A stretch of 64,000 nt of DNA from Microcystis elabens FACHB-917 (GTDB lineage Bacteria > Cyanobacteriota > Cyanobacteriia > PCC-6307 > Cyanobiaceae), in NCBI RefSeq assembly GCF_014698445.1, contig NZ_JACJSZ010000011.1:1-64000 (forward strand), written 5' to 3'. Shown here in pieces: positions 1 to 64,000 of this stretch. Position 1 is the stretch's first letter. Each line of letters begins with the position of its first letter. The translations under genes and the position numbers were made by a program. The notes beneath the pieces were generated by a model. That model had not been told where the DNA came from and made no database searches. It saw only the letters and a list, made by a program, of their open reading frames with translations.

Positions 1-98
1 CCCGCATCCGGGCCGCCGATCTGCTGCAGGCCCCCAGCGGCGAGGCCAGCCTGCGCCTGGCCCCGGCCCTGGTCGACGGCGCACCCCTGGCGGCCTGA
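1..98 (+). CDS. C-terminal end of an unidentified protein (partial)
   Basis: An open frame enters the window from the left (in frame from base 3) and ends at a TGA at 96-98, giving about 31 residues rich in Ala and Leu. The piece is too short to assign to a family. The next gene starts only 5 bases after the stop on the same strand, so the two may be co-transcribed. Confidence 0.4.
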   Translation, partial: RIRAADLLQAPSGEASLRLAPALVDGAPLAA

Positions 99-103
99 CG
101 CGG

Positions 104-376
104 ATGGACGCCACGATCCACACCGGCGACAGCCTGATCGGCAGCCTCTGCCGCGACATGGCCACCGTGCGCCAGAGCTGGCAGCGGCTGCAGGGACAGT
201 GGGCCCTGTGCCGCGACGAAGGACTGCGGCTGCGGCTCGGCCGGGAAACCCTCCGACTCGAGCAGCGCCGTCTGGAACTCCAGCGCCAGGCCCGGGTGCT
301 GTTGCGCCTGCCCCTGCGCGATCCCCTCGGCGCCGCCTTCCTGCTGGAGATCGCCAGCCGTCCCCTGATCGCCTGA
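104..376 (+). CDS. Small hypothetical protein, helical and arginine-rich
   Basis: A 90-residue protein, not recognised. The middle (about residues 25-75) is rich in Arg, Leu and Gln with a heptad-like pattern, so a helical or coiled-coil fold is likely. It has no signal peptide or membrane segment. The ATG lies 5 bases after the stop of the upstream partial gene, which argues for a shared transcript and supports this start. High-GC DNA makes chance open frames common, so the call rests mainly on spacing. Confidence 0.45.
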   Translation: MDATIHTGDSLIGSLCRDMATVRQSWQRLQGQWALCRDEGLRLRLGRETLRLEQRRLELQRQARVLLRLPLRDPLGAAFLLEIASRPLIA

Positions 377-408
377 TCGGCGGCGGGACGGACGCCGGTT
401 GTCGGTAT

Positions 409-990
409 TCAGACCGCGGCAGCCTTCGCCGCCTGGCCCGCCGCCAGCTCCCCATCGATCAGCAGCAGGGAGGAGGGTTCCTGGCGCCCGAAGCGCACCC
501 GGCCCAGCAGGTAGGCGGCGCCGTTCTCGGCGTCGATCTGGCCCTGGACCATCGGATCGAGGAAGACGGTGGTGCGCACGTCGCCGGCTCGCTCGGCCAT
601 GGAGTAGAGCAGCTGGAGGGACGTGGTGACGTCGGTTTCGAGGCGGAAGGCATCCGCCAGCAGCGATTCGGGATCGCTCCACTGCTGGCAGGGGGCAGGC
701 AGCTCCCCGAGCTCCACCGTCTGGCCGCGGGCGATCAGGTAATCGGCCACCAGGCCGGAATGGTGCTGCTCGCCGCGGGACTCGGCCATGAGGTGGGCGG
801 CGAAGCCGCGCAGTTCCCGCTCGGCGAACCAGAGGGCCATGGCCCAGTAGGTGGCGCTGGCCTTGCGCTCCAGGCCCAGGTGGTCCTGAAGGCCCGCAAG
901 CAGCCCAGCCTCCATGGGCTGGGCCATGGCCCTCCCGGCGGGCCCGGTGGCCACCGCGGTTGTGGGCAGGGAGGAGGTCGAGGAGGTCAT
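409..990 (-). CDS. Ferritin (iron-storage, ferroxidase type)
   Basis: A 193-residue ferritin-like four-helix protein. Visible ferroxidase-centre features are a Glu in the first helix (LERKAS), the E-x-x-H motif within ESRGEQHH, a later helix Glu (RLETDV) and the Q/E pair in QGQIDAE. Ferritins oxidise Fe(II) and store it as a mineral in a 24-mer shell. The open frame extends 31 codons further upstream, but that part is proline-rich and unlike ferritin, so the ATG at 990 is preferred. The gene diverges from the membrane-protein gene at 1125. Bacterioferritin is less likely because no heme-ligating Met was evident. Confidence 0.85.
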   Translation of the reverse strand: MTSSTSSLPTTAVATGPAGRAMAQPMEAGLLAGLQDHLGLERKASATYWAMALWFAERELRGFAAHLMAESRGEQHHSGLVADYLIARGQTVELGELPAPCQQWSDPESLLADAFRLETDVTTSLQLLYSMAERAGDVRTTVFLDPMVQGQIDAENGAAYLLGRVRFGRQEPSSLLLIDGELAAGQAAKAAAV

Positions 991-1124
991 CAAGAGCGGC
1001 CCGGGGGGAGGGGGAAAGCCCTGGGCACCGTCGCAACAATTTACGAAACCTGGCAACGAACCGAGCCGTTCCGCACGCGTCACTGGAAGGGAGCTCCAGA
1101 CTGAAGGGGCCCTGGCGCATCCCC

Positions 1125-1628
1125 ATGGCCGACAGCGTCGATCGCGCCCTGCGGCTGCGCAGCCTCTGGATCGCCTGGCTGCTGGCGATGCTGTTCCATG
1201 TGGATCTGGGCCTGATGCCCCTGTTCCACGGGATCTCCCCGGAGATCCATGGCCATGTGGAAGCGGCCCGGCTGCCGCTGCTGTTCGGCGCCATGCTGGC
1301 CTACTTCCTTGTGCCCCTGGCCACCGTCGTGCTCATCGCCTACGCCGCCAGCGATCCGGGCCACCCGCGCCGCTGGCGCCACTGGCGCTATGCCCACTTC
1401 TGGCTGAGCGTGGTGTACACCCTCACCAACCTTCCCCACCTGGCCGCCGACATCCTGGTGCCGGATGCCCGGGCCGACCAGATCGTGCTGATGGTGGCGA
1501 TGGTGCTGATCGGTCTGCTGATCAACCGAGAGGCCTGGCTGTGGTGGCGTGGTCAGCGCGGGCCGGGATCCCCCAGCAGGCAGGCCACGTGGGCGGCACT
1601 GGCCGACGCCAGGCCCTCGAGGTCGTAG
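1125..1628 (+). CDS. Small integral membrane protein, unknown function
   Basis: A 167-residue protein with about four hydrophobic segments (roughly residues 12-32, 48-70, 85-105 and 120-140) joined by short polar loops. I do not recognise the family; the overall look resembles small cyanobacterial membrane proteins of unknown role. The ATG at 1125 is preferred over upstream in-frame starts because the upstream part is charged and low in structure. Its 3' end overlaps the convergent deacetylase-like gene by 76 bases. Confidence 0.6.
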   Translation: MADSVDRALRLRSLWIAWLLAMLFHVDLGLMPLFHGISPEIHGHVEAARLPLLFGAMLAYFLVPLATVVLIAYAASDPGHPRRWRHWRYAHFWLSVVYTLTNLPHLAADILVPDARADQIVLMVAMVLIGLLINREAWLWWRGQRGPGSPSRQATWAALADARPSRS

Positions 1629-2614
1629 CCGCCCTCCAGGGCGGACACCAGTCGGCCCTGGGCATGGTCCGCCGCGATGGTGAGCAGCAAAGCGGTCAGG
1701 GCCGCGAAATCCCCGTCCTGGAGCCGGAAATCCCCCAGGGGATCGCCGGCCCTGGAATCGAAACCCGCCGAGACGAGCACGAAATCGGGGGCGAAGGCCT
1801 CGGCCAGCGGCAGCAGCTCCTCGCACCAGGCCGCCAGCAGCTGGGGGCCCGCCGTGCCGGCCGGCAGCGGGCAGTTGCTTGTGAAGCCCGCCCCGGCCCC
1901 CTCACCCCGTTCCCGGTGACTGCCGGACCCGGGGTAGAGCGGCGACTGGTGGCTGCCGAAGACCAGCACGGAGGGATCACGCCAGAAGATGTCCTGGGTG
2001 CCGTTGCCATGGTGCACGTCCCAGTCGACCACCAGGATCTTCTCCAGACCATGCACCACCTGGAGGTGGCGGGCGGCGATGGCGACGTTGTTGTAGATGC
2101 AGAAACCCATGCCCCGGGCGGCACTGGCGTGGTGCCCCGGTGGCCTGACGACCGCAAAGGCCTGGCGCACCCGCTGCTCCATGACGGCCTCCACCGCCGC
2201 CAGCACCCCTCCCGCCGCCAGCCGCGCCGTGCTCTCCGACAAGGGGCTGATGGCGGTGTCGCCGGTGGAAAGCTGGTCGCGGCCCGCTGCGATGTCCTCC
2301 CGGATCCGCTGCAGGTACTCCGGGGTGTGGCAGCGCAGCAACTCCGCCTCCGTGGCCGGTCGGGGCGGCAGGATCCGACAGCGGGAGAGAAGACCGGCCC
2401 GGTGCAGGCCCTGGATCACGGCATCCACCCGGGCGGGGCACTCCGGATGCCAGGGACCGGTGAGGTGATCGCGGTAGCGGGCGCTGCAGACGATCCCGAC
2501 GCCCGCGGCCGAAGGGGCCGTGGCGCTCGGGTCAGGGGTCAGGGGGGCAGAAGGCAGACCGAGCTGGCGTTGCCCTTCACCCCCACCGCTCGGTTCGGGA
2601 CCTGGGGCAGCCAT
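1553..2614 (-). CDS. Histone-deacetylase/AcuC-like amidohydrolase
   Basis: A 353-residue member of the histone deacetylase superfamily, Zn-dependent enzymes that remove acyl groups from amines such as acetyl-lysine or acetylpolyamines. Hallmarks are RPPGHHAS (the tandem active-site His), the VDWDVHHGNGT zinc-binding Asp/His stretch, the SAGFDSR Asp and a C-terminal EGGYDL. The first 38 residues are low-complexity and overlap the upstream DUF1830 gene by 76 bases. No start codon lies closer to the catalytic domain, so the overlap is probably real. The true substrate cannot be told from sequence; acetylpolyamine is a common alternative in bacteria. Confidence 0.9.
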   Translation of the reverse strand: MAAPGPEPSGGGEGQRQLGLPSAPLTPDPSATAPSAAGVGIVCSARYRDHLTGPWHPECPARVDAVIQGLHRAGLLSRCRILPPRPATEAELLRCHTPEYLQRIREDIAAGRDQLSTGDTAISPLSESTARLAAGGVLAAVEAVMEQRVRQAFAVVRPPGHHASAARGMGFCIYNNVAIAARHLQVVHGLEKILVVDWDVHHGNGTQDIFWRDPSVLVFGSHQSPLYPGSGSHRERGEGAGAGFTSNCPLPAGTAGPQLLAAWCEELLPLAEAFAPDFVLVSAGFDSRAGDPLGDFRLQDGDFAALTALLLTIAADHAQGRLVSALEGGYDLEGLASASAAHVACLLGDPGPR

Positions 2615-2856
2615 TCCGGACGGGGCGACACCCCACTCTGCTGCATGGCCAGGGCATCGGCGGGGAGCTGCTCGGTGAGAACGACGCCCACCGCATCCCG
2701 CGCCCAGATCTGCACATCCGAGGCGGGCGGACAGTGGAAGGTCAGCACCTCAAAAGGAAAGACGACACGTTCGAGGAAGAAATCCCGGGGCCCGCAGCAG
2801 CGGATGATCCGCATGCGCTCGGAACAGTTGCGATAGCTGCAAAGCAAGGATTCCAT
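2539..2856 (-). CDS. DUF1830 family protein
   Basis: A 105-residue cyanobacterial small protein. The segment RDFFLERVVFPFEVLTF followed by an Ala-Pro-Pro-like turn matches what I recall of DUF1830: a short domain with a Cys near the N-terminus and a conserved F-E-R-V-V-F core. Function unknown. The C-terminal third is less conserved-looking and overlaps the start of the deacetylase-like gene, suggesting co-transcription. A short gap precedes the next minus-strand gene at 2974. Confidence 0.65.
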   Translation of the reverse strand: MESLLCSYRNCSERMRIIRCCGPRDFFLERVVFPFEVLTFHCPPASDVQIWARDAVGVVLTEQLPADALAMQQSGVSPRPEWLPQVPNRAVGVKGNASSVCLLPP

Positions 2857-2973
2857 GGCATCCTCCGACGTGACTTCGACCTGACCATGACATCAACACA
2901 CGGTTGCCAGGACCTGTCGGTTGCCAATGCGACGAAGAATCGGCAATGGGTATTTCTACCGCTTAAGAGATGC

Positions 2974-3288
2974 TCAGCTGCGCCTGAGCCAGTTGGGAGC
3001 GCCGCTGAACCAGTCGCCAAGGTCGTCCCGCTCGGGGTCGAATCCGCCGGGGTCCAAGGGGTCGCCCAGATCCAACGCGCCCATGAAGCGGTCGAGGTCC
3101 GAGGCCGGCGCCCCGCAGATCTGGCGGCGCTGGGCCCGCCGCAACCAGCTCCAGACGCTGGCATCGCGATCAGCGAACTTCTGAACATAGATGCGCTCAT
3201 GGAGGCTGACGGGGCGGGAATCTGCAATCCTGCCGATGATCTCCTGGAGCCTCAGACGGGTGGTTGGCGTGAGCATCTTACCGATCAT
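2974..3288 (-). CDS. Conserved small hypothetical protein
   Basis: A 104-residue protein without signal peptide or membrane helix. The N-terminal half (TRLRLQEIIGRI, then ERIYVQKFADRD and SWLRRAQR) reads as a conserved helical domain of a kind I associate with short marine picocyanobacterial proteins of unknown function. The C-terminal half is Asp/Gly-rich and probably disordered. It lies 117 bases upstream of the DUF1830 gene on the same strand. No function can be inferred. Confidence 0.6.
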   Translation of the reverse strand: MIGKMLTPTTRLRLQEIIGRIADSRPVSLHERIYVQKFADRDASVWSWLRRAQRRQICGAPASDLDRFMGALDLGDPLDPGGFDPERDDLGDWFSGAPNWLRRS

Positions 3289-3480
3289 CCATTGGCAGAG
3301 GATCTAATCGTTCTGGGGAATCGAACGGTGCCGAAGATCACAGAAACCGGCCACCTGTCAGGACACGGTGAAATCGATCCGCCGCCGGCCCTCGCCACCC
3401 TCCCGCCGCCGCCGGCAGAATCGGCACATCCGGCCAGGCTCTCCACGCCACGGCCAGCCGTCCCGATCGCTCCTGCCGCC

Positions 3481-3921
3481 ATGGGCGCCCCGCCATCGCC
3501 AGCGTCCGCCCCGGCCCCGCACACCCAGCGGCCTGGCAGCCCGCCGCCGTTCCGGCTTGTCTACGACGGGGGCTGCCCGTTCTGCCGTCACTTCGCCCTG
3601 AGCAGCGAACTGCGCGGCGGGATCCCCGATCTGCAGATCATCGACGGCCGGGCCGACGACGCCCTGCGCCGTGAGCTGCGGGAACGGGGCCTGCCGCTTG
3701 CGGAGGGCGCGATCCTGCTCCAGGGGCCGAGGGCCTGGCATGGAGCGGAGGCCGTCCGGCAGCTGTGTGCCCTGATGCGACCCAGCGATCCTCTGCTGCA
3801 ATGGCTGGTGGCGCTGCTCCAGGCACCGTCCCGCAGCCGCCGCCTCTACCCCTTGCTGCTCGGGGCCCGACGCCTGGCCCTGGCCCTGAAGCGTCTGCCC
3901 CTCGACCCGGACCGCTCCTGA
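3481..3921 (+). CDS. DCC-family thiol-disulfide oxidoreductase (DUF393)
   Basis: A 146-residue protein with the DCC hallmark YDGGCPFC (Cys32 and Cys35), a thioredoxin-like redox pair, followed by the short helical domain typical of DUF393. These proteins are thought to act in thiol-disulfide exchange; the physiological partner is unknown. The open frame runs far upstream, but those codons read through antisense and intergenic sequence, so the ATG at 3481 is chosen. The first 22 residues are Pro/Ala-rich, and a start slightly downstream cannot be excluded. Confidence 0.8.
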   Translation: MGAPPSPASAPAPHTQRPGSPPPFRLVYDGGCPFCRHFALSSELRGGIPDLQIIDGRADDALRRELRERGLPLAEGAILLQGPRAWHGAEAVRQLCALMRPSDPLLQWLVALLQAPSRSRRLYPLLLGARRLALALKRLPLDPDRS

Positions 3922-3947
3922 CCGCCAGGATCCTGCCGCGGGCTGGT

Positions 3948-4631
3948 TCAGGGCAGTGGCGGCGAGGACGCCCGGCCCGCCACGGACGGACCGGCGCCGA
4001 TGGGCTGCAGCAGGGGTGAGGGGTCCACCGCCACCAGCCGCCCCTGGCGCCGCTGGCGCCACTCAAAGTGCAGGTGAGCCGTGGTGGGCGAGCCGCTGCT
4101 GCCCACCCGGCCGATGGGCTGGCCCGCCGCCAGGCTCTCCCCGGGCCGAACCGCCACATCCAGCAGGTGGCCATACAGACTCTGCCAACCCAGGCCATGG
4201 TCGATGACAACGAGCAGGCCATAGCCAGCCACCTCATCCACCAGCCGCACGGTGCCCGGCAGCACGGCGAACACCGGTGTGCCCTCCGGGGCGATCAGGT
4301 CGAGGCCGGTGTGCATCCGCCAGCCGCTGGGCCCGTCGGCCAGGCGCCAACCGAAAGGGGCCTGGTCGCTGGCCTTCTGACCGAGGGGATAGCCCAGGGC
4401 ACCGGCCTGCTGGGCCGGAGACACCCCCTCCGGGGCCCGTCGATAGCGGGAGCGCAACGGCTGCGGCAAACGGTCGTTCTGCCCCAGATCCGCCACCGGC
4501 ACCTCCAGGGGAATCTCCGACGGCCGGGGCGGGGGCTCCCCCATCGCCAGCAGGGGAAGGGGCGCCAGGGACTGGGGCAGCAGCCAGAACCAGGCGACCG
4601 CCGTCAGAAACCGTCGGAAGCGGGAGTCCAT
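3948..4631 (-). CDS. M23-family (LytM-type) peptidoglycan endopeptidase, secreted
   Basis: A 227-residue protein with an N-terminal hydrophobic signal-like stretch (about residues 7-30) and a C-terminal M23 domain. Zinc ligands are visible as His107 and Asp111 in HTGLD and as the His-x-His of HLHFEW (His186, His188); the GYGLLVVIDHG and LYGHL motifs also fit. M23 enzymes cut peptide cross-links in peptidoglycan, or act as inactive activators; here all ligands are present, so it is probably active. Export to the periplasm is expected. An alternative start 24 codons upstream exists but would bury the signal peptide. Confidence 0.88.
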   Translation of the reverse strand: MDSRFRRFLTAVAWFWLLPQSLAPLPLLAMGEPPPRPSEIPLEVPVADLGQNDRLPQPLRSRYRRAPEGVSPAQQAGALGYPLGQKASDQAPFGWRLADGPSGWRMHTGLDLIAPEGTPVFAVLPGTVRLVDEVAGYGLLVVIDHGLGWQSLYGHLLDVAVRPGESLAAGQPIGRVGSSGSPTTAHLHFEWRQRRQGRLVAVDPSPLLQPIGAGPSVAGRASSPPLP

Positions 4632-4717
4632 CCGCCTGCTGCAGGCAACCGTGCAGGCCTTGGTAACGCCCCGGGGCGCCGCTGCCAAGCCGAGACCCCG
4701 CATCGAGCCCGCCCCGG

Positions 4718-5425
4718 TCAGGGAGCGCTGGCGGGCGCCTGGATCTCCGGCAGAACCAGCATGGCGCCGGCGATGGCGGTGTCTATCACGATGCGCAGGG
4801 CCAGGCAGGGATCGATCACCTCCCGACCCAGGGTGATCGCCTTCTGGGCCACCAGCCCGAACAGGATCGGCCACTGCTCCGGTTCGGGGCAGAACCGCTG
4901 CGCCAGCGGCAGCAGGGCGGGCCACAGGGTCGGCAGCGACCGGAGGGAGTCGGGCGAGGGCTGGTGGGCCTCGGGCACCTGGGGAACGCCGAAGTCCCCC
5001 TGGCCGAGTCGCTCGAGGCCATGGCGCCACAACGCCGTCGGCTCCGGCAGGGCCGTGCAGCCGGCCTGCTGGGCGGCGCCGGCGGCCAGGCCCCAGGTGG
5101 AATAGGGGTCGTTGAAGAGGGCCTGGACCAGCCCTTCCCCCACCAGGCAGGAGCTTCCGTCCCCAAGGCCCACGACATGCAGTCCCGAGAGCTCCTCCAG
5201 ACCGGCCGCCCTGGAGCGGGCCCGCACACCCGCCTGGCAGGCCTGGCCCGCCAGGGCACCGCACACCGCCAGCAGCGATTCGACGTGAACGCCCCGCTCC
5301 GATGCCATGGCCTTCAGGAGCCGGCGACTGATCTCCTCGGCACCGATTCGCGCCCCCACCAGGGGGTCCTGGGCCCGTCGGGCGGCGATGGCCTCATTGA
5401 GGGGATCGCGGGAGGGAGCTGTCAT
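4718..5425 (-). CDS. Conserved hypothetical protein, largely helical
   Basis: About 235 residues, not recognised. It contains a central Gly/Ala-rich part (HVVGLGDGSSCLVGEG) and a hydrophobic C-terminal segment (ALRIVIDTAIAGAMLVLP). No signal peptide, metal motif or clear membrane topology. The start at 5425 gives MTAPSRD; an ATG two codons upstream is equally possible. It overlaps the end of the upstream RDD-like gene by a few bases, so the two are likely translationally coupled. Confidence 0.5.
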   Translation of the reverse strand: MTAPSRDPLNEAIAARRAQDPLVGARIGAEEISRRLLKAMASERGVHVESLLAVCGALAGQACQAGVRARSRAAGLEELSGLHVVGLGDGSSCLVGEGLVQALFNDPYSTWGLAAGAAQQAGCTALPEPTALWRHGLERLGQGDFGVPQVPEAHQPSPDSLRSLPTLWPALLPLAQRFCPEPEQWPILFGLVAQKAITLGREVIDPCLALRIVIDTAIAGAMLVLPEIQAPASAP

Positions 5426-5667
5426 GGCCACAGGGGATGGGGGTCCGGGAGGTCAACCACCAGCGTTCCCGCCCCCGGTCGCGGTCCCCGTTGCGAGCGC
5501 CGGGGACGGGACGCCGCGAGGGGCTCATCGGGCATGACATGGAGAAGAAGTAGCAGAGGAGCGGTGCTGATCAGCATCAGAACCGTGTCGATCAGCGAGG
5601 CCGCCGTGCGGACGCCGAATCCTGCGTGGACGATCGCCGGGTGGGGGGGCAGGTCGCAGCACTCCAT
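5422..5667 (-). CDS. Short RDD-like membrane protein
   Basis: An 81-residue protein with one clear hydrophobic segment (about residues 23-45) that begins FGVRTAASLIDTVLML. This resembles the R..A..ID pattern of the first helix of RDD-family membrane proteins. Only one helix is present, so it is either a truncated RDD protein or an unrelated single-pass protein. The C-terminus is basic and Pro-rich. It overlaps the start of the next gene by 4-10 bases. Confidence 0.45.
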   Translation of the reverse strand: MECCDLPPHPAIVHAGFGVRTAASLIDTVLMLISTAPLLLLLHVMPDEPLAASRPRRSQRGPRPGAGTLVVDLPDPHPLWP

Positions 5668-5741
5668 GGGGCCATCCTCTCTCTCCGGGAGCGTCCCGGG
5701 ACGGTGCGGTGTTAGGACGGTTTAGACTCTCTCCATGGCCG

Positions 5742-5960
5742 ATGCGAGCCCTTGCCTTCCTCTTCTCCCTGATGGTCGGTCTGGCCATGGCCTTTCTGGC
5801 ACCGGCCCTGGCCGGCGGCCATGAGCAGGCACCCCCGGCGATGATCGCGACCACCTATGGCATGGCTGTGGATCAGATGGTCGCCGATGACCTGCCCTCC
5901 GGTGACCTGCTCGCCGAACTGGGCATCGATCCCGCCCCAGTCCTCGACGTCGCGGCCTGA
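5742..5960 (+). CDS. Small secreted protein of unknown function
   Basis: A 72-residue protein starting MRALAFLF with a classical signal peptide (hydrophobic about residues 3-22, cleavage plausible after ALAGG). The mature part is short and acidic. Start chosen because it places the Arg directly before the hydrophobic core; an in-frame start 11 codons upstream is possible. A plausible -10 box lies near 5721-5727. No family recognised. Confidence 0.5.
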   Translation: MRALAFLFSLMVGLAMAFLAPALAGGHEQAPPAMIATTYGMAVDQMVADDLPSGDLLAELGIDPAPVLDVAA

Positions 5961-6005
5961 TCGCCACCCCCTCCCGAAAGCATCGGTCGGGCTGCACCGG
6001 AACCC

Positions 6006-6401
6006 ATGGCTCGCACCCTGCTCGACCCACGCCTGACCCTGGTCTCCCTGCGGCCGGATCAGGCGGACAGATCGGCTGAACCCATCCGCAAGGGGTTCGC
6101 CTCACCGCGTACCCGTGGCCAGGCCAAGGGCAAGGGCCCCGGAGCCAAGGGTCCCCGCAAGAAGGGCACCGGTCTCTCCGCTGCCGACCACGGGCCCCTG
6201 GGCCGCAGCCCCAGCCTGGAGGCCATCGAGGCCAGGGCCCGTCTCGGGCTGGCTCTGGCCGGCCGGCTGCGCGAGGCCGATGTGACCGCGGCCTGGAAGC
6301 GGGCCGCCGCCGAGCATCACCCCGACCGCGGCGGGAACCACGGCACCATGCAGGCCGTCAATGCCGCCAGGGACATCCTGCTGGGCAGGGGCCTCGACTG
6401 A
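6006..6401 (+). CDS. J-domain (DnaJ-like) protein
   Basis: A 131-residue protein whose C-terminal 60 residues form a J-domain-like helical unit with the diagnostic His-Pro-Asp in AEHHPDRGG (about residue 104-112), followed by helix III (NAARDILL). The HPD loop stimulates Hsp70 (DnaK) ATPase. The N-terminal half is a basic, Lys/Gly/Pro-rich linker (AKGKGPGAKGPRKK). The J-domain is C-terminal and no zinc-finger or substrate domain is present, so this is a J-only co-chaperone. Confidence 0.8.
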   Translation: MARTLLDPRLTLVSLRPDQADRSAEPIRKGFASPRTRGQAKGKGPGAKGPRKKGTGLSAADHGPLGRSPSLEAIEARARLGLALAGRLREADVTAAWKRAAAEHHPDRGGNHGTMQAVNAARDILLGRGLD

Positions 6402-6440
6402 GGAGAAACCCCGGGGCCCCGGCTCCCTGGGCCAGCGACG

Positions 6441-7082
6441 CTAAATCACCCCCGGCAGCAGCCACCAGCTGCTCCGGCGATAGGCTTCGAAACCTGGATA
6501 GCGCTCGGCCATGGAGGCCTCCTTGCGGATCATGCGGGGCAGATACAGCGCCAGGACCAAGGCCGGCAGCAGCCAGGCCCAGGGCGAACCGGCGATCACG
6601 GCGAAGCTGCTGTAGCGGAGCAGATCGCCCAGATAGTTCACATGCCGGACGCTGCGCCATGCTCCGTCTGCCACCAGTGTGGCCCCCATGGCCTTGGCGG
6701 TGCCCTTCTGCACATCGGCCGCCGTGTTGAGCAGCGATCCGAAGATGTAGAGGGTGAGTCCGAGGGCGAGCGTCAGGGGAGCCAGGGGGGCCGGATTGGC
6801 CATCGCCAGCCAGCCCGGCACCGCGTAGAACACCCCCACGTAAAGCACCACCGCAACAACCTGCGGCGGCCCGACCACCTCGGTGAACAGCTGGGTGGTG
6901 CGCCAGGGGAACAGCACCTCCTCGAGCAGCCACCAGAGGCAGTAGCTGATGTGAAGGGCGAGGTAGACGACGACCCGCCCGGAATCCAGCCCCAGCACCA
7001 GGGCAGGCACGAGGAGCGCCATGATGGTGGTCACCTTGGCGATATTGATGGCTTGCAGCTGGGTCATCGGCAGCCGGCTCAT
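6441..7082 (-). CDS. Isoprenylcysteine-methyltransferase-like / DUF1295-type membrane protein
   Basis: A 213-residue protein with about five membrane segments and the C-terminal signature of the ICMT/steroid-5-alpha-reductase-like superfamily: VRHVNYLGDLL, a hydrophobic stretch, then MIRKE and YPGFEAYR. Members methylate or reduce lipid-type substrates using SAM or NAD(P)H; which applies here cannot be told. It begins 36 bases after the lytic transglycosylase on the same strand and may be the last gene of the sucrose operon transcript. Confidence 0.75.
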   Translation of the reverse strand: MSRLPMTQLQAINIAKVTTIMALLVPALVLGLDSGRVVVYLALHISYCLWWLLEEVLFPWRTTQLFTEVVGPPQVVAVVLYVGVFYAVPGWLAMANPAPLAPLTLALGLTLYIFGSLLNTAADVQKGTAKAMGATLVADGAWRSVRHVNYLGDLLRYSSFAVIAGSPWAWLLPALVLALYLPRMIRKEASMAERYPGFEAYRRSSWWLLPGVI

Positions 7083-7117
7083 CCACAGCCCGGAGGATCT
7101 CCATGCTGGCAGGCGCC

Positions 7118-8059
7118 TCAGCGTGCCGGAGGGGCCGACGCCGGGAAGCGCTCCAGATAGGTGGCGACCGGCAGGGGTCGGCCCTGGTTGTACCCCACCG
7201 GCAGCCAGAGGTCGCCCTCAGAGGAGGCGTAATGGATCTCCCAGTGGTATAGGCCGGTGAAGGCCCTGGGATCCAGGCGCAGCAGCTCCGCGTAGAGCAG
7301 CACGGCCCGGACGTAGTGACGGCTGTTGTTGTACCCCCAGAGCCCCCGGCGGATGTCCCGCAGACCGCCACGGCGCACGAGGTAGCGGGCGGCGGCGTGG
7401 ATGGCGTCCTCGGGATCGCGGATGTCGCCCTTGCCGATTCCCGGCTGGGCCCAGGTGGTGGGGAGGAACTGCATCGGGCCGCGGGCGTCAGCGACGGAGA
7501 CGCCATCGATGCGACCCATGCCCGTTTCGACCAGATTGATGGCGGCCAGGACCTCCCAGGGGATGCCGGTGGCGGCGGACGCCTCCCGGTAGTAGCGCAG
7601 CAGATCGTCGGCGGGCTCCGGCGGGATGATCCGCCAGGCGGGCACGACGTCCGGGCGCCGTCCCCCCCGGTGCATGGCCAGAAACTCCCGGCGCGCCGCC
7701 AGGTGGCGGTCCATCACCCCCTGCCAGCGGACCGGCAGGAAGCCACGCACCCGGGCGGCCAGGGCCGGATCGGCGGCAAGGCGCCGGAAGAAGACCTGCT
7801 GGCGGTGCCCCAGCTCGCCGAGAAGTCCCGCCGGGGTGTCGTCGGAGCGGAGGGCCTGCTCGGCGGCGGCCAGCTGGGAGGCGATGGCGGCAGGTTCCGC
7901 CGGCAGCCGGGGGTAGGCACGGGGGGCGGACGCCGGAGCCGGGTCGGACACACCGGGGGGTCCACCGGTGGAGTCCGGCCGCAGCGACACGGTGACGGCC
8001 ACCGCCGACGAAGCCAGCAGCAGGGCCAGGAGAACCGGGGTGACGACGCGCATGGGCAT
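7118..8059 (-). CDS. Lytic murein transglycosylase (SLT-like)
   Basis: A 313-residue exported protein: signal-anchor at residues 4-24, a Pro/Ala linker, then a lysozyme-like domain. The catalytic Glu is Glu178 in NLVETGMGR, followed by the family pattern ARGPMQFLPTTW and later WGYNNSRHYV. It cleaves the MurNAc-GlcNAc bond of peptidoglycan with anhydro-muropeptide formation. The gene starts 32 bases downstream of amylosucrase in the same direction, which is an unexpected partner for a sucrose operon. Confidence 0.85.
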   Translation of the reverse strand: MPMRVVTPVLLALLLASSAVAVTVSLRPDSTGGPPGVSDPAPASAPRAYPRLPAEPAAIASQLAAAEQALRSDDTPAGLLGELGHRQQVFFRRLAADPALAARVRGFLPVRWQGVMDRHLAARREFLAMHRGGRRPDVVPAWRIIPPEPADDLLRYYREASAATGIPWEVLAAINLVETGMGRIDGVSVADARGPMQFLPTTWAQPGIGKGDIRDPEDAIHAAARYLVRRGGLRDIRRGLWGYNNSRHYVRAVLLYAELLRLDPRAFTGLYHWEIHYASSEGDLWLPVGYNQGRPLPVATYLERFPASAPPAR

Positions 8060-8091
8060 GGACAGCGTCGGGCGGGGCAGGGGTCGGGGGC

Positions 8092-10044
8092 TCAGGTCTT
8101 GGTCAGCCAGTAGAACTGGTAAGCCTGCAGCACGATGCGACTGCCGGACTGGGACGGCCGGCGGCCCGAGTGAAGATCGACCAGTCCATCGTGGCTGCTG
8201 AACACCGACGGCACCAGCCTGTCGAGATCGAAGAATCGGGGTTGGTCGTTGAAGTTGGCCACCACCAGGACCAGCTCCGATGGCCGCAGATGGCTGGTCC
8301 GCAGGAAGGCCAGGAGATGATCATTCTCCAGGGGCAGGATCTGGCGGTTGTTGAAATCAGCGAAGGCCGAAATCTCCTTTCGAATCGCAATCATCTTCTT
8401 GATCGCCGAGAAGATGGTGTGTTCCACGGTTCCCTGTTTCCGCCTGAGCTCCGCCCGGGTCCAGTCGATCTTCGGGCGATGCACCCAGCGGCTGTCATTG
8501 CACTTGCTGGGGTCGTCGTAGAAGCTGTAATCATTCAGGACACCCAGGGCATCGCCGTTGTAGATGAGCGGGATACCGCCGAACGACAGAATAATTCCAT
8601 GCATCAGCAGAATTCGGCTGATGGCGGTCGCAATCAGATGTTGGTCCTTGGATTCAAGGGCTGACTCCAGACCGACAAGGGAAGCCAGTGAGCCGCAGAT
8701 TCGCGCATCGCCCGTGGCGTCGTTGGGCATGAAGGTGAGCCCACGGGGGATCGCGTCGTAATCCCCCTTGAAGTAATCGATCAGGAACCGACGGTGGGCT
8801 CGGGGGTCGTAGCCCACCTGCTCGATGTCACTGTCATCGAAACCGAAACCGATGTCGTCATGGCAGCGGACGTAATTCAGCCAGGTGGCGCGCTCCAGCT
8901 TGTTGGGCAGGCTCTTGAGACCCTGGCAGAGCAGCCGGGTGTTGCGGGTGGCCACGGCGTCCCAGAGCAACGCCATCAGGGTGGCGTTGTAGGCAATCTC
9001 ACATTCCTTGGCGACAATGGCATCCTCACCGAAGTATTTGGTGATCTCCGTGGGGGCCACGATGGCCTCGGCGATGAACAGAACTCCCGGTGCGGTCACC
9101 TGGCAGCAGTCCTTCATCAACTGCAGGATGAGATGGGCCTTGCGCTCGTTCTGACAAGTAGTCCCGAGCTTTTTCCAGAGGAAGGCAACGGCATCGAGCC
9201 GCAGCACATCCACCCCCTGGTTGGCCCAGAACAGCAGCACATCGAGCATCTCGATGAAGACCGATGGATTGGAGTAGTTGAGGTCCCATTGATACTCATG
9301 GAAAACCGTCATGACCCACTTCCCCATCTCAGGATTCCAGGTGAAGTTTCCTGGATCGCTCTCAGGGAAGACTTCAGGCATGCTCTGCTCGAAAACGTCG
9401 GGCACATCTCTGGTATCGAAGATATGGTAGTAGTCCTGATAATGCTGCTCTCCAGCTATGGCACGCCTGGCCCACTCATGCTCATCGGATGTGTGGTTCA
9501 GAACGATATCCAGAACCAATAGAATATCCCGTTTCCTGAATTCCTCGGCAATCCTGCGTAGATCATCAAGTGTACCAACCCTGTCATCGATCTGCCGGAA
9601 GTTACTGATCGCATAGCCACCGTCACTCTTGCCCGATGGGCACATCAGTATCGGCAGGATGTGCACCATATTGACGCCCAACTCCTGGAAGTAGCCGATC
9701 TTGCTCACCAGATCCGGCAGGTTCTCCGCAAAGCCGTTGGAATAAACCGCCATCCCGACCCACTTCTGGGAGAGGAACCAATTGTAATCGTCCTCTCGAA
9801 ACATGTCGATTGACTCCAGATCGGCGGAGCGATCGATGTAGCCTCGAGCCATGGTTTCGACCAGACGCAGAAGCTGGATCTTGAAGTCGTTACGATGGCC
9901 GTAAAGGGTGACGAACAATGAATGAATGGCGTAGAAGTTCGCACCCAGCCTGGTATAGAAGTGACGCAGGTCCTGGCGGCGGATCTCCGGACGCAGGTCG
10001 TCCAGGATCGAGTTCAGAAGGGAATGGGAAATCTGTTCGTACAT
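8092..10044 (-). CDS. ams: Amylosucrase (GH13, sucrose-splitting)
   Basis: A 650-residue GH13 enzyme. Conserved regions: DIVLNHT (about 179-185), LRLDAVAF with nucleophile Asp284, FIAEAIV with acid/base Glu326, and RCHDDIG with His395-Asp396. The N-terminal helical domain (residues 1-85) and the R-C-H-D-D-I-G form of region IV are typical of amylosucrase rather than alpha-amylase. It breaks sucrose into fructose and a growing alpha-glucan. Start 10044 lies 5 bases after the fructokinase stop, the fourth gene of the sucrose operon. Base composition is lower in GC than neighbouring DNA. Sucrose phosphorylase is the main alternative. Confidence 0.9.
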   Translation of the reverse strand: MYEQISHSLLNSILDDLRPEIRRQDLRHFYTRLGANFYAIHSLFVTLYGHRNDFKIQLLRLVETMARGYIDRSADLESIDMFREDDYNWFLSQKWVGMAVYSNGFAENLPDLVSKIGYFQELGVNMVHILPILMCPSGKSDGGYAISNFRQIDDRVGTLDDLRRIAEEFRKRDILLVLDIVLNHTSDEHEWARRAIAGEQHYQDYYHIFDTRDVPDVFEQSMPEVFPESDPGNFTWNPEMGKWVMTVFHEYQWDLNYSNPSVFIEMLDVLLFWANQGVDVLRLDAVAFLWKKLGTTCQNERKAHLILQLMKDCCQVTAPGVLFIAEAIVAPTEITKYFGEDAIVAKECEIAYNATLMALLWDAVATRNTRLLCQGLKSLPNKLERATWLNYVRCHDDIGFGFDDSDIEQVGYDPRAHRRFLIDYFKGDYDAIPRGLTFMPNDATGDARICGSLASLVGLESALESKDQHLIATAISRILLMHGIILSFGGIPLIYNGDALGVLNDYSFYDDPSKCNDSRWVHRPKIDWTRAELRRKQGTVEHTIFSAIKKMIAIRKEISAFADFNNRQILPLENDHLLAFLRTSHLRPSELVLVVANFNDQPRFFDLDRLVPSVFSSHDGLVDLHSGRRPSQSGSRIVLQAYQFYWLTKT

Positions 10045-10048
10045 CGGA

Positions 10049-10972
10049 TCACGCGAAGCCCCATGCCGTCAGAAACCGTTCGTAGACCGACGGGTCATCA
10101 ATCGTGGCACCCCGACGTGACACCAGGGCAGCGGCGAAGTCACCGGCACGGGCAAGGGTGTCGGCCCAGGCCCACCCCTGGCTGAGTCCCAGCAGAAGCA
10201 CGGCGGCGAACCCATCCCCGGCACCCACCGTGTCGACGACAGGGGAGGCAGCGGCAGGAGCGACGGCAACGATCTCGCCAGCGCGCCAGAGCAGGGCACC
10301 GAGGGCGCCGCGGGTGACCACCAGGGTCTCCAGTCGGTGGCACTCGGCGAAGCGACGCATGCAGGCGGCCAGGGCGGCCCCATCGTCCTCGGGCCTTTCG
10401 TCACCCTCGGGCGTTCCCTCATCGGCCAGCAGGGCCAGCTCCGTGGCATTGAGCTTGACATGGTGGGCCCCGTCGACGAGGGGCAGAACCGTCTCGATCG
10501 ACCACCAGGGAGCACGCAGGTTCACATCGAGAACGATCGGACCTCCATGTCGTGACGTCAGGGAGGCCAGCGCCGCCGCTGACGGGGGATGGCGCAGGGC
10601 CAGAGTCCCGTGGTAGAGGAGACCCGAGGTGGGGATCGTGCCGGCCTCGGGGGGTTCGATGAAGTCGTAGGCGCAACCCGCCACGATCTCGTAGCGGGGC
10701 TCGCCATCCACCAGGGTGACGCTCACCCGACCGGTGGCATGGGTCGTGTCTTTCTGCAGAGTGGAGGCATCCAGGCCCCAGCGCTCCATGGCGTGGAGAA
10801 TCCGCTCGCCCAGGGCATCCCTGCCGACCCGGCTGACGAACCGGGGGGAGAGGCCGAAACCCCGCAGATGCCAGGCCACGTTGAACGGGGCTCCGCCGAG
10901 GACCTCGGTGCCATCCGGGAAACAATCGAACAGGACTTCACCGAAAACGGTGATCTCACAGCGTGACTGCAT
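10049..10972 (-). CDS. frk: PfkB-family fructokinase
   Basis: A 307-residue ribokinase-fold sugar kinase. It shows the N-terminal GEVLFDCFPDG, the sugar-binding GGAPFNVA, and the C-terminal catalytic DTVGAGDGFAA with the general-base Asp. In this operon it would phosphorylate fructose released by amylosucrase. The ATG at 10972 sits 4 bases beyond the stop of the phosphatase gene; the longer frame upstream reads into that gene and is rejected. Confidence 0.9.
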   Translation of the reverse strand: MQSRCEITVFGEVLFDCFPDGTEVLGGAPFNVAWHLRGFGLSPRFVSRVGRDALGERILHAMERWGLDASTLQKDTTHATGRVSVTLVDGEPRYEIVAGCAYDFIEPPEAGTIPTSGLLYHGTLALRHPPSAAALASLTSRHGGPIVLDVNLRAPWWSIETVLPLVDGAHHVKLNATELALLADEGTPEGDERPEDDGAALAACMRRFAECHRLETLVVTRGALGALLWRAGEIVAVAPAAASPVVDTVGAGDGFAAVLLLGLSQGWAWADTLARAGDFAAALVSRRGATIDDPSVYERFLTAWGFA

Positions 10973-10976
10973 GGGC

Positions 10977-11816
10977 TCAAGCCAGCTCCCGAACGACACC
11001 GGCATGGAAGTGGTCGATTCCCTCCAGGATGCCCGCGCTGTAGTTGCCATTCATGCCCAGGAAGCCGCCTGTGGCCAGATACAACCGATCCCGGGTGTCT
11101 CTGCGGGCGGAATCCGCCATGGCCTGCGCCGCCACATCGGGGTGGGCGTTGGCGACCAGCACCGCCGGCACCGCACTGGAGAGGACCGACAGGTCGTTGC
11201 CACTGTCACCGGCAAAGATGGTCCGCTCGTGGGGAAAACCCTGCTCGTGCATCAGAAACTCCACCGCCTGAAGCTTGCCCGCCCGCTGCGGGAGGATATC
11301 GAGGAGCCCGATGGCGGCACCTTCATCAATGCTGTGCACGAGAGAGCAGGCGATGGCGCGCTCCTCCAGGCGTCGATGAATGGTTCGGGTCAGGGTCTGA
11401 AGATCGGCATCCAGCGGGATGAAGTAACTGAGTTTATGGGCGTTCTGTCTGTTCTCAGGCTGCAGCGTCAACGCGGACAGCCCGGCCAGACATGACGCCA
11501 GATCAGACCATCCAAACCCCTGCCAGTCCTCCGCAACGTACGCGGACCACGCCTCCAGAGGTGACCAGCCATGGGGCTGCCTGACATAGATGGAGCTGCC
11601 GACATCCCCGATGATCCAATCGGGCTCTGGAAGCCCATAGTCCTGTACCGCCTGCTCCACCAGGGCCAGATGTCTGCCGCTCACGTAGGCCAGCCGTATC
11701 TGCGGACGGGAAACCAGCTCGGCAAAGGTCTGGCGGGCACCGACGGATTCGGGGGCCTCGCCGTTGGGCAGCAGGGTCCGGTCCAGATCCGTGCAGATCA
11801 GCAGAAGTTGCCTCAT
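10977..11816 (-). CDS. spp: Sucrose-6-phosphate phosphatase (HAD superfamily)
   Basis: A 279-residue HAD phosphatase of the S6PP family. The catalytic motif CTDLDRTLL supplies both aspartates near the N-terminus, VSGRH is motif II, and GDSGNDLSVL is the metal-binding motif IV. It removes phosphate from sucrose-6-phosphate made by the upstream synthase. The ATG at 11816 follows the synthase stop by 22 bases. All catalytic residues are intact, unlike in the synthase's own phosphatase-like domain. Confidence 0.92.
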   Translation of the reverse strand: MRQLLLICTDLDRTLLPNGEAPESVGARQTFAELVSRPQIRLAYVSGRHLALVEQAVQDYGLPEPDWIIGDVGSSIYVRQPHGWSPLEAWSAYVAEDWQGFGWSDLASCLAGLSALTLQPENRQNAHKLSYFIPLDADLQTLTRTIHRRLEERAIACSLVHSIDEGAAIGLLDILPQRAGKLQAVEFLMHEQGFPHERTIFAGDSGNDLSVLSSAVPAVLVANAHPDVAAQAMADSARRDTRDRLYLATGGFLGMNGNYSAGILEGIDHFHAGVVRELA

Positions 11817-11838
11817 CGGGCGGCGAGAATCTGTGACA

Positions 11839-13983
11839 TCAGTGGAAAAACCCATAGTGATCAATCGCTTCAAGAATACCGGCCGCGTGGGACCCCTCGG
11901 AGAAATACACCCGTTCGGAGTCGTTGAGCTGGTCCAGCTCATCGCGATGGGGACTGTCAACGACAACGCCGAGGGTGTTGCCCCGGAGCATGTCCTCATC
12001 ACCCCGGGAGCCCCCGTTCACCAGAACCTGCCCGAGGGGAATGTTCCACTGGTTGGCGACATAGCGCAGAGCCTGTCCCTTGGAAGCGCGGGCCGGAACG
12101 AAATCAAGGAACTGCCCAAAGGAGAGACTGGTGTGGGCAGAAAGCTCATGCTGACGCAGGAGCGTGAAAATCTCCTCCAGGGAAGGAGCCTGATGTTCAT
12201 CGTAGTAATAGGACACTTTGAAACGGCTCTGGTGCTCCTTGGGCTGCAGGGCCAGTCCCGGCAGCGGTTCCATGAGGCGCTGCAGGACCTGGGGAGTCCA
12301 CAGGTGGTCGATGTGGTGGCTCCAGGCGATGTCCGTGGTCAGCTGGGGCGGGGTATAGATCTCCGTGCCAAGGCTGGTGATCAGGATATCGGGCATCGGA
12401 ATCGCATGGACCTTGAGCAGCTTGAGAACGGAATTCAGCCGTCGTCCGGTGGCAATGCCGAACAGCACGCGGCGGTGCTGCTCACGGATCAGCTTCACAA
12501 ACGTCGCCAGGGCTTCAGGATCACCCAGGAGCGTGTTGTCGATGGCCGTGAAGATGGCCCGCGTGCGGGTCTGAACGGCCGGGGCCCTCGAAAGCGGCGC
12601 CGGACGGGCCGTTGCCCGATCCTGAACAACAAGACTCTCGAGCCGCTCGAGATACCTATTGGCATGGGCCTCCCAGGAGTAGTACCTGGCGACATTCACC
12701 AGTCCATGGCGCGAAAATGTCGTCCATAGGTCCCCGTCTTCGAGAATCGTCAGCAGTGCCCTGGTGATGGAGGCCTCATCAAGAGGATCAATCAGCAGGC
12801 CGTTGCCGCAGTTGCCGATGATGTCGACAGGACCGCCCACTTCCGTGGCCACCAGTGGCAGTCCGCTGGCCGCCGCCTCCAGCAGCGTGAGCCCGAAAGG
12901 TTCGGTCAGAGCGGGGTTGACAAAGACTCCCTTCGAGGAAGCCGCCAACCGATAGATGTCGGCCACATCGCTGGGGGAATGGTGCTTGGGCAGGGCCACC
13001 TGCCCGCTGAGCTCGTAGCAGTCGATGACCAGCAGCAATTCCGTGAGGACGTGCTGAGCCCCTTCCTGGAGTTCACGGATGTCATTGCGGTTGCCCGCAA
13101 CGATCACCAGATTGGCGAGCTCCCTGAGACGCTTCGATTTCCCAAAGGCCTCAAGGAGAGCAACGATGTTCTTGCGCTTGTCTGGCCTGGAGAGGGCCAG
13201 GATCATGGGTTTGTCAGGGTCCCGCAGATACTTGCGCAGCGTGCTGGCAAAGGGGACAGGGCCATCCCCGGAGCTGGGAGGATGGAACTGGTTGAGATCG
13301 GTCCCCGGAGGAATGACCGACATCTTCTCCGGGGTGTAGCAGTCGTAGAGCTCATACTGCTCTTCAATTTCATTATGGGTACTGGTGATGACAAGGTTGG
13401 CACTGTTCAGGACATCCTCTTCGGCACTGATCCGCTCGGCCATCCTGTAACGCTGCTGAATCTCATCCACCGACAACCCCAGGGCCAGCAGCCTCCGCAC
13501 CTTGTCCCGCCCCAGGGAATGGCCCGTGTGCACGAGCGGGAGGCCGGTGAGGTGGGACAGCCTCACCCCGACATAGCCGGCATCGGCATAATGGCTGTGC
13601 AACACATCAGGTCGCCTCGGCTGCCGACGGAGCCAGGAGTGGAGCTCGTCGGTGAAGGCATCGAGATGGCCCCAGAGATCTTCCTTGGGGAGGTACTGAT
13701 CCGGTCCGGCCGCGATGCGAATGATGCGCGCCTTGTTGGCTAGTGGCTCGACGGGCTTGCCGTAATCCGCTGACACCTCAGGATCCCGGATGCAGCGGGT
13801 GACCAGATCCACCTGGGCAACCCCGGACTGACGGGCCAACGCCCTTGTGAGCTCCACGACATACTTGGTCTGTCCTCCCGTATCGGCGTCACGCCCCAGT
13901 TCCAGATTCTCTCCCCGGATCAGCCCATGGATGCTGATCATCAGGATGTAGAGAGGTTGGTTGCTGGCAGCCATCGGCATCAT
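11839..13983 (-). CDS. sps: Sucrose-phosphate synthase with C-terminal SPP-like domain
   Basis: A 714-residue two-domain protein. Residues 1-470 form a GT4 retaining glycosyltransferase (SIHGLIRGENLELGRD, HSHYADAGY, TGHSLGRDK, and the E-x7-E region TEPFGLTLLEAAA); it makes sucrose-6-phosphate from UDP-glucose and fructose-6-phosphate. Residues about 480-714 resemble the SPP phosphatase, but the nucleophile motif reads TAIDNTL, so the first Asp is replaced by Ala. This domain is therefore predicted inactive, as known for some other cyanobacterial SPS proteins. It is the first gene of the operon. Two other Met codons follow within four residues. Confidence 0.93.
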   Translation of the reverse strand: MMPMAASNQPLYILMISIHGLIRGENLELGRDADTGGQTKYVVELTRALARQSGVAQVDLVTRCIRDPEVSADYGKPVEPLANKARIIRIAAGPDQYLPKEDLWGHLDAFTDELHSWLRRQPRRPDVLHSHYADAGYVGVRLSHLTGLPLVHTGHSLGRDKVRRLLALGLSVDEIQQRYRMAERISAEEDVLNSANLVITSTHNEIEEQYELYDCYTPEKMSVIPPGTDLNQFHPPSSGDGPVPFASTLRKYLRDPDKPMILALSRPDKRKNIVALLEAFGKSKRLRELANLVIVAGNRNDIRELQEGAQHVLTELLLVIDCYELSGQVALPKHHSPSDVADIYRLAASSKGVFVNPALTEPFGLTLLEAAASGLPLVATEVGGPVDIIGNCGNGLLIDPLDEASITRALLTILEDGDLWTTFSRHGLVNVARYYSWEAHANRYLERLESLVVQDRATARPAPLSRAPAVQTRTRAIFTAIDNTLLGDPEALATFVKLIREQHRRVLFGIATGRRLNSVLKLLKVHAIPMPDILITSLGTEIYTPPQLTTDIAWSHHIDHLWTPQVLQRLMEPLPGLALQPKEHQSRFKVSYYYDEHQAPSLEEIFTLLRQHELSAHTSLSFGQFLDFVPARASKGQALRYVANQWNIPLGQVLVNGGSRGDEDMLRGNTLGVVVDSPHRDELDQLNDSERVYFSEGSHAAGILEAIDHYGFFH

Positions 13984-14370
13984 GTCGGGGGTCGGACATC
14001 CCTGCGCAGCGCGTCAAGACCCCCGTGTCGTCAAGACTGGGCTGCAGGGTCGGGGCCACAGGGTCAGGAATGCACCGCACATGGGGACAACAGTCGAAGC
14101 AGCAGCGTGAATGAAGATCGACGCCGAACGATGGTTTCGTGGTTCGGTAAACCGACGGCAGACTGGCGGACTAAACCTGCGGAACTGCTGTGATAGCTAT
14201 CTCCCCGAAAGTGCGGTGGAATCTCAACTATACCATCAAAGCCGCATTCGATTGCCACTCCACACAGAATCCATCAGCGCACAAAGCATCAGATCGGCTC
14301 CACCCGTCGCGCTCTCCAGGGTTGACGGCTCCCGACGGCGATGGATCGGCCAACGGGCCGGAGGATCGGC
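13984..14370. other. Gene-free stretch: upstream region of the sucrose operon
   Basis: About 390 bases without a supported gene, more AT-rich than flanking DNA. It must carry the promoter for sps (leftward). A TATAGT on the minus strand at 14227-14232 could be a -10 element, though no good -35 is seen. A short perfect inverted repeat (TCGGT-AA-ACCGA) lies near 14144-14155. Otherwise nothing recognisable. Confidence 0.35.
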
Positions 14371-14667
14371 TCATCCCAGCAGCCAGCGCAGCATCAGGGC
14401 CAGCTGGCCGAGGATGCCCCTGCCGGTGAACGCCTCGCCGATCAGGGCCGCCGCGAATCCGATCATCGCCACCCGGCCGTTGAGCCGCTCGACCCCGGCC
14501 AGGGCGCCCAGGTTCCAGGGCCGGGAGGTGGTGAGGCCCTCCCCGAACCGCTCCAGGGGCTCGTAGTAGAACGCCGTGTCGCGGGGAGCGGGGCTGGTCG
14601 GATCCGTGGTGCTGCCCGCGTCCGGGTCGGGTTGCCGCCTGCTGCTGTCCTGCACGGATTCCGCCAT
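14371..14667 (-). CDS. High-light-inducible / one-helix chlorophyll-binding protein (Hlip)
   Basis: A 98-residue protein with the chlorophyll a/b-binding helix ERLNGRVAMIGFAAALIGE (about residues 62-80), including the Glu, Asn and Arg of the motif, followed by a second hydrophobic stretch. Hlips bind chlorophyll and carotenoid in the thylakoid and quench excess energy, often beside PSII assembly factors. The N-terminal 45 residues are polar and variable. The ATG at 14667 is preferred because upstream codons overlap the oxygenase gene. Confidence 0.88.
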   Translation of the reverse strand: MAESVQDSSRRQPDPDAGSTTDPTSPAPRDTAFYYEPLERFGEGLTTSRPWNLGALAGVERLNGRVAMIGFAAALIGEAFTGRGILGQLALMLRWLLG

Positions 14668-14716
14668 CGGGTGCAACCACCCTATGGGGCTACGCCCGAG
14701 CGGCGCCCCACCGCTT

Positions 14717-15694
14717 TCAGCCGGTGCCCAAGGGTGAGCAATTCTCGAGCAGATGGATGCGGTAAAGCACCTCCTCGAGGGCATCTGCCGCGGCGATGGC
14801 GCTGTAACGCTGCGGCCGACCCGGGCCGCAGCAGGAGACCACCGGCGCCAGGACCGTCCAGGGCCTGGCATGGCAGAACTGCACGACGCTGTGGCGTTCT
14901 TCGGTGGCCCCTGAAGGCGCCACCACCCGGTGCCAGCCCGTGGGAATCCGACCGTTGGAGAGACGCTCCAGCATCAGGCCCGTATTGATGATCACCCGCC
15001 CCTCCGGCGGAGCCGCCTCCACCCATTCCCCGGCCACGCGCACCTGCAGCCCCGGCCCGGTGGCCCTTGGCAGGGCGGTGATCAGATTGATGTCCCCATG
15101 GGCCGCCGCCCAGACATGACCCTCCCCCGGTGCCTGGGCCATGGGGGGATAGCGCAGGGCTCGGGTGAGGGTGGGGGCCTCATGCACCATCTCCTCGAAG
15201 AAGCCGTCGTCACAGCCCATGCCCACGGCGATCACCCGCAGAAAGCGCCGCTGCAGGTCCGCGATCGCCCGGTGGAAGTCCCCCAGCACCGCGGTGATGC
15301 CGGGAACGGCCGTCTCCGGCAGCACCTGCTCGGGATAGAAGGCCGGAAAGCGGAGCCGCAGGGGATGCCAGGCCGGCAGCGGGTCCGCCCAGTTCAGCAT
15401 CTCCTTCCAATCCGGGTGATCGCTGCCGGCGGCGGTTTCGACCAGCACCTCCGTGTAACCGGTCTGGCCGCTGGCGCCGGGCGCCCGGAAGTGACGCTTG
15501 GAGTCGGCGTCTAGCGCGAAGAAGCGCTGCAGGAGTCCGTAGGCGGTGTCCAGCAGGTCGACGGGCAGATCGCTGCTGGTGTAGACGAAGCCGTTGGCCA
15601 GGCTGCGCCTCACCCCATCGACCACGGCGTCGCGGGCCCTGGCGTCGCCCCGTTCGAAGGCCAGCAGATCCACATCGAGAATCCCCACGTCCAT
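14717..15694 (-). CDS. 2-oxoglutarate/Fe(II) oxygenase, isopenicillin-N-synthase-like
   Basis: A 325-residue 2OG-Fe(II) dioxygenase. Iron ligands are His199, Asp201 (AAHGDIN) and His255 (GWHRVV); the 2OG-binding Arg-x-Ser is R267/S269 (RHSV). The N-terminal part matches the DIOX_N region. The substrate is unknown; relatives act on amino acids, gibberellins, flavonoids or form ethylene. Ethylene-forming relatives release guanidine from arginine, which is of interest given the guanidine locus 7 kb away, but nothing ties this gene to that reaction. It lies 12 bases after the SPFH gene. Confidence 0.85.
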   Translation of the reverse strand: MDVGILDVDLLAFERGDARARDAVVDGVRRSLANGFVYTSSDLPVDLLDTAYGLLQRFFALDADSKRHFRAPGASGQTGYTEVLVETAAGSDHPDWKEMLNWADPLPAWHPLRLRFPAFYPEQVLPETAVPGITAVLGDFHRAIADLQRRFLRVIAVGMGCDDGFFEEMVHEAPTLTRALRYPPMAQAPGEGHVWAAAHGDINLITALPRATGPGLQVRVAGEWVEAAPPEGRVIINTGLMLERLSNGRIPTGWHRVVAPSGATEERHSVVQFCHARPWTVLAPVVSCCGPGRPQRYSAIAAADALEEVLYRIHLLENCSPLGTG

Positions 15695-15706
15695 CGGGTG
15701 TCCCGC

Positions 15707-16513
15707 TCAGCGGCGGCCGTTGACAATCACCGGGCTGCCACCGCCCCCGGCCGCCCCCGGCAGGGCCGGCACCACCGAGGTCTGGCCATCCCATTTATCC
15801 AGGAACAGCTTGTAGAGCACCTGGTCGTCAAGGCTGGAGTTGAGAGTCTGATAGCGCTTGGCCTCCTGTTCGGCGATCAGCACCTCCGTCTGGGCCCGAA
15901 GCAGTTGCTGCTCGGCGATCTGCTTCTGCTCGATGGCGGCGCGGTACTCCTCGGCGATCTGCAGGCCGGTGAGATCCAGACCCTGGACGTTGACGTAGTC
16001 GAACTTGCGCAGTTCCTCGGCCACCTTCTCCTGCACCAGTTCGGAGATGGAGTTCCACTCGGTGGCGATTGTCACCAGTTCGTACTGGGAGAACACTGAC
16101 TTGAGGGCTTTCAGGAGGGAGGGCTGGATCACCCGCGGGTAGATCTGCTGGTCGTCGGTGGCGATGGTTTCATAGATACGGCCGGCTTCGGCGGGCTTCA
16201 TGGCGTACTTCACCGTGGCCGTGGCCTGGATCACCTGCAGGTCCTTGGTGAGGGTGGAGAACTGCTCCGGCCGCACCTGGGTTCGCACATCGAAGAGGGA
16301 GGTGTTCTGCACCAGGGGGATCTTGAGGTTGGCCCCCGGCTGCCTCGGCACACCGGTGACCTTTCCGAGCGTGGTGACCACGGCCACGCTGCCCGCCGGC
16401 ACGATGAACACGGTCTGGGTAAGCAGCACCAGGCCCGCGAGCACGGCGGCGAAGACCAGCTGCCAGAGGCCGCCGAAGCCGTTATCGGCACCGGAGCGCA
16501 TGGGGGATTGCAT
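15707..16513 (-). CDS. SPFH/prohibitin-family membrane protein
   Basis: About 268 residues: an N-terminal transmembrane anchor (about residues 18-40), the SPFH domain beginning VPAGSVAVVTTLGKV, and a C-terminal alanine/glutamate-rich coiled coil (QKQIAEQQLLRAQTEVLIAEQEAKRYQ broken by short turns). Prohibitin-like proteins form large membrane-associated rings that regulate FtsH-type proteolysis. Three Met codons lie at 16528, 16513 and 16501; the middle one is listed and the choice is uncertain. Followed closely by the 2OG oxygenase. Confidence 0.85.
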   Translation of the reverse strand: MQSPMRSGADNGFGGLWQLVFAAVLAGLVLLTQTVFIVPAGSVAVVTTLGKVTGVPRQPGANLKIPLVQNTSLFDVRTQVRPEQFSTLTKDLQVIQATATVKYAMKPAEAGRIYETIATDDQQIYPRVIQPSLLKALKSVFSQYELVTIATEWNSISELVQEKVAEELRKFDYVNVQGLDLTGLQIAEEYRAAIEQKQIAEQQLLRAQTEVLIAEQEAKRYQTLNSSLDDQVLYKLFLDKWDGQTSVVPALPGAAGGGGSPVIVNGRR

Positions 16514-16608
16514 CGGGGACCTGGCCATCTGGGGAAGGGAAGACCCTAGGCAGCGCCGCAGGCCGGGGGCCGCCATGGTGGGGGCGCCCGAAGGCCTGGG
16601 GAGGGCTG

Positions 16609-17553
16609 GTGCTGCGGTTCCTGCTCGAACTGGTCCCGCCCCTGGGTGTCGGCCTGCTGCTGGGGATGCGGTTCCCGGGACTGCCTGGACGGCTCGCCCC
16701 GCCGCTGATCACCTGGGGCATTCCCATCAGCCTGGTAGCCCTGCTGCTGCGGTCGGGCTTCCGGGCCGAGCTGCTCACGGCGGCCCTGATGGCGGCGGCG
16801 GCCTCAAGCCTGGGCCTGCTGCTGATGCGCCTGCCCGCCCTGGGCCGATGCATCCCCGAGGGCAGCCTGCAACTGGGCTGCGTCGTGGGCAACACGGGCT
16901 ACTGGGGGCTGCCCGTGGCCCTGGCCCTGCTTCCCGCCGGGGCCATCGGCTTCACGATCGCCTTCGATCTGATGGCCACGCTGATCACCTGGAGCCTCGG
17001 TCCGCTGCTGGTGGACCGAGGCTCCACCGACGTGCGCCGCCAGCTGCAGGTGCTGGCCACCAGCCCGGCCATGCGGGGGCTGGCGCTGGCCGTGCTCCTG
17101 CACCGGACCCCCTGGAGCGCGGGACTGGCCCAGTGGCTGTGGTGGCCGGCCCGGCTGGTGGTCCTGGTGGCCCTGGCCCTGGTGGGGATGCGGCTGGGCC
17201 TGATGCTCCGGCGCCGCCCGCCGGGCACGGCCGACCCGGCCGGGCGTTCGGCCCTGGTGGCGCCCCTGGTGGGCAAGCTCCTGGTGCTCCCGGCAGCCAT
17301 GTTGCTGCTGGCGGGCCTGCTGGGGCTGCCCTCCCCGTTACGGGACGCGGTGGTGCTCCAGGCGGCGGCCCCCACGGCGCTCTCGGTGCTGCTGCTCACC
17401 GAAGCGGCCAGCGCCGGGCAGCGGCCCTCCCCCGAAGCCGGTGGGCGGCAGGTGGTCGAGACGGTGGCGTCGCTGGTTCTCTGGAGCACCGCCCTGGCCC
17501 TGGTCTCGGTTCCGCTGTGGTGGTGGCTGCTGAGCGGTCCGCTGGGGAGCTAG
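16609..17553 (+). CDS. AEC-family transporter (auxin-efflux-carrier-like permease)
   Basis: A 314-residue integral membrane protein with about ten hydrophobic segments in two halves. The N-terminal half has the pattern NTGYWGLPVALAL, matching the conserved Gly/Pro helix breaks of AEC transporters. The GTG start at 16609 is preceded by GGGGAGGG, a good ribosome-binding site. Substrate unknown (malonate, malate or others in the family). It is divergent from the SPFH gene and followed by rhomboid. Confidence 0.75.
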   Translation: MLRFLLELVPPLGVGLLLGMRFPGLPGRLAPPLITWGIPISLVALLLRSGFRAELLTAALMAAAASSLGLLLMRLPALGRCIPEGSLQLGCVVGNTGYWGLPVALALLPAGAIGFTIAFDLMATLITWSLGPLLVDRGSTDVRRQLQVLATSPAMRGLALAVLLHRTPWSAGLAQWLWWPARLVVLVALALVGMRLGLMLRRRPPGTADPAGRSALVAPLVGKLLVLPAAMLLLAGLLGLPSPLRDAVVLQAAAPTALSVLLLTEAASAGQRPSPEAGGRQVVETVASLVLWSTALALVSVPLWWWLLSGPLGS

Positions 17554-17589
17554 GACAGGCCGACACGCACTGCCCGTTCGCCTGCGGCC

Positions 17590-18171
17590 ATGGCCGGATC
17601 CCTTGCCCAGCGGCTCGACCGCAGCCTGTCCCGTCTGAAGGGCATGGCCGTGCTGCCGCTGCTGATCCTGGCGGTGCCCTGGGTCCAGGAGATCATCGAC
17701 CAGGTCTTCTTCGGTGGCCGCTGGAACCTGCCGATGGTGCCGGGGGGCCCCTTCCTCGGGGTGCTCACCGCCCCCTTCAGCCACGGAGGCTTCGGCCACC
17801 TGATCAGCAACAGCCTCTGGTTCCTGCCCCTGTCCTGGCTGGTGCTGGCCAAGAGCCGGGGCGACTACCTGGCCGTCTGGCTGGGGGTCTACGCCACGGC
17901 CATCCCGGTCTGGCTGTTCTGGCACCAGGCCAGCCATGGCCTGTCCGGGGTCATCTACGGACTGCTGGGCTATCTGCTGCTGATCGGCTGGCTGGAGCGC
18001 CGCCCTGTCTCGATCCTGCTGTCGCTCACCGCGCTGATCGCCTACGGAGGGGCGCTGCCCAGCCTGCTGCCGTTCCTGAGTCCCCCGGGGGTGAGCTGGA
18101 TCGGCCACGCCTCCGGTTTCGCCGGCGGGGTGCTGGCGGTTCTGGCCATCCATCGGGAGAACGGCGGTTAG
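17590..18171 (+). CDS. Rhomboid-family intramembrane serine protease
   Basis: A 193-residue, six-helix protein. The catalytic dyad is visible as Ser119 in HGLSGVIYG and His173 in GHASGF; the oxyanion-hole His70/Asn74 occurs in GHLISN. All key residues are present, so activity is expected. It cleaves membrane helices; the target is unknown. The CPBP-type protease gene starts 8 bases downstream, making a two-gene unit of intramembrane proteases. Confidence 0.9.
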   Translation: MAGSLAQRLDRSLSRLKGMAVLPLLILAVPWVQEIIDQVFFGGRWNLPMVPGGPFLGVLTAPFSHGGFGHLISNSLWFLPLSWLVLAKSRGDYLAVWLGVYATAIPVWLFWHQASHGLSGVIYGLLGYLLLIGWLERRPVSILLSLTALIAYGGALPSLLPFLSPPGVSWIGHASGFAGGVLAVLAIHRENGG

Positions 18172-18178
18172 GATCCCG

Positions 18179-20563
18179 ATGCTCCCGTCCCCTGCCGAGC
18201 CCGGGCGGCCTCGCCCCGACAGTCGCCGCCGGCTGGCGCTACTGGCGGCCGTTGTGGCCATGGCGCTGCTGGTCCTGCCCCTGGCCAGGGGTGCCCTGGG
18301 GGCCACGCCCCCCCTACCGCCCACCAGCTACGACCTGGCCTGGCGCGCCCCCTTCAACCGTCCGGAGCACTATCCGCTGTCGCGTCGGCCGGATCCGGCC
18401 CTCTACCGCCCCCACGGCGACTGGTTCGGCCGCCTGATCCTCCCCGCTGCGGCCGCGATGGGCCAGCACGGGGGGGACTGGGTGTGGCTGGAGCTGGAGC
18501 AGGCCCCGGCGGGCCGCGAGGCCCTGGTCGGCCAGCGCCTGCGGCTGGGCTGGCGGGACGAGCCGATGCTGCGGGCCCTGGTGGGCAAGGTGAACACGCC
18601 GGTGCGGCTGGGCGTCGAGGCCCGACTGGCGGCGCGGCAGGGCAACGTGGTGCCCACCCGCCTCGACGACCGCAACGACGTCGGGCCGCTGCAGACCCTG
18701 GCCGGAGCCCATCCCCACGACGACATCACCGTGGCGCTCGAAGCGGTGAGCGTCGAACGCGAGGAGGGGGAGACCGTGCTCCGGATCGGTCGCCCACCGG
18801 TGCAGAGCACGGGGCGCTGGGTGGGGCTGGTGCGCCTGCTCTCCCGTGACCCCGCCGACCCGGAGCGCTTCCGGGTGCGGCACTACGACCGGGAGCGGGG
18901 GGACTTCGCCGGCGCGATCGAGACGGTGCGCCTGCCCCGCCAGCCCCCGGATCGCCATGGCCGCCGCTTCTTCGACCCCCAGGGGCTGCTGGAGTCCCCC
19001 GTGGGTCGTGACGGCTGGTACCTCTACGGCGCTCCGGACCGCGACGGCACCTTCACCGCCCAGGCCCTGGAACCCCGCCGTCTCACCCGGCTGGAGAGCG
19101 ACCGGGTGCTGCGTGGCACGGCCGCCGGGCTCGACGCGATCAGCCGCATCAACTGGAGCGACGGCCAGACCCGTCGCGGACGCTTCAGCCGGGTGGATCT
19201 GGCACCCGATGTCGAGCACGCCCCCTGGCGGCTCGGCGACCGATCGCTGCTGATCCACAACTTCGGCGGCATCGGCGGGCCCGATGGCGAGCCGGTCAGC
19301 GGCTTCACGGTGACCGGGCACTTCGCCTTCGGTGCCGCCCGGTTGGCGACCGATCCCTTCACCGGGGAGCCGCGCTTCGAGCTGCGTTATCACCAGATCT
19401 ACGCCAACAATCCCAACGGCATCGTCTCGGGCAGCCAGGACTGGAGCGCCTACACCGGCAACCTGCAGCGGGGCTGGCTCGGAACGCGTCCGATCTCGGA
19501 CGTGCTGGTGCGCACCGATCCCCTGCTGCTGGAGGAACTGGCGATCCAGGCGGAGGTGCTGATGGCCCGCTATCGCAGCGGCGACGGCGCCGGGGTGTCG
19601 CTGGTGTCCCCGGCCCTCTCCTGCGTACAGGATTCCAGCCAGGCCCTGTGGATCGCCATCGACCAGCTGCGCCGTCGCCGCCGCGCGCTCGACGGCACCG
19701 ACCTTCCCCGGCTGGCCTCCCTGGCCCGATCCCTCGATAGCCTGCTGACCCCCTTCGGCATGGTCCGTGCCGATTGGCGCCACAACGCGTCACTGATCGA
19801 AGCCTCCGGCGACGGACCGGACCGCTTCCAGGCCAGCGCCAGCCTCTGGGATGGCCTGCTCAGCTGGCGTTCCATGCTGCCCCGCCGTGCCCACGACGAG
19901 ATGGCCCGGGTGTTCCTGCGCCACGGGGACCCGCTCCATGTCCTGCGCACCAACCAGCTCCCCGGCGCCGATCGGCGCCTGGCCCCCCTGGCGCCGACCC
20001 AGCTGCTCGGTCAGCTGCCGGTGGTGGGGCTGGCCCTGCCCCGGCTGATGGATGCCTTCTTCACGCCACTCGGCGGAGCCGGCCTGGCCCTGGCGGCCCT
20101 GCTCCTGGGGGCCTACGCCGGCATCGCCCTGCCGCTGGGGCACACCAGCGGCTTCCTGTCGGCCCCCGTGGCCGCGCTGCGTCCGCTGCTGCTGCTCCAA
20201 CGCGCCCCGGCCCTGCTGCTGACGCCGACGCTGGTGGAGGAGACCCTGTTCCGGGCCGCCCTGCTGCCGCACCCCCTGGAAGGTCTGGGCGCAGCGACCT
20301 CCTTGGCCTGGGGGGCCATGAGCGTGGGGCTCTTCGTCGCCTGGCATCCACTGGCGGGCCGGCTCTGGTACCCCCGGGGCCGCCGCCTGTTCGACGACGG
20401 CCGCTTCCTGCTCCTGGCCGGCCTGCTGGGTTTGACCTGCGTCATCGCCTACCAGCTGACGGGATCCATCTGGCCGCCGGTGCTGATCCACTGGCTGGTG
20501 GTGTTGATCTGGCTGGAGCTGCTCGGGGGGCGCCGCTGGCTGGTGGAGGGGGCTCAGGGATAG
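18179..20563 (+). CDS. Large fusion: unknown periplasmic-type domain plus CPBP intramembrane protease
   Basis: A 794-residue protein. It starts with a signal/anchor helix (about residues 20-38), continues with a roughly 570-residue soluble region of unknown family rich in Arg, Trp and beta-strand-like segments, and ends with about six membrane helices. The last part carries the CPBP (Abi/CAAX-protease) motifs EETLFR and, further on, HPLAG and IHWLVV. The CPBP domain should be a membrane-embedded glutamic peptidase. The large N-terminal region makes the protein far longer than a typical CPBP protein (200-300 residues). Confidence 0.75.
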   Translation: MLPSPAEPGRPRPDSRRRLALLAAVVAMALLVLPLARGALGATPPLPPTSYDLAWRAPFNRPEHYPLSRRPDPALYRPHGDWFGRLILPAAAAMGQHGGDWVWLELEQAPAGREALVGQRLRLGWRDEPMLRALVGKVNTPVRLGVEARLAARQGNVVPTRLDDRNDVGPLQTLAGAHPHDDITVALEAVSVEREEGETVLRIGRPPVQSTGRWVGLVRLLSRDPADPERFRVRHYDRERGDFAGAIETVRLPRQPPDRHGRRFFDPQGLLESPVGRDGWYLYGAPDRDGTFTAQALEPRRLTRLESDRVLRGTAAGLDAISRINWSDGQTRRGRFSRVDLAPDVEHAPWRLGDRSLLIHNFGGIGGPDGEPVSGFTVTGHFAFGAARLATDPFTGEPRFELRYHQIYANNPNGIVSGSQDWSAYTGNLQRGWLGTRPISDVLVRTDPLLLEELAIQAEVLMARYRSGDGAGVSLVSPALSCVQDSSQALWIAIDQLRRRRRALDGTDLPRLASLARSLDSLLTPFGMVRADWRHNASLIEASGDGPDRFQASASLWDGLLSWRSMLPRRAHDEMARVFLRHGDPLHVLRTNQLPGADRRLAPLAPTQLLGQLPVVGLALPRLMDAFFTPLGGAGLALAALLLGAYAGIALPLGHTSGFLSAPVAALRPLLLLQRAPALLLTPTLVEETLFRAALLPHPLEGLGAATSLAWGAMSVGLFVAWHPLAGRLWYPRGRRLFDDGRFLLLAGLLGLTCVIAYQLTGSIWPPVLIHWLVVLIWLELLGGRRWLVEGAQG

Positions 20564-21531
20564 GCGTTGGGCACGAAGAACTGCTCGTTGATCGGAGGAC
20601 GCTGGTAGTCGGCACCGCTCTTGCGGGGGGGCAGTTCGATCGCCTTCGGTGTCATGTCCTCGTAGGGGACCTTGCTGAGCAGGTGACGGATGCAGTTGAG
20701 CCTGGCCCGTCGCTTGTCATTGGCCTCGACGGTGAACCAGGGGGCCTCCGGGATGTTGGTGTGGGCGAACATCTCGTCCTTGGCCCGGGAGAACTCCACC
20801 CAGCGATCGCGGGATTCCAGATCCATCGGGCTCAGCTTCCAGCGGCGGGCAGGATCCTCGAGGCGAGAGCGGAATCGGGCCTCCTGCTCGTCATCGCTGA
20901 CGGAGAACCAGTACTTGATCAAGGTGATGCCGCTTCGCACCAGCATGCGTTCGAACTCCGGGCAGGAGAGCATGAATTCCTCCACCTGCTCCGGCGTGCA
21001 GAACCCCATCACCTTCTCGACGCCCGCCCGGTTGTACCAGCTGCGATCGAAGAGGACGATCTCCCCGGCGGAGGGGAAATTCTCGACATAGCGCTGGAAG
21101 TACCACTGGGTCTTCTGCTGGTCGGACGGGGTGCCCAGGGCCACCACGTTGCAACCCCGAGGGTTGAGCGGCTCGGTGATGCGCTTGATGGTGCCGCCCT
21201 TGCCGGCCGCATCCCTCCCCTCGAACAGCAGTATCATGCGGTATCCCACATGCTTGACCCAGTACTGCATCTTCACCAGCTCCACCTGCAGGCGGGCCAG
21301 TTCCTTCTCGTAGAACTTGCGATCCAGCTTGGGGGGGCGGCCCTCGGAATGACTGGAAAGGTCGTCGAAGATCGGCGAGGGCCTGTAGAGATCAGACTCG
21401 CTTCTGGCGGAGGAGACAATGCCGTTGCCGGAGGCGCTCTCCGATCGGTGCCTGCTTGCCGAGTCCTTCTTCTTCGGCGACCTGATCTTCAGGGGCTTGA
21501 CCTTGAGACCGTCCTTGTCCTTCTTACCCAT
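20554..21531 (-). CDS. ppk2: Polyphosphate kinase 2 (PPK2)
   Basis: A 325-residue PPK2. Walker A is FEGRDAAGKGG, Walker B VLFDRSWYNR, with the lid region ARFRSR. These enzymes transfer phosphate between polyphosphate and nucleotides (ADP/GDP to ATP/GTP, or AMP to ADP). The first 75 residues are Lys/Ser-rich and probably disordered. The ATG at 21531 is chosen since the upstream frame is Cys/Pro-rich non-coding-like sequence. Two small paralogous genes precede it on the same strand. Its end overlaps the convergent CPBP gene by 10 bases. Confidence 0.92.
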   Translation of the reverse strand: MGKKDKDGLKVKPLKIRSPKKKDSASRHRSESASGNGIVSSARSESDLYRPSPIFDDLSSHSEGRPPKLDRKFYEKELARLQVELVKMQYWVKHVGYRMILLFEGRDAAGKGGTIKRITEPLNPRGCNVVALGTPSDQQKTQWYFQRYVENFPSAGEIVLFDRSWYNRAGVEKVMGFCTPEQVEEFMLSCPEFERMLVRSGITLIKYWFSVSDDEQEARFRSRLEDPARRWKLSPMDLESRDRWVEFSRAKDEMFAHTNIPEAPWFTVEANDKRRARLNCIRHLLSKVPYEDMTPKAIELPPRKSGADYQRPPINEQFFVPNAYP

Positions 21532-21624
21532 ACCGCCAACGGGAATGTGATGTCCACGATTTAGCGGATCGACGGCGCGGCAGGAGCAGCAAGGAACACC
21601 CGCGGCCAAAGCCAGAGATTTTCT

Positions 21625-21834
21625 TCATATTGAGCCGGCGGCACCGGCCAGCTGAGCTGCCACCGGAGCGAAGGAGGGGGGCGGCAGATCGGACGCAGCG
21701 ACCCACTGCGCGATAAGCCGCTCCTGCCGAACCAGGCGGTAGCGGTTCCGCTCGCAGGGGTGCTGCCTGTACTGGTCCCTCAGGCTCTCCAGCCTGGCGA
21801 TGAGGGAGTGATAGACGGGATGGTTCTTGTTCAT
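21625..21834 (-). CDS. Small protein, tandem paralogue B, upstream of ppk2
   Basis: A 69-residue protein sharing with the neighbouring gene the pattern HPV...L..L.SL...Y...P.E.NRYR.VRQE.LIAQW. This points to a recent tandem duplication with an extra Ala/Pro-rich C-terminus here. Predicted helical; no known family recognised. GAGGTG lies directly before the ATG, and a GTG one codon upstream is possible. The order paralogue A, paralogue B, ppk2 on one strand suggests co-expression. Confidence 0.7.
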   Translation of the reverse strand: MNKNHPVYHSLIARLESLRDQYRQHPCERNRYRLVRQERLIAQWVAASDLPPPSFAPVAAQLAGAAGSI

Positions 21835-21880
21835 CACCTCGCTGGGGAGGTCTCTAGGTGCGGCGCTCAGCCGGCGACGG

Positions 21881-22039
21881 TCAGCCGGCGACCCTGACGC
21901 CAGGTGCCCACTGGGCGATCAACTGCTCCTGGCGGACGACGCGGTAGCGGTTGAGCTCGTTGGGCAGCTCGTTGTACCGCTCGTTGAGGGATCGGAGCTG
22001 CTGCAGCAGCGCGTTCATCACGGGATGGTCTTCGGACAT
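21881..22039 (-). CDS. Small protein, tandem paralogue A
   Basis: A 52-residue protein starting MSEDHPVMN and containing ELNRYRVVRQEQLIAQW, clearly paralogous to the protein encoded 44 bases downstream. It is helical and lacks cysteines and membrane segments. The ATG at 22039 aligns with the start of paralogue B, supporting it over a TTG eight codons upstream. Confidence 0.68.
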   Translation of the reverse strand: MSEDHPVMNALLQQLRSLNERYNELPNELNRYRVVRQEQLIAQWAPGVRVAG

Positions 22040-22247
22040 GCCAGGCCTTCGTCTGCTGACCAAATCTTAACCGAATCGGAAGGAGTGCAGCGCCAGCGCG
22101 GCAGTCGGGTCAGCGAACCCCCATGGCGGCCCCCCCCCGGCCATGGGACGACCGGGGCGGGAATGTCCCCGGATGGGGGGGGGCGCCCCGCCTGCCCATG
22201 GACGACAGTGGGGGTATCTCTGCGGGGCCTGCCCCGAAGGATGGCCG

Positions 22248-22526
22248 ATGAGCAACCGATCGCTTCCAGCGTCCCTGCCGAAGGTCACGATTCCGAAGGT
22301 CACCATCGGTGAACTGGAGGCCAATTATTCGATGTACTGCAAGGCTCTGCGCCTGCTGGTCAGGGAAGGCCGGACCCTCAAGAAGATCCAGCGCACGGTC
22401 TGCTGGCACCGGCTCGAGCAACTGCACCAGTGCCTGCCGAGTCAGTACAGGGACCCGGACTACCTCTTCCTGCTGCTGCGCCGTGAGACCAGCCGCAAGG
22501 CGGCCGGTCTCCCCTGTCCTTCCTGA
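22248..22526 (+). CDS. DUF3136-like small cyanobacterial protein (copy 1)
   Basis: A 92-residue protein with a conserved core (about residues 21-85): ELEANYSMYCKALRLLVREG followed by a QRTVCWHRLEQLH helix and a YRDPDYLFLLLRRE helix. The same core recurs in a second gene at 43542, which is also 92 residues long. From memory this matches DUF3136, a family largely confined to picocyanobacteria; that name should be verified. Function unknown. It ends 75 bases before the guanidine riboswitch and is not obviously part of that operon. Confidence 0.72.
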   Translation: MSNRSLPASLPKVTIPKVTIGELEANYSMYCKALRLLVREGRTLKKIQRTVCWHRLEQLHQCLPSQYRDPDYLFLLLRRETSRKAAGLPCPS

Positions 22527-22600
22527 GGCGAGCGCCCCGATCCTGTAGCAACCGTCACAACCGTCCCGCCCGGTGGCCTTCAGGATCCCAGGGCGGAAAT

Positions 22601-22742
22601 TGCTTCTAGGGTTCCGGTCCACTACCGCTGGCACTGTCGGCGGCCGGAGGGATGCCAGGTCCGAGAGAAGCGCACCCACCAAATCCGAGAACCCTGTTCT
22701 CATCGGTGCGTGGCACGGAGGGATAAAAGCCCGGGAGACCGC
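22601..22742 (+). promoter_or_regulatory. Guanidine-I (ykkC) riboswitch
   Basis: The leader of gdmH contains the conserved blocks of the guanidine-I aptamer in order: TCTAGGGTTCCG (22605-22616), AGGTCCGAGAG (about 22657-22667), then ACGGAGGGATAAAAGCCCGG (about 22715-22734) with GGGAGA. Spacing and the final GGGATAAAAGCCCGGGAGA-like element fit the published ykkC consensus. The RNA binds free guanidinium and switches on downstream genes. The first helix would pair across the element; the expression platform is probably within 22735-22770, close to the start codon, so translational control is possible. Confidence 0.92.
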
Positions 22743-22770
22743 CCCATTCCCACCGTGCCCAGAGCTCCGA

Positions 22771-23985
22771 ATGAACGATTCGTCCAGCGGCAGCCCGTCC
22801 GATGCGGCCGGAGCCTTCGACCGAGGCCCCCACCCGGCCGGCGCTGAAGGGGCCCGGGCCCTGGAGAAGGAAGCCTCCCTGCCTCTCATCGGCTGGCAGC
22901 AGGAAGTCGACCAGGGCCACCGCTACGGGCTGGAGGCGGCCGAGAGCATCGTCGACCGGCGCATCTCCACCTTCTCCCGCGGGGAGCTGCCCCACTTCGC
23001 GGGCATCAACACCTTCATGAAGGCGCCCTACATCGAGGACGTGAACCGCGTCGGCGAGTTCGACGTGGCGGTGGTGGGCGTTCCCCACGACAGCGGCACC
23101 ACCTACCGGCCCGGCACCCGCTTCGGCCCCCAGGGCATCCGGCGCATCTCGGCCCTCTACACCCCCTACAACTACGAGATGGGGGTTGACCTGCGTGAGC
23201 AGATCAGCCTCTGCGACGTTGGTGACATCTTCACCATCCCCGCCAACAACGAGAAGAGCTTCGATCAGATCTCCAAGGGCATCGCCCACGTCTTCGCCAG
23301 CGGCGCCTTCCCGATCATCCTGGGCGGCGACCACTCGATCGGCTTTCCCACCGTCCGGGGCGTCTGCCGCCATCTGGGCGACAGGAAGGTGGGCATCATC
23401 CACTTCGATCGCCACGTCGACACCCAGGAAACCGACCTGGACGAGCGCATGCACACCACCCCGTGGTTCCATGCGACCAACATGGCCAACGCCCCGGCCG
23501 AAAACCTGGTGCAGCTGGGCATCGGCGGCTGGCAGGTGCCGCGGGAAGGGGTGAAGGTCTGCCGCGAGCGGGGCACCAACGTGCTTACCGTCACCGACAT
23601 CTGCGACATGGGTCTGGAGGCGGCGGCGCAATACGCCATCGAGCGCGCCACCGACGGCACCGACTGCGTCTACATCTCCTTCGACATCGACTGCATCGAT
23701 GCCGGTTTCGTGCCAGGCACCGGCTGGCCCGAGCCCGGCGGTCTGCTGCCGCGCGAGGCCCTCAAGCTGCTGGAGCTGATCGTGCGCAATGTGCCGGTCT
23801 GCGGCCTGGAGGTGGTGGAGGTGTCCCCCCCCTACGACGTCAGCGACATGACCTCCCTGATGGCCACCCGCGTCATCTGCGACACCATGGCCCACCTGGT
23901 GGTGAGCGGCCAGCTGCCCCGCAAGTCAGCCCCTGCCTGGCTTTCCAGGGACTGCAACATGCAGGTCGACCGCGCCTGGAGATAG
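22771..23985 (+). CDS. gdmH: Ni-dependent guanidine hydrolase (ureohydrolase family)
   Basis: A 404-residue arginase/agmatinase-superfamily enzyme. Metal ligands: His188 in GGDHS, Asp213/His215/Asp217 in HFDRHVDT, and Asp305/Asp307 in SFDIDCID. Arg in place of the usual Ala in the F-D-x-H motif, the long N-terminal extension, and the adjacent hypA/hypB-like genes match the Synechocystis Sll1077 type shown to split guanidine into urea and ammonia. Directly preceded by a guanidine-I riboswitch, which makes the assignment strong. Older annotation would read agmatinase. It begins a same-strand run of eight genes. Confidence 0.93.
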   Translation: MNDSSSGSPSDAAGAFDRGPHPAGAEGARALEKEASLPLIGWQQEVDQGHRYGLEAAESIVDRRISTFSRGELPHFAGINTFMKAPYIEDVNRVGEFDVAVVGVPHDSGTTYRPGTRFGPQGIRRISALYTPYNYEMGVDLREQISLCDVGDIFTIPANNEKSFDQISKGIAHVFASGAFPIILGGDHSIGFPTVRGVCRHLGDRKVGIIHFDRHVDTQETDLDERMHTTPWFHATNMANAPAENLVQLGIGGWQVPREGVKVCRERGTNVLTVTDICDMGLEAAAQYAIERATDGTDCVYISFDIDCIDAGFVPGTGWPEPGGLLPREALKLLELIVRNVPVCGLEVVEVSPPYDVSDMTSLMATRVICDTMAHLVVSGQLPRKSAPAWLSRDCNMQVDRAWR

Positions 23986-23988
23986 GCC

Positions 23989-24369
23989 ATGCACGAAGTC
24001 GACATGACCCGCTGCCTGCTGCTGTCCATGCACCAGTGGAAGTGGCAGCACGCTCCCCGGGTGCCGGTGGTGGATCGCGTCCACCTCGAGGTGGGCACCT
24101 TCACCTGCGTCGAACCCGACCAGCTGGTGGTCACCTGGGCTGATGCCGTCAGGGGCAGCTGGCTCGAGGGGGCCGAGCTGGTGATCGAGTCGGTGCCCCT
24201 TGTGGGGCGCTGCGTCCGCTGCCAGGCCACCTACAGCCCTGACCCCGCCAACGGCTTCCGTTCCCCCTGCTGCGACCACCCGATGGAGGAGATCGTCAGC
24301 GGCCGAGAACTGCGCATCCGCTCCGTCGCCTACGGCTTCGAGACCGCCCCGTCCACCGTCCCCTGCTGA
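23989..24369 (+). CDS. hypA: HypA-like nickel chaperone for guanidine hydrolase
   Basis: A 126-residue HypA homologue. It starts MHEVDMT, keeping the Ni-binding Met-His-Glu, and has a zinc site formed by CVRC and a later CC-x-H (C-C-D-H). In hydrogenase systems HypA delivers nickel; here it lies 3 bases after gdmH and no hydrogenase gene is present, so it most likely matures the guanidine hydrolase, as reported for the Synechocystis counterpart. Followed 6 bases later by hypB. Confidence 0.9.
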   Translation: MHEVDMTRCLLLSMHQWKWQHAPRVPVVDRVHLEVGTFTCVEPDQLVVTWADAVRGSWLEGAELVIESVPLVGRCVRCQATYSPDPANGFRSPCCDHPMEEIVSGRELRIRSVAYGFETAPSTVPC

Positions 24370-24375
24370 TCGGCC

Positions 24376-25077
24376 ATGCACATGCCCCTCGAAGACAGCC
24401 TCGGTCTCAACCTGCTGGCGGCCAACCAGCACCGGGCCGAGCACAACCGCCAGCACTTCGACGCCTGGAACCTGCTCTGCCTCAACGTGATGAGCAGTCC
24501 CGGCGCCGGCAAGACCTCCCTGCTGGAGCGCAGCCTCGCCGCCCTCGCCGGCCACTGGGCCATGGCCGTGCTCGAAGGCGACATGACCACCCTGCTCGAT
24601 GCCGAGCGGCTGGAGGCCGTGGGGATTCCGGTGGTGCCGATCACCACCGGGCGGGCCTGCCATCTGGATGCCGCCATGGTCAGCGGCGGCCTGAAGCTGC
24701 TGCGCCAGCGGCTCGATCCCGCCGCCCTGGACATCCTCTGGGTGGAGAACGTGGGCAACCTGGTCTGCCCCGCCGAATTCGCCATCGGCGAGCACCGCAA
24801 GGTGGCGCTCCTGAGCGTGACCGAAGGGGACGACAAACCCCTCAAATACCCGGTGATGTTCCGGGAGGCCGACTGCGTGCTGATCACCAAGGTGGACCTG
24901 CTGCCACACCTGCCGGTGGATGTGGAGCGGATCGAGACCCACATCCGCCAGGTCAACCCCCGCACCGCCGTCTTCCGCGTCTCCGCCACCACCGGGGAGG
25001 GCTTCGAGGCCTGGCACGACTGGCTGGGCGCCCAGCGCCGGGCCGTCCAGTCCGCCCCCGCTCTCCAGCACGCCTGA
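24376..25077 (+). CDS. hypB: HypB-like nickel-inserting GTPase
   Basis: A 233-residue GTPase with P-loop [11 protein letters not shown], switch region [17 protein letters not shown] and the guanine motif TKVDL. It has no His-rich or CxxCGC N-terminal metal-storage segment. Works with HypA to load nickel. Its stop overlaps the next start (TGATG at 25075-25079), indicating translational coupling with the GlnT-type ligase. Confidence 0.92.
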
Positions 25078-26441
25078 TGGGTCACCAGCATCCCGCCTCC
25101 GACCCCACCACGGTCCTGCAGGCCGACCTGCGCGCGAAGGGGGTCCGTTACGCCCTGGCGAGCTTCGTGGACCTGCACGGCGTGAGCAAGGCCAAGGCCG
25201 TTCCCCTCGAGCACCTCGGCCAGATGATGGCCGGCTCCGAACTGTTCACAGGGGCGGCCCTCGACGGCGTTCCCCAGGAGGTGAGCGACGACGAGGTGGC
25301 GGCGGTCCCCGATCCCGCCAGCGCCACCGTGCTTCCCTGGCAGCCGGAGGTGGCCTGGTTCGCCAGCGACCTGCATCTGCACGGCCGGCCCTTCGACGCC
25401 TGCAGCCGCCACATCCTCGGCCGGGTCCGCCGGGAGGCGGCCGCGATGGGGTTCCGCTTCAACCTCGGCATCGAGACCGAGTTCTTCGTGCTGAAGAAGG
25501 GGGCCGCCGGCGGCTGGGTCCCGTTCAGCGACCGCGACACCCTCGACAAGCCCGCCTACGACGTGCGTGGCCTGCTCGACAACCTGCCCTGGCTGGATGA
25601 GCTGGTGCAGGCGATGAACGGCCTGGGGTGGGGCGTCTACTCCTTCGACCACGAGGACGGCCCCGGCCAGTTCGAGACCGACTTCGACTACGCCGACGTG
25701 CTCACCATGGCCGACCGGCTCACCTTCTTCAAGCTGATGGCGAAGGAGATCGCCCATCGCCACGGCCTGCTGGCCACCTTCATGCCCAAGCCCTTCGGGG
25801 ACCGCACGGGCAGCGGCGCCCACTTCAACATGTCCCTGGCCGACAAGGACACCGGGGTGAACCTGTTCGCCACGCCCGAGGCGACCCCGGGCCAGGTCAC
25901 CCGGCTGGCGGAGCACTTCATCGCCGGTGTGCTCCGGCACGCTGCCGCCATCTGCGCGGTGATCGCCCCGACGGTCAACAGCTACAAGCGGCTGGTGGCC
26001 CAGGGGAGCATGTCGGGATTCACCTGGGCACCGGTGTTCGTCTGCTACGGCAACAACAACCGCACCAACATGCTGCGCATTCCCTCTCCCGGCGGCCGGG
26101 TGGAATGCCGGGCCGCCGACATTTCCTGCAACCCCTATCTGGGCGGCGCCCTAATGCTGGCCGCCGGCCTCGAAGGAATCCGCGAAGAGCTGGATCCGGG
26201 TGCTCCCAACCTGGTGAATGCCTACACACTCAGTGCTGCGGAACGAACCGAGCGTGGCCTGAACATGCTGCCCCGAACCCTCGGGGAGGCTGTGGAGGCC
26301 CTGGCGGCGGATCCACTTGCCGAAAGCGTATTCGGTGATGCCATGTTCAAGGCCTTTATCACCTACAAACGTGAAGAGTGGGAGTCCTATCACTCCGCGG
26401 TTTCCGAATGGGAACTGCAGCGTTACCTGGAGTTCTTCTGA
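25077..26441 (+). CDS. GlnT-type (glutamine-synthetase-like) ligase, copy 1
   Basis: A 454-residue GS-fold ligase related to GlnT, and to gamma-glutamyl-alkylamide synthetases. Metal/glutamate motifs are E133-x-E135 (ETEFF), GSGAHFNMS with the glutamate-binding His, and the NNRTNMLRIP phosphate-binding loop. It would join ammonia or an amine to glutamate with ATP. Translation is coupled to hypB. It is a paralogue of the gene at 33576 (shared VLPWQP.VAW, AAAMG, GNN...). Product choice (glutamine versus a gamma-glutamylamide) cannot be decided here. Unrelated in sequence to GlnN at 41176. Confidence 0.85.
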   Translation: MGHQHPASDPTTVLQADLRAKGVRYALASFVDLHGVSKAKAVPLEHLGQMMAGSELFTGAALDGVPQEVSDDEVAAVPDPASATVLPWQPEVAWFASDLHLHGRPFDACSRHILGRVRREAAAMGFRFNLGIETEFFVLKKGAAGGWVPFSDRDTLDKPAYDVRGLLDNLPWLDELVQAMNGLGWGVYSFDHEDGPGQFETDFDYADVLTMADRLTFFKLMAKEIAHRHGLLATFMPKPFGDRTGSGAHFNMSLADKDTGVNLFATPEATPGQVTRLAEHFIAGVLRHAAAICAVIAPTVNSYKRLVAQGSMSGFTWAPVFVCYGNNNRTNMLRIPSPGGRVECRAADISCNPYLGGALMLAAGLEGIREELDPGAPNLVNAYTLSAAERTERGLNMLPRTLGEAVEALAADPLAESVFGDAMFKAFITYKREEWESYHSAVSEWELQRYLEFF

Positions 26442-26559
26442 CCCTCTCCACCGGGTGGCTCCCCACAGCGAACAACCCCATCGAGTCAGGCCCCGAATCC
26501 AGTCGGGAACACAGCAAAGAACCGCCTCTCCCGATCTCAGCAGCCACAACCCTCTCCCC

Positions 26560-27579
26560 ATGTCTCTGATGCTGAAAGCCACCATCTTCCGTCGGCCCCG
26601 CCGGGCCGTCGCCGTCGCCCTCATGGCCGCCCTCGGGGGAGGATTGCTGGCCGGTTGCCAGCAGCCGGCCAGCCAGGAGGCGCCCGTCAAGATCGGCTAC
26701 AGCGCCTGGCCGGGCTGGTTCCCATGGAAGGTCACGGAGGTCAAGGGCCTGTTCGAGAAGCAGGGCGTGGCGGCCTCGATGCAGTGGTTCGACGGCTACC
26801 TGGATTCCATCAACGCTCTCAATGCCGGTCAACTGGACTGCAACAGCCAAACCCTCAACGACACCATCAGTTCCGTGGCGGGAGGCGCCGATCTCCAGGT
26901 GGTGCTCCAGAACGACTTCTCCACCGGCAATGACCAGATCATCGCCGCGGCCGAGATCAAGTCGATTCCCGATCTCAATGGCAAGAAGGTCGCCGCCGAG
27001 GAAGGCACCGTCGACCACTTCTTGCTGCTGAAGGTGCTCAAGGATGCGGGTCTCTCGGCCAAGGACATCACCTTCGTTCCCCTCGAAACCGGTGCCGCCG
27101 CCGCCGCCTTCGCCGCTGGCAAGGTGGACGCGGCCGGTGTCTACGCCCCCTTCACCACCCAGGCCCTGAAGCGTCCCGGCAGCCGGGCTCTGGCCACCTC
27201 CAAGGACCACCCCGGTGCGATCAGCGATCTGCTCGTCTGCCGCACGGAGTTCGTTGCCAAGAACCCCGAGAAGGTCCAGAAGATCGTCAACGCCTGGTTC
27301 GCCACGCTCGCCACGATCAAGGACGACCCTGCCGGCACCCTGCCGATCCTGGTGGAGCGCTCCGGCGTCAGCGAAGCCGAGTTCAAGGAGTACAACGCCG
27401 GCACCACCATCATGACCCCGGAGGAGAACCGCGCCAACTTCAAACCGGGCACCACGATGATGTCGCTGCCTTACGCCGCCGAGCAGATCAGCGCCTTCCT
27501 GGTGGAGACGGGCCTGGCCAAGACCAAGCCTGACCTCACCAACCTGCTGAACGCCCAGTTCGTGGACAACGCCCGCTGA
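26560..27579 (+). CDS. ABC transporter substrate-binding lipoprotein (guanidine-locus)
   Basis: A 339-residue periplasmic binding protein of the NMT1/SsuA/TauA type. The N-terminus has a twin-Arg-like basic segment, hydrophobic helix and lipobox LLAGC (Cys about residue 30). Conserved features include IGYSAWPGW near the start of the mature domain. These proteins typically bind sulfonates, taurine, nitrate or pyrimidines. In this locus, right behind gdmH-hypA-hypB, the likely ligand is guanidinium or a guanidino compound, as proposed for the Synechocystis neighbours sll1080-1082. 118 bases separate it from the ligase gene. Confidence 0.85.
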   Translation: MSLMLKATIFRRPRRAVAVALMAALGGGLLAGCQQPASQEAPVKIGYSAWPGWFPWKVTEVKGLFEKQGVAASMQWFDGYLDSINALNAGQLDCNSQTLNDTISSVAGGADLQVVLQNDFSTGNDQIIAAAEIKSIPDLNGKKVAAEEGTVDHFLLLKVLKDAGLSAKDITFVPLETGAAAAAFAAGKVDAAGVYAPFTTQALKRPGSRALATSKDHPGAISDLLVCRTEFVAKNPEKVQKIVNAWFATLATIKDDPAGTLPILVERSGVSEAEFKEYNAGTTIMTPEENRANFKPGTTMMSLPYAAEQISAFLVETGLAKTKPDLTNLLNAQFVDNAR

Positions 27580-27584
27580 TCCCC

Positions 27585-28361
27585 ATGGCCCGGTCCACCG
27601 CCCTGCGCCGCTTCGCCGGCCTCCCCTGGGTGCTGGGGGTGCTCGGCATCCTCACCGTCTTCCTGGTGTGGTGGCTGGTCACCTCCAGCGGCATGGTCGA
27701 CAAGCTCTTCCTGCCGGGTCCCGGGGCGGTGTGGCTGGCCGGCAGCGACCAGTTTCAGCGCGGCATCCTGGTGACGGATGCGGTGGCCAGCATCCAGCGG
27801 GTCTTCATCGGTTTCGTGATCTCCGCGGGGCTGGCCCTGCCGATCGGCATCGCCATGGGCACGAACCGCACCATCTGTCACCTGCTGGAGCCTCTGATGG
27901 CGCTGATCCGCTACATGCCTGCGCCGGCCTTCATTCCCCTGCTGATCATCTATTTCGGCCTGGAGGAGCTTCCGAAGGTGATGCTCATCTTCATCGGCAC
28001 CTTCTTCTTCAACACCCTGATGATCATGGATGCGGTGAAGTTCGTTCCCTCCGAACTGGTGGAAACGGCCCTCACCCTGGGTGGCCGGGGGCTGCCGATC
28101 CTGACCCGGGTGGTGGCCCCTTACATCGCCCCCCAGGTGCTTGACACCTACCGGATCAACATGGCGTCGGCCTGGAACCTCGTGATCGTCGCCGAACTGG
28201 TGGCCGCCAACGAGGGTCTGGGGAAGCGCATCAGCCTGGCCCAGAGATTCCTGCGCACCGATGAGATCTTCGTCGGCCTGATCGTGATCGGACTGATCGG
28301 ACTGATGATCGATCTGGGGTTCCGGTTCATGATGCGCCGGGCCTGTTCCTGGGCCAACTGA
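27585..28361 (+). CDS. ABC transporter permease (guanidine-locus)
   Basis: A 258-residue permease with about six membrane segments and an EAA-type loop region (ELVETALTLGGRG, about residues 158-170). It starts 5 bases after the binding-protein gene and ends 5 bases before the ATPase. It forms the membrane channel of the importer. Substrate inferred only from context. Confidence 0.9.
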   Translation: MARSTALRRFAGLPWVLGVLGILTVFLVWWLVTSSGMVDKLFLPGPGAVWLAGSDQFQRGILVTDAVASIQRVFIGFVISAGLALPIGIAMGTNRTICHLLEPLMALIRYMPAPAFIPLLIIYFGLEELPKVMLIFIGTFFFNTLMIMDAVKFVPSELVETALTLGGRGLPILTRVVAPYIAPQVLDTYRINMASAWNLVIVAELVAANEGLGKRISLAQRFLRTDEIFVGLIVIGLIGLMIDLGFRFMMRRACSWAN

Positions 28362-28366
28362 ACCCC

Positions 28367-29134
28367 ATGCACCTCCAGGTCTCCCGGGTTTCCAAGAGTT
28401 TCGGCGAGGGGCGGGATCGCAAGCTCGTTCTTGAGGACATCAGCTTCGAACTGGTCTCAGGGCAGTTCATGGCCCTGGTCGGCAGTTCCGGGTCGGGCAA
28501 GTCCACCGTGATGCGCCTGATCGCCGGTCTGGAGCGGCCCAGTGCGGGCAGCATCCACCTCGATGGCGTACCGGTCCGGCGCCCCGGCTCCGACCGGGGC
28601 ATGGTGTTCCAGAAGTACAGCCTCTATCCCTGGCTCACGGCGGCACAGAACGTCGCCTTCGGCCTGTCCCTCCAGGGTCGGGACAGGGCGGAGATCCGCG
28701 AGCGTACCGCCTACTTTCTCGACGTGGTCGGCCTGGCCGATGCGGCCCGGCTGCTGCCACGGGAACTCTCGGGGGGCATGCAGCAGCGGGTGGCCATCGC
28801 CAGGGCCCTGGCCACCGAGCCGAAGGTGCTGCTGCTGGATGAGCCCTTCGGGGCGCTGGATCTGCAGATCAGGGAGTCGATGCAGGAGTTCCTCCACGAC
28901 CTCTGGAAGACCACGGGACTCACGGCCCTGCTGATCACCCATGACATCGAGGAAGCCCTGCTCCTCGCCGGCACGGTCCACATCATGGCGCCACGGCCCG
29001 GCAGGATCGTTCACACCGTGGCCGTGCAGCTGGATCGCTCCGATCTGCGCCACCTGCGGGTGTCCCAACCCTTCCTGGAACTGCGCGAGGAACTGGCGAG
29101 CCGCCTGCGCAGCCTCGACGGCTCCCTGCTCTGA
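28367..29134 (+). CDS. ABC transporter ATP-binding protein (guanidine-locus)
   Basis: A 255-residue nucleotide-binding subunit: Walker A GSSGSGKST, Q-loop in FQKYSLYPW, signature LSGGMQQRVA, Walker B LLLDEPFGALD and switch His in LLITHD. Of the nitrate/sulfonate/taurine (SsuB/TauB/NrtD-like) class. It completes a three-component importer with the two upstream genes. Confidence 0.93.
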   Translation: MHLQVSRVSKSFGEGRDRKLVLEDISFELVSGQFMALVGSSGSGKSTVMRLIAGLERPSAGSIHLDGVPVRRPGSDRGMVFQKYSLYPWLTAAQNVAFGLSLQGRDRAEIRERTAYFLDVVGLADAARLLPRELSGGMQQRVAIARALATEPKVLLLDEPFGALDLQIRESMQEFLHDLWKTTGLTALLITHDIEEALLLAGTVHIMAPRPGRIVHTVAVQLDRSDLRHLRVSQPFLELREELASRLRSLDGSLL

Positions 29135-29177
29135 CCGCCCGTTCCACCCCGCCCAGACCGTTCGTTCCATTCGTTCC

Positions 29178-30227
29178 ATGGACACCGCCACCCGGGCCGT
29201 CTTTCTGCCGCCCGAGCTCTACGGCTCCCCGTCGGTCGCCGCCCTCGAGCGCGCGCACTACGCCACCCGCTTCTGGCACCCCGTCGCCGCCGCCGCCGAT
29301 CTGCCGCCGGGGCATGTGAGGGCGCTGGAGCTGCTGGGCCTTCCCGTGCTGCTCTGCCACGGCAGCGATGGTCTCGTGCGCGCCTTCCGCAACCGCTGTC
29401 CCCACCGAGCGGTGGCCTTCCGCGAGCCGGCGGAGGGCAGCGTGGCCTGCCGCAGGCTGGTGTGCCCGTACCACGGCTGGACCTACGACCTGGGCGGAAC
29501 CCTGGTGGCCGCCGCCCGGGAGGCGGAGTTCGCCGACCCGTTCGATCGGGCCGACTGGCCGCTGGAGGTCCTGGGCTGCCAGGTGCGGGCGTCCCTGATC
29601 TGGGTGGCCCTGGGGGCCGATCCGATCCCACTGGACGACCAGCTCGATCTGCCGCTGCAGGAGGCCCCCGACGCCCTGGGCCGCACCCTGGTGCCCCTGG
29701 CCTTCCACGAACGGGAGCTGGCCTGCAACTGGAAGATCGCCCACGACAACACGCTCGACGACTACCACGTCGCCATCGCCCATCCGACCACCCTGCATCG
29801 CCTTCAGGGACCGGTGCGCGACTATCGCCATCGCTTCGACACCTGGGCCAACGTGCTGGCCACCCCCTGGCCGGAGGCTGACGGCGACTTTCTCACCTTC
29901 GGCCTGCCGCCGTGGAACCACCTGCTGCTCTGGCCCGACGGTCGGATGGCGATGATCCAGTTCCCGCCCGAGACGCTGCACACCTGCCGGATGCAGGTGT
30001 GGCTGCTGGGGCCCCCATCACGAAAGGACGAGGGGGAGACGCTGATGGCGGAGATGGTCCGTTTCCTGGCCGAGGACCGGGCCCTGGTGGAGTCGGCCCA
30101 GCGGGGCTACGGCGAGGGGTTCCGAGCCGGCCCCCCGCACCGGCTGGAGGCCCGGATCCTGCACCAGCAGGCGATCTACGCGGCGCTGATGGAGCCCTGG
30201 TACGCCTCGGGGCGGATGCCCAGGTAG
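29178..30227 (+). CDS. Rieske non-heme iron oxygenase
   Basis: A 349-residue Rieske oxygenase alpha subunit. The [2Fe-2S] ligands are Cys74/His76 (NRCPHRA) and Cys96/His99 (CPYHGW). The mononuclear iron site is N191-x2-D194-x2-H197-x4-H202, with a later acidic ligand near FLAEDRALV. These enzymes hydroxylate or N-/O-demethylate small molecules using electrons from a ferredoxin-type partner; none is adjacent. Located 43 bases after the ABC ATPase in the same direction, it probably acts on a compound brought in by that importer, for example an N-alkylguanidine (inference). Confidence 0.88.
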   Translation: MDTATRAVFLPPELYGSPSVAALERAHYATRFWHPVAAAADLPPGHVRALELLGLPVLLCHGSDGLVRAFRNRCPHRAVAFREPAEGSVACRRLVCPYHGWTYDLGGTLVAAAREAEFADPFDRADWPLEVLGCQVRASLIWVALGADPIPLDDQLDLPLQEAPDALGRTLVPLAFHERELACNWKIAHDNTLDDYHVAIAHPTTLHRLQGPVRDYRHRFDTWANVLATPWPEADGDFLTFGLPPWNHLLLWPDGRMAMIQFPPETLHTCRMQVWLLGPPSRKDEGETLMAEMVRFLAEDRALVESAQRGYGEGFRAGPPHRLEARILHQQAIYAALMEPWYASGRMPR

Positions 30228-30394
30228 ACGGCCTCCTTGAACAGGGCGCGCTTGGCATCCGCATCCTGGCGCTGCTCGGCGATGGCGTAGCGGGCACGCA
30301 GGGAGGCCACCAGGGTGGCCCGGCGGGGATCGGAGCCTTCGGAGGAAGTTGTGGCCGAGGCTGACGCAGCCGCGTCGTCGATAAAGCTCAACAT
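30176..30394 (-). CDS. Small hypothetical protein, convergent with the Rieske gene
   Basis: A 72-residue soluble protein beginning MLSFIDDAA, with a helical C-terminal part (KRALFKEAVYLGIRPEAYQ). Its end overlaps the last 52 bases of the Rieske oxygenase gene. The upstream gap to the TIM-barrel gene is only 16 bases, so it would be co-transcribed with it. No family recognised. Coding status is moderate. Confidence 0.45.
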   Translation of the reverse strand: MLSFIDDAAASASATTSSEGSDPRRATLVASLRARYAIAEQRQDADAKRALFKEAVYLGIRPEAYQGSISAA

Positions 30395-30410
30395 GGCCTG
30401 ACCCTGTTCA

Positions 30411-31313
30411 CTATGAACACATGTTATCGCTGTTCCCAGCTAATGGCTGAGTGTGCAACCACTGCGCCATCGCCGTGTTGATTGCCAGCAGGTCGGCCAC
30501 CGGACGGTCGGTGAAGGGCAGCGTGGGCATGTAGCCATCCGGTCCGAACTCGGGCGTGAAGCTCGGTGGCGAAGCACCACGCCGGAGCGCCCGGGCGCTG
30601 AACAGCTCCCAGCAGGCCCGATGGGCCGCCAGGGCCTCCGCATGCTCGGGGGCGAAGGGATGGGACACCTGGGGCCCCTGGGCATAGCCCACCCGGGCAT
30701 GGATGTGGTCGACCCGGTCGGCCATCGCCTGCACCGGCTCCAGATCCGGGGTCATCAGCCGTTCGGCCACCACGCACCAGTGGCTGAGGTCGGCCGTGAG
30801 CCGCAGCCCGGGCACGGCCTCCAGCAGCGGCGCGATCGTCCAGGGCATCCCCAGGCAGCGGGAGCGATGGGTTTCGAAGCTCACCGGCAGGCCGCTGGCC
30901 GCCGCCAGCGCCTGGGCCTCCGCCAGGAAGGCCCGTTGCCGATCCAGCGGCCAGGCGTCGCTGCCGGTGAGCACGGTCACCCGGTGGGGGCGGAACGCGG
31001 CACAGCGGGTCAGCTGGTCGCCCAGTTCGGCCAGGTGCTGTGCCGGGGTGACGGCCAGCTCCGGCACATAGCCGCCACCGGTGACCACCTCCATCACCAG
31101 CGGCCTGCCGGAATCCAGGAGGCGGGCGGGTCCGTCCGGGTCGCCGACGAGGGACGGATGCTGGATGTTCAGCTCCAGCCCGTCGAAGCCCCCCCGTCCG
31201 GCGGTCTCCAGGGCCATGGCGAGAGAGCCCTCGAAGCCCCAGAGGGAGAAGAAGAGCAGGGATGGCACTGGAAGGGCACGACGCAGGGCCCACTCTTCCC
31301 TGCGGCCGGCCAC
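30411..31313 (-). CDS. Sugar-phosphate isomerase/epimerase-like TIM-barrel protein
   Basis: About 300 residues with the xylose-isomerase-like TIM-barrel pattern: first strand SLLFFSLWGFEGS, GFDGLELN, then VSFETHRS, TADLSHWCV, DHIHARVGY and FTPEFGPDG supplying likely metal ligands (Glu, Asp, His, Glu). The family includes hydroxypyruvate isomerase, IolE-like dehydratases and DNA endonuclease IV relatives. The GTG at 31313 is the longest start; another GTG about 16 codons in is possible. It runs opposite to the surrounding genes. Substrate unknown. Confidence 0.78.
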   Translation of the reverse strand: MAGRREEWALRRALPVPSLLFFSLWGFEGSLAMALETAGRGGFDGLELNIQHPSLVGDPDGPARLLDSGRPLVMEVVTGGGYVPELAVTPAQHLAELGDQLTRCAAFRPHRVTVLTGSDAWPLDRQRAFLAEAQALAAASGLPVSFETHRSRCLGMPWTIAPLLEAVPGLRLTADLSHWCVVAERLMTPDLEPVQAMADRVDHIHARVGYAQGPQVSHPFAPEHAEALAAHRACWELFSARALRRGASPPSFTPEFGPDGYMPTLPFTDRPVADLLAINTAMAQWLHTQPLAGNSDNMCS

Positions 31314-31408
31314 CGCCCGGTAACCATCCTCACCGGGCCCATCACCGGAGCAACTGTTCGTGACGAACGGTGTGCGGCGGACCCCGAGCGGGACAGTGGA
31401 TCATCGAC

Positions 31409-32410
31409 ATGTTCCTGCGCCGGCCGACGGCGACCTTCGTGACCGCCTCCCCACCCTCCGCGCCATCGTCGGCCGGCCCGGGCTCCGCCGAGCCGCTGCT
31501 GTCCGCTCCACTGCTGCAGCGCCTCAACGAGCGTTGCGACGGGCCCGGCTGGCGCCGGCTGACCTTCCACCTCACCGTGCTGGGGCTGGGGGCCCTGCTC
31601 TGGGGACTGCCCGCCCTCACGGCCCTGCCCGCCCCGGCGCTCTGGGCCCTGCGCCTGGTGGGCCTGCTGCTGCTGGGCTGGGGCCTGGCCTTCGGCTTCT
31701 GCGCCATGCACGAGTGCGGCCATCGCACCGCCTTCGCCGGCAAGGGCCTCAACGACGCGGTGGCCTGGTGGGCCGGCGTGCTGAGCTTCTACAACGCCGA
31801 CTACTACCGCCGCTACCACCAGTGGCACCATCGCTTCACCCACCAGCCCGGCCTTGATCCTGAGCTGGAGGAGCCCCCCGCCGGCACCCTGGCGGGCTAC
31901 CTGCTCGAACTCAGTGGGATCCCCTGGTGGATCGGCAAGCTCCGGGGCCATGCCGCCGGCCTGTGCGGCGACTTCGACGGCAGGCCCTACATCCCCGCCG
32001 AGGCGAGCCCGGCCGTCACCCGCTCGATCCGGCTCCAGGTCGGCGTGTACACCGTCCTGCTGGCCGCCTCCCTCTGGCAGGCCAACGGCGCCCTCTTCTG
32101 GTTCTGGCTTCTGCCCCTGGCGGTCGGCCAGCCCCTGCTGCGCTTCGTGCTGATGGCCGAGCACGGCGGCTGCAGCACCGACAGCGACGGCCTCCGCAAC
32201 ACCCGCACCACCCTGACGCTGGCGCCCCTGAGCTGGTTGATGTGGGAGATGCCATACCACGTGGAGCACCACCTCTACCCCTCGGTTCCCTTCCACGCCC
32301 TCGCCGAGGCCCATCGCCATCTGGCCCCCCACGAGGTGCACACCGGCCAGGGCTACCTGGCGCTGCACCGCGACTTCCTGCGCGATCCCGCCCGCCTCGC
32401 CCTCCCCTGA
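31409..32410 (+). CDS. Fatty-acid-desaturase-like di-iron membrane oxygenase
   Basis: A 333-residue membrane protein with the three histidine clusters of the desaturase/hydroxylase superfamily: HECGHRTAF, HQWHHRFTH and HVEHHLYP, plus a fourth His in AEHGG. Two hydrophobic hairpins flank the boxes. Members desaturate lipids or hydroxylate alkanes, carotenoids and other small molecules. It opens a second same-strand unit with the alpha/beta hydrolase and second GlnT, so a small-molecule substrate linked to the guanidine locus is as plausible as a lipid one. Confidence 0.85.
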   Translation: MFLRRPTATFVTASPPSAPSSAGPGSAEPLLSAPLLQRLNERCDGPGWRRLTFHLTVLGLGALLWGLPALTALPAPALWALRLVGLLLLGWGLAFGFCAMHECGHRTAFAGKGLNDAVAWWAGVLSFYNADYYRRYHQWHHRFTHQPGLDPELEEPPAGTLAGYLLELSGIPWWIGKLRGHAAGLCGDFDGRPYIPAEASPAVTRSIRLQVGVYTVLLAASLWQANGALFWFWLLPLAVGQPLLRFVLMAEHGGCSTDSDGLRNTRTTLTLAPLSWLMWEMPYHVEHHLYPSVPFHALAEAHRHLAPHEVHTGQGYLALHRDFLRDPARLALP

Positions 32411-32421
32411 CGGCCGATCCC

Positions 32422-33501
32422 TTGCCCCCCAGCTCCGCCCGCCCGCGCCGCTTCGAGCTCGGGGACTTTCCCCTCGCCGCGGGGGGGGTGCTCCCAGCCG
32501 CCTGGCTCGACTACCGGGTCTACGGAACGCTGGCCGTGGACCGCTCCAACCTGGTGCTGTACCCGAGCTCCTACGGCGCCTGGCCGGAGGACATCGACTG
32601 GGTGGTGGGGCCGATCCTCGATCCAGAGCGCTGGTGCGTGGTCCTGGTGAGCCAGTTCGGCAATGGCCGCTCCACCAGCCCCAGCAACGCCGGAGCGGCC
32701 CTACCGGCCGGCCGCTGGCCGGTGGATCACCGCGACAACGTGGCCGCCCAGCGCCGGCTGCTGGAGGAGGTGTTCGGGGTGCAGGCTCCGGCCGTGATCT
32801 ACGGCTGGTCGATGGGGGCCCAGCAGGCCTACCACTGGGCCGTGCTGGAGCCGGAGCGGACCCGGCGCCTCTGCTGCATCTGCGGAACGGCGCGCACCAC
32901 CGCCCACAACCGGGTGTTCCTGCTCAGCCTGCGCCAGGCCCTCACCGCCGATCCCCACTGGGATGGCCTGCGCTTTCAGGGCGTGCCGGAGCAGGGGTTG
33001 CGCACCTTCGCCCTGATCTACGCCAGCTGGGCCGCCAGCCAGCCCTTCTATCGCCGCGGCGCCCATCGCCAGATGGGCTACGCCAGCGTCGAGGCCTACG
33101 TGGAGCAGGCCTGGCTGCCGGCCTACCGGCGCCACGATCCCCACGACCTGCTGGCCATGCTCGACGTCTGGCTGGCGAACGACGTGGCGGCCGCCGCCGG
33201 GATCAGCGCCCCCGTCGGCGATGGCCGTGGCGCTGGCGGTGGCGGTAGTGATCCCGACGCCGATCCCGACGCCGACCTGGCCGCGGCCCTTGGCCGGATC
33301 CGGGCCCGCACCGCCGTGATCGCCGGCCGCCACGACCTCTACTTCACCCCCGAGGACTGCCAGGCGGAGGCCGCCATGATCCGCGATGCTCACTTCGAGG
33401 TTCTGGAGTCCGACCTGGGCCACCGGGCGGGCAATCCCCGCGACTCCCCGGCCGAGCAGCGCCAGCTGCGGGCCGCCGTGAACCGGCTCTGTGCCGACTG
33501 A
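32422..33501 (+). CDS. Alpha/beta hydrolase, homoserine-acetyltransferase-like
   Basis: About 359 residues with the MetX-like alpha/beta hydrolase fold: nucleophile elbow GWSMGAQQAYHW (Ser), a later Asp in AGRHDLYF and His in LGHRAG. The N-terminal LDYRVYGTL matches the family start, so a TTG at 32422 is used; no ATG is available. A Gly/Asp-rich insertion (about residues 272-291) contains a short DPDA repeat. May be an acyltransferase or an esterase/amidase; in this cluster a gamma-glutamyl-amide or ester hydrolase role is conceivable (inference). Confidence 0.78.
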   Translation: MPPSSARPRRFELGDFPLAAGGVLPAAWLDYRVYGTLAVDRSNLVLYPSSYGAWPEDIDWVVGPILDPERWCVVLVSQFGNGRSTSPSNAGAALPAGRWPVDHRDNVAAQRRLLEEVFGVQAPAVIYGWSMGAQQAYHWAVLEPERTRRLCCICGTARTTAHNRVFLLSLRQALTADPHWDGLRFQGVPEQGLRTFALIYASWAASQPFYRRGAHRQMGYASVEAYVEQAWLPAYRRHDPHDLLAMLDVWLANDVAAAAGISAPVGDGRGAGGGGSDPDADPDADLAAALGRIRARTAVIAGRHDLYFTPEDCQAEAAMIRDAHFEVLESDLGHRAGNPRDSPAEQRQLRAAVNRLCAD

Positions 33502-33575
33502 AGGCCTGCGCCGGCGGACCGTCTCCGGCCAGCCCCCTCGCCGCCCCCACACCCGTCGACCCCGCCCCACCCCCG

Positions 33576-34823
33576 ATGACCGATCTGGGCCGCTTCGCCG
33601 CCACCCATGGCATCCGCCACTTCCTCTTCTCCTTCTGCGACCTGTTCGGGGTGCAGCGGGCCAAGCTGGTGCCGGCGGCCGCGGCGGCGGAACTGGGACG
33701 ATCCGGTGCCGGCTTCGCCGGTTTCGCCGCCTGGCTCGACATGACGCCGGCAGATCCGGATGTGCTGGCGATCCCCGATCCCACCAGCCTGATGGTGCTC
33801 CCCTGGCAGCCGGACGTGGCCTGGGTGGCCACCGATCTGCAGGTGGAGGGGCAGGTGCTGGAACAGTCGCCCCGCCGGGTGCTCCAGCGCCAGATCGCCA
33901 GGGCGGCGGCCATGGGTCTGCAGTTCCGCAGCGGCGTGGAGGCGGAGTTCTTTCTGATGGACCCGGAACGGGAGGCGATCGCCGATGCCCTCGACCGGCA
34001 GTCGAAGCCCTGCTACGACCAGCTGGCCCTGATGCGGCACTACCCGTTGATCAGCGAGCTGCTGAACGGCATGGAGAGCCTCGGGTGGGGGCCGTACCAG
34101 GCCGACCACGAGGATGCCAACGGCCAGTTCGAGCTCAACTGGACCTATGCCGAGTCGCTGCTGACCGCCGACCGCCATGCCTTCTTCCGGGTGATGGCGG
34201 CCGCCCTGGCGGAACGCCATGGGGTGCGGGTGAGCTTCCAGCCCAAGCCGATCCCGGCCCTCACCGGCAACGGCGCCCACCTGCACGCGTCCCTGTGGGA
34301 CGAGGGGGGGCGCAACGTGTTCCACGACCCGGCCGGGGAGAGGGGCCTGTCGGAGATCGCCTATCGCTTTCTCGCCGGTCTGCTGGCCCATGCGCCGGCC
34401 ATGTGCGCCCTCACCAATCCGGTGGCCGGCAGCTACCGGCGCCTGGCGCGCTCCGTCACCACGTCCGGCGCCACCTGGTCCCCGTCCTGGATCAGCTACG
34501 GCGGCAACAACCGCACCCACATGGTGCGCATCCCCGACGACCAGCGCATCGAGCTGCGCCTCGGCGACGGCGCCGCCAACCCCTACCTGCTCCAGGCGGC
34601 AGTGCTGGCGGCGGGCCTGGACGGCATCGAACGGCAGCTTGAGCCCGGTGCCCGCAGCGACCTGAACACCTACGTGGAGGCGCCGGCGGGGGCCCCCTCC
34701 CTGCCCACCTGCCACGCCGATGCCCTTGAGGCCTTCCGCCACGACGCACCGCTGCGGACATCGCTCGGTGAGGCGTTCTGCACCGCCTATGAATCCCTGG
34801 TGGCCCAGCGCGGCGACGAGTGA
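33576..34823 (+). CDS. GlnT-type (glutamine-synthetase-like) ligase, copy 2
   Basis: A 415-residue paralogue of the ligase at 25077. It keeps the E-x-E pair (VEAEFF), GNGAHLHASL, GGNNRTHMVRIP and ELRLGDGAANPY. It lacks the roughly 16-residue N-terminal extension of copy 1. Expected to form a gamma-glutamyl bond to ammonia or an amine. It closes the desaturase/hydrolase unit, 74 bases after the hydrolase. Having two GlnT-type ligases bracketing an oxygenase module suggests different amine substrates. Confidence 0.85.
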   Translation: MTDLGRFAATHGIRHFLFSFCDLFGVQRAKLVPAAAAAELGRSGAGFAGFAAWLDMTPADPDVLAIPDPTSLMVLPWQPDVAWVATDLQVEGQVLEQSPRRVLQRQIARAAAMGLQFRSGVEAEFFLMDPEREAIADALDRQSKPCYDQLALMRHYPLISELLNGMESLGWGPYQADHEDANGQFELNWTYAESLLTADRHAFFRVMAAALAERHGVRVSFQPKPIPALTGNGAHLHASLWDEGGRNVFHDPAGERGLSEIAYRFLAGLLAHAPAMCALTNPVAGSYRRLARSVTTSGATWSPSWISYGGNNRTHMVRIPDDQRIELRLGDGAANPYLLQAAVLAAGLDGIERQLEPGARSDLNTYVEAPAGAPSLPTCHADALEAFRHDAPLRTSLGEAFCTAYESLVAQRGDE

Positions 34824-35341
34824 CGGCCCCGGGGGGCGAAGACCAGCACGATTGCCTATGGCCAGGGCCTTGGTCCGGGATGAAAGTAGGTACAGAAACC
34901 AGGAGGCTCCAGCGATGGAAGACACCCCACCCGGTCAGATGTCAGGAGTGTGCTGACGGCAGGCCCCTGCTCCAACAGTCTTGATCCCACCAACGGTTTC
35001 CCGGTCATTCGTCGACCACGCGTCGCCGACCGTCCCCCGACCATCCAATGCATCGTTCAGGTGCCCATGGATCGATGGAAACCGTCCCCTGGAACCATCG
35101 GCCCCAGGTGCCACCTTCCGCAGCTCCGAATCCCAACTTCACCCCCGGGGACAACCAAGCGTCCCCAGCCCCGCTGACCTCCCTTAGATGGCGCGTCCAT
35201 GGTGAAGGAGCATCCTCGGCTCCCTCCCCATCACCCATCCCCGGTCCTTCAGGATCCGATTGTCAGCTCTTCTGAACGTCCAGCGAACCAACGATCCTCT
35301 CCACAGAGTCAACGCCGACATCAGACAACCCGACATAGCTC

Positions 35342-35362
35342 TGGAACGTCAGCGTTCCACCC
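35342..35362 (+). other. Small hairpin directly upstream of terminator
   Basis: GGAACG-TCA-GCGTTCC forms a short stem-loop immediately 5' of the terminator. Together they look like the 3' end of a structured transcript. Confidence 0.35.
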
Positions 35363-35394
35363 AAAGCCCGGCGATCCTGGACGCCGGGCTTTTT
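35363..35394 (+). terminator. Rho-independent terminator
   Basis: A nine-base-pair GC-rich stem, AGCCCGGCG pairing with CGCCGGGCT around an eight-base loop, is followed by TTTT. It is oriented for rightward transcription and lies about 540 bases past the nearest upstream gene. Confidence 0.8.
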
Positions 35395-35476
35395 CGTGGG
35401 CCGTCGGCGGCGGGTCGGTCGAATCCCGGCGCCTGGGGGAAACCACCTAAATTTGCTTAAAAATTTGACAGGGTCG

Positions 35477-37480
35477 ATGGCTCGCCTGCCCTGGGCTGTG
35501 CTGCTGCTGACGCTGCTGGGGGCCCGCTACCTGGGCTGGCGCGTCATGGCCAGTCTCAACCTGTCCACCCCCCTGGCCGCCAGCCTCAGCGTTCTGATCC
35601 TGACGGCGGAAATGGTGATGCTGGCGGGATTCTTCCTCCAGCTCTGGTTCACCCTCCTGCCCGATCGCCCCGCTCCCCCCGCGGGTCCGATCCCCACGCC
35701 GGTGCCGTCGATCGACGTGCTCGTGCCCAGCTGCGGCGAACCGGCCGATCTGGTGGAGCGCTGCCTGCGGGGCTGCCTGGCGATGGACTACCCCGGCCAC
35801 ACGGTCTGGCTGCTCGATGACAGCAACCGACCGGAGCTGGCAGACCTCTGTGACCGCCTCGGCTGCCGCTATCTGGCCCGGAAGGAGCACGCCCACGCCA
35901 AGGCCGGCAACCTCAACCACGGGCTGCGCCACTGCCGAGGGGAGCTCGTGGCCGTCTTCGACGCCGACGTCGTGCCCCTGGAGCCCTTCCTGCGCCGCAC
36001 GGTCGGCCTGTTCGTTGATCCGACTGTGGGTTTCGTGCAGACCCCCCAGAGCTACATGAACGCCGATCCGGTGATGCGCAACCTGCGTCTGGAGCACTGG
36101 CTGCTGCCGGACGAGGAAAGCTTCTACCGCTGGATCCAGCCCACTCGCCAGAACCTCAATGCCGTGGTCTGCGCCGGCACCTCCTTCCTGATGCGGCGCG
36201 AGGCGCTCGAGCGGGTGGGCGGCTTCGAGACCGCCACCCCATCGGAGGACCTGGCCACCGGCATCCGGATCACCGCTGCCGGCTACCGCAACCATTACCT
36301 CTCGGAGAAGCTGAGCGCCGGCCTGGCGCCGTTCACGGCGGCGGCCATGGCGCGCCAGCGCTGCCGCTGGGGCAGTGGCTCCCTCCAGACCCTGCGCACG
36401 GGCGCCGATCCGCTGCGAATCCCCGGACTCAGCCCCCTCCAACGGCTAGCCTACTGTGAAGGAATCCTGCACTGGTTCACCTTCCCGGCCCAGCTGGTGC
36501 TGCTCTGCACACCGCTCAGCCTGGGCCTGCTGGGCATCGCCCCGATCCTCTTCGGCAGCGATGCCCTGCTCACGGTCGCCATGCCGTTCGTGTGCAGCCA
36601 GCTGCTGCTCACCCGCTGGCTGAGCGGCCACGCCCGTGCTGCGATCCTGCCGGAGCTGTACCGCTGGATCTTCCTGGTGCCGATCTGTGCCGCTGTGTTG
36701 TCCACGGCCCTGGGCCGGCCCCGGCGATTCCGGGTCACACCGAAGGCGGTCGTCGGCCGCGGCCCTTCCGGCCCGGAGGCGGGTCTGCTGCTGCCGCTGC
36801 TGGTGCTGCTGGCCCTGCAGCTGGTGGCGCTCTGGAACCTGGCACCGGGTCGGCTGCCGCTGCTGGCCGGCCAGCGGGGCCTGCTGCCGGTCTCGGCCGC
36901 CACGGTCGGGGTGGTGCTGGGATGGAGCCTGCTCAACGTCCTGTTGCTGGTGCTGGCGATCCGGAGCTGCTGGGACCGGCCCGTTCGGGACGGGGTTCCC
37001 TGGTTCGCCCTTTCGGTGCCGGTGAGGCTGGATCATGGCGGCGGGGCGGTGAACGGTCAACTGAGGGCGGTCAGCGCCACGGGTGCGGAGGTCGGGCTGG
37101 AGAGCCCCCAGGACGGCCTGGGGCTGCAGGCCGCCGACAACCTTCGCCTGGAGGGTCTGGTGCCGGGTGTGGGGCTGCCCTTCGTGGCCACGGCCCGGCA
37201 CGGCGATGCCATCGGCGGGGTCTGGGGACCGCTCACCCCGACCCAGCGGGATCAGCTGGACACCATGCTCTACCGGCGCGAGGGGCTGTGGCCGACCCTG
37301 CGGGCCCCCTTCGAGCTCCGCACCCTGCCCCGGGTTCTGCTGCGCACGCTGCAGCGGGTCGAGCCGGAGAGCTGGTTCCGTCGCAGCCTCATTCCCCAGC
37401 TGCCTCCGCTGGTGGGGCTGCCGCTCCCCAGGCGTGCAGACCTTCCAGCACGGGCAGGAGCGCCCGACCCCGCTCGCTGA
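35477..37480 (+). CDS. Cellulose-synthase-like glycosyltransferase with C-terminal PilZ domain
   Basis: A 667-residue GT2 membrane enzyme. Two N-terminal helices precede a cytosolic GT domain with VWLLDDS, VFDADV (DxD), TPSED and the QRCRWGSG form of the Q-x-x-R-W motif; four to five further helices follow, then a short PilZ-like beta domain (VRLDHGGG, SATGAEVGL). This layout is that of BcsA-type synthases activated by cyclic di-GMP. The usual R-x-x-x-R of PilZ is not obvious. No bcsB or export genes are adjacent. The last 92 bases overlap the convergent HxlR gene. Confidence 0.85.
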   Translation: MARLPWAVLLLTLLGARYLGWRVMASLNLSTPLAASLSVLILTAEMVMLAGFFLQLWFTLLPDRPAPPAGPIPTPVPSIDVLVPSCGEPADLVERCLRGCLAMDYPGHTVWLLDDSNRPELADLCDRLGCRYLARKEHAHAKAGNLNHGLRHCRGELVAVFDADVVPLEPFLRRTVGLFVDPTVGFVQTPQSYMNADPVMRNLRLEHWLLPDEESFYRWIQPTRQNLNAVVCAGTSFLMRREALERVGGFETATPSEDLATGIRITAAGYRNHYLSEKLSAGLAPFTAAAMARQRCRWGSGSLQTLRTGADPLRIPGLSPLQRLAYCEGILHWFTFPAQLVLLCTPLSLGLLGIAPILFGSDALLTVAMPFVCSQLLLTRWLSGHARAAILPELYRWIFLVPICAAVLSTALGRPRRFRVTPKAVVGRGPSGPEAGLLLPLLVLLALQLVALWNLAPGRLPLLAGQRGLLPVSAATVGVVLGWSLLNVLLLVLAIRSCWDRPVRDGVPWFALSVPVRLDHGGGAVNGQLRAVSATGAEVGLESPQDGLGLQAADNLRLEGLVPGVGLPFVATARHGDAIGGVWGPLTPTQRDQLDTMLYRREGLWPTLRAPFELRTLPRVLLRTLQRVEPESWFRRSLIPQLPPLVGLPLPRRADLPARAGAPDPAR

Positions 37481-37745
37481 GGTCGTACTCCACCCGCGGC
37501 GGCACCTCACCGAAGACGTGCCGGCGCACCACGGCATCGGCCTCCAGCTCCCGCAGCTGGGCCGTCAGCACCTTGTGACTCACCCCCGCAAGCGACTGCT
37601 GCAGGGCCGAGAACCGATTCGGCCCCTCGCGAAGCTGACAGAGGATCAGCAGCTTCCAGCGGCCGAGCATCACCAGCAGGGCCAGCTCCGCCGGGCACAG
37701 GTCGGCGGCACCGGAGCGGGGGGGATCGGGAGGGGAAGGCGTCAC
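37389..37745 (-). CDS. HxlR-family transcriptional regulator
   Basis: A 118-residue winged-helix protein: GRWKLLILCQL recognition of the HxlR fold, RFSALQQSLAGVSHKVLTAQL as helix-turn-helix, and YDLSERGRALLPVL at the end. Two cysteines occur (one near residue 17, one near 36), and HxlR regulators often sense electrophiles or oxidants through Cys. Divergently transcribed from the old-yellow-enzyme gene, which it probably controls. Confidence 0.88.
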   Translation of the reverse strand: MTPSPPDPPRSGAADLCPAELALLVMLGRWKLLILCQLREGPNRFSALQQSLAGVSHKVLTAQLRELEADAVVRRHVFGEVPPRVEYDLSERGRALLPVLEGLHAWGAAAPPAEAAGE

Positions 37746-37825
37746 GGTCAGGGGTTATCGGCAGGTGCCCCAGGAACGGGGCGGTGCGTTCTTGTCAGTC
37801 AGGGGACACGTCCGCCAGAGTCGGC

Positions 37826-37837
37826 GTTGAACTTAAC
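37826..37837. promoter_or_regulatory. Candidate operator between HxlR and OYE genes
   Basis: GTTGAACTTAAC is an imperfect palindrome (8 of 12 positions symmetric) in the only AT-rich patch of the 143-base divergent region. Position is suitable for a shared operator; sequence alone does not prove it. Confidence 0.25.
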
Positions 37838-37888
37838 AATCCCTTACGGCCCGGGGTTTCTTCGCTCCGCCCGGCCTGTCACCACCCC

Positions 37889-38968
37889 ATGAACGACCTG
37901 TTCACCCCCCTGAAAATGGGCCCGCTGCTGCTGCCCAAGCGGGTGCTGATGGCCCCCCTCACCCGATGCCGGGCCGAGCCGGACCATGTGCCGGGCGCCC
38001 TGATGGCCACCTACTACAGCCAGCGAGCCAGCGCCGGCCTGCTGATCGCCGAGGCCACGATGGTGATGGAGGGCCATTCGGCCTTCTGGCACGAGCCCGG
38101 CATCCATTCGGCGGCCCAGGTGGCGGGTTGGCGGCTCACCACCGACGCGGTCCATGCCGCCGGAGGGCGCATCGTGCTGCAGATCTGGCATGGCGGTCGG
38201 GCCTGCCACCCCCTGCTCAACGGGGGCCGGCAGCCGGTGGCGCCGAGCCCGATCGCCATCACCGGTGACGAAGTGCACACCCCGCAGGGGAAGCAGCCCT
38301 ACGTCGTCCCCCGGGAGCTGGCCGACGATGAACTGCCCGGGATCGTGGCGGGGTTCCGGCAGGCGGCCCGCAACGCCATCGACGCCGGCTTCGACGGGGT
38401 CGAGGTCCACGGCGCCAACGGCTACCTGCTGGACGCCTTCCTGCGGGACGGCAGCAACCGGCGCCAGGGTCCCTACGGCGGACCGGTGGCCAACCGGGCC
38501 CGGCTGCTGCTGGAGGTGCTGGAGGCCGTCCGGGCCGAATCGCCCCTGGTGGGTCTGCGGATCTCTCCCCTGAACGGGTACAACGCCATGGTTGACAGCG
38601 ACCCCGTAGGCCTGTCCGCCTGGCTGGCCGAGCGGCTGGCCGAGCGGCTGGAGACCGCCGGGCTGGATTACCTGCACGTGATGCGGGGGGACTTCCTCGG
38701 CCAGCAGCACGGCGACGTGCTCACCCCGATCCGGGCCGGCTTCAGCGGGGTGCTGGTGGGGAACATGGGCTATGGGGCCGAGGAGGCCAACGCCGCCATC
38801 GCCGACGGCCAGCTCGATGCGGTGGCCTTCGGCAAGGCCTTCCTGGCCAACCCGGACCTGCCCGAGCGCCTGCGCCGCGGTGCGCCCCTGCAGCCCGCGG
38901 ATCCCGCCACCTACTACACCCCCGGTGCGGCCGGCTACACCGACTACCCCTTCCTGGAGGCCGTCTGA
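37889..38968 (+). CDS. Old yellow enzyme (NADH:flavin oxidoreductase, NemA-like)
   Basis: A 359-residue FMN TIM-barrel ene-reductase. Visible: MAPLTRCRA at the N-terminus, HGGRACHP, the active-site VHGANGYLLDAFLRDGSN stretch, and the C-terminal FMN phosphate region (VGNMGY, DAVAFGKAFLANPD). It reduces activated C=C bonds of electrophiles such as maleimides, quinones or nitro compounds. It heads an operon with an FMN reductase and a pirin, controlled by the divergent HxlR protein (inference). Confidence 0.93.
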   Translation: MNDLFTPLKMGPLLLPKRVLMAPLTRCRAEPDHVPGALMATYYSQRASAGLLIAEATMVMEGHSAFWHEPGIHSAAQVAGWRLTTDAVHAAGGRIVLQIWHGGRACHPLLNGGRQPVAPSPIAITGDEVHTPQGKQPYVVPRELADDELPGIVAGFRQAARNAIDAGFDGVEVHGANGYLLDAFLRDGSNRRQGPYGGPVANRARLLLEVLEAVRAESPLVGLRISPLNGYNAMVDSDPVGLSAWLAERLAERLETAGLDYLHVMRGDFLGQQHGDVLTPIRAGFSGVLVGNMGYGAEEANAAIADGQLDAVAFGKAFLANPDLPERLRRGAPLQPADPATYYTPGAAGYTDYPFLEAV

Positions 38969-38969
38969 C

Positions 38970-39488
38970 ATGACCCCCGATCTTCTGGTGCTCAGTGCCA
39001 GCAACGGCGAGAACCTCAAACTCGCCGAGCGCTTCGCCGCCGCCGGCCGCGCCCGCGGCCTGACGTCCGAGGTGCTCGACCTCACCACCCTGTCGCTGCC
39101 GCTCTACAACCCCCGCACCCACGCCGAGGCGGGCCTGCCGTACGAGGTGGAGGAGCTGAGCCGCAGGCTCGCGGCCGCCCCCCGCTGGGTCATCTGCGCC
39201 CCCGAGTACAACGGCTCCCTGCCGCCGGTGCTGACCAGCGCCATCGCCTGGCTCTCGGTGCAGGGGGACGGGTTCCGCAGCCTCTTCAACGGCCGGCCGG
39301 TGGCGATCGCCACCCATTCCGGCGGCCCCGGGATCGAAGTGCTGGCGGTGCTGCGCATCCTGCTGGCCCACCTCGGGGCCCACGTGGTCGGTCGCCAGCT
39401 CTCCAGCAGCCGCAGCCATCCGGCCAAGGACAGCAGCATCGACGACATCGTCCACCGCCTCCAGCGCATGGAGCCGATCCAACCCTGA
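38970..39488 (+). CDS. NAD(P)H-dependent FMN reductase
   Basis: A 172-residue flavodoxin-like reductase with LSASNGENLKLAERF as phosphate-binding loop and the typical APEYNGSLPPVL motif. It supplies reduced flavin or acts as a quinone reductase. The ATG at 38970 lies 1 base after the OYE stop, and pirin follows 11 bases after, so co-transcription is near certain. Confidence 0.9.
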   Translation: MTPDLLVLSASNGENLKLAERFAAAGRARGLTSEVLDLTTLSLPLYNPRTHAEAGLPYEVEELSRRLAAAPRWVICAPEYNGSLPPVLTSAIAWLSVQGDGFRSLFNGRPVAIATHSGGPGIEVLAVLRILLAHLGAHVVGRQLSSSRSHPAKDSSIDDIVHRLQRMEPIQP

Positions 39489-39499
39489 GCTCCCGCCCC

Positions 39500-40192
39500 A
39501 TGACCCTCCTCTTCCGCCCCGCCGGCGAACGTTTCCACAGCAGGCTCGACTGGCTGGACAGCTGGCACAGCTTCTCCTTCTCCCACCATCACGATCCGGC
39601 CTGGATGGGGTTCGGACCGCTGCGGGTGATCAACGACGACACGATCGCCGCCGGCCGCGGCTTCGGCATGCATCCGCACCGGGACATGGAGATCGTCACG
39701 GTGATGGTGGAGGGCCAGCTCAGCCACCAGGACTCCATGGGCCACAGCGAGGTGCTGCGGGCCGGAGAGGTGCAGGCGATGAGCGCCGGCACCGGGGTGG
39801 TGCACAGCGAGATGAACCGGAGCGACACCCCCTGCCGGCTGCTGCAGATCTGGATCGAGCCGGATCGGGCGGGCCACCCCCCCGCCTATCGCCAGGAGCC
39901 GTTCGTGCTCCAGCCGGGCTGGACCCCGCTGCTGGATCCGGACGGACGGGAGGGGGCCCTGGCCATCAACCGGCCGGTGCGGCTCTGGCGGGCCAGGGCC
40001 GGCGCAGGCGAGCGGCTGCCGCTGGCCATCGCCGCCGGGGCCGGCGGCTGGCTGCAGATGATCGAGGGGGAGGGCACGGCCTTCGGCCGGCTCCTGCAGC
40101 GGGGCGACGGTCTTGGCTTCGATGCGGCCCCTGCCGAGGGCCTGCAGGCGAGCCCGGACGGGGCGGATGTGCTCCTGTTCGAGCTGCGCTGA
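39500..40192 (+). CDS. Pirin-family bicupin
   Basis: A 230-residue pirin of the YhaK/YhhW type. The N-terminal cupin has the metal ligands H-x-H (MHPHRDME), a further His (SHQDSMGHSE) and Glu (HSEMN). Some members are quercetin dioxygenases; others are redox-responsive regulators. In this operon a role in detoxifying reactive aromatics is reasonable. Confidence 0.9.
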   Translation: MTLLFRPAGERFHSRLDWLDSWHSFSFSHHHDPAWMGFGPLRVINDDTIAAGRGFGMHPHRDMEIVTVMVEGQLSHQDSMGHSEVLRAGEVQAMSAGTGVVHSEMNRSDTPCRLLQIWIEPDRAGHPPAYRQEPFVLQPGWTPLLDPDGREGALAINRPVRLWRARAGAGERLPLAIAAGAGGWLQMIEGEGTAFGRLLQRGDGLGFDAAPAEGLQASPDGADVLLFELR

Positions 40193-40260
40193 GGGGAACT
40201 GGGGTCACACCGGCTGCTCGCATCGGCACGGCCCCAGGATGGGGGCACCAGCCCTACACC

Positions 40261-40626
40261 ATGGCCCGCTTCCTGCTGCTCTTCAGGCCCCGGGTTTCCC
40301 TGCCGCCGACCGAGCTCATCAGGCGGCTGGATCCCCTGGTCCTGCGCTTCCACGCCGAGGTGGAGCACCGCTCCCCCGCCCACCTCAGCGCCATCGTCCG
40401 GGGTGATCACGAGACGCTGCGGCTGCAGCTGATCGCCGACGTGCAAGCCAAGGCGGATGGCCCCGTGCTGGAACTGGTGCTGATGAGCCGGGAGGCCATG
40501 GGGGCGGGGGCGCCCCATACCAAGAAGCTGTTCGAGACCCTGGTGGCGATCGCGGCCGAGGCGATGCCCGACCTGGATCTGGTGTTTCGATCGGACAGGG
40601 ACGGCGCCCTGCCGGACCGCAACTGA
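40261..40626 (+). CDS. Hypothetical protein
   Basis: A 121-residue soluble alpha/beta-type protein, not recognised. It starts MARFLLLFRPR and contains the beta-like LVFRSDRDG at the C-terminus. No signal peptide, cysteines or known motif. It sits between pirin and a small membrane protein, all in the same direction, with 68- and 13-base gaps. Confidence 0.55.
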   Translation: MARFLLLFRPRVSLPPTELIRRLDPLVLRFHAEVEHRSPAHLSAIVRGDHETLRLQLIADVQAKADGPVLELVLMSREAMGAGAPHTKKLFETLVAIAAEAMPDLDLVFRSDRDGALPDRN

Positions 40627-40639
40627 GAGAATCTCCCAG

Positions 40640-41068
40640 ATGCAGACGCTCTCACCGACCCCTGCCGCCCTTGCGGAGCTGCAGCCGCCCCGCGGCTATC
40701 GCGTCCTGGCCTGGCTCGGCCTGGTGCTCAACCTGCTGGCCCTTCCGCTGGGCCTGGCCGCGATCCTCCTCTCCAGCCTCTGGCGGACGGCCAACGTCGT
40801 CGTCTACACCAGTGCCGTGCTGCCGGCGGTGGCCCTGGGCGTGGTGGCCTGCGTCGCCCTGCTGAAGTGGCGCTTCTGGGGTCAGGTGCTGGCGATCGTG
40901 GCGCTCTCGCTCGACCTGGCGATCGAGATGGCCTACGGCATCGTCCGCCTGGCTCTGGTGGGTGAGGAGCGCCTCCTGCTGGCGGTGGCCGCCCCCCTGG
41001 CCTGGGGGCTCACTCTGGCGGCCCTGGTGTTCTGGTGCCGTCCCGCCATCCGTTCCTACCTGCGCTGA
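40640..41068 (+). CDS. Small membrane protein, four helices
   Basis: A 142-residue protein with four hydrophobic segments (about residues 21-45, 54-75, 82-100 and 110-132). No conserved motif recognised. Begins 13 bases after the upstream hypothetical gene, so the two are probably co-transcribed. Confidence 0.6.
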
Positions 41069-41175
41069 GAGGTCGGCCGCAGGGCCCCGGGCAACCTGGC
41101 GATCTGTATCAACCGCTCCACCCATGGGGCAGGACGCAAGGATTGGATACTCCCCAGCCGACCCCAGCTGTTTCC

Positions 41176-43344
41176 ATGCCCAGCCCCCAACGCTTCGCCG
41201 CCATTCAGGAGATTCACCAGCGCCCTCCGGTGGTGACCCCCCCCATCGAGTCGCTGGATGAGCTCTGGGCCAGCGACGTGTTCAGCCTGGCCAAGATGAA
41301 GGCGGCCCTGCCCAAGGACATCTTCAAGTCGGTACAGCGCACCATCAAGGAGAACGGCAAGCTGGACGTCTCGGTCGCCAACGTGGTGGCCCAGGCGATG
41401 AAGGAATGGGCCACCAGCCGCGGTGCCCTCTACTACGCCCACGTCTTCTACCCGCTCACCAACGCCACCGCCGAGAAGCACGACGGCTTCATCTCGGTGC
41501 AGGGCGACGGCTCGGTGATCACCGAGTTCACCGGCAAGGTGCTGGTTCAGGGCGAACCGGACGGCTCCTCGTTCCCCAGCGGCGGCATCCGCACCACCTT
41601 CGAGGCCCGCGGCTACACCGCCTGGGACATCACCAGCCCGGCCTTCCTGATGGAGACCCCCAACGGTCTCACCCTCTGCATCCCCACCGTCTTCATCTCC
41701 TGGACCGGAGAGGCCCTCGACAAGAAGACCCCCCTGCTGCGTTCCAACGCCGCCATGAACAAACAGGCCCAGCGCCTGCTGCGGCTCCTCGGGGAGAGCG
41801 AGGTGGCCCCGGTCAACTCCAGCTGCGGCGCCGAGCAGGAATACTTCCTGGTCGACAGCGCCTATGTGCCTCTGCGGCCCGACCTGCTGCTGGCCGGCCG
41901 CACCCTGTTCGGCAAGCCCTCCGCCAAGGGCCAGCAGTTCGATGACCACTACTTCGGCGCCATCCCCCAGCGGGTCCAGGTGTACATGCAGGATGTGGAG
42001 CGTCAGCTCTACAAGCTGGGCATCCCCGCCAAGACCCGCCACAACGAGGTCGCGCCGGGCCAGTTCGAGATCGCCCCGTTCTTCGAGGCGGCCAACGTGG
42101 CCACGGATCACCAGCAGCTGATCATGACCATTCTCAAGAGCACGGCACGCCGCCACGGCATGAACTGCCTGCTCCATGAGAAGCCCTTCGAAGGCATCAA
42201 CGGCTCCGGCAAGCACGTCAACTGGTCGGTGGGCAATGCCACCCAGGGCAACCTGCTGGATCCCGGCAGCACCCCCCACGAGAACATGCAGTTCCTGCTG
42301 TTCTGCGGCGCCGTCATCCGCGGCGTGCACAAGTTCGGTCCCCTGATGCGGGCCGTGGTGGCCACCGCGGGCAACGACCACCGCCTCGGTGCCAACGAAG
42401 CGCCCCCGGCCATCATCTCCGTCTACCTGGGCAGCCAGCTGGAGGACGTCTTCCGGCAGATCCAGGAAGGGGACGTGAAAGGCTCCAGCCACGCCGGCGT
42501 GATGCAGCTCGGGGTCGACACCCTGCCGGAGTTCCCCAAGGATCCCGGCGACCGCAACCGCACCTCCCCCTTCGCCTTCACCGGCAACCGCTTCGAGTTC
42601 CGGGCCGTCGGCTCCAACCAGTCGGTGGCCGGCCCCCTGGTGGCGATGAACACGATCCTGGCCGACTCGCTCGCCTACGTGAGCGACCAGCTGGAGCAGA
42701 AGATGGCCGCGGGTGAAAGCCTTCCCGGTGCCGCCTTCTCCATCCTCAAGCAGATCATGACCGACCACGGCAACGTGGTCTTCGGCGGCGACGGCTACTC
42801 CAGCGAATGGCACCGCATGGCCGTGGAGGAGCGGGGTCTGGAGAATCTGCCCACCACCGCCGATTCCCTGCCGGTGCTGCAGCGGCCCGAGGTCCGCGAT
42901 CTCTTCGCCCAGCAGGGGGTGCTGACGCCCCTGGAGCTGGAAAGCCGCTTCGAGGTCTACGCCGAGCAGTACGTGCTCGCCATCGACGTGGAGGCCAAGC
43001 TGGCGGTGCAGATCGCCCAGACCCAGATCTACCCGGCCGCCATGCGCTACCTGGGTGAGCTGTCCAGCTCCCTGCAGCTGCAGACCTCGATGGGACTCCA
43101 GGTGTCCCCGGAAACCCAGACCAGGGTCGCGTCCCTCAGCGCCAGACTGATGGAGCTCAGCAGTGCCCTGGAGAGCGCTATCAGCAATGCCCCCCACGGC
43201 ACGATGGCTCACATGCGCTACTCGGCCGACACCCTGCTGCCTCTGATGCACCAGCTGCGGGAGGTCGTCGACGGCCTCGAGGCCCTGGTGGACGACAACC
43301 TCTGGCCCCTGCCCTCCTACCAGGAGATGCTGTTCATCCGCTGA
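41176..43344 (+). CDS. glnN: Type III glutamine synthetase
   Basis: A 722-residue GSIII, the length and sequence typical for GlnN. Conserved blocks: [14 protein letters not shown] (metal-binding Glu), [39 protein letters not shown] and [17 protein letters not shown], ending with the GSIII-specific helical C-terminus. It makes glutamine from glutamate and ammonia. In cyanobacteria glnN is usually under NtcA and important in nitrogen starvation; only a poor NtcA-like sequence is seen upstream. Start ATG at 41176 follows a candidate -10 (GATACT) near 41146. Confidence 0.95.
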
Positions 43345-43373
43345 GCACCCCACCGCGCTCCCGATCCGCAGCG

Positions 43374-43400
43374 GGGAGGGCCCTTCGGGACCCTCCTTTT
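43374..43400 (+). terminator. Rho-independent terminator of glnN
   Basis: GGAGGGCCC-TTC-GGGACCCTCC with a small bulge, followed by TTTT, 30 bases after the glnN stop. A tetraloop-like CTTCGG lies at the apex. Confidence 0.8.
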
Positions 43401-43541
43401 CTCTGGTCAGGGTGTTGCGGCCATGGGTGTTGTGGCCGCGGGCCGGGCCCATCCACTCGACCTGCCGAGCTGCTCGTTGGTTCCCGTTGTTGGTTCCCTT
43501 CGTCACAGTCGCAGGGCCGCCGGAGGTGCTCAACTCCTGGC

Positions 43542-43820
43542 ATGAGCGTTCCTGCCGACCACCCCAGCGCCGCCGACCTGTCCGCCGAGAGGTCCCCCGA
43601 ACTGCTGGACCTGGACGAGCACGACGGCTCCAATTGCCGGGCCCTGCCGATGCTGGTGCGGGAAGGCAAGAGTCTCAGGAACGTGCAACGGACGGTGTGC
43701 TGGCTGCAGCTGGCCCGTCTGCACGACCGCCGCCCGGCCCGCTACCCCCAACCGGACGCCCTCTATCTGAGACTGTGCCGCGAGGGCGGCGTCACCCGCG
43801 CTGCGGGTTCGAAACGCTGA
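43542..43820 (+). CDS. DUF3136-like small cyanobacterial protein (copy 2)
   Basis: A 92-residue paralogue of the protein at 22248. The shared core is ALPMLVREGKSLRNVQRTVCW followed by a LARLHDRRPARYPQPDALYL helix pair; the Cys-Trp of Q-R-T-V-C-W is kept in both. The N-terminal 30 residues differ. Unknown function. Stands alone between glnN and a TerB-like gene. Confidence 0.72.
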   Translation: MSVPADHPSAADLSAERSPELLDLDEHDGSNCRALPMLVREGKSLRNVQRTVCWLQLARLHDRRPARYPQPDALYLRLCREGGVTRAAGSKR

Positions 43821-43897
43821 GGGGCGGAGGGCGGCGACAGGGAGCCTTTCCCGGATTCGGTCGCATCGGCCACTGACAGACACCCCTGAAGCGAACG

Positions 43898-44350
43898 ATG
43901 ACAGGTGTTCCCATGTTTTCGACGTTGTCCATGGACGCACCTACGGCCTTCGCCGCGGTCGCTCTCGCCGCCGTCTCCTGGGACGGTGGCCTCACCATGG
44001 CGGGCACACGGGCCCTCCGCCACGCCCTCGACTACCGCGCCCCCTTCAAGGGCAGGAGCGACAAGGAGATGATCAGCCTGATGGACACCCTGCTCCAGGG
44101 CCTGCGGGCCAAGGGGGCGATCGGTCTGATGGAGGAGGCGGCGGCGGTGCTCGACGACCGGCAGCGGCACACGGCCTATGCGGTGGCGGCGGAGATCATG
44201 CGCTCCGACGGCCCCCTGGAGGACCAGGAGCAGGCGATCCTCGCCGACCTGGCCAGCACCCTGCGCCTCGACCCGGAGGAGACCACCAAGGTGCTGGAGG
44301 TGATGGACGTCCTCCATGCCAGCATCCTGGAGCCCGCCGTGAGCGCATGA
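43898..44350 (+). CDS. TerB-like (tellurite-resistance domain) protein
   Basis: About 150 residues, all-helical, with the acidic pattern of the TerB fold: SWDGGLTMAGTRAL, then YAVAAEIMRSDGPLEDQEQAILADLA, which resembles the E/D-rich metal-binding helix of TerB-like proteins. Starts at 43913 or 43931 are also possible. Overlaps the FAD monooxygenase start by ATGA, so the two are translationally coupled. A second TerB-like gene lies at 56952. Confidence 0.7.
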   Translation: MTGVPMFSTLSMDAPTAFAAVALAAVSWDGGLTMAGTRALRHALDYRAPFKGRSDKEMISLMDTLLQGLRAKGAIGLMEEAAAVLDDRQRHTAYAVAAEIMRSDGPLEDQEQAILADLASTLRLDPEETTKVLEVMDVLHASILEPAVSA

Positions 44351-45480
44351 GTTCCGCCCCAGCCGGCCTCCGCATCGCCGTGGTGGGGGCCGGCAGTTCC
44401 GGCCTGCTGCTCGCCCTGATGCTGCAGCGCCAGGGGCACAGGGTTTCCCTGTTCGAGCGCTCCGGGCGGCTGCGCACCGAGGGCTGCGGCATCCTGCTGG
44501 TGAAGAGCGGTGTGGAGGCGGTGGCGGCGGCCGCCGTCCCCGGCCTGCTCGACGACCTGCTGGCGGGCGGCCATCCGGTGCAGCGGTTCGTGTTCCGCAA
44601 CCTCCGGGGCGACCTGATCGAAGCCAGCCCGGCCGAGCGGGAGGCGGGGGAGCTGCCCTCCCTGCTGATCCACCGCCGCGCCATTCTCGATGCCCTCTGG
44701 CGCCATTTCGATCCCGCCGGCTTCCACGGCGACCAGGCCCTCGTCAGCTGGAGCCAGGGGGAGGACGGGGTCGTGGCCCGCTTCGCCGACGGCCGGGAGT
44801 GGACAGGCGATCTGCTGGTGGGGGCCGATGGGATCTTCTCCCGGGTGGCGGCCCTGCTCTGCCCGGAGCGGTGCCTGCAGTACCTGGGGGATCGGGTCTG
44901 GCGGGGGGTGGTGAGCGACGACAGCTTCTGCACCGGCGGGGATTTCTTCGTCTATGCCCGGGGCCGGGGCATCTACGCCAACTTCTTCGACCTGGGCCCC
45001 GACGCCCGGGGCCGGGGGCGCACCCACTGGGGCTTCTTCCAGGAGGAGGACCTGCCCGAGGACCGGGAGACCCGGCAGCGGCTGCTGGAGGAGGGGGTTC
45101 CCGCCGCCGCCCTCGCCAAGCTTCCGGCTGATGCGGCGGCCGTGATCGCCGCCACGGCCCCGCAGGGGGTGGTGGCCAACTGGTCGTTCGACATCGATCC
45201 CCTGCCCGCCCTCGTCGCCGGGCGGGTGGCGCTGATCGGCGACGCCGCCCACGCCATGAGCTCCTCCCAGGCCCGGGGGATGACGGCGGGCCTGGAGGAT
45301 GCGGTGGCCCTGGCGGCACAGCTCGCGTCTGGAGCCTCCGCCACACCGCAGCAGGCCCTGCAGACCTACGAGCAGGAGCGGCTTCCTCTCGTCCACCGCT
45401 ACCAGGAGCGCAGCCGCCAGGTGAGCCATCGCACGGGACGGAAGCGCCCGCCGGCCCGGGATACCGCCATGACCCCGTAG
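44347..45480 (+). CDS. FAD-dependent monooxygenase (PHBH fold)
   Basis: A 377-residue class A flavoprotein monooxygenase: GxGxxG in VVGAGSSGLL, the DG motif LVGADGIFSR and the GD motif LIGDAAHAMSSSQARG. Members hydroxylate aromatics, tetracyclines or isoprenoid quinones; the substrate is not predictable. Begins within the TerB-like stop codon (ATGA). Confidence 0.88.
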   Translation: MSSAPAGLRIAVVGAGSSGLLLALMLQRQGHRVSLFERSGRLRTEGCGILLVKSGVEAVAAAAVPGLLDDLLAGGHPVQRFVFRNLRGDLIEASPAEREAGELPSLLIHRRAILDALWRHFDPAGFHGDQALVSWSQGEDGVVARFADGREWTGDLLVGADGIFSRVAALLCPERCLQYLGDRVWRGVVSDDSFCTGGDFFVYARGRGIYANFFDLGPDARGRGRTHWGFFQEEDLPEDRETRQRLLEEGVPAAALAKLPADAAAVIAATAPQGVVANWSFDIDPLPALVAGRVALIGDAAHAMSSSQARGMTAGLEDAVALAAQLASGASATPQQALQTYEQERLPLVHRYQERSRQVSHRTGRKRPPARDTAMTP

Positions 45481-45539
45481 CGGGGCAACACCGAAAGATG
45501 TTGTGAAGGTGACAGTTCGGATCTGGCACAGGGGCCAGA

Positions 45540-45836
45540 ATGCCACTTCTGTATACGAGGCAAGACGTGGCGATCTCCTTACCTCAGTCCTCCCGCTCCC
45601 GCAGCCCCCAGACGCGCAGCAGCGTCCAGACGTGCCGCACCTACCGGCTGGTGGATCAGCAGGGTGATCCCCATCCCATCCTCGACGACCTCTATGACTC
45701 CCTCGATGCCGCCTGGAGCGAGGCTCTCAACTGGTGGCAGGAGGAGTTCGGCCCCGTGCAGGGTCCCGTCGGCATCGGCGTCGAGGTGAGCACCCTCAGC
45801 GGCGAATGGCGCACTCTCCGCTATCCGGGCAGCTGA
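45540..45836 (+). CDS. Conserved small cyanobacterial protein
   Basis: A 98-residue protein. After a Ser/Arg-rich leader, the part CRTYRLVDQQGDPHPILDD with the later NWWQEE and VEVSTLSGEWR reads as a compact conserved domain that I associate with cyanobacterial proteins of unknown function. No membrane segment. The start could be later (around the second third of the leader). Confidence 0.6.
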   Translation: MPLLYTRQDVAISLPQSSRSRSPQTRSSVQTCRTYRLVDQQGDPHPILDDLYDSLDAAWSEALNWWQEEFGPVQGPVGIGVEVSTLSGEWRTLRYPGS

Positions 45837-45854
45837 CACCCGGGAGCCGAGGCC

Positions 45855-46133
45855 TCAGGCCACCGTCACCCCTTTCCAGAACGCCACCCGGTCCTGGATG
45901 CTGCTGGCAGCTTCCTTTGGTTCAGGGTAGTACCAAACGGCATTGGCATTCTCCTGGCCGTCGACGATCAGGTCGTAGTAGTGGGCTTCCCCCTTCCAGC
46001 CGCAGACGGTGCGGTGGCTTGACGGGCGGATGCAGTCCGGATCGAGAGACTCGGCCGGGAAGTAGGCGTTGCCTTCCACGGTCACAATGTCGTCGCTGCT
46101 GGCAATCACCTTTCCATTCCAACTGGCCTGCAT
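45855..46133 (-). CDS. DUF427 family protein
   Basis: A 92-residue single-domain DUF427 protein: WNGKVIASSDD at the N-terminus, NAYFPAESL, the Cys-containing VCGWKGEAHYYDL, and AVWYYPEPKEAA. The family forms small beta-barrel-like domains of unknown role. Start ATG at 46133 gives the usual family length. Convergent with the gene at 45540. Confidence 0.88.
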   Translation of the reverse strand: MQASWNGKVIASSDDIVTVEGNAYFPAESLDPDCIRPSSHRTVCGWKGEAHYYDLIVDGQENANAVWYYPEPKEAASSIQDRVAFWKGVTVA

Positions 46134-46192
46134 TGTGGGCGTCCTCAGGGGCCACCATCCTGGCGTCTGGCCTTCGGCAGCGGCCGACCCCG

Positions 46193-46774
46193 TCACCACT
46201 CGTTCGGCTGGTAGATCCGCAGGGTCCCCACTCCCACCGGACTGGACATCGGCTCGGGGCCGGCCGGGATCGCCGTCACCTGGAACAGATAGGTGTCGGC
46301 CTGAATGGGGTTGAACCAGGGCCGCAGCGACACCGTGACGGTGGCGCCCGGCGGCACGGGCTCGGGGAACCAAAGCGTGAAGCGCCGGGCGGCAGCATCG
46401 AACGCAGCCTCGACCGGAATCCGCAGCCCCTCCCGCCGGGGCACGCCGAGAAAGGCGCGGGTGCGCTCGACGGCAAACGGAAACTGCCAGTCGGCTCCAC
46501 GGGTCTGCTGGATGGTCATGCCGGCTAGGGAGGCACCTGCCCCCTCGTCGAGGCGGAGGGTGAAGAAGTACTCCGCCGGCGACTGACCCACGTTGGTGGT
46601 GTAACTGGTGAGGGTGACCTTCCAGGGGGCCCGCACGAACTGGGTGCGGTTGCCCAGCTCCAGGGCATGGCCGGCGGCAGCGGCGGTCGCCACCGCCAGG
46701 CTCAGGGCGGCCAGCGGCGGCAGGAACCGAAGACGCCTGAAGAGAAGGGGGACGCGACCCGAAACGCCGGCCAT
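46193..46774 (-). CDS. Secreted DUF2808-family protein
   Basis: A 193-residue protein with a basic N-terminus and hydrophobic signal (about residues 15-36, cleavage near GHA). The mature part contains YFFTLRLDEGAGASL and PPGATVTVSLRP, matching DUF2808, a cyanobacterial exported beta-rich family of unknown function. Upstream frame is rejected because it overlaps the GST-like gene's tail. Confidence 0.8.
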   Translation of the reverse strand: MAGVSGRVPLLFRRLRFLPPLAALSLAVATAAAAGHALELGNRTQFVRAPWKVTLTSYTTNVGQSPAEYFFTLRLDEGAGASLAGMTIQQTRGADWQFPFAVERTRAFLGVPRREGLRIPVEAAFDAAARRFTLWFPEPVPPGATVTVSLRPWFNPIQADTYLFQVTAIPAGPEPMSSPVGVGTLRIYQPNEW

Positions 46775-46802
46775 GACTTTCTCCCCCGCAGCGACGTCGA
46801 CG

Positions 46803-48083
46803 CTAGGCGCGGCCGCCCGGGGGTCGGGTCGCGGCCGCCAGGAAAGGGGAGGGATCCTGGTCCCGGCGATGCTGTACCGGAATCGGATCCCCCGCCCCAT
46901 GGGGATCGGCCGGGTCGAGCCGGGCGGTGGCCTCCAGGGTGCGGCGCAGCAGCCGCGCCGCATGCAACGGCATGTCCCTGGGCACGCTGATGCGATCCCG
47001 CAGGTAGCGCAGGCCCCTGGCTGACCCAGGGGGAGGCGGGCAGTCCTGGCCGGAGATCAACCGGGTGAGGGCGCAGCGCAACGGCCGGTCGAACCCGTCG
47101 GATCCCAGCGGATTGCGTTCCAGCAGGGGCCTCCGGTGCCGGAGCACCCGGACCAGGGCCACACCGGCCGCGTCGGCCGGCTCCCGCTGGCTGGTCTCCG
47201 GATCGGGTCCGGGCGGATCCACGATCGGCCAGGGCCCGGCATCGATCCGTGCCGCCAGATCCCGTTGCTCGCCGCCGCCGCCGGCGTGACAGCCCCCCAT
47301 CTGGGGAGGCAGGTCATGGACGTGGGTGTGGAAGTCGCTCTGGGTGCCCAGGTAGGTGGAGCGCTCCTCGAGGGCCCGGAACCAGCGATCGATGGAGGGA
47401 TGGCGCTCCCGCAGCAGGTAGCCCTTGTAGTAGGCCAGGCTGGCGTTCATGCGCTCGACGTAGGGCACGAAGATCAGATCCACCGTGCCCAGGTCCCCGA
47501 GCAGGAAGGGCCCCGGCTCCGCCTCAAGGGCGGTCGCGAACCGTGCGGCCCAGCGATCGAAGCCCTCCCTTCCCCGGGCCTCGTCGGCGGCCCCCCGGGA
47601 CGGGACGCAGAGCCACTGGCACCAGGACCGGAACAGCTGACGCTCCAGCTGGCGCAGCGGCAGGGCGCGGGACGAGCCCATCGCCTCCCCCAGGGGGCCG
47701 AAGCCCTGCTCGAGGGCCTCGAGGATGCGGTCGCTTTCGGTGATCAGACGGCCATCGAGCTCCAGGGCCGGCAACATGCCGCTGGGCACGCGCTCGGTGT
47801 ACCAGGGTTCCTTGCGCCCGTAGCAGAACATCGTCACCTTGCAGGTCCGGTGGGGAACCCGTTTCTCCTCGAGCCACAGCCAGACCTTCTGGCAATAGGG
47901 GCACCAGGCGTGGTGGTCGCGGTAGAGGGTGACCCTGACCTCCGCCTCCGGGCGGCCGAAGAGCCGCAGACGGGCCTGGGGGCTGGTGGGACCGTCCGTT
48001 CGATCGTCCGGCGCCGGCCCGGCAGCCTGGGCCAGAGCCCCCCACTCCATCGGCTCGGAAGGCATGCGTGCGGGGCCGGCCAT
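46803..48083 (-). CDS. Glutathione S-transferase-like protein with C-terminal extension
   Basis: A 426-residue protein. Residues about 45-130 form a thioredoxin/GST-N domain with WCPYCQKVWLWLEE, followed by a GST-C helical domain (to about 270). A further 150 Pro/Arg-rich residues have no recognisable domain and may be disordered or over-extended. The CPYC pair suggests glutaredoxin-like or GST-omega-type chemistry. It diverges from cpcB, leaving a 123-base shared promoter region. Confidence 0.8.
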   Translation of the reverse strand: MAGPARMPSEPMEWGALAQAAGPAPDDRTDGPTSPQARLRLFGRPEAEVRVTLYRDHHAWCPYCQKVWLWLEEKRVPHRTCKVTMFCYGRKEPWYTERVPSGMLPALELDGRLITESDRILEALEQGFGPLGEAMGSSRALPLRQLERQLFRSWCQWLCVPSRGAADEARGREGFDRWAARFATALEAEPGPFLLGDLGTVDLIFVPYVERMNASLAYYKGYLLRERHPSIDRWFRALEERSTYLGTQSDFHTHVHDLPPQMGGCHAGGGGEQRDLAARIDAGPWPIVDPPGPDPETSQREPADAAGVALVRVLRHRRPLLERNPLGSDGFDRPLRCALTRLISGQDCPPPPGSARGLRYLRDRISVPRDMPLHAARLLRRTLEATARLDPADPHGAGDPIPVQHRRDQDPSPFLAAATRPPGGRA

Positions 48084-48206
48084 GCGGGGGCGCAGGGCTA
48101 TTCACCTTAGTTCTGATGCTCCACGAGGGCGCCAGCTCCGGAACGCTCGCACCACCCGGGCCGGCGAATCTATGGTTGGCTTCTGTGACACACCTCAGCA
48201 GCTCCC

Positions 48207-48725
48207 ATGTTCGACGCCTTCACCAAGCTCGTCGCCCAGGCCGACGCCCGCGGCGAATTCCTCAGCCCCGGCCAGATCGATGCCCTGGGAGCGATGGTGG
48301 CCGAGAGCAACAAGCGGATGGACACGGTCAACCGCATCACCTCGAACGCCTCCAAAATCGTCACCAACGCCGCCCGCGACCTGTTCGATCAGCAGCCCGC
48401 CCTGATCGCTCCCGGAGGCAACGCCTACACCCATCGCCGCATGGCTGCCTGCCTGCGTGACATGGAGATCGTCCTGCGCTATGTCACTTACGCGATCTTC
48501 ACCGGCGACGCCTCCGTGCTGGAGGACCGCTGCCTCAACGGTCTCCGCGAGACCTATCTGGCCCTCGGGGTGCCGGGTGCTTCGGTGGCCGAGGGGATCC
48601 GCAAGATGAAGGACGCCGCCATCGCGATCGCCAACGACCGCAACGGCATCACTCCCGGCGACTGCTCCGCCCTGATGTCCGAGGTGGGCACCTATTTCGA
48701 TCGCGCCGCGGCCGCCGTCGCCTGA
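48207..48725 (+). CDS. cpcB: Phycocyanin beta subunit
   Basis: A 172-residue CpcB with both bilin-attachment cysteines, Cys82 ([10 protein letters not shown]) and Cys153 (PGDCSAL), and the methylatable Asn72 (GGNAYTHRR). It should pair with CpcA in phycobilisome rods, but no cpcA, linker or lyase gene lies beside it: the next gene is an Amt fragment and a terminator follows at once. Elsewhere cpcB nearly always heads a cpcBA operon. A second full operon may exist outside the window. Confidence 0.96.
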
Positions 48726-48748
48726 GCGGAGCCACCGTCGCACCATCC

Positions 48749-48775
48749 GGCCGGGGCCAGTCCCCGGCTTTTTTA
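48749..48775 (+). terminator. Rho-independent terminator of cpcB
   Basis: GGCCGGGG-CCAGT-CCCCGGCT followed by six T residues, 24 bases after the cpcB stop. It shows that the transcript is monocistronic in this orientation. Confidence 0.88.
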
Positions 48776-48880
48776 TGACCGTTCGCTGGCCGGAAGGCTT
48801 GTTTGTGTGATTCGCTACACAGCCATCCTTTCCCTGCATTGAAGGTGATTTCTGACTTTGCCTAGGTGTCCGACCCTCCG

Positions 48881-49486
48881 ATGTCAGGATTCCCGACAGA
48901 TGAAGCGCCGTCTGCTGCGCCGTCGTCCACACGGACGGCCTATGAGCGCCTGCTCCGCCACACGCCGGCTGGTCTTCCGCCTCAGCGGGTCATGGATGGC
49001 AGCCGCAGGGCCGTGGAGTCCGCCACCGGTACCGTCGCCGGCTCGGTGGCCGTCACCCCGGCGACACGGCTCCTGGATGGGGAGCAATCGCCCCCGATCG
49101 ACATGCTCTCGGCGGCAACCTGCTCGCTTGTGGTGCATATCGCGGCGCCCATTCCGTTCGACGACGGCCTCGGCACCCTCATGCATCCCGGTGGGGGCGG
49201 GATGGTGGGAGCGCTACCGACGGGGAGTCTCGTTCCCAAGCCCCTTGTGCCCGGAGATTACTTCCCCATGTCGACCAAGATCCTTGAGGAATCAGGACAC
49301 TTCGGCCTGATCATCGCCAAGATCAATACCTTTTTCCCCCCCTATGGATATGCGGCGCTGGGCACCGCTATCATGCGATTGATTCTCGGTGCCCTGATGC
49401 CTCCGCGCGTCAGCATCGAAGAGCAAGAGCGCGGTCTCGACTTCGTTTCTCACGGGGAAGAGACGTACGACCCAATGACCAACTGA
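48881..49486 (+). pseudogene. C-terminal remnant of an Amt ammonium transporter
   Basis: A 201-residue frame (a GTG five codons upstream is possible). From about residue 35 it aligns by eye with the last third of Amt proteins: TGTVAGSVAVTPA, the FDDGLGTLMHPGGGG stretch matching the D-D-x-L and H-G-x-G-G of Amt, GALPTG, and the cytosolic tail RVSIEEQERGLDFVSHGEE. The first six or so helices are missing, and remaining helices are interrupted by Pro and charged residues, so transport is not expected. The P-II gene follows 14 bases later, the classic amt-glnB order. Whether the short protein is made is unknown. Confidence 0.7.
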
Positions 49487-49500
49487 CGACCAAACCTTCC

Positions 49501-49839
49501 ATGAAAATGATCACGGCCATGGTCCGCCCCTCCAAGGTGGATGCCATCAAGACTGCCCTCGTCGCCCTCGACATCATCGGCATGACGGTCACCGACTCCC
49601 GTGGATTCGGTCGCCAGAAGGGCCAGGTCGAGCGTTACCGCGGAACGGAGTTCACCGTCGAATTCCTTCCCAAGGCCAGGATCGAGGTCGTCGTCCCCAG
49701 CGCCAAGCTGGATGCAGCGATCGCCGCCATCACCGAGGCGGCCCACACCGGCGAGATCGGCGACGGCAAGCTCTTCGTCACCCCGGTGGAGTCGGTGATC
49801 CGGATCCGCACCGGCGAATCCGGCGAATCCACCCTCTGA
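49501..49839 (+). CDS. glnB: P-II nitrogen regulatory protein (GlnB/GlnK type)
   Basis: A 112-residue P-II signal protein. T-loop: GFGRQKGQVERYRGTEF, B-loop TGEIGDGKLFV, C-loop IRIRTGE. P-II trimers sense ATP/ADP and 2-oxoglutarate and regulate targets such as NAGK, PipX or Amt. At the usual modification sites, position 49 is Thr (Ser is phosphorylated in Synechococcus) and position 51 is Phe (Tyr is uridylylated in enterics). It is preceded by an Amt remnant and may be a second P-II, with canonical glnB elsewhere. Confidence 0.93.
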   Translation: MKMITAMVRPSKVDAIKTALVALDIIGMTVTDSRGFGRQKGQVERYRGTEFTVEFLPKARIEVVVPSAKLDAAIAAITEAAHTGEIGDGKLFVTPVESVIRIRTGESGESTL

Positions 49840-49959
49840 GCCTCGGCCGCCGGCAGCGGCGCCACACCCGGACCTGGCCCTGGCGGTCAGCTCCTTTCTG
49901 TTGCCCGCCGCCCTGGCCATCCGCCAGGATTTCCCAACCCGCCGCCGCCGCCAACGGCC

Positions 49960-50679
49960 ATGGAGCAGCCCCGCACCCTGGTGATCAGCGGCGCCGGCCG
50001 GGGCATCGGCCGGGCGATCGCGGAACGGGCCCTGGCCGAGGGCCATCGGCTCAGCCTCGGCCTGCGCGATCCAGGCGCCCTGCCGGATGGCCCGCTCCTG
50101 GAGGCCGCACGACAGCGAGGCGGGCGGGTGCTGCTGCAGCCCTACGACGCCCGCGACCCGGCACGGGCGACGGCCTGGGTGGAGGCGACGCTGGCCCACT
50201 ACGGCACCATCGACGGGGTGATCCACTGCGCCGGTCTCTTCTCCCGGGTGGGTCTGCTCTTCCCACCCGGCGATGAACGGGAGATCGAGGACCTGTGGCG
50301 GGTGAATCTGATGGGCCCGTGGTGGCTCACCAGGGCCGCCTGGCCGGCCCTGGTGGCCAGCGGTGACGGACGGGTGATCACCCTGGTGTCGATGAGCGGG
50401 CGGCGGGTGAAGGGTGCCCTGGCGGCCTATCCCTGCAGCAAGTTCGCCCTAATGGCCCTGTGCCAGTCGATGCGCAACGAGGGCTGGGACGCCGGGATCC
50501 GGGTGACGGCGATCTGTCCGGGATGGGTCAACACCCGCATGGCTTCCCGGGTCACGGCCCTGCCGGCCGAGGCCATGACCCAGCCCGAGGACCTGGCCGC
50601 CATCACCGCCCAGCTGCTGCGGCTGCCCGCCAGCGCCGTGCCCTTCGAGCTGGCGATCAACAGCGTGCTGGAGACCTGA
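49960..50679 (+). CDS. Short-chain dehydrogenase/reductase
   Basis: A 239-residue classical SDR. NAD(P)-binding motif SGAGRGIGRA near the N-terminus, HCAG, catalytic Ser in VSMSGRR and Y-x3-K in AYPCSKFAL, then CPGWVNT. Substrate unknown. It stands between P-II and hemN with no operon partner. Confidence 0.9.
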   Translation: MEQPRTLVISGAGRGIGRAIAERALAEGHRLSLGLRDPGALPDGPLLEAARQRGGRVLLQPYDARDPARATAWVEATLAHYGTIDGVIHCAGLFSRVGLLFPPGDEREIEDLWRVNLMGPWWLTRAAWPALVASGDGRVITLVSMSGRRVKGALAAYPCSKFALMALCQSMRNEGWDAGIRVTAICPGWVNTRMASRVTALPAEAMTQPEDLAAITAQLLRLPASAVPFELAINSVLET

Positions 50680-50701
50680 ACCTTCCGCGGCCCCGGCCGA
50701 C

Positions 50702-52072
50702 TCAGATCAGCCGCGAGCCGGTGGCCGCCTGGCGCTGGGAAGGATCGAACACCGCCGCGACGGTGCGGATCAGCCAGCGGCCTGCGGCGGTCACCTCCAC
50801 AAGACCCCGGCCATCGGCTTCGCCCAGCCGCACCAGCCCGTCTTCGGCGAGGGCCTCGAGGGCGGCCCACTCGGCGGCGAAGCGCTCCGGATCGATTGCC
50901 ACCCGGAAGTGGCACATCACCTCCCGGATCAGCTCCCGCCGCTCCAGCACCTCGGGATCGCTGACCACCAGCCCCCGCTCCACTGGCAGCTGGCCGGCGG
51001 CGATGCGGGCCGTGTAGGCCTTCAGATCCAGCAGGTTCTGGCTGAACAGCCCGGGGAACTGGCTGATCGCCGTGGGGCCCACCCCCAGCAGCTCCAGCTC
51101 GCCGCCGGTGGTGTAGCCCTGGAAGTTGCGGTGCAGACTTCCCTGGCGGGCCGCGGCGGCCAGACTGTCGCCGGAGAGGGCGTAGTGATCCATGCCGATG
51201 GCGTCGTAGCCGCACCCGCCCAGGCGGGCGGCGGCCCGCTCCAGCATCTGCAGCCGCTGGAGCTGGCTGGGCAGATCCTCCGGCGCGATCCGGCGCTGCA
51301 GGGGCAGCTGGTCGGGCAGGTAGGCGAAGGAGAACAGGGACACCCGATCAGGGCGCAGGTCCTGCACCAGGGACAGGGTGGCGTCGAACCGCTCCGGCGT
51401 CTGGAGCGACAGGCCGCAGATCAGATCGACGTTGACGCTGGCGAAGCCCGCCTCCCGCATCCAGGCCATGGCCCGGCGCAGCTGGTCCACCGGCACCACC
51501 CGGTTCACCGCCTTCTGCACCAGGGGGTCGGCATCCTGGATGCCGAAGCTGATCCGGGAGAAGCCCAGGCGGCGCAGCTCCATCACGTCCTGGCGGCTGA
51601 GGGCCTCCGGATTCACCTCGATGGACGCCTCCAGATCACTGTCGAGATCGAAGTGGCGCTCAATGAGCCCCCAGAGCCTCCGGCGCTCGGGGATCGTCAG
51701 GTAGTTGGGGGTGCCCCCGCCCCAGTGCAGCTGGGCGAGGCGGCGGCGCTGGGCGGAGTGGCGGCTGATCAGCTCCAGTTCCGCAGCCAGAGCCTCCAGA
51801 TAGGGATCCACCACCTTCGAGCCGGCGCCGGTGGTGATGCGGTTGCAGCCGCAGAACCAGCAGGCATTGCGGCAGAAGGGCACGTGCACGTAGAGCGACA
51901 GCGGCCCGTCGGTGGGGCGGGCCAGCTGGGCCTCCAGCTCGGCCGAGCCGACGCCCCCGTGGAACGCCGCGGCCGTGGGATAGCTCGTGTAGCGGGGCAC
52001 GGGCCGGTCGTGCTTGAGCAGCAGATCGATCGGGGTGGTGGGGCGAGGAGAAACGCTGGCCGCAGGGGTCAT
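50702..52072 (-). CDS. hemN: Oxygen-independent coproporphyrinogen III dehydrogenase
   Basis: A 456-residue radical-SAM enzyme with the C-x3-C-x2-C cluster at Cys67/71/74 (CRNACWFCGC), LHWGGGTPNYL and SIEVNPEAL. Converts coproporphyrinogen III to protoporphyrinogen IX without O2, used under low oxygen in place of HemF. Length matches HemN (457) rather than the HemW heme chaperone. Located downstream of a heme oxygenase, as in the ho2-hemN pair of Synechocystis. Confidence 0.93.
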   Translation of the reverse strand: MTPAASVSPRPTTPIDLLLKHDRPVPRYTSYPTAAAFHGGVGSAELEAQLARPTDGPLSLYVHVPFCRNACWFCGCNRITTGAGSKVVDPYLEALAAELELISRHSAQRRRLAQLHWGGGTPNYLTIPERRRLWGLIERHFDLDSDLEASIEVNPEALSRQDVMELRRLGFSRISFGIQDADPLVQKAVNRVVPVDQLRRAMAWMREAGFASVNVDLICGLSLQTPERFDATLSLVQDLRPDRVSLFSFAYLPDQLPLQRRIAPEDLPSQLQRLQMLERAAARLGGCGYDAIGMDHYALSGDSLAAAARQGSLHRNFQGYTTGGELELLGVGPTAISQFPGLFSQNLLDLKAYTARIAAGQLPVERGLVVSDPEVLERRELIREVMCHFRVAIDPERFAAEWAALEALAEDGLVRLGEADGRGLVEVTAAGRWLIRTVAAVFDPSQRQAATGSRLI

Positions 52073-52148
52073 GGGAAGGGGAGAGGCGTGGGGCGGGAGC
52101 AAGGGGGAGAGGGGGGCGGCCGTGGCGGCCAGGGGGAGCGCGGGGCGG

Positions 52149-52838
52149 CTAGGCGGCGAGGTCTCCCAGTTCCGCCAGCAAGCGCTGGGTGTCGTGGAAG
52201 GCGACCACCGATTCCTCCAGCAGTTCCAGCTCCTCGTCCTCGCTGAGGTCCATCCGTTCGATGGCGTCATGCAGCTCCTGCTTCAGCTCGGGGATGGGGC
52301 GCCGGAACTCCCAGAACTGCAGAGGCGGCAGGCCTTGGCTGGCGAGGATGGCGTTGGCCTGCGCGGCCAGTTGCTGGCCACCGGAGAGATCGCCGCCGTA
52401 GCGCACATAGACGTGGGCCATGAAGCGGTGCGGGGCCTGCTGGGCCAGGCGCTGCAGATGCTCCAGCCAGATCTCGGCCGCAGCGGAAGCGGGCGTGGCC
52501 GGAACAACGGCCAGCCTCGTGATGTCCTGATGCAGGGCCTGGCTGCGGGCCAGGTCGGCCCAGGGGAAACCCTCGGCTCCCAGGGCGGCAGCGAGCAGGG
52601 GGCCGCGGGCCTCGATCAGGCCGTAGGCGGGGGCGAGGGCACGGATCAGGGCGGCCAGCTGGCGGGGGTGGGCCTGGCCCGCCAGCAGCGACCGGGAGAA
52701 GCTCATGCCCTCGGCCTGGTGGTGGGCGGCACCGATGCGGCCATGAAGCCGACGCACTCGGGGCCCGAAACCCTTGCGGGCGAGCACATCGGCGGGCCCG
52801 GCATGGTCGGAGATGGCGGCGGGGATGGCGGTGGTCAT
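52149..52838 (-). CDS. ho2: Heme oxygenase (probably the low-oxygen Ho2 type)
   Basis: About 229 residues with a proximal heme His in GAAHHQAEG (about residue 39) and the distal-helix pattern YVRYGGDLSGGQ. It opens heme to biliverdin, the precursor of phycobilins. The first 20-30 residues are extended relative to other HO proteins; a start 12 codons upstream is also possible. Assignment to Ho2 rests on its linkage with hemN. Confidence 0.88.
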   Translation of the reverse strand: MTTAIPAAISDHAGPADVLARKGFGPRVRRLHGRIGAAHHQAEGMSFSRSLLAGQAHPRQLAALIRALAPAYGLIEARGPLLAAALGAEGFPWADLARSQALHQDITRLAVVPATPASAAAEIWLEHLQRLAQQAPHRFMAHVYVRYGGDLSGGQQLAAQANAILASQGLPPLQFWEFRRPIPELKQELHDAIERMDLSEDEELELLEESVVAFHDTQRLLAELGDLAA

Positions 52839-52920
52839 GGGGAGCGGTACCAGGAGAAACGGGCCCAGGGGCACTGGTTCACACGGTATAGCGTTACTGT
52901 TGTTACGTGCTTCTGTGGAG
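52839..52920. promoter_or_regulatory. Divergent promoter region of heme oxygenase
   Basis: An 82-base gap between two divergent genes with a notable AT-richer core containing GTTAC-TGTT-GTTAC (about 52893-52906) and TATAGCG. The repeated GTTAC could be a regulator site. No consensus was matched. Confidence 0.3.
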
Positions 52921-53367
52921 ATGATTTCGTTGCAACCACCCTCCTCACCGCTGCCCAGCCTCTCCTTTCTGGTGGCGCCGCTGGGTCAGCTCAGCGAGGA
53001 CGGCCAGCTGCGTGAACTGATCGAAGAACGTCGCCAGCGCAAGGGAGCGGAGCCGGGGCTCTGGTATCTGGCACCGGAGCTGGTGGACGAACTGTGTCTG
53101 GGGCCGGCCTTCCGCCCTGCCTCGCCGGACGGCCACGGCCGCCTCCCACCAGAACTTTGGCCCCGGCGCGAGCAGCGGATCGAAGCGATCGTGGCGGGCG
53201 ATGCCGCCGTGATCACCTGGCTGCAGCTGCGTTTCGGTGGCTGCACAGGGACGATCACCATCCCGGTGAGCTGGCTTCAGGAGCGGGCGACGGGCGTGCC
53301 GGCCCCGGCCTCACCACCGCTCAGCAGCACGAAAAGCACCACCACCGAGCGGGCCCCCACCCTGTAG
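52921..53367 (+). CDS. Conserved hypothetical protein
   Basis: A 148-residue soluble protein, not recognised. Sequence features: SFLVAPLGQLSEDGQL near the N-terminus, WYLAPELVDEL, WPRREQRIEAIVAGDAAVITWLQ, then a Ser/Thr/Pro-rich tail that overlaps the convergent glgX by 91 bases. Divergent from the heme oxygenase gene, so it might share control. No DNA-binding motif was found. Confidence 0.5.
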   Translation: MISLQPPSSPLPSLSFLVAPLGQLSEDGQLRELIEERRQRKGAEPGLWYLAPELVDELCLGPAFRPASPDGHGRLPPELWPRREQRIEAIVAGDAAVITWLQLRFGGCTGTITIPVSWLQERATGVPAPASPPLSSTKSTTTERAPTL

Positions 53368-55385
53368 CTGGGGCTGGTGATCGGCACGGCGCTCCCCCAG
53401 GGGCTGATGTCCTGTGGGGAGGGCAGGGCGGTATCGATCCACAGGCGCCAGGGGATGTCGCCCCCATCGGCGGGCGGCAACTGGAAGTCGAGACTCTCCC
53501 AGTAGGCGTTGGCGATGCAATGCAGCCGGAAGCTGTTGTCGTAACTCGTGATGCGAACGGCAAAGGAGCGGGAGGACTCCCCCCAGTCCGGTTCGTGGAG
53601 AGCAACGCCATGCCATTCGATGTGGCTCTTCAGCAACAGATCGTTGAGGCTCAGTTGCCGCTGACCGATGACGATGTCCCGCCGCATCCGGTGGGCGATC
53701 AATTCCTTCACGAAACGGTGCAGGGAGGCGTACCGTGCCGTCAGGCTCCAGTCAAACCAGCTGATCTCATTGTCCTGACCGTAGGGATTGTTGTTGCCCT
53801 GCTGGGAGCGACCTACTTCATCCCCCATGACGAGCATGGGGGTGCCGATGGCCAGAATCAGCAGAGTGAGGAAATTGCGGGTCTGCCGCTGGCGCAGCGC
53901 CAGCACCTCGGGGTTGCGGCTGGGTCCTTCCTCCCCGCAGTTCCAGCTGGCGTTGTCGTCGGCACCATCGCGATTCCCCTCGCCGTTGGCCTCGTTGTGC
54001 TTGCTGTTGTAGGCCACCAGATCGGCCAGGGTGAAGCCGTCGTGGCAGGTGACGAAGTTGACGCTCTGCTCCGCCTCCCGTTCCTCATGGCCATAGATGT
54101 CGGGACTGCCGAGCATCCGCAGGGCCGCCTTCGGCACCTGGCCGGGATCGCCCCGGAGGAAGCGGCGGATGTCATCGCGGAAGCGGCCGTTCCATTCCTG
54201 CCAGCTGTCGCCGATGAAGCTGCCCACCTGATAGAGGCCCGCCGCATCCCAGGCCTCCGCGATCAGCTTGGTGCCGACCAGACGGGGATCGGTCTCGATG
54301 TCCCACAGCACCGGAGGAAGCGGCGTGGGGCGGCCCTCCTCGTCGCGGGCCAGCACGGAGGCCAGATCGAAGCGGAACCCGTCGACGTGCATGTGCTTGA
54401 CCCAGTAGCGCAGGCTGTGGCGGATCAGCCGCCGAACGATCGGATGGTTGGCATTCAGCGTGTTGCCTGTGCCGCTGAAATTGGCATAGCGGCTTCGATC
54501 CGCCTCCAGGAGGTAGTAGGCCTCGTTGGCCAGACCCCGAAAACAGAAGCTGGGCCCGCGGTGGTCGCCTTCGGCGGTGTGATTGAACACCACATCGAGG
54601 ATGACCTCGATGCCGGCGCGGTGCAGCGCTTTCACCAGATCCCGGAACTCGTCGAGGGGTCCGAGCGGATCGGAGCGGGAGCTGTAGCCGGGGTGGGGGG
54701 CGAACAGGGAAATCGGCGAATAGCCCCAGTAGTTCGTCCTGCCGGGCGGGGCGTCCAGCGGATCGAACTGAAAGATCGGCAGCAGTTCCACCGCCGTGAT
54801 GCCCAGATCCTGAAGGTAGGGGATCTTCTCGATCAGGCCGGCATAGGTGCCGGCGCGCTCCGGTGCCACGCCGGAACTGGGGTGACGCGTGAAGCCGCGG
54901 ACATGGAGTTCGTACACCACGGTTTCCCGGCGGGGCCTGCGCAGGGGCCTGTCGTCCCCCCAGTCGTAGAGGCTGGGATCGGCCACAACGCTCTTCATCG
55001 CCGTCGCCAGATCGCCGGCACTGGAGCTCCCCTCCTGGCGGGCGTAGCCGGGGGGGGTGACCACCGCAAGGCCGTAGGGATCCAGGAGCAGATTGCGCCC
55101 GTCGAAGCGGAGCCCGCGCTCGGGCTGCCAAGGACCGTGCACCCGATACCCGTAGATCTGGCCAGGTCCCAGCCCCCGGATGTGGCCATGCCAGTAGTGG
55201 TAGGTACGGTGCCGCGCCGGATCCAGTTCGACGACGTCGCTTGGAAGGGCGGCGTTCACCCGATCGAAGAGCAGCAGTTCGACACGGGTTGCGAACTTGG
55301 AATAGACGCAGTAGTTCACCCCTTCCGGCGTCACCGTGGCGCCGAGGTGGGCACTGCTGCCCATGGAGATCTCCAACACCGTCAT
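53277..55385 (-). CDS. glgX: Isoamylase-type glycogen-debranching enzyme
   Basis: A 702-residue GH13 enzyme: CBM48-like N-terminal domain (residues 1-130), DVVFNHT, GFRFDLAS with nucleophile Asp, AEAWD with acid Glu, and TCHDGF. It hydrolyses alpha-1,6 branches of glycogen. A Met at codon 8 (MGSSAHLGA) may be the real start. With LDH close by, it fits glycogen use in dark fermentation. Confidence 0.93.
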   Translation of the reverse strand: MTVLEISMGSSAHLGATVTPEGVNYCVYSKFATRVELLLFDRVNAALPSDVVELDPARHRTYHYWHGHIRGLGPGQIYGYRVHGPWQPERGLRFDGRNLLLDPYGLAVVTPPGYARQEGSSSAGDLATAMKSVVADPSLYDWGDDRPLRRPRRETVVYELHVRGFTRHPSSGVAPERAGTYAGLIEKIPYLQDLGITAVELLPIFQFDPLDAPPGRTNYWGYSPISLFAPHPGYSSRSDPLGPLDEFRDLVKALHRAGIEVILDVVFNHTAEGDHRGPSFCFRGLANEAYYLLEADRSRYANFSGTGNTLNANHPIVRRLIRHSLRYWVKHMHVDGFRFDLASVLARDEEGRPTPLPPVLWDIETDPRLVGTKLIAEAWDAAGLYQVGSFIGDSWQEWNGRFRDDIRRFLRGDPGQVPKAALRMLGSPDIYGHEEREAEQSVNFVTCHDGFTLADLVAYNSKHNEANGEGNRDGADDNASWNCGEEGPSRNPEVLALRQRQTRNFLTLLILAIGTPMLVMGDEVGRSQQGNNNPYGQDNEISWFDWSLTARYASLHRFVKELIAHRMRRDIVIGQRQLSLNDLLLKSHIEWHGVALHEPDWGESSRSFAVRITSYDNSFRLHCIANAYWESLDFQLPPADGGDIPWRLWIDTALPSPQDISPWGSAVPITSPSYRVGARSVVVLFVLLSGGEAGAGTPVARS

Positions 55386-55823
55386 GGCCTGCTGGGCCTA
55401 TCCGATTGCCGCCATTCCATCCTGGCTAACAAGCAGTTGAAAGGCAGTACAGCACAACGACCCTGGAGCCTGACAAGAGGTGTATACGCAGCAACTCTTA
55501 CACAAGGATAGGAATCGAAAAGAATCATCATTGTTTCCCTTCCTTCACTCTGTCGCACTGCCTTCAGATTTAGCAAGGGCCGGGGGAACCCCTGGCAATC
55601 AGAGAGGGATCGTAAAGTGTTGGGCATCACCTCCTTGAGGCATCCCAAGCCACATGGTGGAGGCACGCCGGAGTGAGTGAAGCTGATGAGATCCTCAATT
55701 CTCCGCTTCCAGAGACTTGCTGTTGCTTCACGGCGCCGGCTGAGCAACCTGACGAACTGCTTCCATTTCCTACGCTCCTCCGGCCCATGCGACTCGGCAA
55801 GACCTGACGGATCGGTTTCAGAG
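55386..55823. other. Gene-free AT-richer stretch
   Basis: About 440 bases with no convincing gene. It holds the promoter region of glgX (leftward) and of the DUF4912 gene (rightward). An open frame from 55677 joins the DUF4912 gene, but its first 49 codons are basic and unlike the family. Noticeably lower GC than average. Confidence 0.4.
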
Positions 55824-56738
55824 ATGGATGTCGACAGAACCCGCCCTGAGAAGACCGGCACCCGTGTCGAGCTTCTGCCCAGGGATCCGCAGTGGGCCTT
55901 CGTGCACTGGCTGATCGACAGCAGCGACCTCCAGCGGGCACTTGCAAGGGGCGGCAAGGATCTGTGCCTGCGTGTGGCCGATGTCACCGGTCTGATCGGG
56001 GGGGCTGACCACGCCCCGACGCTTCGGGAGATCGTGTTGGAACGGGAGACCACGGAGTGGTACCTGCCCCTGCCGGTCTGCGATCGCGATTACCGCGTGG
56101 AACTCGGCTACCGCACCGATCGTTCCGGCGGCTGGATCTCCCTGGCCTGTTCCTCGGTCGCCCGGATGTCTTGCCTTCCCACGAACGAGAGGATCATGGA
56201 TCGCCATCAACCGTTCACCATGGCAGGCGGTGGGTCCAGGGCGCAGGCCAATGCAGGACCTTCCGCTGGGGAAGGACTTCACGAACGGCTTTACCGGCGC
56301 GCGACAGTGTCATGGAGAGGCCTCCGCAGAGGATCGGATGCGTTCCATGCGCCAGGCCTGCCTCTCCAGGCAGCAGGGGGACGTCGGTCATCAGGCGCGG
56401 GGATGGGGCCCAGCGGCAGAAGTGATTCAGGGAGCGGGGAAGTACCCCGGCGGCTCCGCCCGTTCTGGTTGATGGTGGATGCGGAGCTCATCGTCTATGG
56501 AGCCACCGATCCAGGCGCTCGGCTGACGATCGATGAAAAACCGGTTCGCCTCTCTGTCGATGGCACGTTCCGACTGCAGATGGCTTTCCCCGATGGCAAA
56601 CAGATCTACCGCATCCAGGCCGTGAGCACCGATGGTCTACAACGACGCAGCACGACTTTGGAATTTCAGCGGCGTACCTCCCTGAATGATGGGGAGCGAA
56701 GGGTGCAAGAGATTCAGGATTGGTTCGGAACCTGCTAA
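55824..56738 (+). CDS. DUF4912-containing protein
   Basis: About 304 residues. Residues 10-85 carry a DUF4912-like domain (VELLPRDPQWAFVHWLI, then YRVELGYR), a beta-rich domain common in cyanobacteria. The middle (about 130-215) is Gly/Arg/Ser-rich, and the C-terminal part (VYGATDPGARLTIDEKPV) looks like an immunoglobulin-type beta segment. Possibly a regulator or carbohydrate-related protein; role unknown. Composition is less GC-rich than neighbours. Confidence 0.65.
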   Translation: MDVDRTRPEKTGTRVELLPRDPQWAFVHWLIDSSDLQRALARGGKDLCLRVADVTGLIGGADHAPTLREIVLERETTEWYLPLPVCDRDYRVELGYRTDRSGGWISLACSSVARMSCLPTNERIMDRHQPFTMAGGGSRAQANAGPSAGEGLHERLYRRATVSWRGLRRGSDAFHAPGLPLQAAGGRRSSGAGMGPSGRSDSGSGEVPRRLRPFWLMVDAELIVYGATDPGARLTIDEKPVRLSVDGTFRLQMAFPDGKQIYRIQAVSTDGLQRRSTTLEFQRRTSLNDGERRVQEIQDWFGTC

Positions 56739-56951
56739 ATTTCCAGATCTGAAGACAAGCTGCTATCTCTTCAGCCGACGCCGGCGCCTCCGCATCTGAG
56801 CTTACCCTCCGATGTATCGCAGACAGCTTGACAACATGGGGCCTCCTGATTACTTCCTGCTTACCTGATCAGCTTCGTTCAGTCGAACTGACATCGAAAT
56901 TCGCCAAGGTTTATGTCGCGACAGCTCTCCGGCTGTCCCCTCGGAGCTGTA

Positions 56952-57398
56952 ATGAATTCAACCAATCAGAAATCCTCCATGACCCCTGCCGAGGCCTTCG
57001 CTGCCATTCCCCTGGCCGCGATTTGCTGTGACAGCGATTTCGGCCGTGAGGAAGCACACATCCTTAAGGAACAGTTGATCCACCGCTCCCCGTACAAGAC
57101 CACGACGCCGCGCGCCTTCGCCGAGTTGATCGAGGGCCTGCTGCATCGCTCCCGGCGGGACCGATGGCAGGAACTGATCCACCAGGCCCTGCCGGCCCTC
57201 TCAACCGCCCAGCAGGAGGTAGCCTATGCCCCGGCCGTTCAGCTGGTGCTGTGCGATCTGGTGGTGAAGCCCGAGGAAATGTCCTTCCTCGCCACCCTGG
57301 GCGGCCAGCTTGCCCTGCCACCGGGCCGGGCGGCCCAGATCCAGGAGGTGCTGGCGCTGCTGCAGCGCGATGTGCTGCTCGGAGAAGCCGGTGCCTGA
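56952..57398 (+). CDS. TerB-like helical protein, coupled to LDH
   Basis: A 148-residue helical protein. Begins MNSTNQKSS, with CDSDFGREEAHILKEQL, resembling the D/E-rich first repeat of TerB, and CDLVVKPEEMSFLATLG as the second. Its final codons overlap the GTG start of lactate dehydrogenase, implying coupled translation. Role unknown. Confidence 0.65.
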   Translation: MNSTNQKSSMTPAEAFAAIPLAAICCDSDFGREEAHILKEQLIHRSPYKTTTPRAFAELIEGLLHRSRRDRWQELIHQALPALSTAQQEVAYAPAVQLVLCDLVVKPEEMSFLATLGGQLALPPGRAAQIQEVLALLQRDVLLGEAGA

Positions 57399-58431
57399 TC
57401 TCACCCCGGCCGTCGGTGGCACCTCAGCCGCCCCTTTCTGCAATCTGCTACTGCCCACCGGCGCCCAGGCGCGGGCGCGCACCCTCCCCGGCCGCAAGGT
57501 GGTCATCGTGGGCTGCGGCGCCGTGGGCATGGCCTGCGCCGTGGCGATCCTGCATCGGGGCTGCCAGGAGGAGCTGGTGCTGGTGGATGTGGCCCATGAA
57601 CGACTGGAGGGAGAGGTGATGGACCTCTGCCACGGCCTGCCGTTCCTCCCCCGCACCGACCTGCGGGCCGGAAGCGTGGAGGAGGAGGGACGGGATGCCG
57701 ATCTGGTGGTGATCGCCGCCGGCGTGGCCCAGCGGCCGGGCCAGTCGCGGCGGGAGCTGATCGAGCGCAATGCGGCCCTGTTCCGCAGGCTCGTGCCACC
57801 GATCGCGCTCCACTGCCCCCGGGCGGTGCTGCTGGTGGTGAGCAACCCGGTGGATGTGCTCACCCACATCGCCGGCGAGCTGAGCGGCTTCCCCGCCCAC
57901 CGGGTGATCGGCTCGGGCACCGTGCTCGATTCCGCCCGCTTCCGCATGGCGATCAGTCGTCGGCTGGGGATCGATCCCCACGACATCCAGGCCTTCGTGA
58001 TCGGCGAACACGGCGATTCGGAGGTGCCCGTCTGGAGCCGGGTGGTGGTGGCTGGCTCCGGGCTGGTCGATGGCGGCTGGGAAGGCAGCCGCAGCCTGGC
58101 CGACCCTGAACTGCAGGATCTGTTCCATGCCGAGGTGCGCCAGGCGGCCTACGAGAGCATCCGGCTCAAGGGCAGCACCTCCTGGGCGATCGGCCTGGCC
58201 ACCGCCGAGATCGCCGAGGCGGTGCTGCGCAGCAAGGACCAGATGCTCACCGTGAGCAGCCGCAGCCACGGCCACTACGGCCTGCCCGATGTCTGCCTCA
58301 GCCTGCCCACGATCGTCAACGACAGCGGCGCCGCCGCCCTGGTGCAGATGGCCCTGACCGAGAAGGAGATGGGGCAGCTGCGCGACAGCGCCCAGGTGCT
58401 GCGCGGGATGCTCGATGAGGCGGGCTTCTGA
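57391..58431 (+). CDS. ldh: L-lactate dehydrogenase
   Basis: A 346-residue LDH/MDH-family enzyme. NAD motif VIVGCGAVGMA; substrate loop with Gln114 in VAQRPGQSR (Gln favours lactate; malate enzymes have Arg); catalytic His207 in IGEHGDS; SGTVLDSARFR. It reduces pyruvate to L-lactate in dark or anoxic fermentation. The N-terminal 35 residues extend beyond the fold. GTG start at 57391 overlaps the TerB-like stop; it is chosen because no ATG is suitably placed. Confidence 0.9.
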   Translation: MPDLTPAVGGTSAAPFCNLLLPTGAQARARTLPGRKVVIVGCGAVGMACAVAILHRGCQEELVLVDVAHERLEGEVMDLCHGLPFLPRTDLRAGSVEEEGRDADLVVIAAGVAQRPGQSRRELIERNAALFRRLVPPIALHCPRAVLLVVSNPVDVLTHIAGELSGFPAHRVIGSGTVLDSARFRMAISRRLGIDPHDIQAFVIGEHGDSEVPVWSRVVVAGSGLVDGGWEGSRSLADPELQDLFHAEVRQAAYESIRLKGSTSWAIGLATAEIAEAVLRSKDQMLTVSSRSHGHYGLPDVCLSLPTIVNDSGAAALVQMALTEKEMGQLRDSAQVLRGMLDEAGF

Positions 58432-58432
58432 T

Positions 58433-59122
58433 CTACGCCGCCGCCTGGGCCGCCCGGCCGGCCAGCCGCGCCACCAGAGCGCGGGCCTCCGGCGGAGGGA
58501 AGCCCACCATCTCGATCGCCGCCTGGAAGCAGCTCACGAATTTGCCCACCAGGTCGGCGGGAGCGATGCCGATGGCCGTCAGATCGTCGCGGACGCTCTG
58601 GAGCATGGCGAGCACGGTGGGCAGGGCGCGCTCGCAGCAGGCCGCGATCGGTGCGGCCACCTCCGGAAACCAGGCCGCCAGCCAGCGGCCGCCGTACGCG
58701 AGATGTTCGGCCTCATCGGTGAGCGCCGCCTGGATGATCGGCGCGGCGAAGGGGTCGGCCACCGGCTGGAAACAGCGGTAGGCGGCCACGGCGAAGCTTT
58801 CCACGATCAGGCACTGGATCACCAGGGCGCTGACGCGGTCGCCGCTGCGCACGGCCTCACGGAACAGCCGGTAGAGCGGTGCGAACAACCGACGTGCCAG
58901 CGGCAGATCCGGGCGGATCCCCAGCTGCCTGCCGCAGCCGGAGAAATCGCGGGCATGGTGCCCCTCCACGGCGGCGAGCCGCAGCAGGTCGTCGCGGTCC
59001 TCCGGCAGCAGGCCGGCCAGCAGGCGGAAATGGCTGTCCGCCAGGCCTTCCCCCACGATCACCAGGGCGTTGATGCGGCTGTAGGCGTCGCAGTAGGCGG
59101 CGCTCAGATGGGGCTGGGGCAT
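58433..59122 (-). CDS. Aldehyde-deformylating-oxygenase (ADO) paralogue
   Basis: A 229-residue ferritin-like di-iron protein. All six ADO ligands are present at a constant offset of 7 from the usual numbering: Glu25, Glu53, His56, Glu108, Glu137 and His140. Motifs include DAYSRINALVIVGE, CLIVESFAVAAY and DEAEHLAYGGRW. True ADO makes alkanes from fatty aldehydes and sits beside acyl-ACP reductase (aar); none is here. Sequence is divergent, and it neighbours an acsF remnant, so a different substrate is possible. The gene abuts the ldh stop by 2 bases (convergent). Confidence 0.82.
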   Translation of the reverse strand: MPQPHLSAAYCDAYSRINALVIVGEGLADSHFRLLAGLLPEDRDDLLRLAAVEGHHARDFSGCGRQLGIRPDLPLARRLFAPLYRLFREAVRSGDRVSALVIQCLIVESFAVAAYRCFQPVADPFAAPIIQAALTDEAEHLAYGGRWLAAWFPEVAAPIAACCERALPTVLAMLQSVRDDLTAIGIAPADLVGKFVSCFQAAIEMVGFPPPEARALVARLAGRAAQAAA

Positions 59123-59201
59123 GGGGGAGGACGCAAGGGAACAGAGGAGCGGAACGATCAGCTGAACGATGCCGCTGGGAGAGGCCGCGGGCCGCCCGGG
59201 C

Positions 59202-60022
59202 TCAGCCCGCCTCCGCCCGCACCATCGGCTGCCAGAACCGCCGCGAGAGCAGCCCGCCGAAGCGCAGCCGCAGGCCGAGCTGGCGCAAAGGGCCGGCCAC
59301 CTGGCGGCGGGCGGCACCCATCTCCTGGAAGCAGGCGACGAGGCGGTCCCGCAGGGCGAGGAAGCCGCCGGACTCCAGATCGAACACCCAGGGGAAGGCC
59401 CGGCGGGCGGTGCGGTTGGTCTGACGCATCACTTCGGCGTCGAAGGCCTCCGGGTCCATCCCGAGGATCCGGTAGAACTCCCGGCGCTCACAGACCGTGA
59501 GGCTGTGGGTGAGAGACACCGACCACAGGAAGAAGTGACTCAGCAACTTGCCGCGCAGCCCCTGGCGCAGGGCGGGCCAGCAGCGGATCAGCATGTTGAA
59601 GATGTCGCCATGGCGGGCCTCATCGCGGGCCATCAGCTGGAACAGCCGCCCCAGCTCCGGGCGCTGGGCCTGGTGGAGCCGGCGGGAGAGCTCCTTGAAC
59701 AGCAGGAGCCCGAGAACTCCGACACGCAGGAGCGCACCAGGTAGCTCTCGTAGGCCTCCTTCTCCTCGGGGCTGAGGTCCCGGAGCCGGTCCAGCGGCAC
59801 CTTGCGATCGAAGTGGTCCCGGTTGTAGTCCGCCTCCATCTCGGCGAGCATCGCCTCGAACGCCGGCTGCTGCGGCTCCAGATCGGTGCGGGCCGCCTTG
59901 GCGATCTGGGTCTTGAAGAACCGCGGGGTCAGCAGATCCTCCCGCAGGTGGGGAGCCGCCGGGGCGGCCCCGGCAGGGCCCGCGGCAGGGACTCCGGCAG
60001 GGGAGGAGAGGGTGGCGGTCAT
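59202..60022 (-). pseudogene. acsF: acsF-type Mg-protoporphyrin IX monomethylester cyclase, frameshifted and shortened
   Basis: Two adjacent frames make one AcsF-like protein of about 272 residues. The first (60022 to about 59711) runs through YLVRSCVSEFSG; a one-base deletion in a G run (+ strand 59709-59711) shifts the frame. The second frame resumes with LLLFKELSRRL and continues from 59709 to 59202. AcsF is normally about 358 residues with two E..DExRH iron motifs; here only one copy, DEARHGDIF, is found, and the roughly 85 residues normally between them are missing. Likely non-functional or an assembly error. Confidence 0.8.
59706..59716 (-). other. Frameshift site in acsF
   Basis: On the minus strand the reading passes through TTCTCGGGCTCCTG. 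Restoring one G (TCG GGG CTC CTG) rejoins the two frames into SGLLLFKEL, the expected AcsF continuation. A homopolymer of three G is a typical sequencing-error site, so a real mutation is not certain. Confidence 0.7.
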
Positions 60023-60160
60023 CAGGGGGCGACGCGCCTACAACGACAACGTGATACTACGTACTCGGGCTTCCGCAGAGCTGTGGTTTCACGATTCTGC
60101 ATCAACAATCTGAGACGCAAGCGTGGTAGCCTGCTCGGATCCTGGTTCCCACAGCGGTCG
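60023..60160. promoter_or_regulatory. Divergent acsF/ArsR control region
   Basis: A 138-base gap, AT-richer in the middle. The stretch ACGTGATACTACGTACT (about 60048-60065) holds two ACGT cores ten bases apart and could be an operator for the divergent ArsR-type regulator. Not verified. Confidence 0.3.
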
Positions 60161-60466
60161 ATGGAATCTCTGGCCGACTACTTCAAGGTGTTCTCGGAGC
60201 CCAACCGGCTCACGGTCCTCGAGACCCTGCGCCCGGGCCCCCTCAACGTCACGGCCGTCGTCGAGAAGACGGGCCTCAGCCAGGCCCTGGTGTCCAAGCA
60301 TCTCAAGCTGCTCACGATCGCCGGGGTGGTGCGTCGCCGGCCCGAGGGCAGCCTGGTGTTCTATGAAGTGATCGACAAGGGCGTCTTCCAGCTCCTGGCC
60401 CAGGCCCGGAAGCTGATGCTCGCCTCCCGCCGCCAGCAACTCGATGCCCTTGCGGCCATCCTCTGA
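60161..60466 (+). CDS. ArsR-family winged-helix regulator without cysteines
   Basis: A 101-residue ArsR/SmtB-type repressor. Helix-turn-helix: TAVVEKTGLSQALVSKHLKLL; wing: VVRRRPEGSLVFYEV. Metal- or redox-sensing ArsR proteins use Cys; none is present, so the signal must be different. It is divergent from acsF and overlaps the pentapeptide gene by 23 bases. It probably controls the acsF/ADO-like unit and its own operon. Confidence 0.85.
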   Translation: MESLADYFKVFSEPNRLTVLETLRPGPLNVTAVVEKTGLSQALVSKHLKLLTIAGVVRRRPEGSLVFYEVIDKGVFQLLAQARKLMLASRRQQLDALAAIL

Positions 60467-61112
60467 CCCTCCCGCCGACCTCCCCGCCGACCTGGACGCC
60501 CTCAAACGCGCCCTGGCCGGGGGGCGCCGTCACTTCGCCGGTCTGCGACTGGGGGATCTCGATGGCGTGGCCCTGGATCTCGGCGATTGCGACCTGCACG
60601 GCGGCTGCTTCAAGGAAGGCCGCTTCGGCCACGCCCGCCTGGCGGGTGCGAACGTAGCGGGCGCCTGCTTCCAGCAGGCCCTGCTCTGGGGGGCCGACCT
60701 CTCCGATCTCAAGGCCGGCGGCTCCTTCTGGCATGACGCCGACCTGTCCTCGGCCCGGCTGCAGGGGGCTGATTTCAGCGCCGCCCTGATGCACCGCTGC
60801 TGCCTGCGGGGGGTGCTCGGGGCCCAGAGCCGCTGGCGGGCCACCCGGCTAGTGGAGGCCGACTTCCGTGGCGGGCTCGACCAGCGCACCGACCTGGGCG
60901 GGGCCGATTTCCAGGGGGCGGACCTCAGCTTCGCGCTGATGCAGGGGGCCCTGCTGCAGGGGAGTGACCTGCGCGGCGCCTGCCTCTACGGCACCAACAT
61001 GGGTGGGGCCGACCTGCGCGATGCCGATCTGAGCGGCTGCGACCTGCGGGATACCGATCTTCGGGACGCCATGCTGGAAGGCACCCTGCTCCACGACGCC
61101 CTGCTGCCATGA
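60444..61112 (+). CDS. Pentapeptide-repeat protein
   Basis: A 222-residue protein of A(D/N)LxG-type five-residue repeats, for example GADLSDLKAG, GADFSAAL, GADFQGADLSFA and GADLRDADLSGCDLRD. The repeats form a right-handed beta-helix. Many such proteins are cytosolic with unknown role; some mimic DNA. The start overlaps the ArsR gene and the end overlaps glutathione reductase by 4 bases, indicating one operon. Confidence 0.88.
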   Translation: MPLRPSSDPPADLPADLDALKRALAGGRRHFAGLRLGDLDGVALDLGDCDLHGGCFKEGRFGHARLAGANVAGACFQQALLWGADLSDLKAGGSFWHDADLSSARLQGADFSAALMHRCCLRGVLGAQSRWRATRLVEADFRGGLDQRTDLGGADFQGADLSFALMQGALLQGSDLRGACLYGTNMGGADLRDADLSGCDLRDTDLRDAMLEGTLLHDALLP

Positions 61113-62467
61113 CCGACTCCTTCGATCTGATCGTGCTCGGGGCCGGCTCCGGTGGCCTGGCCGCCGCCAAACGGGCGGCCTCCTACGGGGCCTCGGTGGC
61201 GATCGTGGAGGGCGACCGGGTGGGGGGCACCTGCGTGATCCGCGGCTGCGTGCCCAAGAAGCTGCTGGTCTACGGCTCGGCCTACCGCCACTTCCTGGCC
61301 GATGCGGCCAGCTACGGCTGGCAGCTGGAGGGCTCGCGGCCGGACTCCTCGGTGCTGCTAGCCAACGTGCGCCGGGAGGTGGACCGGCTCAACCAGCTGC
61401 ACATCGGTCTGCTGGAGAAGGCCGGCGTCGAACTTGTGCGGGGATGGGGCCGGTTCAGCGATCCCCACCACGTCGAGGTGGTGCACGGCTCCACCACCAC
61501 CCGACGGCTGAAGGGCAAACGGATCCTGATCGCCGTGGGCGGCCGGCCCCATCGGCCCGCCATCCCCGGGGCCGAACTGGGCTGGGTGAGCGACGACATG
61601 TTCCTGCAGGAGCGCTTCCCGGACCGGGTGGTGGTGGTGGGGGCGGGCTTCATCGCCTGCGAATTCGCCTGCATCCTGCACGGCCTGGACGTGGCGGTGA
61701 CCCTGCTGGTGCGGGGCGACCATCTGCTGCGGGGCTTCGACCGGGAGGCCTCCGATGCGGTGCAGGAGGCCATGGAGGCCGAAGGCATCGAGATCCGCTT
61801 CGCCCACAGCCCCGCCGCCATCAACGGGGTGCCCGGCGCCCTGGAGGTGGTCACCCAGAGCGGCGAGGTGCTCCCCTGCGGCGGCGTGCTGCTGGCCACG
61901 GGCCGCAGGCCCTTCCTCGACGGGCTGCACTTGGAGTGCGCCGGGGTGGCGGTGGAGGGCCACCGCATCCCGGTGGACGCCGACCAGACCACCAACGTGC
62001 CCCACATCCATGCCGTCGGCGACGTGACCGACCGCATCAACCTCACCCCGGTGGCGGTGGATGAAGGCCGCGCCTTCGCCGACACCGTCTATGGCAGCAA
62101 ACCCCGGCAGGTGAACCACGACCTGGTGGCCAGCGCCGTCTTCAGCCAGCCGGAACTGGCCGGGGTGGGGCTGAGCGAGGAGGCGGCGATCGCGCGTTTC
62201 GGTGCCGAGGGCATCCGGGTGCACCGGGCGCGCTTCCGGCCCATGGCCCAGGCCCTGCCCGCCCGGGGCCCCCGGGTGTTGCTCAAGCTCATCGTGGAGG
62301 CCGCCACCGACCGGGTGGTGGGCTGCCACATGGTGGGCGAGCACAGCGCCGAGATCATTCAGATGGCGGCCATCGCCATCGGCATGGGCGCCACCAAGGC
62401 CGACTTCGACCGCACCATGGCCCTGCATCCCTCGGTGGCCGAGGAATTCGTCACCATGGCCGGCTGA
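61109..62467 (+). CDS. gor: Glutathione reductase
   Basis: A 452-residue pyridine-nucleotide-disulfide oxidoreductase. FAD motif LGAGSGGLAAAK, redox pair Cys42/Cys47 in GGTCVIRGCVPKK, NADPH site VVVGAGFIACEFA, and C-terminal catalytic His-Glu in ALHPSVAEEFVTM. The redox pattern (GTCVIRGCVPKK) is that of glutathione rather than lipoamide reductase. Last gene of the ArsR-pentapeptide-gor unit. Confidence 0.92.
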   Translation: MTDSFDLIVLGAGSGGLAAAKRAASYGASVAIVEGDRVGGTCVIRGCVPKKLLVYGSAYRHFLADAASYGWQLEGSRPDSSVLLANVRREVDRLNQLHIGLLEKAGVELVRGWGRFSDPHHVEVVHGSTTTRRLKGKRILIAVGGRPHRPAIPGAELGWVSDDMFLQERFPDRVVVVGAGFIACEFACILHGLDVAVTLLVRGDHLLRGFDREASDAVQEAMEAEGIEIRFAHSPAAINGVPGALEVVTQSGEVLPCGGVLLATGRRPFLDGLHLECAGVAVEGHRIPVDADQTTNVPHIHAVGDVTDRINLTPVAVDEGRAFADTVYGSKPRQVNHDLVASAVFSQPELAGVGLSEEAAIARFGAEGIRVHRARFRPMAQALPARGPRVLLKLIVEAATDRVVGCHMVGEHSAEIIQMAAIAIGMGATKADFDRTMALHPSVAEEFVTMAG

Positions 62468-62500
62468 GTCACCATGGACGCCTGAACGGGACCGGGGCGA

Positions 62501-62782
62501 TCAGAGTTCGTCCTCGACGCCCGTCTGGATGGTGCAGTCGGCGAGGGGGTAGCTGACACAGAGCAGGGCGAAACCCTCGGCGATCTGGTCGTCGTCGAGG
62601 AAGCTCTGGTCGGACTGGTCGACACTGCCGGAGAGGATCTTGCCGGCACAGGTGCTGCAGGCCCCGGCGCGGCAGGAGTAGGGCAGATCGATGCCCTGCT
62701 CCTCGGCCGCGTCGAGGATGTAGGTGTCGTCGGGGCAAGGGAAGGACTGGCCACCGGCCAGGCTGATCGTGAAGCTCGCCAT
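62501..62782 (-). CDS. petF: Plant-type [2Fe-2S] ferredoxin
   Basis: A 93-residue ferredoxin. Cluster ligands Cys37, Cys42, Cys45 ([10 protein letters not shown]) and Cys75 (LLCVSYP). It carries electrons from photosystem I to many enzymes, including oxygenases. Start at 62782 fits the usual length. A second hydrophilic tail ends VEDEL. Confidence 0.93.
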
Positions 62783-62877
62783 AGACCGCAGAGGGACGAT
62801 CGGCCCATCTTTGAGGGAATCTCGGGCTGGGGGATGTATCACAGGGAACAGGTTGCGCGGGCGGACACCCGCGGACC

Positions 62878-63309
62878 TCAGGCCCCGGGAGCGCCGGGGT
62901 CGGCAGGGAAACCCCAGGCCCGGCGGAGACCCGGGTCGGAGAGTTCCCAGGCGTGCTCGCTGGCCACCACCGCCGCCCTCGCCCCCCGGTCCGTCATCCC
63001 CCGGCCCTCCCGACAGCGCTCCAGCAGCTGGCGGAACCGCAGGCTCTCCTGCAGCAGTCGCTCGACCCGCTCGGCTCCGCCGGCGCTGGCGAGCATCGTC
63101 GGCTGCCGGGCGCAGAGTTCGAGGGTCTCGATGTGCTGCTCCAGCCAGGCGCCCTCGTAGTGGAGCATGGCGTCGCTGCAGTCAGCGAGCCGGGCGGCGT
63201 AGAGCTTCAGGTGCTCCTCCAGGACGGCAGGGTCGCCGGAGCGATCGGCCGGGGCCGGTGCGGTGGAGCGGTCATGGAGCCGCTTCATGATCTGGCGCAG
63301 ATAACTCAT
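62878..63309 (-). CDS. Conserved hypothetical helical protein
   Basis: About 143 residues, helical and charged, not recognised. Features: [36 protein letters not shown] and [16 protein letters not shown]-like helices with scattered Cys. A start two codons upstream (63315) is also possible. It lies between ferredoxin and cysK on the same strand. Confidence 0.5.
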
Positions 63310-63347
63310 CGGCATGGGCCTCGCGACGCTCGAACGGGTGGGTGAGG

Positions 63348-64000
63348 TCAGACGGCCGCCAGGCCCCGTTCATTGAACACACCCTCGAACAGCACCGAAC
63401 TGAGATAGCGCTCGCCGGAGTCGGGCAGCACCACCACGATCGTGCGGCCCTCGAAGGCCTTCTCCCTGGCCAGCCTCAGCGCGGCCACCGTGGCGGCGCC
63501 GCAGGAGATGCCGGCCAGGATCCCCTCCTCCTTCATCAGACGGCGGGCCATGGTCACGGCTTCCTCATCACTGACGGCCTCGACCCGGTCGACCAGGCTG
63601 AGGTCGAGGTTGGCGGGCACGAAGCCGGCTCCGATGCCCTGGATCTTGTGGGGACCGGGCCGGAGGTCCTCGCCGGCCATCGTCTGGCGGATGACGGGGC
63701 TGTTGAGCGGTTCCACCGCCACCGAGACCAGCGGCTGGCCCAGGGTGGTCTTGATGTAGCGGCTGACGCCGGTGATCGTGCCGCCGGTGCCGACGCCGCA
63801 GACCAGGGCATCCACCACGCCGCCGGTGTCCGTCCAGATCTCGGGGCCGGTGGTGTCGTGGTGGATGCGGGGGTTGGCCGGGTTGACGAACTGCTGCAGC
63901 ATCACCCAGCGGTCCGGTTCGGACTCCGCCAGCTCCCGGGCGGCGCCGATGGCCCCCCCCATGCCCAGCCGCCCCTCGGTGAGCACCAGATGGGCGCCGT
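63348..64000 (-). CDS. cysK: Cysteine synthase, C-terminal part (gene continues beyond window)
   Basis: The last about 217 residues of an O-acetylserine sulfhydrylase: [37 protein letters not shown] (PLP phosphate loop), [22 protein letters not shown] and [10 protein letters not shown]. It makes cysteine from O-acetylserine and sulfide. The N-terminus with the PLP lysine is beyond base 64000. Confidence 0.94.

What the first reader, a model, noticed from the sequence alone, without database searches (positions are those of the whole stretch)
48881..49839. Degenerate Amt remnant kept in frame directly upstream of P-II
The frame retains Amt landmarks (VAVTPA, D-D-x-L-x-x-x-x-H-x-G-G-G, the E-x-x-x-G-L-D-x-x-x-H-G-E tail) but lacks the N-terminal six helices and has broken membrane segments. 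The classic amt-glnB order is preserved. Either this is a decaying gene, or a truncated protein that still presents the P-II-contacting tail has been kept as a P-II ligand.
Basis: partly seen in the sequence, partly recalled or inferred. Interest (0 to 1): 0.75.

Follow-up and report, generated by a model that had tools for sequence, protein, structure and literature searches.

The report
Dead ammonium channel beside intact P-II
A picocyanobacterium carries a broken, freely drifting half of an ammonium-channel gene in front of a well-preserved nitrogen-sensor gene; relatives have the working channel or other broken versions of it, so this is mostly ordinary gene decay, with a small unexplained hint that the reading frame was spared.

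Summary
48881-49486 (+) is the start and the last 164 codons of an ammonium transporter gene, amt2, joined in frame after a net 846-nt (282-codon) deletion, 14 nt upstream of an intact second P-II gene, glnB2 (49501-49839). It is best read as a pseudogene: the second pore-histidine column holds proline, hydropathy has collapsed, and dN/dS on the window's branch is about 0.7 (not distinguishable from 1; working copies 0.053) while glnB2 stays near 0.03. By my sorting of 42 genomes of the genus, 31 keep amt2 intact beside glnB2, 8 (this one included) have a broken amt2 beside an open glnB2, and 3 lack both. The seven broken relatives carry stops, frameshifts or lost frames, one with a stop inside the tail, which speaks against a conserved P-II-binding tail protein. 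What remains odd: no stop and no indel over 164 drifting codons (joint chance about 0.03-5% for one copy; 0.2-34% for at least one of eight), and a slower last ~77 nt before glnB2. I take these as luck plus constraint on the glnB2 leader. amt2 and glnB2 are in print; I saw no mention of the decay, but only one paper search used a word for it.

The parts
48805..48818 (+). GT-N9-TAC site (NtcA-box-like), putative operon promoter element
   Evidence: Exactly one such site in a 260-nt upstream window in 26 of 26 amt2-glnB2 loci tested, intact or decayed (windows of the decayed loci were placed by hand from the alignments). G019 was left out of that list; tested later it has two such sites in 1600 nt, at -730 and -559. 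Mean chance per window 0.18 by mononucleotide shuffling; window hit. Consensus GTAN8TAC from PMC9430850, passage seen. No binding data.
48881..48978 (+). surviving start codon and leader codons of amt2
   Evidence: ATG at 48881 aligns with the ATG of intact amt2 in G005, G007, G017, G022
48978..48987 (+). junction of the internal in-frame deletion (net 846 nt, 282 codons)
   Evidence: 48912 to 48987 (75 nt) against 921 nt in G005; 201 codons against 483 in G005
48992..49486 (+). last 164 codons and stop of amt2: degenerate C-terminal half, gap-free against intact relatives, no inner stop, pore-His column = Pro
49421..49500 (+). slower-evolving end of amt2 (last 21 codons, ending RGLDFVSHGEETYDPMTN), TGA at 49484-49486, 14-nt spacer
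   Evidence: 4 window-unique substitutions in 77 nt (stop not counted) against 74 in the preceding 429 nt, Fisher p=0.0055; cut point chosen after seeing the data
49501..49839 (+). glnB2, intact second P-II protein (112 aa; Thr where the genome's other P-II has Ser49)
   Evidence: Pfam PF00543; 97-99% identical to five near intact relatives; window-branch dN/dS 0.029-0.033; comparison with the other P-II

Best explanation
The locus is an amt2-glnB2 operon whose first gene has died. An internal deletion removed about codons 38-319 of the ammonium channel, and the rest drifted without constraint on the protein. The upstream region and the last bases before glnB2 were kept because glnB2, a second P-II sensor, is still needed. 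Another, intact Amt in the same genome probably made Amt2 dispensable, and glnB2 presumably serves that Amt or other targets. Shown: homology, deletion, loss of protein constraint, intact glnB2, intact second Amt, broken amt2 in seven other genomes. Inferred: the operon and promoter role of the GT-N9-TAC site, what glnB2 now binds, and that the open frame is luck or a by-product of operon translation (this last overlaps with the first rival).
For: Codon ML: window-branch omega 0.695 against 0.053 background on 11 taxa (2dlnL 75.1; against 1: 1.43); repeated on 8 taxa with the tree: 0.728 against 0.053 (68.2; 1.16). glnB2 on the same branch 0.029 and 0.033. Window-unique changes fall 31/31/16 on codon positions, 66 of 78 nonsynonymous; the intact long branch G024 has 7 of 37. 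Pore-His column Pro, best hydropathy window 1.62 against 2.28-2.29. 31 of 42 genus genomes intact amt2, 8 broken, 3 no locus (my sorting); glnB2 open in all 39 with the locus. Another full Amt match in this genome and in 8 of 8 genomes with broken amt2. Upstream site in 26 of 26 loci tested.
Against: No stop and no indel in 164 drifting codons, and the big deletion is a multiple of three; the joint neutral chance without the deletion is 0.0003-0.05 for one copy and 0.002-0.34 for at least one of eight. The omega estimates lie under 1, and pairwise tests reject omega=1 (2dlnL 4.5-11.9), though pairwise values include the working history of both lineages. The last 77 nt change more slowly than the rest. 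Having another Amt is not significantly tied to broken amt2: 8 of 8 against 25 of 31 with any other Amt match (p=0.31) or 22 of 31 with a whole one (p=0.16). amt2 is over four times as long as glnB2, so more amt2 than glnB2 lesions is partly target size.
Confidence: 0.85

Rival explanations
1. The remnant is dead as a channel but its translation is still useful: ribosomes crossing it protect the operon transcript (no Rho-type polarity) or reinitiate at glnB2 14 nt after the stop, so stops and frameshifts are selected against while amino acids drift. This is compatible with, and partly overlaps, the best explanation.
For: Zero stops and indels over 164 codons and an in-frame deletion; slow last 77 nt in the window, and no mismatch (one indel) in the last 60 nt between G061 and G025 against 9-14 per 60 nt at -420 to -240.
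Against: G061, G025, G027, G019 and G062 lost the frame or gained stops and still have open glnB2. Synonymous choice in the last 12 codons of 43 intact copies is not more constrained than elsewhere (p=0.33). G061 and G025 are also very alike inside glnB2 (5 mismatches in 336 nt), so the drop may be regional. The chance null is not excluded once eight copies are counted.
Confidence: 0.2
2. A truncated protein kept as a ligand of P-II, presenting the Amt tail.
For: Tail with 2 nonsynonymous changes in 21 codons against 64 in the preceding 143; open frame.
Against: Tail frame or sequence broken in G025, G062 and G019, and in G061 not in frame with the apparent amt2 start. E. coli GlnK binds AmtB by T-loops in the pore (PMC4274968, passages). 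Pore half deleted and the rest degenerate.
Confidence: 0.04
3. Assembly or sequencing artefact at the junction.
For: One draft genome of 121 contigs; no second strain of the species seen.
Against: 78 window-unique substitutions spread over the 3' half cannot come from a joining error; flanks are collinear with relatives on both sides.
Confidence: 0.01

Closest known systems
amt2 and glnB2 of freshwater picocyanobacteria (PMC9361551, passages seen)
   Same: The passage reports amt2 in 68/132 genomes (54/67 freshwater strains) and a second P-II copy, glnB2, in 12/67 freshwater and 3/17 brackish isolates; the window genes are probably these (cluster identity not checked).
   Different: The passages give presence and absence only; the word pseudogene does not occur in the main text searched. 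Here a second P-II beside amt2 or its remains is found in 39 of 42 genomes of the window's genus, a much higher share, which I cannot reconcile without their tables.
GlnK-AmtB pair
   Same: P-II gene beside an Amt gene; Amt tail recognisable; P-II intact.
   Different: Order amt-glnB rather than glnK-amtB, and the channel is dead.
Synechococcus WH5701 with two P-II-like and two PipX proteins (cited in PMC7344720, passage seen; original paper not seen)
   Same: A picocyanobacterium with two P-II paralogs, GlnB-A and GlnB-B.
   Different: Whether GlnB-B is this glnB2, and the state of its amt neighbour, was not checked.
Synechocystis P-II-Amt1 interaction (PMC6603209, passages seen)
   Same: A cyanobacterial P-II binds an ammonium permease; a plausible present role for glnB2 without its own channel.
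   Different: P-II with Ser49; the window P-II has Thr there.

Membership tests
Amt/Mep/Rh channel (working member) | sequence match to the Amt family | tested here: met
   PF00909 E=1.7e-13, profile 247-399
Amt/Mep/Rh channel (working member) | full-length subfamily score | tested here: not met
   TIGR00836 54.2 bits against cut-off 343.3
Amt/Mep/Rh channel (working member) | full set of membrane helices (eleven, recalled) | tested here: not met
   282 codons deleted; hydropathy of the rest weak
Amt/Mep/Rh channel (working member) | twin pore histidines (recalled) | tested here: not met
   second His column is Pro; the first, by recalled AmtB numbering, lies in the deleted part
Pseudogene | loss of protein-level purifying selection | tested here: met
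   window-branch omega 0.695 / 0.728, not different from 1, far from background
Pseudogene | stops or frameshifts | tested here: not met
   open over 201 codons, but an 846-nt internal deletion
P-II ligand protein | tail frame conserved among shortened copies | tested here: not met
   stop in G062, frameshift in G025, other frame in G061, altered in G019; tail frame open in G003, G011 and G027
P-II ligand protein | binding to GlnB2 | not testable with these tools
   no experiment
P-II (glnB2) | P-II domain under purifying selection | tested here: met
   PF00543 E=1.8e-28; omega 0.029-0.033 on the window branch

The most novel reading that the evidence does not exclude
After losing its channel, the amt2 remnant is kept as a translated, sequence-tolerant leader: its open frame and its last ~80 bases are selected because they set glnB2 expression (translational coupling or anti-polarity), so a dead gene survives as a cis-regulatory reading frame for a P-II paralog that has changed partner.
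Probability: 0.15. Interest if true: 0.55.

Novelty: new member of a known kind. Interest (0 to 1): 0.3.

Why it matters
The window is one snapshot in a repeated natural experiment: in one genus the channel of an Amt/P-II pair breaks in several ways while the sensor stays nearly unchanged. That makes it testable what a second P-II does without its channel, and whether the ends of a dead leading gene are kept for the sake of the gene behind it. The remnant by itself is ordinary decay.

Tried and rejected
Stop-free frame as proof of function: rejected, since 10-41% of simulated neutral copies of 164 codons lack stops after 60-120 changes. Pairwise dN/dS of 0.45-0.59 as proof of constraint: rejected, because it averages over the working history; the branch models give 0.695 and 0.728. 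Conserved tail as a general cis element: not supported by synonymous choice in 43 intact copies (42 named loci plus G022; p=0.33; 9 of the 51 named loci tried fell out, 6 because no tail stop was recognised and 3 as short frames). PHROGs: one match (E=2.4e-09) to a family of unknown function, of no use. tRNA scan: none. Counting amt2 against glnB2 losses as a test: dropped, because amt2 is the longer target. No structure prediction was run, because an alignment-driven model would hardly respond to the substitutions. Paper searches; only one search used the word pseudogene. None of the listings named this remnant, but I saw only listings, and passages of six papers.

Data limits: the tree holds 10 of 15 genomes tried, because an end marker was not found in 5, and it joins the window to the others with support 0.90. 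The 11-taxon tree was set by hand and differs in the place of G011; one search repeats the test on the topology with the 8 taxa available. One search looked at 58 of the 80 named loci; 52 of the 58 showed amt2 sequence. The indel ratio uses four comparisons that share the window, and a hand-made coding mask; the 3' spacer, not counted in it, has 12 indels per 176 substitutions. The G011 frameshift could be a sequencing error (genome 85% complete). G025, G061 and G062 may share one event. The majority ancestor comes from four relatives.

Full report
WHAT IS THERE. The open frame 48866-49486 (+) has 206 codons from a GTG or 201 from the ATG at 48881. It matches the Amt family over the last 153 of 399 profile positions (PF00909, E=1.7e-13) and solved Amt sequences such as Mep2 5aex (E=4.9e-07) and 2b2f (E=8.7e-06). 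Fourteen bases after its TGA starts a P-II gene, 49501-49839. The genome holds another, full-length Amt match on a different contig and a second P-II.

RELATIVES. In most genomes of the genus the P-II gene is preceded by an intact Amt gene, which I call amt2 (483 codons from its native start in G005). In 42 intact named copies the stop lies 7-37 nt before the P-II start. Over the last ~164 codons the window protein is 59-60% identical to its nearest intact relatives, while the P-II proteins are 97-99% identical.

ANATOMY. The window keeps the native amt2 ATG at 48881 and about 33-37 leader codons; then net 846 nt (282 codons) are missing relative to G005, and the last 164 codons follow in frame. 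From there to glnB2 there is no indel against G005, G007 or G012; G017 and G022 lack one base in the spacer.

SELECTION. A codon model on 11 taxa with a separate omega for the window branch gives 0.695 against 0.053 elsewhere; setting it equal to the others costs 75.1 in 2dlnL, setting it to 1 costs 1.43. That tree was set by hand; on the topology with 8 taxa the figures are 0.728, 0.053, 68.2 and 1.16. glnB2 gives 0.029 and 0.033 on the same branch, like its background. Window-unique changes fall 31/31/16 on codon positions 1/2/3, 66 of 78 nonsynonymous; the parsimony rule undercounts third positions. G024, an intact long branch, has 7 nonsynonymous of 37; the sister pairs G005/G007 and G017/G022 have only 2-4 unique changes each. 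Pairwise dS to four relatives is 0.39-0.55 in amt2, 0.36-0.73 in P-II, 0.25-0.63 in four flanking genes and 0.80-1.18 in cpcB. So the clock of the remnant is not unusual; protein constraint is gone. The second pore-His column is proline (CCC where the six relatives shown have CAC or CAT), and the best 19-residue hydropathy window falls from 2.28-2.29 to 1.62.

IS THE FRAME KEPT BEYOND CHANCE? Neutral simulation gives 29% or 21% without a stop for 78 or 111 changes (10-41% over a wider range). Noncoding alignments of the window to four relatives show 22 indels per 459 substitutions (not independent), and the G061-G025 remnants 4 per 92. With 0.03-0.08 indels per substitution, 75% of them frameshifting (an assumption), the joint chance of an open frame is 0.0003-0.05 for one copy, and 0.002-0.34 that at least one of eight broken copies looks so. 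Mildly surprising, not decisive; the deletion being a multiple of three adds a factor of about one third.

OTHER BROKEN COPIES. By my sorting of the rows for 42 genomes (own included), 31 have intact amt2, 8 a broken one (G000, G003, G011, G019, G025, G027, G061, G062) and 3 (G015, G018, G033) neither amt2 nor glnB2; G033 has other Amt fragments and a 47%-identical partial P-II match on one contig. G003 has a different deletion and a TAA; G011 a frameshift; G027 deletions and frameshifts; G019 a stop and an altered tail; G061 and G025 keep only about the last 52 and 64 codons; G062 has a stop inside the tail. That is about six lesion kinds; G025, G061 and G062 may share one. All 39 genomes with the locus have an open glnB2. 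All 8 with broken amt2 have another whole Amt match; of the 31 with intact amt2, 25 have another Amt match, 3 of these (G001, G016, G020) only in pieces (p=0.31, or 0.16 counting whole ones). Some genomes are incomplete.

WHAT SURVIVES AT THE ENDS. One GT-N9-TAC site lies upstream of the amt2 start in 26 of 26 loci tested, intact and broken (chance about 0.18 per window), at 48805-48818 here; in loci with full-length amt2 it stands 1536-1564 nt before glnB2. G019, left out of that list, has two sites in 1600 nt. The pattern itself is common: 23 hits in the 64-kb window against 14.5 expected; the weight lies in its constant place. It resembles the NtcA consensus GTAN8TAC (PMC9430850, passage). 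I saw no clear -10 box by eye. At the other end, the last 63 nt of the remnant plus the 14-nt spacer have 4 window-unique changes against 74 in the preceding 429 nt (p=0.0055; last 63 nt alone p=0.026; cut point chosen after seeing the data); the decline is not smooth, one window at -240 being low as well. Between G061 and G025 mismatches per 60 nt fall from 9-14 (-420 to -240) to 5, 3 and 0 towards glnB2, and the one indel there breaks the tail frame, which points to the nucleotides and not the peptide; but glnB2 itself differs by only 5 in 336 between them, so the drop may be regional. Against a general element: synonymous choice in the last 12 codons (9 informative) of 43 intact copies is not unusual (p=0.33).

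glnB2. It has Thr (20 of 27 copies printed, own included) or Asn (7 of 27) where the genome's other P-II has Ser49, so phosphorylation of that Ser is not to be expected. P-II of Synechocystis binds Amt1 (PMC6603209, passages), so glnB2 could serve the remaining Amt; this is inference.

VERDICT. A decayed amt2 in front of a living glnB2, one of eight broken copies found in the genus. The P-II-ligand reading is unlikely. A translated leader is possible but unproven. The gene pair and its patchy distribution are in print (PMC9361551, passages); in the paper searches I saw nothing on decay of amt2 beside glnB2, but only one search used a word for decay.

Noticed in passing
48207-48725 (+): A solitary cpcB-like phycobilisome gene with no cpcA beside it, upstream of the amt2 remnant; protein unchanged or nearly so (dN 0.000-0.002) against four relatives. 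The genome has two further phycobilisome gene pairs in tandem on contig C67 (cpcBA naming inferred).
   Followed up: partly
49501-49839 (+): glnB2 carries Thr or Asn at the place of Ser49 in all 27 copies printed, while the genome's other P-II keeps Ser.
   Followed up: partly
G000:C57: The other P-II gene of this genome lies on the same contig as several phycobilisome matches.
   Followed up: no
G029, G031, G035: These genomes of the genus show a third P-II-like match (that of G031 is a short weak one).
   Followed up: no
G004, G008, G010, G013, G014, G063: Six genomes have an intact amt2 but no other Amt match; some are incomplete.
   Followed up: no
55194-55207: GTAGTGGTAGGTAC fits the full NtcA consensus GTAN8TAC on both strands, inside an open reading frame; not examined further.
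   Followed up: no
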